The translations under genes and the position numbers were made by a program. From positions 1 to 31,442 of IMG/VR virus record IMGVR_UViG_3300043411_000221: a stretch of DNA of 31,442 bases; one strand, 5' to 3'. This DNA is from a virus. Positions 1 through 31,442 of the stretch are shown one piece after another; positions within the stretch are counted from its first letter, which is position 1; the number at the start of each line of letters is the position of its first letter. A model generated the notes under the pieces. It was not told the DNA's origin, ran no database searches, and saw nothing but the letters and a program-made list of their open reading frames with translations.

Positions 1-53
1 ATGGCTTCCGTCCGGAGACTAATAGTTCACTTGTTAGACCGGTAGGGTGGTAG
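1..53 (+). other. Possible 3' end of an upstream gene
   Basis: The first bases are open to a stop at 43-45 in frame 1 and at 51-53 in frame 3, so either could be the tail end of a gene that began before the window. The fragment is too short to choose a frame or to recognise a product. Confidence 0.25.
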
Positions 54-118
54 AGACGCACCCAAACTCAGACCCAGATCAAACTCCCCTTTACAGTGTT
101 AGCTAACTAGGAGATTCC
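54..118 (+). promoter_or_regulatory. Leader of the sheath gene: shared motif plus strong ribosome binding site
   Basis: This gap holds GATCAAACTCCCCTTTAC at 77-94. A close match, GATCAAATTCCCTTTCTG, lies in the other long tail-cluster gap, before the first chaperone gene (15308-15325). Both gaps also contain a GTAGAGA-type stretch further upstream. Both precede highly expressed virion genes, so the motif may be a late promoter or operator element; that function is inferred, and no clear -35/-10 pair is visible. AGGAGA at 109-114, four bases before the ATG at 119, is a strong Shine-Dalgarno sequence and fixes the sheath start. Confidence 0.4.
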
Positions 119-3100
119 ATGAGCTTTGGTCCACTAGGCACTTACGTCCCACCTGGCGTATACTCGCGTACTCTAACCGAGGCGACCTTAGCTTCATTGA
201 TCCCAGGGCTGCGAATTCCAATGTTGGTTGGAATTGGCCAGGAGGAGCTGGAGCAGTACGATCTAGAGTTGGTGCGAGGTTCCTCGTCCACCCTAGACCA
301 GCAGATCCTTAACGAGGATATCTCTGCTCGTTGGGTTGTAGACGACACCAACCCTCAGAACTTGGTTCTAGGTGCAAACAATGGCACCCGAACTAGATTC
401 GTAGTTCGTAACTTCCCCATCGTCGATGGGCAGGGTATCGGTCGACCAAGCAACGACGCTAGGGCTGTCTCGGTCACCGTGAATGGTGTTCCCGTTGCGA
501 TTGGAGCTGTACGAGGTACAACTGGAGAGGTCATCCTTCAGGTTCCTCCTCAGCCAACAGATAACGTACGAGTCACTTACTTCTTCCACCGGGGCGATAC
601 TGCGTTCACGGATAACCTATCGGACCAGGTAACGAGCACCACGGCAGAGATTGTGGCCTCTGGGTACGAGCCCTTTTCAATTACGGCTGGCACGAACAAC
701 CTCCTCAAGATCAAGGTTGACGGACTAGAGTCCACGATTGGCTTCACGGATGCCGCAGCTGCGACCGTGTCTTCGTTGAAGAATCAGATTGACGCTGCTG
801 GTATCTCGGGGCTAAGCACCCTGGTGTTCCAGGCAAATGACGGCACGCTTCACCTCCAGATGAATTCTGCAATCTCAATCGAGATTATGGATGGCAATGC
901 AAACGGGACGCTCGGTCTCTTTGCAGGGCAGAAGTCTACTAGAAACACTGCCTTCCGCGTCTACCAGAGACCTATCGTAGATGGATCCTCTGGGGGAATC
1001 ACCACCACTGACCCTTCCAAGGTAGTGGTCATGGTGAATGGATCTCAGGTAATCCCATCCTCGGTAGATGGTACAAACGGGATCGTGAATCTTAGCTCGC
1101 CACCACCTGTTGGGGCGATTGTAGAGATCACCTACTACTCGAATACCTGGCAGGACACGTTCGACTACCTACCTAACACGCTGGTAACGAACATTGTCCG
1201 TTGTGGCATTAGCCCAAACCGTTCGGACTACATTCAGAACCAGGACTTCGTGGTTTCTAACCCAAGTCCTGACGTCTCTATCATCCACTGGGGTACGAGC
1301 TACAGTGTAGCGTCTGCGCTCCGCACTCCAGGAGCAGAGCCTCTAGATGACTCTCAGATTATCCCCACGCTTGTGGACGATAAGCTGTGGTTGGTGGAGT
1401 GTGAGCGCTACGTGGACACCTCTGTTGTACCCTCCAAGGTGTCTACGACAGACTTTGTCCTCCCTGTATCCCCTACCACTGGTAATGGGCGTAACACTCC
1501 ACTGACTCAGACCCTGTTCAACACGGCTACGAATGCTCGTAACGACCTCATCACCAATCGCCCAGACTTGGTGGTGATTCGTGTTGGTCGAAGCTTGCGA
1601 GATGCTTTGGGTCGCCCCGCAGCAAAGGTCCTTGTTCTTGACGGGTCCACTCGCAAGGTCACCCTAAAGGACCCTGTTCCGCCAGACTTCAAGGCGTACG
1701 CTACGTACCACTACAACCGTATTGCAGATGACACCTATGTCATCACAAACAAGACCAGTGGTCCTGCGGGCTCGGGTCAGTTTGAGGTGCTCAGCTCACT
1801 CTACAACACCAATGTGATGCAGGTGCGCTTCGGGTCCAAGGGTGGCGGTTTGGTGGACACCGTGCAGTGGCCACGAGGAGCTGAGCAGGTTCCTGACGCC
1901 TTTCACTACGGCAAAACTCCAACCTCTGAGACGGTCACCGTCACCTTTGGGTCGAGTGCAGCTACGAGTGCTCTGTACACGAACAAGGGAGCACAGCCCT
2001 TCTCGTTCTACAGTCCATCCTCTGCCACTTGGCGCACAGCCCTGAACGGGGCTCCAACGGTGGTTACCAACCTAGCGGTTGCCACGCGTGGTTACCTTGT
2101 GTCCAATGAAATCACCTTGGTCTCAGGTGGGTTTGCCATCACAGCCGCAAACCAATTGCTAGAGCTTACTGTAGACGGAGTTAACCTAACGGTTACCCTC
2201 CCAGTAGGCGTAGCGGTTACCCCAGCTGCAATTGCTACGGCTGTCAATGCTGTAGTTGATGCAAACGCTTCGTTCATTGGTACAGCTCCAAACAACTTGT
2301 TTACAGCTATCCCAGGGGCAAGCGGAGCTACGAACTTCTTCGTTCTACGCAGCTACTCAACTCCAGCGGCACTTCCTGGTGGGTTTGATCACAAGTCCTA
2401 TGCAGCTATCCGTCAAGGTACAGCAGAGACTACGCTAGGTCTCACGACCTTCCAGCGTGCTGACGGTACTCCTACCGCAGTCAACAAGCCTGCTACCCTT
2501 CTGGGTACGACGGCTCAACCGTTCATCATCACGGCTGGAGTGAACGACCTATTCAAGGTCCGCATCAATGGGATTGACTTCACGGTCACTCTCAGCTCCG
2601 CCTCGACCACCTCTGCTCAGATTGTTTCAAACCTCAACGCCATCATTGCCTCCCAAGGTACTGCAAGTGTCGGGACGCTAGACAATCTGAACAAGATCCG
2701 AATCACTTCAAACGTGAACTCGGATCAATCCACCGTTCTTATTCTGAACGGCACTGCAAACGCAACCCTTGGGTTCACAGAGGGTACGTTCGCCAGTCAG
2801 GTTCGAGTCAGTGTCCAAGAAGTCTCCAACAGACTGATGGATACTCCTAACTTTGCCGTATCTACCTGGAGCCCTCCTACTGCATTCGCAGGAGCTGTGG
2901 CTTACCCAGCAACGATCAACGGTTCAGTTTACCTGACCATTGCATCGCTCATCACTGGACTAACCTCTTCGGTTGCTTTCGTTACCGGGGCGAACTCAGC
3001 ATTCAACACGTTGAGTGGGACTCAGATTACTCCAGGTACCGATGGGGATAACGGTGAGGCTACTTACGACAACTTCGTCGTAACATCCTCGAACCCTGTA

Positions 3101-4408
3101 GGTTCGGCTGGCACGGGTATCCCAGGGCAGACCTACACAGACGCTAGGACTGGACTTAGGTTTACTGTTCTACCTTCTACCGATGGGTCGTATGCAACTG
3201 GTGGGTTCTTCACCCTTGAGGTTTCACCAACTTGGAAGGTGAACTCTTCGGTGCCGTACCTCTCGGTTCCAGGGTTGGAGCTAATCGTCACCAATACGGT
3301 GAACGTTGGGATCAACGACACGGCTCAACTTCAGACCTTCAACCCAAGTGGCGTTGAGCCAAAGAACGGGGACTTCTACTCCATTAGCTACCGCTTCTTG
3401 AAGCAGGACTACACGACTCGAATCTTCCGTCAATTCAAGACGATCGAAGCCAACTATGGCCGACTCTCTGCGGAGAATCGAGTCACCTTGGCTGCCTACC
3501 TGTCTATCCTTAACGGGGCAGTCCTGGTAGGGGTCAAGCAAATCGAGAAGGTTCCAAACACAACCCAGGCTAGTGACCAGTCGTTCATCACGGCTCTTCA
3601 GGCGCTTAGTAACCCACTACCTGGAAACATCAAGCCGGACATCATGATCCCGCTTACGTCCTCCACGGCAGTGTTCTCGTACCTCACGCAACACTGTGAG
3701 GTGGCGAGTAACATCCGTAATCAATCGGAGCGTATGGGCTTCATTGGGTTTGCCTCCGGGACAACTCCAACAAACGCTCAGACCATTGCCAAGGCGTTGG
3801 CAAGTCAACGTATCGTCGCCTTCTACCCAGACTCGGCAGTTATCACTCTCTCGAACGAGTTGGGTGAGAACTTCGAGACCCTGGTAGACGGTACGAACTT
3901 CGCAGCTGCCTTCGCAGGAGCTGTTGTAAGTCCTTCGATTGACGTAGCGACTCCATACAGCCACCGTAGGGTCCAAGGCTTCACCCGCATCCCTAGGATT
4001 ATGGATGCAGTGGAGATGAACCAGACGGCAACCGCAGGTGTGACTATCCTGGAGGACCTGGATCCAGTCATCCGAGTTCGTCACGGTCTTACCACCAACA
4101 TGAACTCGGTCTTGACTCGCCTACCTACGGTGACTCAGATCGCAGACCATGTGTCGCAGAACTCTAGGTCGGTTCTTGATGCCTTCGTGGGTACCAAGTT
4201 CCTCTCTAGTCGGGTGAATGAGGTAGAGGTCTCTATGACCTCGCTGTTCAAGTCTCTTATCCAGCAAGAGATCGTTTCGGCCTTCACGGGGATTGCAGCG
4301 GCAATCGACACTGAGGACCCAACCGTGCTTAGAGCAGAAGCCTACTATCAGCCTATATTTCCACTTTTGTACCTAATGCTTACATTCAACCTAAGGGCGA
4401 GGATCTGA
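119..4408 (+). CDS. Contractile tail sheath protein with inserted repeat domains
   Basis: Tail sheath subunit, expected to polymerise around the tube and contract at infection. The N-terminus (GTYVPPGVYSRTLTEA, then a run ending near residue 170) and the C-terminal third from about residue 1090 (FKTIEANYGRLSAENR, IMIPLTSSTAVFSYL, IAKALASQRIVAFYPDS, VRHGLTTNMNSV, then a final SLFKSLIQQEIVSAF region) fit the conserved sheath core. At 1429 aa it is far longer than typical sheaths of about 400-700 aa. The extra length is a central insert with three related modules at about residues 184-271, 669-778 and 799-893. Each begins with a pattern like F.ITAG.N.LL.(V/I).VDG, followed by a helix and a late TLG(L/F). 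This resembles the flagellin/hook IN motif and suggests surface-exposed beta domains on the tail. The start is supported by AGGAGA four bases upstream. An intrinsic terminator follows the gene. Confidence 0.88.
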   Translation: MSFGPLGTYVPPGVYSRTLTEATLASLIPGLRIPMLVGIGQEELEQYDLELVRGSSSTLDQQILNEDISARWVVDDTNPQNLVLGANNGTRTRFVVRNFPIVDGQGIGRPSNDARAVSVTVNGVPVAIGAVRGTTGEVILQVPPQPTDNVRVTYFFHRGDTAFTDNLSDQVTSTTAEIVASGYEPFSITAGTNNLLKIKVDGLESTIGFTDAAAATVSSLKNQIDAAGISGLSTLVFQANDGTLHLQMNSAISIEIMDGNANGTLGLFAGQKSTRNTAFRVYQRPIVDGSSGGITTTDPSKVVVMVNGSQVIPSSVDGTNGIVNLSSPPPVGAIVEITYYSNTWQDTFDYLPNTLVTNIVRCGISPNRSDYIQNQDFVVSNPSPDVSIIHWGTSYSVASALRTPGAEPLDDSQIIPTLVDDKLWLVECERYVDTSVVPSKVSTTDFVLPVSPTTGNGRNTPLTQTLFNTATNARNDLITNRPDLVVIRVGRSLRDALGRPAAKVLVLDGSTRKVTLKDPVPPDFKAYATYHYNRIADDTYVITNKTSGPAGSGQFEVLSSLYNTNVMQVRFGSKGGGLVDTVQWPRGAEQVPDAFHYGKTPTSETVTVTFGSSAATSALYTNKGAQPFSFYSPSSATWRTALNGAPTVVTNLAVATRGYLVSNEITLVSGGFAITAANQLLELTVDGVNLTVTLPVGVAVTPAAIATAVNAVVDANASFIGTAPNNLFTAIPGASGATNFFVLRSYSTPAALPGGFDHKSYAAIRQGTAETTLGLTTFQRADGTPTAVNKPATLLGTTAQPFIITAGVNDLFKVRINGIDFTVTLSSASTTSAQIVSNLNAIIASQGTASVGTLDNLNKIRITSNVNSDQSTVLILNGTANATLGFTEGTFASQVRVSVQEVSNRLMDTPNFAVSTWSPPTAFAGAVAYPATINGSVYLTIASLITGLTSSVAFVTGANSAFNTLSGTQITPGTDGDNGEATYDNFVVTSSNPVGSAGTGIPGQTYTDARTGLRFTVLPSTDGSYATGGFFTLEVSPTWKVNSSVPYLSVPGLELIVTNTVNVGINDTAQLQTFNPSGVEPKNGDFYSISYRFLKQDYTTRIFRQFKTIEANYGRLSAENRVTLAAYLSILNGAVLVGVKQIEKVPNTTQASDQSFITALQALSNPLPGNIKPDIMIPLTSSTAVFSYLTQHCEVASNIRNQSERMGFIGFASGTTPTNAQTIAKALASQRIVAFYPDSAVITLSNELGENFETLVDGTNFAAAFAGAVVSPSIDVATPYSHRRVQGFTRIPRIMDAVEMNQTATAGVTILEDLDPVIRVRHGLTTNMNSVLTRLPTVTQIADHVSQNSRSVLDAFVGTKFLSSRVNEVEVSMTSLFKSLIQQEIVSAFTGIAAAIDTEDPTVLRAEAYYQPIFPLLYLMLTFNLRARI

Positions 4409-4442
4409 TTTACCCAGTAAATTCAGGCACTTGCCAGTGATC

Positions 4443-4476
4443 GAAAACCCAACTCCATAAAAGGGGTTGGGTTTTC
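4443..4476 (+). terminator. Strong intrinsic terminator after the sheath gene
   Basis: An 11-bp perfect stem pairs 4443-4453 (GAAAACCCAAC) with 4466-4476 (GTTGGGTTTTC). Three more pairs (one G-U) close the top, leaving a six-base loop at 4457-4462. A T run at 4472-4475 lies on the 3' arm. It begins 35 bases after the sheath stop and should end or reduce transcription from the structural operon before the accessory block. The A-rich 5' arm means it might also act for the opposite strand, although no gene there needs it. Confidence 0.8.
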
Positions 4477-4502
4477 ACTATTGTCTGGTCAAGTGAGTCT
4501 AC

Positions 4503-6770
4503 TTGGTGTACTACTTAGGTGTGGTAGCTAAGTCCAGTTCGAGTACTCATGAAATTCTAGACTATTTCCACGAAGATCAGCCACTTAAGTGGGTAGCCGT
4601 AAAACTTGGAATTAGTCCGAATCGTTTGCGGGATCTCTGGAAGAGCCATTACGGTGAAGCTGCATTTGAGGAGAGAGTAAGAAAGCACCAAAAGGGCGCT
4701 CCACCAGGGTCTGCCGACCTTGCCATCGAGGCGTTCACTACAGAGGAGCCCTTTAAGGCCCTGGCAAAAAGACTTGGGATGAGCCCCAACACTATCCGAA
4801 AGATTTGGGTAGCTCGTTTTGGTGCCGAGGCCTTCCGTGCTAGAGGTAAAGCGTCCCAAGCAAAGGGGGCGATATCTTATGGTGTTCGGTCGACTGGGCT
4901 TACAAAAAAGAAGAACTTTGTGTGTGAGCCATGCTCAGGGTGCAACACCCTTGTGTCTCTTACTAAAGTGCAGCTTGCAGCTCTAACTAAAGTAGTCTGT
5001 GAGACTTGTCTTGGTATGGATTCCAAGTGCCCTGTCTGTAATCTAGGCTGCATGGGAGTAAAGGGTGTTGCCATGCACTTTGCTCAGGTAAGGGACAAAG
5101 CTCACCTATTGTATCAAGAAGAAAAGGAAGAGGAGAAGTGGTCGGGCCTCACCGAAAACGTACATTATGTTACTTGCAAGGAGTGTGGGTTTCGGGGGGC
5201 AGCGCTAAGTAACCACCTAAAACTACATGGTTTAGATGCAAGTAGCTACCGAACAAAGTTTAAGGATGCACTAGTAACCTCTTCTTTTTCTGATGAGAAG
5301 AGGTTAAAGTCCTTAATGCCCTCTGCGAGCCGAAGAGCTTACCATTGGAGTCCAGAAGTTTTGAGACAGTTCACGGATGAGAAAGGTCGTGTAATTGTTG
5401 CTGAGGCAGCCTTGGCGTTAGGGGCTTCCCCCCTTACAGTCCTTCACTACTGTCGGGCTTTAGAGTTACCTACCCGTAATAAGTTGGCTTGGCAAAGAGT
5501 TGTTTTGGACCAAGCCAGTAAGGCGTTTGAAGCGCCTTACGTGTGGGAGTGGTCTGACCCTAGGATAGTTAACCCGAGTACCGGGAGGGTTTTCAACTTT
5601 GACGGGTATTTCCCTAACCTAAACCTTATAGTTGAAGCTCATGGCGATCAGCACTGTAGGTATGCTGAGGCTTGGCACGGTTCTCTGGAGAACTTCCATG
5701 CCTTACGGGAGAGGGACGCATTTAAAAAGCAACGAGCGGAGGAGCTGGGGTTTCGAGTTTTGGTGGTACGTCCAGTTGATCCGACACATAGTGTAACTTT
5801 CTGGAAGAGGCTTAGCCCAGTAGACCCTATTGTTTTGGCTAGTCAAATTAACCGCATTGTAACCACCTTACGTCAAGGGGTATTTCCTATGCCCAAGCCC
5901 CTTGATGTCGAGCTTAAGAAAGCATTGACTAGACTTCAGGGTACAAGTGTTGTCGCAAATTCTGATCTCGTTATTTACCCTTACTCTGTAGTAGGTACTT
6001 CCGCTTGTGCTTCATTTTTCCCAGCTAGGTATCAAGCTAAACACAAGGCAGTAGATAAGAGTGTATGGGAAGCCTGGCATGACGACGACCTACTCAGGAA
6101 AGCAATCAAATTGCAGTTGGACTCTGGGCATCCTACTACCCCTGAGAGGGTCTTAAAAGCTCTTGTGATGTACCACCGAACCCCGTCCGTGTTCCGTCCT
6201 GCTGTAGCTAAGTACGTCTATCAAACCTATGGGAACAATGGGGTAGTCTGGGACCCTTGTGCTGGGTACGGGGGTCGACTTCTAGGGGCTCTTGCTGCTG
6301 GAGTTCATACTTACATTGGAACGGACATTGAACCCGCTACCGTAGAAGGTAACCTGGCTATCGCAAAACACTTGGGGGTAAGTGGGTCCTATAAGGTTGA
6401 GCTTCATGCGGCTGAAGACTTTGACCCTGGAGTGCCCCTGGACCTCGTGTTCACCTCTCCTCCATACTTTGACCTGGAGACTTACGGTAAAGCTTCTTTA
6501 AGGGCTAGTGTGGGGTATGGTTCGCCTCAGGGTTGGGTAGAGAGCTTCCTTCGTCCAGTGATGATCAAGGCTATGGAACGTTTGAAGCCAGGAGGGTACC
6601 TTGTGTTGAATTTACCATATAAGCCTGTACTTGGGACTCGATTGGATGTAGAAGCTTCCAGAGAGGCTAAGGGGCTTGGGTTGAGAGAGTTGCCAACACT
6701 TTGGATGCCTATTCGCACATTCAAAGGTACGATGAAGGGTGAGCCCCTACTAGTTTGGCAGAAAGAGTAA
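4503..6770 (+). CDS. HTH / zinc-finger / PD-(D/E)XK nuclease / DNA methyltransferase fusion
   Basis: A single 755-aa chain with four kinds of module. Residues about 15-120 hold two copies of a DNA-binding repeat (AVKLGISPNRLRDLW and AKRLGMSPNTIRKIW, each followed by a FG/YGEAF-like element), of the kind seen in phage homing endonucleases. Cys-rich segments follow from C141. A finger with C225, C228, H238 and H242 (CX2CX9HX3H, then HGL...YR.KF) matches the Ros/MucR type. Residues about 350-420 form a PD-(D/E)XK/Vsr-like nuclease: D367, E378, H380 in EAHGDQH, then D405 and K408. The C-terminal part is a class I methyltransferase with motif I DPCAGYG at 584-590 and catalytic motif SPPY at 652-655, so the target is an exocyclic amino group (m4C or m6A). 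The start is uncertain: TTG 4503, GTG 4506 and GTG 4521 are possible; AGTGAG at 4492-4497 suits the first two. It probably cuts and methylates one site, like a selfish restriction-modification or homing protein. That function is inferred. Confidence 0.8.
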   Translation: MVYYLGVVAKSSSSTHEILDYFHEDQPLKWVAVKLGISPNRLRDLWKSHYGEAAFEERVRKHQKGAPPGSADLAIEAFTTEEPFKALAKRLGMSPNTIRKIWVARFGAEAFRARGKASQAKGAISYGVRSTGLTKKKNFVCEPCSGCNTLVSLTKVQLAALTKVVCETCLGMDSKCPVCNLGCMGVKGVAMHFAQVRDKAHLLYQEEKEEEKWSGLTENVHYVTCKECGFRGAALSNHLKLHGLDASSYRTKFKDALVTSSFSDEKRLKSLMPSASRRAYHWSPEVLRQFTDEKGRVIVAEAALALGASPLTVLHYCRALELPTRNKLAWQRVVLDQASKAFEAPYVWEWSDPRIVNPSTGRVFNFDGYFPNLNLIVEAHGDQHCRYAEAWHGSLENFHALRERDAFKKQRAEELGFRVLVVRPVDPTHSVTFWKRLSPVDPIVLASQINRIVTTLRQGVFPMPKPLDVELKKALTRLQGTSVVANSDLVIYPYSVVGTSACASFFPARYQAKHKAVDKSVWEAWHDDDLLRKAIKLQLDSGHPTTPERVLKALVMYHRTPSVFRPAVAKYVYQTYGNNGVVWDPCAGYGGRLLGALAAGVHTYIGTDIEPATVEGNLAIAKHLGVSGSYKVELHAAEDFDPGVPLDLVFTSPPYFDLETYGKASLRASVGYGSPQGWVESFLRPVMIKAMERLKPGGYLVLNLPYKPVLGTRLDVEASREAKGLGLRELPTLWMPIRTFKGTMKGEPLLVWQKE

Positions 6771-6780
6771 GAGAATCCCT

Positions 6781-6996
6781 ATGACCTATATCCTAGTAGC
6801 CAGTGAGTTTCGCACCCCTCACATCAAGGGGCAGTGGCTGGTACTTGAAGTCAATGCAAAACAAGAGGCACGAGAGGTGGCCTCTTGTCTTAGCCTAGAG
6901 GCTGGGAAAGCGGTTATGACCCTTCTAGGGGTGCCGTCCTCTACTCCATACCATGAAAGCCCCTGGGGTGTTCCTGAGTCTACGAACTTCGTGTAG
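6781..6996 (+). CDS. Small hypothetical protein (71 aa)
   Basis: I do not recognise this protein. It begins with an ATG ten bases after the stop of the nuclease-methyltransferase fusion and so is probably cotranscribed with it. The sequence starts MTYILVASEFRTPHIKGQW and has no membrane segment or obvious motif. Its mixture of short hydrophobic strands and one helix suggests a small soluble domain. The position raises the possibility of an accessory or regulator of the fusion protein, but nothing in the sequence shows this. Confidence 0.55.
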   Translation: MTYILVASEFRTPHIKGQWLVLEVNAKQEAREVASCLSLEAGKAVMTLLGVPSSTPYHESPWGVPESTNFV

Positions 6997-7063
6997 CTCG
7001 TAACTGAGGTTCTTTCTATGTCCCTATCTTAGGTAGGGTCTTTCAAGCTCACTAAGGTAGCCC

Positions 7064-10000
7064 ATGTACAAGTACGACTACTCCTCTGTCAATTCAGACC
7101 TAAAGGCTGGAGATCGACGCAAGTTTGCAAGTGATGACGAGGGTGATGAGCCTATTGGGGAGATCCAAGTCTCCGAGTACATAATCTTCCTACTTGCGGT
7201 AGATACCTACATTCGTTACCTTGAAGAAGCAACCTCTCAAGAGGACCCGCTAGATGAGGTAGTTGCGAAGGGGTTAAGACTTCTTCGTAACGTTGATTCC
7301 GAATTGGACTCGATTAGTTCATTCATGCAAGGTCATCTGGCCTCTGCAACGCATAAGCGAATGCTTATGAAGTACCTACAGATAAAAGCTACAGGCCCCC
7401 AAGGGGTGGGGCGTCGTGCTCTTGGTTTACGGACAATACTCTCACGAGGTGGGCCAGCCACGATGAGAGGGATTTTTGATTCTAACAAGGCTCTGAAACA
7501 AGTCCGGGAAGCCATGAGTGCGTCTCAAATGTCTGACGCAGACGCTGCTCTTGATCTATTTGCTAAGCTTACGTTCCGTAATACGCGACTACTTGGGTGG
7601 GTTAAGTTAGCGGCTAGTACAGCTACCTCAGGTCAACTTCCAGCCAATGTTGTGGAGGCGGGAGCCAAGGAAGCTCAAGATCAAAAGATTAAGCTGTTGG
7701 AGGAGAACATCCAACAGATGGCAGCTTCCGGTGGGGATGCATCTAAGAAGGCCCAAGAAGCTCAGACTACGCAGCTTCTGAAGGTCCAAGATGATGCTAC
7801 AGCAGCGGCTCGTCAGTCGATGGATCAAGCTGGGGAGCTTGATGAACCTATGACCAAGTCTCAAGTCGTGGGCATTGCAGTGGCAGCCGCTGCTGCTGCT
7901 ACGAGCGACCCCTCCAACTCACAAAACGTCCCAGAGGCTCTTCGTGGGCTTGACGATGAGCAAAGGTCGGCAGCTCTTACGGACGGTAGGGTCGGAGTTT
8001 TTGCCGGAGCTGGAGCTGGTAAGTCCAGTACCCTCGTAGCTCGTGTTGCCTACTTAGTACGAGATCGTAGGGTCAACCCGAGCCGAATTCTGGTGACGAG
8101 CTTCAACACCAAGGCGGCTTCCGAGTTGAAAGAGAAGATCGGACGCTCGACGAGCGGGGACACTCTACAGCAGATGTCTGTCGGAACGTTACACTCCATG
8201 GGCAAGAGGTTCGTCCTGGAATTCGGGACCCCCGAAGAAAAGTCCGCGTTGGAGTCCGGCTTCATGCAGGGTGGGGCCACGATCGCAAGGGCAGTTCAGA
8301 AGGTCTGGGAGGAGTGCTACGATAAGGACCCTCCGCCCAAGTTGAAGAACGCAACCATGGATCGGGCGAAGTGGTCTGGTAACGACATCACCCCGGAGAT
8401 GGCTAAGGCCCAAGCCGCCTCCGAGGAGGAGATGAAGAGCGCCATGTGGTACGAGATGTACGAAGGGCTCAAGGGTACAGCAGGTCCGGACTGGGAGCCT
8501 CCGTGTAGAGGTAGGGCGTTCGAGAGTTTCATGGGTCGATACCGACCGCGTGGAGATCGCCTCGGGGACTTCACCGATCAGCTAAAAATCTTCAGGGATA
8601 TTCTGAAGCGTAACCCAGCTGTCAAGACCAAGGTTCAAGGGATGTTCGACCACATCATTGTGGACGAAGCTCAAGATCGAAACACCGTGATGGCGGACAT
8701 GATAGACCTCATGTCCCAGCATATTACGGACGGGGGAGATGGTAAGTCATGCTGGATTGTCGGAGACGACAAGCAAGCCATCAACTCCTTCCAAGGAGCC
8801 AAGGCGGCACTCTTCAAGGACCTCTTCCAGAAAGAGGGCTGGAAGACCCGTGTGATTCGCACGAACTATCGGTGCGAGCCTGAAATTGTCGACGCCGCAA
8901 ACCGGCTCATCGGTCACAACGAAGGGAACGTTCCGATCCCGCAAGTGGCTGCTCCAGGCCGTAAGCCTGGCTTCGGAAGCATCAAGGTTCAAGTGGCTGA
9001 GGATGAGGCGGACGCTGCACTCAGCACCATCGAAGAAATCAAGCAAGCACATGTCAACGGTGACGACCTTACGGACAACGCTGTCTTGTTTCGTACAAAC
9101 AAGGAGATTCACTCCTACGAGACGGCCTGCATCATTCGCGGCATCCCGTATGCCAGGAAGGGGGCTGGGTCTTTCCTGGGTTCGCCTGAGACAAAGGCGG
9201 TCTTGAGTTATGTCCAACTCGCAACTGGCTCGGACTTCGAGAAAATGCAGCAATCGTTGGCTCAAGTCGTTGACACTCCCAATCGTTTTTTCATCTCCGA
9301 CAAGAAGCGAATCCCAGAGGCTGTGGATCAAGCGCTGGCCCAATATGCTCGGGCCGAGGGGTTGAGCATCAAGGCGGTTAACCCACTTGAAGCTCTTGAG
9401 GACAGGAATTTCCTTCGTAACTTAGCAGTAAATCTTGGTCGGTTGACCAAGAGCGGCAAGGGCACCAAGTTCGAGGAACAGCTTCGGGATCTTGCGGATT
9501 CGGTACGGGACCTCAGGATCAGTGCCTCGGACCCCGATTACAAGACGAAGGACCTGTTCGACGATATCTTGTCTGTCGAAGGAGTCGCCTACGTCAAGGG
9601 TTCCCGGCAACCGCAGACCTTCCGCGAGAGCCTGAAGGCCGACTTGCGGGACGCTCTTGGGGAAGACGACGAGGCCGTTGAATCCGATGAGGATGAGGAG
9701 GGCTCAACCAAGGGCCTTGGTAACGTTGCCTTTCTCTACAAGTTGGCCGAGCCGGATCCCACGGATGAAGATGACGCCATCACCCCGCCCACATCCCCGG
9801 ATGGGTTCGCAGCAAAGATGTCTCGCTACACCGCTAAGATGCGTGACCTTCGGACGGACCTCGGTAAGTGGACGAAGGATCAGAACGCGCTCCCTCCAGA
9901 ACAGCGTAAGAGGCCACCGGGAGTCTATCTCGGTACGGTCCACTCAGTGAAGGGTGCCCAGTGGAAGACCACGTTCATCCAGATGCCGGGTGGGAAGTTC

Positions 10001-10288
10001 CCCATGGAAATCAAGCCCAAGCCTGGTCAGCCTCCGCCAGATCCGGTCAAAGAGGCAGAGCGTTGGGAGGATGAGCGCCGTTTGGGGTACGTAGCTCTGA
10101 CCCGAGCCGCCAAGAATCTTCGCATCGTTTGCCCCAAGGAAGTTGGGGGTAGATCGGCCGGAATTAGCCCCTTCGTCCGTGAAGCTGGCCTGGTGGCAGG
10201 GGAAAACATCTCGAAACCCGAAACTCCACCTCTCACCAAAGAAGCCGCAGAGTTGATCGACTTGTACCAGTGGGGGGGTGGGCTATGA
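7064..10288 (+). CDS. UvrD/PcrA-like superfamily 1 DNA helicase with long N-terminal extension
   Basis: An ATP-dependent 3'-5' type SF1 helicase by motif content. It has a Q motif (LDDEQRSAAL), Walker A GAGAGKS at 315-321, motif Ia (VTSFNTKAASELKEKI), GTLHS, Walker B VDEAQD at 533-538, motif III (GDDKQAINSFQGA), motif IV (NYRCEPEIVDAANR), motif V (GTVHSVKGAQW, from 957) and motif VI (YVALTRA, with R1014). All key residues are present, so it should be active. At 1074 aa it exceeds the 650-750 aa of typical UvrD/PcrA because of about 290 unrecognised N-terminal residues ending in an Ala/Gln-rich helical linker. The start ATG follows AAGGT. The DNA of the helicase core lacks CTAG and looks richer in G+C than the extension and the neighbours, suggesting transfer of the core. 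A role in replication, recombination or repair is likely. An acidic insert lies near residues 865-880. Confidence 0.93.
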   Translation: MYKYDYSSVNSDLKAGDRRKFASDDEGDEPIGEIQVSEYIIFLLAVDTYIRYLEEATSQEDPLDEVVAKGLRLLRNVDSELDSISSFMQGHLASATHKRMLMKYLQIKATGPQGVGRRALGLRTILSRGGPATMRGIFDSNKALKQVREAMSASQMSDADAALDLFAKLTFRNTRLLGWVKLAASTATSGQLPANVVEAGAKEAQDQKIKLLEENIQQMAASGGDASKKAQEAQTTQLLKVQDDATAAARQSMDQAGELDEPMTKSQVVGIAVAAAAAATSDPSNSQNVPEALRGLDDEQRSAALTDGRVGVFAGAGAGKSSTLVARVAYLVRDRRVNPSRILVTSFNTKAASELKEKIGRSTSGDTLQQMSVGTLHSMGKRFVLEFGTPEEKSALESGFMQGGATIARAVQKVWEECYDKDPPPKLKNATMDRAKWSGNDITPEMAKAQAASEEEMKSAMWYEMYEGLKGTAGPDWEPPCRGRAFESFMGRYRPRGDRLGDFTDQLKIFRDILKRNPAVKTKVQGMFDHIIVDEAQDRNTVMADMIDLMSQHITDGGDGKSCWIVGDDKQAINSFQGAKAALFKDLFQKEGWKTRVIRTNYRCEPEIVDAANRLIGHNEGNVPIPQVAAPGRKPGFGSIKVQVAEDEADAALSTIEEIKQAHVNGDDLTDNAVLFRTNKEIHSYETACIIRGIPYARKGAGSFLGSPETKAVLSYVQLATGSDFEKMQQSLAQVVDTPNRFFISDKKRIPEAVDQALAQYARAEGLSIKAVNPLEALEDRNFLRNLAVNLGRLTKSGKGTKFEEQLRDLADSVRDLRISASDPDYKTKDLFDDILSVEGVAYVKGSRQPQTFRESLKADLRDALGEDDEAVESDEDEEGSTKGLGNVAFLYKLAEPDPTDEDDAITPPTSPDGFAAKMSRYTAKMRDLRTDLGKWTKDQNALPPEQRKRPPGVYLGTVHSVKGAQWKTTFIQMPGGKFPMEIKPKPGQPPPDPVKEAERWEDERRLGYVALTRAAKNLRIVCPKEVGGRSAGISPFVREAGLVAGENISKPETPPLTKEAAELIDLYQWGGGL

Positions 10289-11079
10289 TGGGTAAGCAAG
10301 CCATGTCTGAAGATACCAAAGGGGTTAGATTTGTTGAAGTCACCCTCGAAGATATATCCAAGTTCATCTTGCGGAGTTGGCGTGCTCTTCGCCCGAAACA
10401 GGGGACAGAGAAGCGTGAAATTTACTATGACCTCGCATTGAGTGCCAACGTAGCTATCCGTATTTGGACCTCAATTGGAGTGGGTCGTGATATTGGAGCT
10501 GATATTGGCTCAGATGCGATTCGCATTCAAATACTAGCCAAAAAAGGTGGTAAGTCTTGGCCACTAACCGAGAAAGGGGTAAAGGCCCCTACCGTCAGAC
10601 GAACTAAAGGGTGGAAAGATAATCTTCAGGAGCGAGTAGAAGACTACCTTGAGTTGTACGAAGAGAAGGAAGCTGTATTTGAGGCACTAGCTACTGGGAA
10701 TCCAATCCAGTCCGAAGTTAAGCAGAGGGTTCAAGACCCAGAGCCTGAGCAACGCGACCGTGACCCAGAGCCTAGAGGTCGTCCAGCGGATGCTACCTTC
10801 ACCAAGCTCAGGAGTGGAGAGTGGGGCCTTCGTGTAATCGGCAAGGCAGGTCCTGGAGATCGTGTTCTGGCAAGACGTCAGAGTGGCCAAGCTCAGATAC
10901 TAGTATGCGGTGAGGTTGTCTGGAGTGGTACAGACCACGGGGATTTCATCACTGTGACCACGATCAGTAAAACACGAAACGCCAGTGGTCCGTGTTCGTG
11001 TAAGGTTGGTGCGACGGACGATGGGCCGTGTGGGTGTAACTCTGTAGTTGCTTCTTATTCCTATGACCGTAGCAAGTAA
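10285..11079 (+). CDS. Conserved phage-type hypothetical protein with C-terminal beta domain
   Basis: I know no established function. The N-terminal half contains VAIRIWTSIGVGRDIGAD and GSDAIRI, a pattern I associate with uncharacterised phage proteins. A charged, Pro/Glu/Arg-rich linker (DPEPEQRDRDPEPRGRP) separates it from a small C-terminal beta domain, FTKLRSGEWGLRV ... GEVVWSG, a short module that recurs as an appendage in phage and bacterial proteins. It ends in two close Cys pairs (CSC and CGC) that could bind metal. The ATG at 10285 overlaps the helicase stop (ATGA), implying translational coupling. GTG 10270 is an alternative in-frame start and ATG 10303 a later one. Coupling suggests work with the helicase on DNA, which is an inference. 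Confidence 0.6.
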   Translation: MMGKQAMSEDTKGVRFVEVTLEDISKFILRSWRALRPKQGTEKREIYYDLALSANVAIRIWTSIGVGRDIGADIGSDAIRIQILAKKGGKSWPLTEKGVKAPTVRRTKGWKDNLQERVEDYLELYEEKEAVFEALATGNPIQSEVKQRVQDPEPEQRDRDPEPRGRPADATFTKLRSGEWGLRVIGKAGPGDRVLARRQSGQAQILVCGEVVWSGTDHGDFITVTTISKTRNASGPCSCKVGATDDGPCGCNSVVASYSYDRSK

Positions 11080-11938
11080 AGACTCAGACTCCCCTCTTAC
11101 TTTTCAAGTTCTTGTGGACCCTACGCACCCTTCAATCCTGGAGGGTGCGGTTTCGTTTGAGACCGGAGCTACAAGAGCGCAGTTAGCTCCAGGGGTCGCC
11201 TATGAGCACCACGGTGAGGAGTTCAGTGCAGATGACGCTGGAGCCCTCACGAGGCTCCACGAGGACTTGATCTTGGGGGTCCCGATGCCTCTGACCTTGT
11301 CCCTACACAAGGTAGAGGACCTGGATGCTATCTTAGCTACGGCTTTGTTTCTGCATCGAGACCTGACTCTCCATCCCAACACGACTGGGCTCGTGTCTGC
11401 TGTAGACCTTATCCACCGTAGGGGTCCAGCCTTCTATGGACACGTAGATGAGGACCTCGCTCGTTTTCTACATGGCCTCCAAGACTACCTCAGACAAGAA
11501 ACCTCAAAGCAGGAACGTGGAGTCCGGATAGGGACCGCAGCTCAATGGATTCGAGAGTACGTCCTTGATGGTACCTTGCCGAACCTAGGCCCTCACGCTC
11601 CCAGAGTTCGAATCCTAGATGTCGGCACAAATGGATTTGTACTAGCTGAGTCGGATCAGCCATCGACCCAGTGTTGGGAGGTGCTGTATCGTTTGGGGTT
11701 CCTACGTGGGGTTGTATTGGGGCCTCTGGTGGATAGTGAGCGTCGCACGGTCCTAGCCGCCAAGAAAAGCTCTCATGTTCAATTCGACCTAGCTAGGGCT
11801 GCCTCACACCTCAATGAGTTAGAGGTTCTGTCCGGTGGGGACTCAGAGTGGGAAGTCTCAGGGGAGTACCTGACGAGTCCTACAGAGGGGTCTGTAGTGC
11901 TAGCCAACTACATCCTTCAAGTCCTACTCAGGGTATGA
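11063..11938 (+). CDS. Hypothetical protein, possibly DHH-phosphoesterase-like
   Basis: A soluble protein of about 291 aa from the ATG at 11063; an in-frame TTG at 11048 also exists. It overlaps the previous gene by 17 bases. Weak hints of a DHH/DHHA1-type phosphoesterase are an EHHGEEF motif, the segment HKVEDLDAILATALFLHRDL, the segment VDLIHRRG, and a C-terminal stretch (RRTVLAAKKSSHVQFDLARAA) that recalls a DHHA1 substrate-binding region. The order and exact residues do not match a textbook DHH enzyme, so this is a lead only. If true, it would hydrolyse short nucleotides or single-stranded nucleic acid, which would suit a position after a helicase. Confidence 0.5.
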   Translation: MTVASKDSDSPLTFQVLVDPTHPSILEGAVSFETGATRAQLAPGVAYEHHGEEFSADDAGALTRLHEDLILGVPMPLTLSLHKVEDLDAILATALFLHRDLTLHPNTTGLVSAVDLIHRRGPAFYGHVDEDLARFLHGLQDYLRQETSKQERGVRIGTAAQWIREYVLDGTLPNLGPHAPRVRILDVGTNGFVLAESDQPSTQCWEVLYRLGFLRGVVLGPLVDSERRTVLAAKKSSHVQFDLARAASHLNELEVLSGGDSEWEVSGEYLTSPTEGSVVLANYILQVLLRV

Positions 11939-11965
11939 GGATCTTGTTGTGCGGTTTAGGTTAGA

Positions 11966-13753
11966 GTGAGTCGCACCCTTGTTACGATAGCTACGGATGG
12001 GTTTCGAGACTACGTAAGTCTCCCCAATGGCGATACAATCAATCTCGGTACAACCTCGGTCCTAAAGCTGATTACGGAAGTGGTGCCCTTCTCAGCGGAT
12101 ATTCGTAAGGCCTTAGATACCTTCCTAGCTAAAGGTACTGTCACTTTGGCGGCTGATCAGTCAGCTCTACTGAAGGTTCTTCGCCCAAAGAAGTCCCGAT
12201 GGGCAGCACATGAGAATCGTTTTATTCCCGTTGGTATACAAGACCCTAATGGAGTTTGGAATTCAATGAGTACCACCAAGGAACTTAGACTCACCCCAAA
12301 AGAGGTCGAACGAGGGGAAGGTGGAGTTACAGTTGTCGTGCGTCCCCAAGAAGATGGTGGTTATTGGGTTGCTGCGGTAGACCTTAAAACAAGGAAACCC
12401 CTAGGTAAGGCCTTTGAGTCCTTTGTAGATAGTAAGTCAGACGTGCCATCTGCGGTTAAGGAAGTCGTTAGGTGGTTGAGTAAAATGGGTATAGGGGATG
12501 GGATGGCAGAAAGTTCTCGCAATCGACGTGCTAACAGTGGAGTTTGGGATTCAATGAGTACTGACCTGTTTAGCTCTAAGCTCGCATCTCTAGAGACCCT
12601 TGTCGAACTTGGTATCGACGAGGACAATACTAGGGTTGCTCGTCAACTTGGGACGGCTCTACTTTCCATTGTCACTTCTGCTAAGGGTCGAGCAAACCCT
12701 AAAGATGGGGACTTTGCGATGGTAATGAGTGCCCCTGGCATTGGGAATGACGCTGTATTGTCCTTCCATAAGACAAAAGCAGAGGCTGAGAAAGAGGCTA
12801 CACGTCAGGAAAAGTTAATGGGGGGGCATCCTTATGTGGTAGATGTCGGGCCAGAGTCTAGGTCTGAGGCTGTAAAGTCCAATGGTAACAGCTACTTCAT
12901 TCGACCTAACATGAAGAATCTGAAGAAGTCTGCTGGTACTCGTCTAGCAGCGGTTGATGCGGATGCCAAGCGAGAGCTGGACTTGTTCATTGAGAACGAG
13001 GGACGGTTGGCAGCTAAGAAGGAGAGTATCCTTACCAACCTACTCCGTAAGTTGAAGTCTGATGGTTACAACCACAGCCAGGCCCCCAAACTTTGGATGT
13101 ACCTCGTGGACGAAGGGGCCAAGATGTACGCGAAGGAGATGGGGAGTGGCATTGGAGACGCAAAGAACCTCTTCCCAAAGGAACTCCGAGAGTCTCTCGC
13201 AAAGGACATGGCTGACAACGAGCTAGAGCTAATGAAGAATGGGGAGTACGACCATTTGAAGAAGGCTTCTAGCTCGGTAGAGGCTCAAGTGGAGACGGTT
13301 GTTGGGCAAGTAGAGACTGCACTCCAAGTGGTCGAGACTAGCCCTAAGGCCAACACGCACCTGGCTAAGAAAGACCTTCACATCATTGCTACGAAACTAG
13401 CTGCTATGGTTTCAGAAGATGCGGGTCCTGAGGTCACAGCAGGGCTAGAGGACTTGGCTGGGAAGGTAGCCAAGATCCAGTCTCACTTTGCTTGTGGCGG
13501 GGGCTGCTCAGGTCATGCTCAGAGTGAGGCAGAGAGTCTACTATCCAAGGTTGAAGACACCTTCCAAGTAGTAGAGGCCAGTGGTAAGTCTGGAGCAAAC
13601 CTAGCGAAGAAGGACCTACACACTACCACGGTAAGGCTAGCTTCTTTGCTGCGTGAGGGCGGCGTAGATAGCGTCGAGGGTCAAAAGGCTCTACGAAACT
13701 TGTCTTTCAATGTAAGTAAGATTCGGTCTCACTTCGCGAGTCGAGTCGTCTAG
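11966..13753 (+). CDS. Unrecognised 595-aa protein with duplicated helical modules
   Basis: I cannot assign a family. The GTG start at 11966 lies 27 bases after the preceding stop. The N-terminal part is globular and contains GVWNSMST near residue 95, repeated as GVWDSMST near residue 191; the DNA of these copies is almost identical. A middle segment has DGDFAMVMSAPG ... SFHKTKAEAEKEA ... GHPYVVDVG. The C-terminus has two related helical modules at about 438-508 and 520-592, sharing Q-V-V-E, LAKKDLH, LA.L and KI(Q/R)SHFA. They are joined by a Cys/Gly linker, CGGGC. The absence of enzymatic motifs and the place just before tail genes make a virion-associated role possible. A multi-domain cytoplasmic protein of the accessory block is equally possible. 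Confidence 0.6.
   Translation: MSRTLVTIATDGFRDYVSLPNGDTINLGTTSVLKLITEVVPFSADIRKALDTFLAKGTVTLAADQSALLKVLRPKKSRWAAHENRFIPVGIQDPNGVWNSMSTTKELRLTPKEVERGEGGVTVVVRPQEDGGYWVAAVDLKTRKPLGKAFESFVDSKSDVPSAVKEVVRWLSKMGIGDGMAESSRNRRANSGVWDSMSTDLFSSKLASLETLVELGIDEDNTRVARQLGTALLSIVTSAKGRANPKDGDFAMVMSAPGIGNDAVLSFHKTKAEAEKEATRQEKLMGGHPYVVDVGPESRSEAVKSNGNSYFIRPNMKNLKKSAGTRLAAVDADAKRELDLFIENEGRLAAKKESILTNLLRKLKSDGYNHSQAPKLWMYLVDEGAKMYAKEMGSGIGDAKNLFPKELRESLAKDMADNELELMKNGEYDHLKKASSSVEAQVETVVGQVETALQVVETSPKANTHLAKKDLHIIATKLAAMVSEDAGPEVTAGLEDLAGKVAKIQSHFACGGGCSGHAQSEAESLLSKVEDTFQVVEASGKSGANLAKKDLHTTTVRLASLLREGGVDSVEGQKALRNLSFNVSKIRSHFASRVV
12251..12273 (+). repeat. Direct repeat copy 1 (23 bp)
   Basis: GGAGTTTGGAATTCAATGAG plus TAC recurs at 12539-12561 with one mismatch. 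Both copies are in the same reading frame and encode GVW(N/D)SMST. Such high identity at DNA level suggests recent duplication or constraint on the nucleotide sequence. Confidence 0.75.
12539..12561 (+). repeat. Direct repeat copy 2 (23 bp)
   Basis: This is the second copy of the element at 12251-12273, 288 bases downstream (start to start), a multiple of three. It differs only by G for A at the tenth base. Confidence 0.75.
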
Positions 13754-14511
13754 TGCTTCAAGGACTTCAAGTACAGACTTCCCTGTCCGCTCCAAATGGG
13801 AGCGGTTTGGGGGAAGTCTTGTTGAAGGTCTGTAAGGGCCCGTGTGGGAAAGAATTGGAGTTATTGGCGTTCGGTAAGGGTGAGGGTAAGTATGGGCGTA
13901 AGGCCAAGTGCAAGTCCTGCTTAGCTGATTACGAACGGCTCCGTCGAGAGACCAATCCTCTTACTGAAGAGCAAAGGGAAATTGGTCGCCAACGGGCTAG
14001 AGCGTGGGGTGCTGCTAATCAGGAGCGGAAGGCAGCCAGTGGGCTTGCTTACTCCAGAGCACACCCTGATCGAATGAAAGCCTCTGCCTATAAATGGCGA
14101 GCCAAGAACCCTGAGAAGACGCGAGAAATTAATCTTCGATGGCTAACTAACCCAGGCAACAAGGAAAAAGCTAGAGCAGCAGTTAAGCGTTGGTCTGAAG
14201 CTAACCCTGAGAAGCTCAAAACTGCTAGCCGAAACTGGCGCACAGAGAATCAGCACTATTGGAGACTTCGAGCCGAGGCTTTCAGTAAGGTCTTGGCAGA
14301 TTTCACGTTTGAGCAGTGGCTAGAAGTACAAGAGGAGAATGGGCATCGATGTGCTTACTGTCTCTCTAGTGAAGTGAAGCTCACGATGGATCATGTCATC
14401 CCAATTCTAAGGGGTGGACAGCATACAATGGACAACATCGTTCCAGCTTGTAAGCCTTGCAACTCTAGCAAAAAAGACCGCTTAATTTTTTACATGTTGG
14501 ACAAAAGGTAG
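13753..14511 (+). CDS. HNH homing-type endonuclease
   Basis: A free-standing HNH nuclease. The C-terminus has a C..C pair (HRCAYC), then D213-H214 in MDHVIPILRGGQHTMDN and PACKPCNSSKKDR, giving the HNH/zinc arrangement with metal-binding and catalytic histidine. The N-terminus has a CKGPCG ... CKSC zinc ribbon. Between them, about residues 75-165, is a run of degenerate repeats around W..(K/A)NPEK, typical of DNA-contacting arms in phage HNH enzymes. The longest frame starts at GTG 13753, overlapping the previous stop, but a long hairpin covers 13762-13830. TTG 13819 or TTG 13822, just before the zinc ribbon and after GGGGGAAG, are plausible true starts. It sits between structural genes and probably spreads by homing, cutting phages that lack it. 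Confidence 0.85.
   Translation: MLQGLQVQTSLSAPNGSGLGEVLLKVCKGPCGKELELLAFGKGEGKYGRKAKCKSCLADYERLRRETNPLTEEQREIGRQRARAWGAANQERKAASGLAYSRAHPDRMKASAYKWRAKNPEKTREINLRWLTNPGNKEKARAAVKRWSEANPEKLKTASRNWRTENQHYWRLRAEAFSKVLADFTFEQWLEVQEENGHRCAYCLSSEVKLTMDHVIPILRGGQHTMDNIVPACKPCNSSKKDRLIFYMLDKR
13762..13830 (+). promoter_or_regulatory. Long imperfect hairpin over the HNH gene start
   Basis: Three stacked arms pair: 13787-13793 (CCGCTCC) with 13799-13805; 13775-13783 (AGACTTCCC) with 13811-13819; and 13763-13770 (GACTTCAA) with 13822-13830 (TTGAAGGTC), with one bulge. The purine-rich GGGGGAAG and the TTG candidates lie in the 3' arm, so the structure could hide the HNH ribosome binding site. It has no T tract, so it does not look like an ordinary terminator. 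Confidence 0.7.
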
Positions 14512-14519
14512 GGACTACA

Positions 14520-15260
14520 ATGGGATCTCCTCAGCAAGAACTAAATTCCTACATCTATCGTATGGGCACGGCCCCGAACACTAGAGTAGCTGTAAGCCAA
14601 AAAAACAAAATTTTCGGGTATATGACCGGAAAGCAAGGGTTTCAGCAGATCGGAGTGATCTCTGAGTTCGGCTTCGACGAGTCCAGGACCATTGACGCTG
14701 TACGTGGCGTAGGTTTCGGAGACCAGGTTGCTGAGTTGGTGCCTGGAGTCACTGAGCCGATGACCCTGACCCTGAACCGCACCCTACTCTACACCGTCAA
14801 CATCTTTCAGGTGTTGGGTTACAAGGGTGGCGTAGAGGGTCTCGTACGCTCTCTAAAGCACCACAGGTGGCCCTTCGACCTCAAGCAGGAACTGGTCTTC
14901 TCGGAGATCAGCTCAGACGCAAAAGACGTGAGCGCCCCTGGGTTAAAAAACTCTGTAAGTGCAGGTAGAGCGACAGCTGGAGTAACTGGGCTCCTAAATG
15001 GCGGTTCTATCAAGGCGCTCTTCACCTTCTATGAGGGATGCTGGTTGAACAGCTACTCGGCCTCGTTCACCTCCGATGCCGCTATGGTAGCTGAGAATAG
15101 CTCCGTAACGGTCACAGACATCATCGATGGGTTCTCGAATTACGGGGAGTTCATCGATTCGGGTCTAGCGCCAATCGGCGCTAACGGGTCGGCTGGAGCT
15201 GGGTACAGTCTTCGTTTTGCAGGTGGAGCTGCCTCGAATACGGCGGTAGGGGCAGTCTAA
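14520..15260 (+). CDS. Tail tube protein
   Basis: A major tail tube subunit of 246 aa forming the inner channel of the tail. The sequence fits the tube fold used by contractile phages. Near the N-terminus is GFQQIGVISEFGFDESRTI, followed by a mostly beta segment (GVTEPMTLTLNRTLLYTVNI) and KALFTFYEGCWLNSYSASFT with VTVTDI in the second half. Size, beta-rich composition and position just before chaperone and tape measure genes all agree. It starts with an ATG nine bases after the HNH stop, with AGGTAGGGA upstream. The gene resumes the structural operon after the accessory block. The C-terminal 30 residues are Gly/Ala-rich. Confidence 0.8.
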   Translation: MGSPQQELNSYIYRMGTAPNTRVAVSQKNKIFGYMTGKQGFQQIGVISEFGFDESRTIDAVRGVGFGDQVAELVPGVTEPMTLTLNRTLLYTVNIFQVLGYKGGVEGLVRSLKHHRWPFDLKQELVFSEISSDAKDVSAPGLKNSVSAGRATAGVTGLLNGGSIKALFTFYEGCWLNSYSASFTSDAAMVAENSSVTVTDIIDGFSNYGEFIDSGLAPIGANGSAGAGYSLRFAGGAASNTAVGAV

Positions 15261-15356
15261 CCCCTCGCAAACTAACAGATTAAGATAAACGTAGAGAGAC
15301 TAGATCGGATCAAATTCCCTTTCTGTCTCTCCCACCTATGGGTGCGGAGAACACAC
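15261..15356 (+). promoter_or_regulatory. Leader before the chaperone genes: shared motif, hairpin and RBS
   Basis: This gap carries GATCAAATTCCCTTTCTG (15308-15325), matching the motif upstream of the sheath gene. GAGAGAC at 15294-15300 pairs perfectly with GTCTCTC at 15325-15331, placing the motif in the loop. GGAGA at 15346-15350, six bases before ATG 15357, is a good Shine-Dalgarno sequence and argues for that start rather than an upstream GTG at 15342. A TAAGAT box near 15280 could be a -10, but no -35 is evident. Confidence 0.4.
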
Positions 15357-16454
15357 ATGGCAACACTCTCAGCGAAGAAGATCACTGAAGCACTAAAGAA
15401 GGCTCAGAACGTAGGGCACACAGAAGAGGCATTTACCATAGGAGGCTGCGAGATAGTGCTTCGCAGCCTCACTTCCGATGAGTATATCGTGGTAATGTCT
15501 GAGATCGAAGAGGTCCCTGAGGCTGGCTACGTAAAGGCGTTCAAGCAAGAGCACTTGGCCAGGTCTATCATAGAGGTCAATGGGATTGACCTACGTACCA
15601 TAGACTTTGTTACCGTAGATGTGGAGGACTTGGACCCTCAGACCCGAAAGACCGTGATCAAAGAGGTCAAGGTAGAGCGCCATGCATTTATTCGGGACTA
15701 CGTGATCTCGAATTGGGCAAGAGAGGCTCTTGACGTAGCGTTCCGTAAGTTCAATGACGTAGTTACGGTAGCCGAAAGAAAAGCCTCTGAGGGAGTAACT
15801 TTCTTGACCCCAGATGAGACGGGGGAGGAACGTTACCGTAGGCTCCTACTTGAGGCGAAGGCGATTGAGGGATCTGTTTCGATTGACCTAGTCAATCGAA
15901 TTCGCGAGGAGGTTGGCTTTGTTGGGGGTGAGGCGAAAGCAACCCCTGAAGAGTATAAAGCTGCGGGGGACCGCCTTGCAGCTTTGGAGCCTGAGCCTGA
16001 AGAAGAGGTCTTCACCAAAGACCCAGAGCCTCCTCTCCCATCAGAGCCAACAACCCCTCGAAGGCCTCCCCCTCGCATGGTCGTAGAGGCTCCTACTCAG
16101 CAGGCTCAAGCTGTTCAAGCGCCTGAGGCTTCCCCTGACCCTGATGAGTTGATGACTCGACGTCAACCTCTAAATCAAAGGGTCGTGGCTGTACCTCAAC
16201 CTGTAACTCCTCCTCAGGCATTGCATGTAAATCCTGTCATCCCGGCTTCCCCAGCTGCCCTTAAACGAGCAGCTGAGATTGCAGCACTAGAGGGAGACTT
16301 TAGTGCGGAGCCAGAGCCAGCTATTCAAGGGGGTACAGAGGTAGCTGAGTTGACCAGAGTTCAACCTAAGTTGGACCCAGCAGCGCTAGCTCCTATCTTT
16401 GATCAGCCCCCTACTCTAGGTCTCAACCCACGGTTTAGACCACCCCAGAGATAG
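15357..16454 (+). CDS. Tail assembly chaperone-like protein 1
   Basis: Placed between tail tube and tape measure, where tail assembly chaperones are found. The first 120 residues form an alpha/beta domain (FTIGGCEIVLRSLTSDEYIV then LARSIIEVNGIDLR) with the strand-strand-LT..E pattern common in such chaperones. The last 150 residues are a Pro/Glu-rich, low-complexity tail (PLPSEPTTPRRPPPR). It should coat the tape measure during tail assembly and be absent from the virion. The start is set by GGAGA upstream of ATG 15357. It is separated from the next gene by ten bases with a stop in the alternative frame, so the usual programmed frameshift fusion is not evident. Confidence 0.6.
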   Translation: MATLSAKKITEALKKAQNVGHTEEAFTIGGCEIVLRSLTSDEYIVVMSEIEEVPEAGYVKAFKQEHLARSIIEVNGIDLRTIDFVTVDVEDLDPQTRKTVIKEVKVERHAFIRDYVISNWAREALDVAFRKFNDVVTVAERKASEGVTFLTPDETGEERYRRLLLEAKAIEGSVSIDLVNRIREEVGFVGGEAKATPEEYKAAGDRLAALEPEPEEEVFTKDPEPPLPSEPTTPRRPPPRMVVEAPTQQAQAVQAPEASPDPDELMTRRQPLNQRVVAVPQPVTPPQALHVNPVIPASPAALKRAAEIAALEGDFSAEPEPAIQGGTEVAELTRVQPKLDPAALAPIFDQPPTLGLNPRFRPPQR

Positions 16455-16464
16455 GTAGGCGCAA

Positions 16465-17742
16465 GTGACTTCTCCCAACAACTTCGCTGAGGCAATTAAC
16501 AGGGTGGTTGAGGGGGAAGAGGAAGAACCTTCTCCTGAAGACATCCATATCACTGCACCTAAAGACCCTGAGGTTAACCCTGAGGTCTACAAGGATGTAG
16601 AGACGTTGCTCTTCCAGGGGTTTCTGACCCTGTATGGAGAGGTCAACGGAGTTCCATTCATCTTCAAGTCACTTAACCACCACGAACATCAGAACATCCA
16701 ATGGGTGTCTGGGAATATCTCAGGGAAGGGAAGTGACCTGCGGTACTACGCTACGTTCATCGCGTACGGGATCTTCATGGTCGATGGGGAGAACATACTC
16801 CTAGATCGGGAGAGGTGGGTCCCTAAGCTAGTTAAGACGTTCGAGACGTTCCCAGCTCCAGCAAGAGCCAAAATTGTACAGTACTTGAGTGAGGTAAATC
16901 GAAGAGCCTCAAATGCTGTCACGCTTGCTGAGGCTTACCAGATGGAAGCTGCCTCTCGGTTTAAGTGGGCTCAACTCCAGGGGCTTGGGTTAGGCTCCAC
17001 TGCCTGTACTGGCATTGTAGGATCAGCTAATCTCGGACTTAACTACGCTCAGTTAGTCTGGAGAGCCCTAAATCACTACGAGGACATCAAGGACCAAACC
17101 GAACGAGAGTGGGACCATTCTAAGTTTATCGGCGGATGCTTTGTAGGTGGCAAGGAAATTCGGAAGGTTCACAGTCAGGACCAAGAGCGTCGAAAAAAAG
17201 AACGAGAGACGAGGTTAGAGCGGAAGGACAAAATCATTCGACTAGTCCTACTAGGGGAAAACCCAGAGGTTGACTCCAAGACCAATCAGATAAAGATCGT
17301 CGCTCGTACGGTTGAGGAACTGGCTTCTCAGTTGGAGAGAGACCTTCGAGGTGAAAAGGACTGGCACGATGAAATCGTGGCCAAGGAGGAAGCGAAAATT
17401 CGAGCTGCAATCCAAGACCGACAATCGAAGCTGCAACAGCTCATTCAGTCTAAACGAGAAGACCGGTCCTCCCCAAGGGCTGCCTTCACGGACATGGTGG
17501 GTCTTACTAAGGAAGAGATTGCACAACGTGTTGTGCGACGGAGACAGCTTGAAGCTCAGGAAGCAGCTTCTCGTATCGTACACCCCGAGTTGACGGACGA
17601 GCGGATGAGCGACTTCAACGAGAAGTACATAGATAAGTATATGCACAAGTCTGTAGCTGACCGAATCCAGGTAACTGACCGAGATCCATCCGAGGTTCTC
17701 AATCCCCCTGTTCGACCGCCAGGGACCCCATTTAGGAGATAG
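16465..17742 (+). CDS. Tail assembly chaperone-like protein 2
   Basis: A 425-aa protein starting at GTG 16465. An N-terminal domain (LYGEVNGVPFIFKSLNHHEH, then YYATFIAYGIFMVDGENIL) has the same strand layout as the preceding protein, which suggests distant relatedness. From about residue 230 it becomes highly charged and helical (KERETRLERKDKIIRL, EAKIRAAIQDRQSKLQQLI), a likely coiled coil suited to holding the extended tape measure. It ends in a Pro-rich tail two bases before the tape measure start. The chaperone role rests on position and the weak N-terminal similarity. A structural tail protein is the alternative. Confidence 0.55.
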   Translation: MTSPNNFAEAINRVVEGEEEEPSPEDIHITAPKDPEVNPEVYKDVETLLFQGFLTLYGEVNGVPFIFKSLNHHEHQNIQWVSGNISGKGSDLRYYATFIAYGIFMVDGENILLDRERWVPKLVKTFETFPAPARAKIVQYLSEVNRRASNAVTLAEAYQMEAASRFKWAQLQGLGLGSTACTGIVGSANLGLNYAQLVWRALNHYEDIKDQTEREWDHSKFIGGCFVGGKEIRKVHSQDQERRKKERETRLERKDKIIRLVLLGENPEVDSKTNQIKIVARTVEELASQLERDLRGEKDWHDEIVAKEEAKIRAAIQDRQSKLQQLIQSKREDRSSPRAAFTDMVGLTKEEIAQRVVRRRQLEAQEAASRIVHPELTDERMSDFNEKYIDKYMHKSVADRIQVTDRDPSEVLNPPVRPPGTPFRR

Positions 17743-17744
17743 TT

Positions 17745-20700
17745 ATGGCTAAGGAACAGGTCGAAATTGCATTCGAGATAGAGCTAAATACTCGCAAACT
17801 TGCGAGTAAGATGGCTATGTTCGACCGTTCCGTACAGAAGACCTCGAAAGACTTTGCGGGCCTAACGAGGAACGTCAAGCACTTTGCAAAGGATCAAGAC
17901 TCTTCTCTCAAAAAAGCTGAGAAGGCCATGGAGCACTTTGAGGAGGTTGTGACCACCTCTGCGGCTAGAATGGAGGAAGAGCGGGTAAAGTACCTTCATT
18001 CTACGACTAAAGAGGAGAGGGCAGCTGCCTCTGATCGACTTAAGATCTTGGAAGAGGAAAACGCTCAGGCCATTCGTATCGCGAGAGATGCGGCCAAAGA
18101 GGCTACTACTGAAGCTAAGAAAGCAGCTAAGTTCATAAAGCAGTCACTTACGCATGGAATGGACTTTGGGCAGCTTGCGAATCACTTTACGACAAGTTTC
18201 AAGAAAGAGACGGACTGGACAAAATTTAGAGACACTATAGCGACTGAGCTGAAGGGTGGTCTAGAGGATGGCTTCTCGTCCTTCAAAGGCAAAGATCTAT
18301 CTGGTCTAATCAAGGGAGCAGGAAAGTTCAGTAGTGGTTTGCTGAAGGGAGTTGGGGGTACCGGAGCTGCTGCCTTATCTAAGGCTAGCCAAGCTGCTCA
18401 TGCTAAGAGTGAGGCTATGGGTGGTACCGGGGCTACCGGTACGGTAAGCGGGAAAGTACTCAAGGGGCTTGGGAATGGTTTAGCGGGTATGGGTAAGATG
18501 GTGGGTATGTTGGCTAAACTTGGCCCTCTTCTTGCTGGAGTAGCTGGGGCGTTTGCTGCTATCGTTTCTGTTATCCTAGGGATAGAGGATGCGGCAAAGG
18601 GTATGAATAAGGAGATCCTAGAGTCTGCTGGGTCAGCCGACATGCTGTATGCGAATGGTGGGGATGCCAACAAGTCATTCAATACCCTACGTAACACCTT
18701 AGATGACATTCGGTATTCTGCTACGGACGTTAAGAAGAACTTGCGGTTTGGGATGAAGGCTGAGGACATCCTAAATGTCACTAAGGGGTTTACTCAAGCA
18801 GGGGTAAGTCTAACGTCGCTTAATACCGCATTTGAGAATGCTGAGACGGCATCGAAGGGGGCTGGCTCTCAGATTCAGAATGCCGGGGACCTAGCTCGAA
18901 TGAGCTTTGGCTACGCAAAGCTCTATGGTGTCAGTTTATCAGAGGTTACTGATCTTCAAGCAGAGATGTTTACGGAGATGGGTACTGGTTTGTCTGGGGT
19001 TCAGTTGCAATTTGCTGCTATGGCAAAGGATGCTTCTGAGTCTGGCATCGCTACGAACAAGTTCTTTGGGATCATTCGCGGGATTTCCTCAGACTTGTCC
19101 TTGTACACGACCCGTATTGGTCAGGCAACAGGGATGCTTAAGCTTCTGAATAAGGCAATGTCTTCGAAAGAGGCTGATAAGTTTATGCAAGGGCTTACCA
19201 ACAGTATGAAAGGCATGAGCGAGCAAGATCGTATACGCACGACCATGCTGATCGGACAGGATAAGGCAAGGGGGATTGTGATGGAGGACCTTGCTCAAAA
19301 GAGCAAGTTTATGGCAGGTGAGCTTCAACGTAGCTTGGGAGGAAAGACAACCAAGTCACTTAAGGGCATCTCATCATTAGTCGAGGAGGCTCGTAATGGG
19401 GGCGAGGGTGCCAAAAAAGAGTTAAAGGAGATGTTCAAGCAACTGCCCAAGGAGCAGCAAGGAGCATTGAACAGTGCTTTGTACGAAATGACTGCGGACA
19501 CTCGTGCAAGCAAGCACGGCCCTGCTGGGATTGGAGAGGCAATGGCAAACCTTTCGGCTGGGGCAACGTATGAGGCCAAAAAAGCAGCCTTAGAGCGATT
19601 TGGAGGGGCTGGTAAAGTTTCTCAGATGTCTGGGATTCAAGGAACTGCGGCTAGGCAGGCTGCTGGAGTTTCACTTGAGGAGTCGCGAGGAATTGGTAAA
19701 CTAGAGGAGTCTATCGGAGACCAAAAAGATGACATAATCAAGTCATTAGCCAACCCCTCGGCGGATCCAAAAGAGCTAGCCGCGCAACAACGCATCATTG
19801 GTCGGCTGAAGGATATGGGGATTACTGGAGAGGAGCAAATCAAGGCAGCGAAGACAAGTCAGATACTAAATGCTCTAGAGGTTTCTCCAGAGGACGCGCT
19901 TAAAGAGGCGAGTAAGCAAACCGACTGGGCTGAAAAGACAGCTAACCTTACTACTACAGTATCCGATAAGCTTGGTGTCATCGTAGAGGGAATTTTTGAG
20001 TTCCTCTACGTAGCTATGCGAGATGTCGTTGGGGACCTTGGAGACCTTATCGATTTAATTTCAGCCTCTAGTTTGTTTAGCGGCTGGGGTTTGGGGGGGG
20101 CTAAACAGCAAAGAGAGCAGTTGTCCGCAAGTACAACCAAGGAGAATAGGGGCTATACAAGCGTACTTAGGGAGGCAAGGGGCGATAAGACGGCAATGTT
20201 ACGTGCCGCGCAGCCAATGATCTTTGCAGGAATTGACGCCTCTATTCAGTCCCAAAAAGCGAACATGGCTTACTACAGCGATGCCTCTCTTCAGGATAAG
20301 ATGGGGGGTGCAGATGGAGCTTTTGCAAAGGACCTGAAGTTACTTGCAGCAAGTGGGGCAGACTTTGGTAAAGCTGCGTTTTTGAGCACGGATATGCAAG
20401 ATGACGCAAGTAAGGACAAAATAGCTCGATTCCAAAAAACATTCTCGGAAACTGGAGATGTGACAAAAGCTATGGGTTCGTCTGGTTTCACTCCGGAGGA
20501 TGCAAAGAAGCTGTTTACGAACGCTATTACAACTCTTGGTGACGATAAGTACTCAAGTACTTTGGCTAAATTGGAGACCGGGGTGGCTGGGAGTAAGCTT
20601 GTAGGTGGGGGGTCCCCTTCTGAGCAAGCTGCTGCGTCTGCTAAGGCCAAGGAGGCGGCAGTGCAGCCGCAAACAGCAAAATCAAGTGTGACTCCAGGTG

Positions 20701-21287
20701 TAGCTGCCCCATCGTCCGCATCTGCCACTCCAGCAACTGCGGCTGCGGTTACTGTTGGGAACAAGATGGCAGAGGTTACCCAGGAAGGTTCTATCGACGT
20801 TGTAGGCAGCTTGAAAGACCTTTGGACCTTGATGGCAACGAAGGGGATCAAGCTAAATAAGACTCAATTGGAGGGTGAGTACAAGAAGGTGATTCGCGAT
20901 GGGGCGCTCGATGCAATCCGAACAGGGATGTTTGAGTATGCTATGTACACCTCTGCGGATCCCACAAGAATCCTTGACCAAATCAAGAAAACAGGACTTC
21001 CTGAAGTAAGGGCTTTGGGTGCAGACTATGAGAAGAGAGCTAAAGCAAACGCAAGTGGTGGTCTGGTTACTGGCATTAGTGGGGGCCTGGCTCAGATCTC
21101 TCCTGCCTCAGGTGAGGGGCTGGCTTCCATTGGCCGAGGGGAGCGAATTGTCCCTGCTGGAGGTGGTGGAGGTGGGAGTATCAACGTAAATGTGAATGGC
21201 ATTGGTGGGGCTGACTTGGCAAACCTTATTCGAGGTAAGGTTGCTGAGGGGATCTACGAGTACAAGCGTAAGGAGAAGCTTACCTGA
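17745..21287 (+). CDS. Tail tape measure protein
   Basis: The longest gene after the chaperones, 1180 aa, mainly alpha-helical. The N-terminal 150 residues are a charged coiled coil. A hydrophobic, Gly/Ala-rich segment (LGPLLAGVAGAFAAIVSVIL) lies near 255-280, as in many tape measures. The C-terminus reads GGLVTGISGGLAQISP, GERIVPAGGGGGG and NVNVNG, a typical tape measure end. It sits inside the tube, sets its length and is ejected at infection. At roughly 1.5 Angstrom per residue it predicts a tail of about 175-180 nm. No muramidase or peptidase motif is visible; the wall-degrading domain is encoded separately at 22271-24295. AGGAGA lies seven bases before the ATG. Confidence 0.9.
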   Translation: MAKEQVEIAFEIELNTRKLASKMAMFDRSVQKTSKDFAGLTRNVKHFAKDQDSSLKKAEKAMEHFEEVVTTSAARMEEERVKYLHSTTKEERAAASDRLKILEEENAQAIRIARDAAKEATTEAKKAAKFIKQSLTHGMDFGQLANHFTTSFKKETDWTKFRDTIATELKGGLEDGFSSFKGKDLSGLIKGAGKFSSGLLKGVGGTGAAALSKASQAAHAKSEAMGGTGATGTVSGKVLKGLGNGLAGMGKMVGMLAKLGPLLAGVAGAFAAIVSVILGIEDAAKGMNKEILESAGSADMLYANGGDANKSFNTLRNTLDDIRYSATDVKKNLRFGMKAEDILNVTKGFTQAGVSLTSLNTAFENAETASKGAGSQIQNAGDLARMSFGYAKLYGVSLSEVTDLQAEMFTEMGTGLSGVQLQFAAMAKDASESGIATNKFFGIIRGISSDLSLYTTRIGQATGMLKLLNKAMSSKEADKFMQGLTNSMKGMSEQDRIRTTMLIGQDKARGIVMEDLAQKSKFMAGELQRSLGGKTTKSLKGISSLVEEARNGGEGAKKELKEMFKQLPKEQQGALNSALYEMTADTRASKHGPAGIGEAMANLSAGATYEAKKAALERFGGAGKVSQMSGIQGTAARQAAGVSLEESRGIGKLEESIGDQKDDIIKSLANPSADPKELAAQQRIIGRLKDMGITGEEQIKAAKTSQILNALEVSPEDALKEASKQTDWAEKTANLTTTVSDKLGVIVEGIFEFLYVAMRDVVGDLGDLIDLISASSLFSGWGLGGAKQQREQLSASTTKENRGYTSVLREARGDKTAMLRAAQPMIFAGIDASIQSQKANMAYYSDASLQDKMGGADGAFAKDLKLLAASGADFGKAAFLSTDMQDDASKDKIARFQKTFSETGDVTKAMGSSGFTPEDAKKLFTNAITTLGDDKYSSTLAKLETGVAGSKLVGGGSPSEQAAASAKAKEAAVQPQTAKSSVTPGVAAPSSASATPATAAAVTVGNKMAEVTQEGSIDVVGSLKDLWTLMATKGIKLNKTQLEGEYKKVIRDGALDAIRTGMFEYAMYTSADPTRILDQIKKTGLPEVRALGADYEKRAKANASGGLVTGISGGLAQISPASGEGLASIGRGERIVPAGGGGGGSINVNVNGIGGADLANLIRGKVAEGIYEYKRKEKLT

Positions 21288-22267
21288 TGGCTTATATTCG
21301 ATCAGCGAATCCAGCTAGGTTCAAGGCCCTTACGCAACCGGGGTTGGCTACCTACACTCATGGAGCTGAAAGTAGGACGGGGTACATACCTCTCGCCTTC
21401 CAGATCACAAGTCCTTACGACAAGCTCAAGGCTCTGCTACCTCATGCCCTTATCGCTCATGTGAACCCTCGAAGCTTCGCAGAAACCTTCAACAAGAAGA
21501 TCGAACGAATCCAGACTCGTGGTGGATTTGTTGAGCAGCACTGGGGGGATGACCTTGGAGAGATCAGCGTAGACCAATCCACTGGAGCCTTCGTCAACCT
21601 ACAGGAAGGGCTCTCCTCAATTCTGCGTCATCGGACAATTGCTTGGGATCGATTTCGGGACTTGTACGACCTCTACCACAATAACGGTTCGGTCTACGAC
21701 CCCTACGGAAATATCGTCCTTCAGGGTAACGTCATGTTGATGTACGATCGAGGCACCTATCTTGGGTACTTCCGAACGTTCTCGGTTGAGGAGACAGAGA
21801 CGAGTCCGTTTGCTTTCAACCTGTCTTGGACTTTCAAGGTTGTGGAAACCATCTTTCAGGTACCGATGAATGCCGATGTGACTCAAGTGCGTTCCGTGGC
21901 ATTCCAATCTCAAAATCAGAGCAACCTTCCTGTACTTAGCGACAGAGAGGGTAACCTAGCTGTCATTGGTGCGGATGGTAAAGCGATTGAGGGGCAAACA
22001 GCTGCGGAGCAAAAGCGAGAAGCCCTTGAAAAAGCTGGCAATGACAAGCTTGATGCTTCTGCAAAGAGTATCCAAAAAGGAGCTACTTCGACTTCTGGAG
22101 GTACTACTTCGACTTCTGGAGGTGGCGGTTGGCTTGGGGGTTTGGACTTTGTAGGCAGCGATACCACAAAAACACCGACTCCGGCCAAGACCCTACCTAC
22201 CAAAAGTCCTAGTCCTACTGGCACTCCAGCAGTGAAGTTTGCAAGTCCCAAGCCCCCCACCCGATAA
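21287..22267 (+). CDS. Baseplate/tail hub-associated protein, paralogue A
   Basis: Its ATG overlaps the tape measure stop by one base. Residues about 58-195 form a domain shared with the next gene product: a VNP..F start, EHWG/QHWG, a polar loop, R-x6-DLYDLYHNNG, then a G.V.M.YD...Y.GYF.(T/S)F strand pair and SWTFKVVETIF. Genes in this position after the tape measure often encode the XkdP/gp53-type protein joining tube to hub, here without a visible LysM domain. The last 100 residues are a disordered Ser/Thr/Gly/Pro linker with a tandem TTSTSGG repeat. The role in baseplate initiation is inferred from context. Confidence 0.65.
   Translation: MAYIRSANPARFKALTQPGLATYTHGAESRTGYIPLAFQITSPYDKLKALLPHALIAHVNPRSFAETFNKKIERIQTRGGFVEQHWGDDLGEISVDQSTGAFVNLQEGLSSILRHRTIAWDRFRDLYDLYHNNGSVYDPYGNIVLQGNVMLMYDRGTYLGYFRTFSVEETETSPFAFNLSWTFKVVETIFQVPMNADVTQVRSVAFQSQNQSNLPVLSDREGNLAVIGADGKAIEGQTAAEQKREALEKAGNDKLDASAKSIQKGATSTSGGTTSTSGGGGWLGGLDFVGSDTTKTPTPAKTLPTKSPSPTGTPAVKFASPKPPTR
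22083..22124 (+). repeat. Tandem 21-bp repeat, two units
   Basis: The units 22083-22103 and 22104-22124 match at 20 of 21 bases (CTACTTCGACTTCTGGAGGT then A or G). They encode two in-frame copies of a Thr/Ser/Gly heptad in the flexible tail of the protein, so copy number can change without breaking the frame. Confidence 0.85.
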
Positions 22268-22270
22268 GCC

Positions 22271-24295
22271 ATGGTTAAGCGAGTTATCCAGCAGATTGAA
22301 GAGGCGGCCGACTACTACGGGCCAGAGCTTTACTCAAAGCTCAGCTTCTACTCTAACTTCACCCCATCTCAAGACAACCTTAGCTTAGACTTCATCCCTG
22401 TCACAGGAGTCAAGCCTAATTCTAAGATGTTTGTAGTGGGGCTCATCCCACCGGCTGCGAACATTTCTGGTAGATTGTTAGACCGATCCGCTTCAGTAGC
22501 TTCCGTGCTTGGGGCCCCTGAGGAGCTTGGAGTCGCCTCTACCTCTGCCCCCTCAGGGCCCACTATTAGCGAGCCTGCTAGCGGTAGCGGGAAAAGATAT
22601 GGCGCTAGTTACACTAAACAGGATGCATCGTTTTGGGATGCTTACATCAAAATGGTGAAAAGGCTGGGGGCGGATCCTTACGCTATTGCCGCTGTAATGC
22701 AGCGTGAAAGTGGAATCAACCCGAAAGCTAAGAATCTAGCAAGGGATAAGAACGGGAAGGTTATCCTAGACAGTAAGGGTAATCCTGTTATTTTAGCGCA
22801 AGGCATTAACCAGTTGTCTAGAGCTGGGCTGCCAGCTGGCGAGGCGGGGAATGCAGAGTGGGAAAATGTAGCCAACTTGTCAGCTGAGGAACAGTTAAAG
22901 TATGTAGAGAAGACCTTTAAGGGTAAAGCTAAAGGCAAGACGGCGACTCAAATGTACAGCGTTAACTTGGGAGGCTATCACGATACAAACCCTGACGGCT
23001 CCTCCTACGCTAGCATTGAAGCCCAAAATAGGTGGCTTGCGGCACATCCTGAGGACAATGTAAAAGAGCCTTGGGGAAACCCAAAGGTTATTCATGCTGA
23101 GGACAACGGGAGATTCAGAAGATCTGCGAATCAGCAAAGTTGCTATAACGGTAACCCTGCATTCCAAACTGGACCTAATGGGGAGACCTCTCCTCGGGGG
23201 GTTCCGGGTGGCGTGGTCATGCGCGATGCTTTGGCACCCTTTATGGCAGGGCTTCCTACTCCAGCCGTAAAAGCCGAAATTGACGCAGCCCTCGCTAGAG
23301 CTGGGGGGAACTATACTCCTCCACCTCCACCCCCACCCAAGGCGGAAAACACGAATGGTGCTTGGGTAGACAAGGGAAGTGCAAATGCTAGTAAGTCTAA
23401 AAGTGATAACTCGAAGACAGCGGGGAAAGAGCTTGCGAAGAGGCAAGCGGAACTAGGCGCCAAGTTCTCGTCTGCACAAAAGGCTGAGATAAAGGCGACC
23501 ACGATAGCAATCCAGCAGATGCGAGACACTCCTCCGTTGCGGCTACTCGTGAACCCAGCAACATTCAAGGTGAGTAGTGAGAAAGTCATTGCAGATGGTA
23601 ATTGGACTAGGAATGGGCCAATTATTGAGCACTGGGGTGAGGGGCAAGACAAGCTAGAGGCCTCAGGTAAGGTCGCAGGGTTCTTCGCTATAGACGCAAA
23701 TTCACCCAATCCAGATGCTGAGGGGGAGGGGCCAGGCCTAACCAGAGTTGCCAGGAACTTCTCGGCTAGCTACCACAACCTACTATCCCTCTGGCTACTG
23801 TACCGCAACAACGCTGGGATCTACACCAAAAGCCTTGACGGTACGGAACTAGCTAGACTGTCTATGGTGGGCTCTATCTACATCTACTACGACGATATCA
23901 TGTATGTGGGTAGCTTTGACAGCTTCAACCTCACGGAAGCAGATGATAAACCATACACACTAGAGTACAACTTTCAGTTCACGGTTCGTGCTACGTTCTT
24001 ACTCGATAGGCCAGATAACACGAAGGGGAAGGCTCAGCAGACTAAGGCCCTCACTTCCGGGGACGCAAGCGTTGACGATTTTAATCGCACAGTGGCTGAG
24101 TCTAATGCTAGAATCCCCATGCCAGATAACTCTAAAGTGGTGGACCCATTCTTAGCTAACCCAGGGGCAGTTCTTGGTGGGATTAGCGCTGGAGCCTCCA
24201 GAGGTAATGACCTTGCTATAGACCCATCAGTGAGTGCAGCTACGAAGACCTCTCCTGAGTTAGCAACGCTTCGTAGGTCTCAATTGATTGAGTGA
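22271..24295 (+). CDS. Tail lysin: lytic transglycosylase fused to hub paralogue B
   Basis: A 674-aa composite. Residues about 1-75 resemble a small tail domain. After a Ser/Pro/Gly linker comes a transglycosylase (SLT/lysozyme-like) domain, about 110-330. It has DPYAIAAVMQRESGINP, with probable catalytic E146, then AQGINQLSR and MYSVNLGGYHD, and should cut peptidoglycan during tail penetration. A polyproline stretch (PPPPPPP near 351) and a Lys/Ala-rich helix follow. Residues about 425-582 repeat the domain of the preceding gene (LLVNPATFKV, EHWGEG, LWLLYRNNAGIY, YIYYDDIMYVGSFDSF, EYNFQFTV). The gene thus looks like a duplicate of its neighbour that gained an enzyme. The composition of the enzymatic part (more TTA, GCG, AT-rich codons) differs from the flanks, which fits insertion. 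Confidence 0.8.
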   Translation: MVKRVIQQIEEAADYYGPELYSKLSFYSNFTPSQDNLSLDFIPVTGVKPNSKMFVVGLIPPAANISGRLLDRSASVASVLGAPEELGVASTSAPSGPTISEPASGSGKRYGASYTKQDASFWDAYIKMVKRLGADPYAIAAVMQRESGINPKAKNLARDKNGKVILDSKGNPVILAQGINQLSRAGLPAGEAGNAEWENVANLSAEEQLKYVEKTFKGKAKGKTATQMYSVNLGGYHDTNPDGSSYASIEAQNRWLAAHPEDNVKEPWGNPKVIHAEDNGRFRRSANQQSCYNGNPAFQTGPNGETSPRGVPGGVVMRDALAPFMAGLPTPAVKAEIDAALARAGGNYTPPPPPPPKAENTNGAWVDKGSANASKSKSDNSKTAGKELAKRQAELGAKFSSAQKAEIKATTIAIQQMRDTPPLRLLVNPATFKVSSEKVIADGNWTRNGPIIEHWGEGQDKLEASGKVAGFFAIDANSPNPDAEGEGPGLTRVARNFSASYHNLLSLWLLYRNNAGIYTKSLDGTELARLSMVGSIYIYYDDIMYVGSFDSFNLTEADDKPYTLEYNFQFTVRATFLLDRPDNTKGKAQQTKALTSGDASVDDFNRTVAESNARIPMPDNSKVVDPFLANPGAVLGGISAGASRGNDLAIDPSVSAATKTSPELATLRRSQLIE

Positions 24296-24304
24296 TAGGT
24301 AATT

Positions 24305-27300
24305 ATGGCACGAAGTCCGTTTCAAGGTACTTACCAACCAAATGTCAGACCCACCGTGGTCATGGCCCCAGATGCACTGGTCTACATCAATGGGGAGGTG
24401 GACATCATTGGGTGTGGGAGTTGCAAGAAACGATTTGACTTCGGTAAGTACATCACTCAACTCCAAGTAGACTTGAGTCTAGACAGTGTTCCTGGAAGCG
24501 CGTCAATTACGATGTCTATCCCTCGACACGTAGTCGACGACTTCTTTTTCGATGGTGTTCCGCTAGTTACTGCAATGATGGAGGTGGAGATCTTTGCGAA
24601 GGGGTTCTACCTTCTTGAAGGGCTCCCACAATACTACCCTATCTTCTGGGGGCTCATCACTGAGGTGAGTGATAGCTACTCCTCAGGGGAGCATACGGTC
24701 ACCATTCAATGCGCGGACATCCTGAAGTGGTGGGAAATTTGCAGGATGAACGTGAACCCGGCGTTTGGGGCAACTCCTCAAGCTGGCAATAACATCTTTG
24801 GTAACGTCTTCTTTGGCACTAACCCCTATGATGCCATATATACCTTAGCAAATATGGCGTTTGGGGATGTCATTATCGGTACCGGGTCCCTCGTTAACCT
24901 CAGTAAGGAAGCCAGTCAACCTAGTACCTTTAGTGCAGTACTAGGTGACATCATGTTGTATTGGGCGAGTAGGTTCAGTCGGATCCGATCCAACCTGCTA
25001 TTGTATGGAGTCAACGGTGTTGCAGTCCGTGGAGACTCGATTGCTCAAGCCTATGAGACTGGTAGAGCACGAACCCCAATCGCGGCTACCGCAGTAAGAA
25101 ATGCGAACAGTAACCCTCAGGGAGGTTCTAACGCTACGCAGTTAATCTTCGACCCTACTGACCCTGGGGTGACAGCCTTTCGAACCCAGTTTGCACAAGC
25201 GGGGCAAATCAACTTTTGGCAATCGGAATACCAAACCAAACTTGAGATCGCGAACGCCTGTAAAGAGGCCATCGGGTTTGAGTTCTATATGGATGTGACG
25301 GGGGACATCGTCTTCAAGCCCCCGTTCTACAACCTGGACATTATCTCCAACAAGCCAGTGTCTTGGATTCAAGACATCGACACTATCGATTGGAACTTCT
25401 CTGAGAACGAAGCTGAGGTAGTCACTCAGATATCTCTGCAAGGTAGTTTCGGTGGGAATGTTGACTATGGGTTTAGTGAGGAGATGGTTCCGTCTACTTC
25501 AGTGACGGATTACCATCTCCTACGTAAGTACGGTTGGAGACCTCACACCTACAACTCGGAATTCATGGGCGACCCGCTCATGATGTACTACCATGGGCTA
25601 GACATCCTTGACCGACTTAATTCGAGACGGCATCAAGGTACGGTTACGATTCCCATTCGACCTGAGTTGCGGATAGGGTACCCTATTTACATTGCGGCAA
25701 AGGACCAGGTTTGGTACATCAAGGGAATTAGCCATAACATAGCTTTTGGAGGGAGAGCTTCGACCACCCTTCAGTTGACGGCTCGTCGTGAAAAGTTCAA
25801 GGCCCCTAAGGGGATATCCTCGCTGAAGATGACAGGGGATACCTCGGATGCTGCGTTTCGGAAAGCTCAGGCTGCCTATGTGAAACTCATGGCAGCTAAC
25901 GACAAGAATGCGAGTAAGGCTCAGAAGGACAAGAATGCTGCTCTGTCGGTATCCTCCCCTCAGAACCCTACAAAGGCTAAGAAAGACACTGGGGACCCAG
26001 GCCCACCTAATACAAAGGAGCTAGCTCGTAAGACCTTTGAGTTGGAGTTGGGGGACGCTGCAACATTTCCTCCAATTAAGGTGGATGATTCTAGGGTTTC
26101 CGATGCTTACGAGCCTTTAATCCTACGGCACCCTAAGACAGGCAGGATTGTGGGGTATCCTAATGTTGTCATGGTGTATACTCGACCATTCGACAATAAG
26201 CTGAGCGAAAAGGCCTATGCGGGTATTGCAGGTCAGAAGCCCCCAGGAAAGAACCCTGAAGTAAAGACAGCAAACAAGGGTAAAGTAGAGAATACGCAAA
26301 AGCAAAATCTGATAAAGACCCTAAACGCGTTCACATCTACCGACGTCATGAGCCAGTTGTTGAAACACGGGCAAAACAAGTACCAGTATGGTGTAACGTC
26401 TTCAGGGTCCTACGTGTATGCTCACGACAAGAGCAAGGTAGTGACTCAATTCGCCCTTATCCCTGCATCCAATATCACGGTCACGAAAGACACTGATGAG
26501 GTAAATGCCAAGGATAACCCTCTTAAGGGAGGTACCACGATGGTCCGTCCTGTCTCAGACGAGCGTGGCTTCGAGGTCATCGGGCACTTCCGGTATGGGA
26601 GAGGCGTTGCTTTGCGAGATGGGTCTCTTATTCTGAATGAGAATGTGAGCGGGGGTACGAATACTCGAACAAATCCAGGAATTCAGTTTGCTCTAAGTGG
26701 GGATTTGTTTGCTACTTTGACTGCGCAGTCACAGGGTCTTACCTCAGTGGCTTCGGCCTACGCTAATCCTGCGGATGCAATTGCACGAATGCAGCCTGAG
26801 GATCTACAAACAGCTGGCATTTTGGTACCTGGTGGTACTGATGGGCATAAGAAGCCTCAATTCGACGACACAAAAGAGAACTTCGTAGAGTCGGCTCCGT
26901 TAGGATCTGGGATAAAGACTGCCCCTAGCGTAGAGGCAGGTCAGCTATCCCGAGCCCTCACGTTAGCTGAGATGTCAGTGCGGGAAGATGCTACGCTACC
27001 GAATGATGACAAGTGCGCTTGTCAGATGGGCAGAGCAGATCTGGCTTTCATCAATATTGGGTACAGCGTAAAGACACTAAATGGAGCTGTACCTGACACT
27101 AGTGAGTTGTATAAGCAAGCTGTTGTGCAATTGAACTCGGCGGACGCTTCTCGAAAGGAGCTGGCAGCGCAAGAAGCAGCTGCTGACAAGGTCATGACCG
27201 CAACAACCGCTGCTATCGACGACTTGCGAAGAAGGTTGTCCAATACCTCAGATCCTAGTGTCCAAAACACACTTAGTGTTCAAATCGCAAAGCTCAAAAA

Positions 27301-27937
27301 GGAGCAGGAGGTTAACACTCAGAAGTGGATCGAACTAGCTGGCCAAGCAAATCAGGCTCAGGAAGAGTACGAAAGTTTGGCGGCGTATAGTAGTGAGCAG
27401 CAGCAGCGAGGCCAACCTAGGGGTCCGGAGTCTAAGTTCTCCAATGTTAGGTCGAAGGTAGAGGGCTACTTGTTTGGGCTGTACCAGGCGTTGGATGCCC
27501 CCCACCAGACCTACGAGAATGCATTGAGGGGGTCTGCTGAAGAACCGAATAGGTCCCCTCCAGATCTGTTCAAGAGCCCAGACCCAGATTCTCTAGTCGC
27601 TCCCCCCTTCGGTGCTAGTAACCGTAGCGGGTTGGGGGATCCAGTTGCAACTGCACTGCAAGGAAGCTCAGCTGCTGCTGACTTGAAGAACAAGTGGGAT
27701 TCATTTGGGAAGAACTTGCAAGATAAGACCAAACGTACACAGTTGACCCAGGAGATTGCAGCCCTACGCGCTAAGCTAGCCAGGTTAGAAAAGCGCAAGC
27801 AAGACCTGATTGCGGAAGGAACTCCGACGTCGCATGTAGCTGGTAACACGGATACCATCGAAAAGCTAGACAAGGATATTGAGGCGACTCGGCAAGAGCT
27901 AACCCAGAAAGAGGCTGAGCTTGCTCAGATTACCTAA
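24305..27937 (+). CDS. Baseplate hub protein (gp27/gpD-like) with large C-terminal extension
   Basis: The first 500 residues fit a tail hub: an early beta barrel (YITQLQVDLSLDSVPGSASI, IFWGLITEVSDSYSSGEHTV), a helical middle, then EFYMDVTGDIVFKPP, PELRIGYPIYIAAKDQVWY and ISHNIAFGG..STTLQLTARRE, the closing barrel typical of late-control-D/gp27 proteins. The hub trimer would connect the tube to the spike. At 1210 aa it is two to three times the usual length. The extension has a segment HPKTGRIVGYPNVVMVYTRP, a beta region, a CACQMG motif, and two probable coiled coils near 942-1035 and 1139-1210. The next gene, the spike, starts immediately after the stop. ATG 24305 follows GATAGGTAA. Confidence 0.8.
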   Translation: MARSPFQGTYQPNVRPTVVMAPDALVYINGEVDIIGCGSCKKRFDFGKYITQLQVDLSLDSVPGSASITMSIPRHVVDDFFFDGVPLVTAMMEVEIFAKGFYLLEGLPQYYPIFWGLITEVSDSYSSGEHTVTIQCADILKWWEICRMNVNPAFGATPQAGNNIFGNVFFGTNPYDAIYTLANMAFGDVIIGTGSLVNLSKEASQPSTFSAVLGDIMLYWASRFSRIRSNLLLYGVNGVAVRGDSIAQAYETGRARTPIAATAVRNANSNPQGGSNATQLIFDPTDPGVTAFRTQFAQAGQINFWQSEYQTKLEIANACKEAIGFEFYMDVTGDIVFKPPFYNLDIISNKPVSWIQDIDTIDWNFSENEAEVVTQISLQGSFGGNVDYGFSEEMVPSTSVTDYHLLRKYGWRPHTYNSEFMGDPLMMYYHGLDILDRLNSRRHQGTVTIPIRPELRIGYPIYIAAKDQVWYIKGISHNIAFGGRASTTLQLTARREKFKAPKGISSLKMTGDTSDAAFRKAQAAYVKLMAANDKNASKAQKDKNAALSVSSPQNPTKAKKDTGDPGPPNTKELARKTFELELGDAATFPPIKVDDSRVSDAYEPLILRHPKTGRIVGYPNVVMVYTRPFDNKLSEKAYAGIAGQKPPGKNPEVKTANKGKVENTQKQNLIKTLNAFTSTDVMSQLLKHGQNKYQYGVTSSGSYVYAHDKSKVVTQFALIPASNITVTKDTDEVNAKDNPLKGGTTMVRPVSDERGFEVIGHFRYGRGVALRDGSLILNENVSGGTNTRTNPGIQFALSGDLFATLTAQSQGLTSVASAYANPADAIARMQPEDLQTAGILVPGGTDGHKKPQFDDTKENFVESAPLGSGIKTAPSVEAGQLSRALTLAEMSVREDATLPNDDKCACQMGRADLAFINIGYSVKTLNGAVPDTSELYKQAVVQLNSADASRKELAAQEAAADKVMTATTAAIDDLRRRLSNTSDPSVQNTLSVQIAKLKKEQEVNTQKWIELAGQANQAQEEYESLAAYSSEQQQRGQPRGPESKFSNVRSKVEGYLFGLYQALDAPHQTYENALRGSAEEPNRSPPDLFKSPDPDSLVAPPFGASNRSGLGDPVATALQGSSAAADLKNKWDSFGKNLQDKTKRTQLTQEIAALRAKLARLEKRKQDLIAEGTPTSHVAGNTDTIEKLDKDIEATRQELTQKEAELAQIT

Positions 27938-30115
27938 GTGAGTAACGTACCCTACGGTAAAATACCAGGTAAAGAGTTCGTAGATGGCGATGACCAGAGG
28001 TACGCTCATACTCGGGTAGGAATCATTACACGCGTTGACGCTCAGCATTTGAAGTGCGATGTACGAGTTCTCAGTGGTTCTGAGCAAAGGTTCGAGGTAG
28101 ACCTCACTCAGTCGATGGCTGGGCCGCGAAGCTTCTTTGGTGGTATTCCAGAAGTCAACTCGATTGTCCTCATTGCCTACAGGAAAATCCACAAGCAAGT
28201 ATTTGATGCGGTTATCCTTGGGTACCTGCCAACGGGCAACCTGCTAGGGCTCAAGTTCGATCCCCTTAGTCCTGTAGACCCTGGAGATGTGGGGCCAGCG
28301 GATGTAGCAGGGGCGGTAAAGGTCTACGGTAAGACGATCCGATACAAGCGGATTACAGGTAAGCCCGGTGACATTCTAGGGATGAGCGCTTCCGGATCTG
28401 AGATGGTCCTCTCAGAGGATGTGAAGTTCTGTAATCGAGCGGGAGACCTAGCTGAGCTACGAGATGTAGACCGTACTTGGGTAACTCAGGCGCTCCATCG
28501 AGTAGAGGCAGACTCCGCATCTTACCTATTTTCCGGGGCTGCTCGACGTGGAGGCATGAACTTACCTGTTGACATCTTCCAGAAGGACAAGGATGGTAAG
28601 CTCTCTCGTACAGTTAAGACCCAAGATCAGAGGTTCTTCGGGAGAGACGAGCTTGGTAGTGCTGGAGTAGGTACCAACACATTCGTTAACCCGACTACTG
28701 GGAAGGTCCTAGATCGGATCAACGCAGACGAAGAGTTTCCACCTCTGACTTACTCGAATGGGCGTCAGGTATTCTACGCCTCTGGAAATCAGGCCACCAA
28801 CTTTGAGGATGTGCTCAACGGTGGTACGGGAAGGGCCTTCACTGAGCGTAGGCTAGAGATTAGACACGACACAGACCTACAGCAAGAAGTACTGGAGGAA
28901 GTAGACGGCTTCTCGATGGACCGTCCCAGGGTCTACATAGAGCAAGTATTTGGTACCGTCATTGGTAACGACCCCTTCTCTAGTCTAGGTCAACGTCAGT
29001 ATGGGCGAATCCTAAAGCCAGCCCTCTTTGAGGACTTTGACCAGACCGCTCGGCCAAGTGGGTTCCGCATGGAGGAGGCAGCACGGCCCCCAAGCGTGTC
29101 GATTGACGAAGCCATGAATATGGCGGCAGCTTACTTGTTTACGGTCTCTCCTCCTCAGAGTGCGTCAAAAAACAAGTTTGCAGTGGCGGTCAGTAAGCAG
29201 GGCAAGCTGTTCCTGAACGTGCCTGGATCAACCGTAGAGAACCAGCTCACGAACAATATCTCAGCTGAGGTGAACATGGAGGGAGCCCTGAAGGCTCGGC
29301 TCGGTGCTTCTACCCCAGACAGGATCTCCCTCCACTTGACATTAGAGGGTGGAGTTTTCCTGGACATTGGGTCTAACAAGGATGGGGAGGTAATCACCAC
29401 CAACTTCCGAGGTGCTGTAAAGCAGTCCTACAAGGGTGGAAACAGCGTAAATGATACGGCACAGAGCGTTGACATCGGAGGTAACACGGAGACCTACGTG
29501 GGTGGAAACGACCGCCAAGTAGTCAATGGAGCGTACTCTAAGCGAGTGGACGGTGGGTACAGTGTCCACGCGGGTAGAATCGCAATGAACGGCTTGAATG
29601 GGTTTTCAGGTAACTTTGGAGAGTATAACCTACTAGTTTCTGGGAAGACTCAGACTCAGTACGCTTTAGCCGTCCTAGAAACGATCGCACTAGGAGGCAA
29701 GATCTCCACGATTCTGGCTGGAGCTAAGGTCCAAAACCTACTTGCTGGAGCCATGGTCACAAATGTGCTGGCAGGGGCAACTTCATTCAACAATGCAGCT
29801 GGAGCCTTTTCGGTTCTGGTTGGGGTCGGGGCTATTGGTCTCACTACGGGAGCTGGAGCTATTGGAGTAACTACCGCAGCTGGAGCTATCTCTTTGGCAA
29901 CTGGGCTAGGAGCCGTGTCAATTGTGGGCACTCTTGCCGTAAGTGTGGTATCAGGAGTAGCCATATCTCTCATGGCTCCTCAGGTCCTACTAGGAGGGCC
30001 AGCCGCTGTACTAGGAGTCTCTCGTGGTTTGCCAATGATGCCCCCCCTTGCTCCCAGTTTGGATTGGGTAACAGGTTTGCCCTTGGCCGGTTCTTGTTTG
30101 ATTCGAAGTATTTAG
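27938..30115 (+). CDS. Baseplate spike protein (gp5/gpV-like) with beta-helical tip
   Basis: Central spike, 725 aa, starting at a GTG directly after the hub stop. The N-terminal 100 residues fit an OB-fold (RVGIITRVDAQHLKCDVRVL ... IPEVNSIVLIAY ... DAVILGYLP) as in gpV/gp5. A middle domain follows (RPRVYIEQVFGTVIGNDP, QRQYGRILKP). Residues about 400-580 repeat strands with GG and N (SVDIGGNTETYVGGNDRQVV), typical of a triple-stranded beta-helix. Residues about 592-680 form at least eight nonapeptides beginning (A/V/L)GA. The extreme C-terminus is hydrophobic and Pro-rich, and could bind a tip protein. It would be trimeric and puncture the outer layer. No lysozyme domain is inserted, in contrast to T4 gp5. 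Confidence 0.82.
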   Translation: MSNVPYGKIPGKEFVDGDDQRYAHTRVGIITRVDAQHLKCDVRVLSGSEQRFEVDLTQSMAGPRSFFGGIPEVNSIVLIAYRKIHKQVFDAVILGYLPTGNLLGLKFDPLSPVDPGDVGPADVAGAVKVYGKTIRYKRITGKPGDILGMSASGSEMVLSEDVKFCNRAGDLAELRDVDRTWVTQALHRVEADSASYLFSGAARRGGMNLPVDIFQKDKDGKLSRTVKTQDQRFFGRDELGSAGVGTNTFVNPTTGKVLDRINADEEFPPLTYSNGRQVFYASGNQATNFEDVLNGGTGRAFTERRLEIRHDTDLQQEVLEEVDGFSMDRPRVYIEQVFGTVIGNDPFSSLGQRQYGRILKPALFEDFDQTARPSGFRMEEAARPPSVSIDEAMNMAAAYLFTVSPPQSASKNKFAVAVSKQGKLFLNVPGSTVENQLTNNISAEVNMEGALKARLGASTPDRISLHLTLEGGVFLDIGSNKDGEVITTNFRGAVKQSYKGGNSVNDTAQSVDIGGNTETYVGGNDRQVVNGAYSKRVDGGYSVHAGRIAMNGLNGFSGNFGEYNLLVSGKTQTQYALAVLETIALGGKISTILAGAKVQNLLAGAMVTNVLAGATSFNNAAGAFSVLVGVGAIGLTTGAGAIGVTTAAGAISLATGLGAVSIVGTLAVSVVSGVAISLMAPQVLLGGPAAVLGVSRGLPMMPPLAPSLDWVTGLPLAGSCLIRSI

Positions 30116-30122
30116 TGAGCGC

Positions 30123-30218
30123 ATGTTGCTCGTCAAAAGTGACTGTACAGACCCCGAAGTTTTCCGTCGTGTCGCTCGTTACCTAGAAACGGGTAAGTTA
30201 GAGACCACATGCTCTTAA
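30123..30218 (+). CDS. Possible 31-aa small protein
   Basis: A short frame, MLLVKSDCTDPEVFRRVARY followed by LETGKLETTCS, starts seven bases after the spike stop with AGTGAG upstream, and overlaps the start of the next gene by ten bases. The compact spacing and helical charged sequence fit a small translated gene or a leader for coupling. There is no homology evidence, and it may be non-coding. Confidence 0.35.
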   Translation: MLLVKSDCTDPEVFRRVARYLETGKLETTCS

Positions 30219-30775
30219 TGCCTAACCTCACTCTAGCAATTATCCAGGGCCTTGCCTCAGGTGGGGTAGTAGGTCCTGCTGTTCCACAACTAGCCCAAGG
30301 AATTGCGGGCGGGATCATGCGATGGGTCCCCCTTCTCATTGTGAGCACTGTGGATACAGGGACCTATGGGGTAGGGTCGGGTATGGCTCCATTCGCATTG
30401 GATGTGGGGTCACTTACGACCAACCTTATGAATGCCTATGCCGTGAACGGTCAGCTTGGTCCTATGTCCAAACCCGAGGCAAAGGGGCTAGCTTCTGGAC
30501 TAGCTTCTGGTTTTGCGCAAGGGATCATGAAGACGAGTCATGCTACGACAGGGTCTGGGGATGCCCTGGCTAGAGTCTTTGGCCCTCTCGCATTTAGCTC
30601 TCTGGAGCAAGGTTTCAAGGCTGCTGGGATGAAGGGGCCTTCCTCAGTGAAAAAGTGCAAGGCAATCTCTACCGCCCTTTTTCTAGGGCTTCAGTTGTTT
30701 CAGATGCCAATCAAAATCCTAGGTCCATCGTCCCCCTCTCCTGGAGGGGGTTCTGGCATCGGTAGAGTCTACTAA
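30209..30775 (+). CDS. Hypothetical baseplate-region protein, Gly/Ala-rich
   Basis: A 188-aa protein between spike and baseplate genes, unrecognised. It is rich in Gly, Ala, Ser and Pro, with hydrophobic stretches (PNLTLAIIQGLASGGVVGPA, ISTALFLGLQLFQMPIKIL) that are not clean membrane helices. A tandem repeat encodes LASGLASG near residue 95, and the C-terminus is PSSPSPGGGSG. Two in-frame ATGs are possible: 30209 (after AGAGA) or 30218, overlapping the small frame's TAA. Position suggests a baseplate or spike-accessory component. Confidence 0.6.
   Translation: MLLMPNLTLAIIQGLASGGVVGPAVPQLAQGIAGGIMRWVPLLIVSTVDTGTYGVGSGMAPFALDVGSLTTNLMNAYAVNGQLGPMSKPEAKGLASGLASGFAQGIMKTSHATTGSGDALARVFGPLAFSSLEQGFKAAGMKGPSSVKKCKAISTALFLGLQLFQMPIKILGPSSPSPGGGSGIGRVY
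30488..30511 (+). repeat. Tandem 12-bp repeat, two units
   Basis: CTAGCTTCTGGA at 30488-30499 is followed at once by CTAGCTTCTGGT at 30500-30511. It encodes LASG twice in frame within the Gly/Ala-rich protein. Confidence 0.85.
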
Positions 30776-30783
30776 GAGGTTTC

Positions 30784-31442
30784 ATGGGATTCTCGCTAAA
30801 AGGTTACGTCTTAGAGAAGCCACGGGTTGGAGCTTCCAATTCCGCCTATACTAGCTCTCCGGACAACGTGATCTCCGACTCTGGAGCGTATAGCTCCACT
30901 TTTGGTTTGGATGAGACAAGTCCTGGACGGGTGGAGTACCTCACCTCCGTGCTTGTAGATGGCGACCTTGCAAACGCTGAGTTTGGGTGGACGAAGAACG
31001 AGTCGTCCTTTCAACGGTTTGAGTTCGACGGGGCTGAGCAACGCTTTCGTCCTATGCAGGGTTCGGTTCGACTTGAGGTTGGGACTGTAGACACTACCTC
31101 GAACACAACACGATTGAAGCTACCTAAGCCTACTTTGTCAGCGGCTATAGCGCCTTATCGGCTAGCCGTGGGTAGTGTGGGTAGCGGTACCACGGTGAAT
31201 ATAGTTACCGTAGCGACAGATGGTAACTTCGGGAGTCCAGTTAGCGGTACCGTCGAGTTGTCCCTAGCCACGGGAAACTTGCACTGGAACACTACAGACC
31301 TGGCTACAACGTTCCTAGGCCAGAAGGCGTTCTTTCAACGTCAGACATTTTACTCCATCAAGGAGTCTACTGGACGTATTGGAGTTGCAGGGGCCTCCTT
31401 GCTCCTCAACCCTCTCCCTAAGACAGGACAGTTCCCTCTTGT
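30784..31442 (+). CDS. Baseplate protein, 5' part only
   Basis: An open frame from ATG 30784 (AAGAGGT upstream) to the right edge, 219 codons with no stop. It is beta-rich: VEYLTSVLVDGDLANAEFGW, SVRLEVGTVDTTSNTTRLKL, then VELSLATGNLHWNTTDLATT, LGQKAFFQRQTFYS and ESTGRIG. The latter stretch recalls the N-terminal region of very large baseplate proteins in myoviruses. Its place after hub and spike supports a baseplate (wedge or gp6/J-like region) function. The C-terminal part, needed for a firm call, is outside the window. Confidence 0.65.
   Translation, partial: MGFSLKGYVLEKPRVGASNSAYTSSPDNVISDSGAYSSTFGLDETSPGRVEYLTSVLVDGDLANAEFGWTKNESSFQRFEFDGAEQRFRPMQGSVRLEVGTVDTTSNTTRLKLPKPTLSAAIAPYRLAVGSVGSGTTVNIVTVATDGNFGSPVSGTVELSLATGNLHWNTTDLATTFLGQKAFFQRQTFYSIKESTGRIGVAGASLLLNPLPKTGQFPL

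Follow-up and report, generated by a model that had tools for sequence, protein, structure and literature searches.

Homing genes are known to spare the genomes that carry them by having their target disrupted by an intron, an intein or a gene, or by having it altered. Free-standing LAGLIDADG_2 homing endonucleases share their domain with two of the three fusion classes described below (B and C) and are found as stand-alone copies at the same capsid site, whereas the protein examined here has a Vsr-like nuclease in place of the LAGLIDADG type. To our knowledge, ordinary LAGLIDADG homing enzymes lack a methylase. The EDxHD homing endonuclease I-Bth0305I and Vsr have their nuclease fold in common with the present protein and differ from it in that their chains are without a methylase; I-Bth0305I has furthermore been described with group I introns, whereas the present gene is free-standing between genes. 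In EDxHD enzymes, as in the present protein, zinc fingers and HTH modules are tethered to the nuclease (PMC3943268), and free-standing phage homing genes are reported to gather near essential genes (PMC10448857).

Type IIG RM enzymes likewise combine a nuclease and an amino-methylase in one polypeptide with the nuclease first. The present protein differs from these in lacking a C-terminal target-recognition domain, in its homing-type nuclease and DNA-binding modules, and in the position of its gene beside conserved genes. Stand-alone phage methylases (phrog_12517, Vibrio phage 2.058.O and Bacteroides phage DAC16) are homologous to the methylase part at about 25–34% identity and lack the nuclease; at the two such methylase loci that were read, in Vibrio 2.058.O and Mammaliicoccus PMS2, no sheath or capsid gene was annotated alongside. 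The actinophage methylase Taj_79 group joins LAGLIDADG to a phage methylase in one chain in nine phages, for which the authors judged an RM role unlikely and did not find strong evidence for transfer (PMC9957025). In that group, the nuclease is located inside the methylase gene, whereas in the present fusions it is N-terminal, of several types and tied to two sites; among Mycobacterium phages, no relative of the present fusion proteins was matched. A literature search, with subscription journals largely outside its scope, returned no published description of a recurrent, site-specific fusion family, PMC9957025 being the only near case, nor of the family with another function, an outcome that an earlier annotation made from the DNA alone (the first-pass annotation) had envisaged. 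The parts are known; their combination and their recurrence at two sites appear to be new.

Genomic setting and domain organization

The DNA analysed here (the window) is a virus record of 31,442 bases, probably a fragment, and its source is a jumbo myophage, distantly related to phage G. In the cultured distant relatives Tunturi_5 and Bacillus phage G, no nuclease or methylase is annotated directly behind the sheath or capsid gene. The fusion gene is flanked by a tail sheath gene and a UvrD-like helicase gene (7064–10288), and consists of one open frame that runs from a TTG start at 4503 to a stop at 6770 and encodes 755 aa; the start codon is uncertain, with GTG codons lying close behind TTG 4503. 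The features are as follows.

119–4408, + strand: tail sheath gene, upstream neighbour that precedes the insertion point of the element family
4443–4476, + strand: terminator-like hairpin of 14 pairs between the sheath gene and the fusion gene
4503–6770, + strand: nuclease-methyltransferase fusion, whole gene, 755 aa (frame and full-length relatives)
4551–4847, + strand: two N-terminal HTH-like repeats, about aa 17–57 and 75–115 (weak HTH_28 and HTH_23/HTH_Tnp_1 matches)
4923–5085, + strand: Cys-rich segment, probable zinc fingers (CEPC 141, CETC 166, CPVC 176, H191/H201 region; from sequence)
5163–5264, + strand: Ros/MucR-like finger, aa 221–254 (C225, C228, H238, H242; PF05443 match)
5340–5478, + strand: third HTH-like helices, about aa 280–325, ahead of the nuclease core (helices 20–27 and 31–40 of the structure model)
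5475–5807, + strand: Vsr/EDxHD-like nuclease core, about aa 325–435 (E349, D367, E378, H384, D405, K408; model, fold matches and conservation)
5826–6767, + strand: amino-methyltransferase domain, about aa 442–755 (DPCAGYG 584, SPPY 652; profile and fold matches)

From the N- to the C-terminus, the protein comprises two HTH-like repeats, the Cys-rich segment, the Ros/MucR-like finger, the third HTH, the nuclease and the methylase. The second HTH-like repeat could be aligned with relatives, among which the Cys-rich segment is largely kept, and inverted repeats comparable to the hairpin are visible in relatives. The ROS_MUCR match (PF05443) of the window protein lies below the Pfam cut-off (21.9 versus 25.4 bits), whereas several relatives score above it; a search of the protein against NCBIfam gave no match. 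That all domains reside in one frame, as proposed in the first-pass annotation, was borne out by the single 755 aa frame with domain matches above chance: the content of the frame is not a chance product, since the methylase part matches phrog_12517 (1.8e-11) and a PADLOC methylase model (1.9e-11). Every residue and motif which that annotation had singled out (C225, C228, H238, H242, D367, E378, H380, H384, D405, K408, DPCAGYG from 584 and SPPY from 652) was found in its place; the Cys pairs CEPC 141, CETC 166 and CPVC 176 and the third HTH before the nuclease are additional to it. An intein or an assembly-made fusion was rejected in view of unbroken frames in about 40 contigs, the N-terminal position of the nuclease and purifying selection on both domains.

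The nuclease domain

The nuclease domain was modelled from 26 relatives with a mean pLDDT of 92.2. Foldseek returned Vsr first (E 2.4e-3), and the DNA nucleases that scored best in VIA-align were Vsr (Z 8.8) and the homing endonuclease I-Bth0305I (Z 8.2), with two mitoribosomal entries scoring slightly above Vsr. Residues D367, E378, G381, H384, D405 and K408 are invariant in the alignment of these 26 fused and stand-alone relatives, and E349 is nearly so, the comparison being one within the family alignment rather than residue by residue with I-Bth0305I. Of the PD-(D/E)XK-like site proposed previously, D367, E378, H384, D405 and K408 thus stand, whereas H380 is present in most but not all of the 26. 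A degraded nuclease was rejected, as the catalytic residues are intact in the homologues. No Pfam Vsr match above the cut-off was obtained for the window protein, while a distant fusion, L005, lies just over it (27.3 versus 27); Pfam detected no LAGLIDADG domain in the window protein, and a search of the nuclease profile against PDB sequences gave nothing significant. Judged by the structure model, the window nuclease belongs to the Vsr/EDxHD-like fold and is of the homing type.

The methyltransferase domain

Structure prediction, suggested as a check in the first-pass annotation, placed the methylase fold as well as that of the nuclease, the methylase model having a mean pLDDT of 93.8. Its fold matches are led by the class-I amino-methylases TrmN and Trm11 (Z about 18); these are tRNA methylases, and the substrate is therefore not fixed by fold alone. 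The SAM-binding and catalytic motifs of the class-I fold, DPCAGYG and SPPY, are conserved among relatives. While the window protein remains below the Pfam N6_N4_Mtase cut-off (21.3 versus 26.7 bits), four fused relatives (L218, L219, L220 and L232) pass it at 29.5–50 bits, and the solved protein that matches the profile best, 2zie (9.7e-7), is a putative DNA modification methylase. The chain ends about 100 aa past SPPY, a stretch that the model fills with core helices and strands, and no C-terminal target-recognition domain follows the methylase in the model of the window protein. We infer that the domain is an N4/N6-type amino-methyltransferase, with DNA as the putative substrate in the window protein.

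These data also bear on a very improbable alternative, in which the methyl group is passed to RNA or protein, or the protein mainly regulates neighbouring late genes: the leading Trm11/TrmN folds and the occurrence of HTH and Ros/MucR modules in transcription regulators would suit it, and the SPPY motif, the four N6_N4_Mtase matches above the cut-off, the 2zie match and the coupling to DNA nucleases all speak against it.

A family of nuclease-methylase fusions

Viral contigs yielded no or few loci when scanned with the whole protein or the nuclease alone, and methylase alignments were needed. In a scan with these, all relatives at 43–60% identity were long fusions, and nearly all of the remainder (about 28–36%) were methylases standing alone, some 350 aa long. 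When the scan was tuned to the fused clade, it recovered 46 loci, with a fusion in every intact frame and no stand-alone methylase of this clade, so that the co-occurrence of nuclease and methylase, for which the first-pass annotation had proposed a search, proved to be a recurrent feature. No member of the fused clade was found in the bacterial and archaeal genomes scanned.

Three classes were distinguished. Class A, to which the window belongs, combines the Vsr-like nuclease with the methylase; in class B, a LAGLIDADG_2 nuclease replaces the Vsr-like one; and class C has a different LAGLIDADG_2 nuclease, the methylase and C-terminal zinc ribbons. The LAGLIDADG_2 domain exceeds the Pfam cut-off in class B and C relatives, and L211 has two LAGLIDADG domains. 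The fusion of the distant jumbo phage L005 comprises MucR fingers, the Vsr domain mentioned above and a methylase. In the methylase tree (quick search), classes A, B and C require one change each, A plus B form one clade (96, starred), and the stand-alone methylases form one group apart from one very long branch.

One capsid-site gene (L220, 3927–6221, – strand) encodes N-terminal zinc ribbons, two repeats that look PD-(D/E)XK-like by eye (FDVEHRTFGRVSVKTA) and a methylase; the putative second PD-(D/E)XK nuclease has no Pfam support, as Pfam names only the methylase and a finger in this protein.

The site behind the tail sheath gene

All class A genes with available upstream sequence lie directly after the tail sheath gene. 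Among relatives, this site holds a fusion, a stand-alone finger-plus-nuclease gene (324–636 aa), remnants, or no relative of the fusion, the last state denoting the lack of a match to the window protein, so that other nucleases may be present. The remnants are N-terminal pieces of 188 and 201 aa and a 79 aa piece with a methylase match. On a sheath tree of 51 phages, the four states require 18 changes. The stand-alone nuclease alleles contain a NUMOD3-like motif, below the Pfam cut-off; NUMOD3 is a DNA-binding module of homing endonucleases.

Insertion sites in related phages, the comparison of which had been recommended in the first-pass annotation, could be paired as occupied and empty for the fusion (L145/L096) and for a stand-alone nuclease (L098/L115). 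L145, which has the fusion, and L096, which has none, share 91.8% identity as far as the sheath stop codon. The match resumes just behind the fusion, within the terminal part of a small gene that is complete in L096 and truncated in L145; in L134, the fusion is followed by a homologue of that gene. In the second pair, about 1.5 kb with a stand-alone nuclease in L098 corresponds to about 64 bp in L115. For the window element itself, no nucleotide-exact empty site was found; in its nearest sheath relative, L090, a different small open frame separates sheath and helicase, so that homology with the window ends abruptly at the sheath stop without a clean insertion. The two pairs above are cleaner in this respect.

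A split fusion was observed at the sheath site of L156 (11108–15437), with an HTH and finger part at 11108–12085, a finger, nuclease and methylase part at 13380–15437, and, close to the break, an HNH-like match on the opposite strand. This is possibly a homing gene broken by another insertion.

The site behind the major capsid gene

At 26 of the 27 class B and C loci, the fusion gene starts 5–227 bp past the end of the major capsid gene, the 27th contig starting inside the gene, and homology between occupied and empty capsid sites ends near the capsid stop codon. Further relatives have nothing at this site, LAGLIDADG alone (L227; L235) or fusions. Four phages of the sheath clade without a sheath-site methylase carry capsid-site fusions (two of class B, one of class C, and L220), while the L161 phage carries fusions at both sites, one of class A behind the sheath gene and one of class C behind the capsid gene. 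The L005 fusion, too, lies behind a capsid gene, of T4 type, with another homing endonuclease gene in between.

This intervening gene of L005 (1107–2819, + strand) matches phrog_3339 (1e-94). In L235 (3216–6330, – strand), three different LAGLIDADG genes of 293, 323 and 401 aa stand in a row behind the capsid gene, the last of which (401 aa) is 49% identical to the class B nuclease and is without a methylase.

Movement and selection

A capsid DNA tree (44 rows) requires seven changes between B and C, and its starred branches alone force at least six for C and seven for B. By methylase, B and C each form a single group, contrary to the capsid tree, a disagreement indicative of movement of the LAGLIDADG types between phages into one site. 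As the B and C loci were found via the methylase, their mutual comparison is fair and frequencies against empty sites are not. For class A, the window's own, the evidence of movement consists of its patchy distribution only.

In close fused pairs, dN/dS (where computable) was 0.04–0.15 in the nuclease and methylase domains, and both enzyme domains are, on these sequence comparisons, under purifying selection. Divergence jumps between domains of one gene: dS in L009/L134 is 0.07 in the nuclease versus 1.09 in the HTH part, and dN in L145/L134 is 0.46 in the nuclease versus 0.11 in the HTH part. Such jumps are indicative of intragenic recombination.

Proposed function and alternatives

We interpret the window gene as a jumbo-phage homing endonuclease gene of the free-standing kind, with a product that includes a DNA methyltransferase most likely protecting the resident target (probability about 0.68). 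Mobility of the element family is supported by the sequence comparisons, and cutting, methylation, a shared target and protection are what we infer from them. The selfish, homing-type element envisaged in the first-pass annotation gains support from site-specific presence and absence, stand-alone alleles, remnants, movement at the capsid site and LAGLIDADG fusions of the same methylase clade. Directed by the HTH and zinc-finger modules, the nuclease would cleave a conserved sequence at or close to the sheath gene of a co-infecting phage without the fusion gene, and repair from the carrier would copy the fusion gene into the cut phage. The same DNA-binding modules would bring the fused methylase to the same place, where it would modify the resident copy of the target and thereby leave carriers and converted genomes uncut. 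The simplest reason for the lasting link to one methylase lineage, despite the change of nuclease, would be a common site of action of the two enzymes. Stand-alone nucleases occur at the same sites, which suggests that homing there does not require protection by methylation. A target search by codon conservation gave no signal beside the insertion.

At roughly even odds, the family represents a self-protecting homing enzyme, a mobile gene between homing endonucleases and RM enzymes, in which one methylase lineage exchanges its nuclease type (Vsr-like, two LAGLIDADG kinds and perhaps another PD-(D/E)XK) and homes next to highly conserved structural genes, with methylation of the resident target making an intron, an intein or a mutated target unnecessary.

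A phage-borne, type IIG-like RM weapon is unlikely; the first-pass annotation had offered a phage weapon against competing phages as its alternative reading. Such an enzyme would methylate the carrier genome at many sites and cut unmethylated DNA of hosts or competitors, its fixed place reflecting late expression or chance. Nuclease and methylase are indeed joined in one chain, and the nuclease part of L145/L134 is far more divergent than its flanks, as in specificity-module exchange; however, the nuclease families are homing types, methylase-free stand-alone nucleases occupy the same sites, the two fixed sites adjoin conserved genes, and the chain has no room for a C-terminal target-recognition domain.

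It is also quite unlikely that the methylase is useful cargo (e.g. against host restriction) that hitch-hikes on a homing nuclease and has no part in homing or protection. This reading would allow stand-alone methylases of the fused clade, of which none was found, and the nuclease is kept by every intact member of that clade although its type changes. In its favour, phages commonly carry related methylases that stand alone, and an anti-restriction role is the usual interpretation of orphan phage methylases (PMC9957025).

If protective, the fused methylase would be a further way for a homing gene to spare its own carrier, and the suspected kinship of homing genes and selfish RM systems would become directly testable in one protein family. 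The family might also be a source of site-specific nuclease-methylase pairs that recognize long sites, and serve as a marker for gene flow among jumbo phages.

Other genes of the window and its relatives

An HNH endonuclease gene at 13753–14511 (+ strand; PF01844, 48.9 bits; endonuclease VII-type phrog) is flanked by two genes that lie immediately next to each other in the close relative L090 (17922/17926), and is probably a second, independent homing gene of the window. In many relatives, homologues of the gene of unknown function at 11048–11938 are found on the opposite strand, in the interval between sheath and helicase, which makes this a rearranged stretch as well. The UvrD-like helicase frame (7064–10288; homologues in L126, L130, L145 and L106) differs in length across relatives, from about 1,080 to 1,954 aa, a variation that could reflect inteins or domain gains. 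Upstream of the capsid gene in L183 (1–2802) and L221 (9022–9960), a protein of the head gene cluster ends an intein-like stretch (HSYVI..AVHNC), its sequence suggesting an intein.
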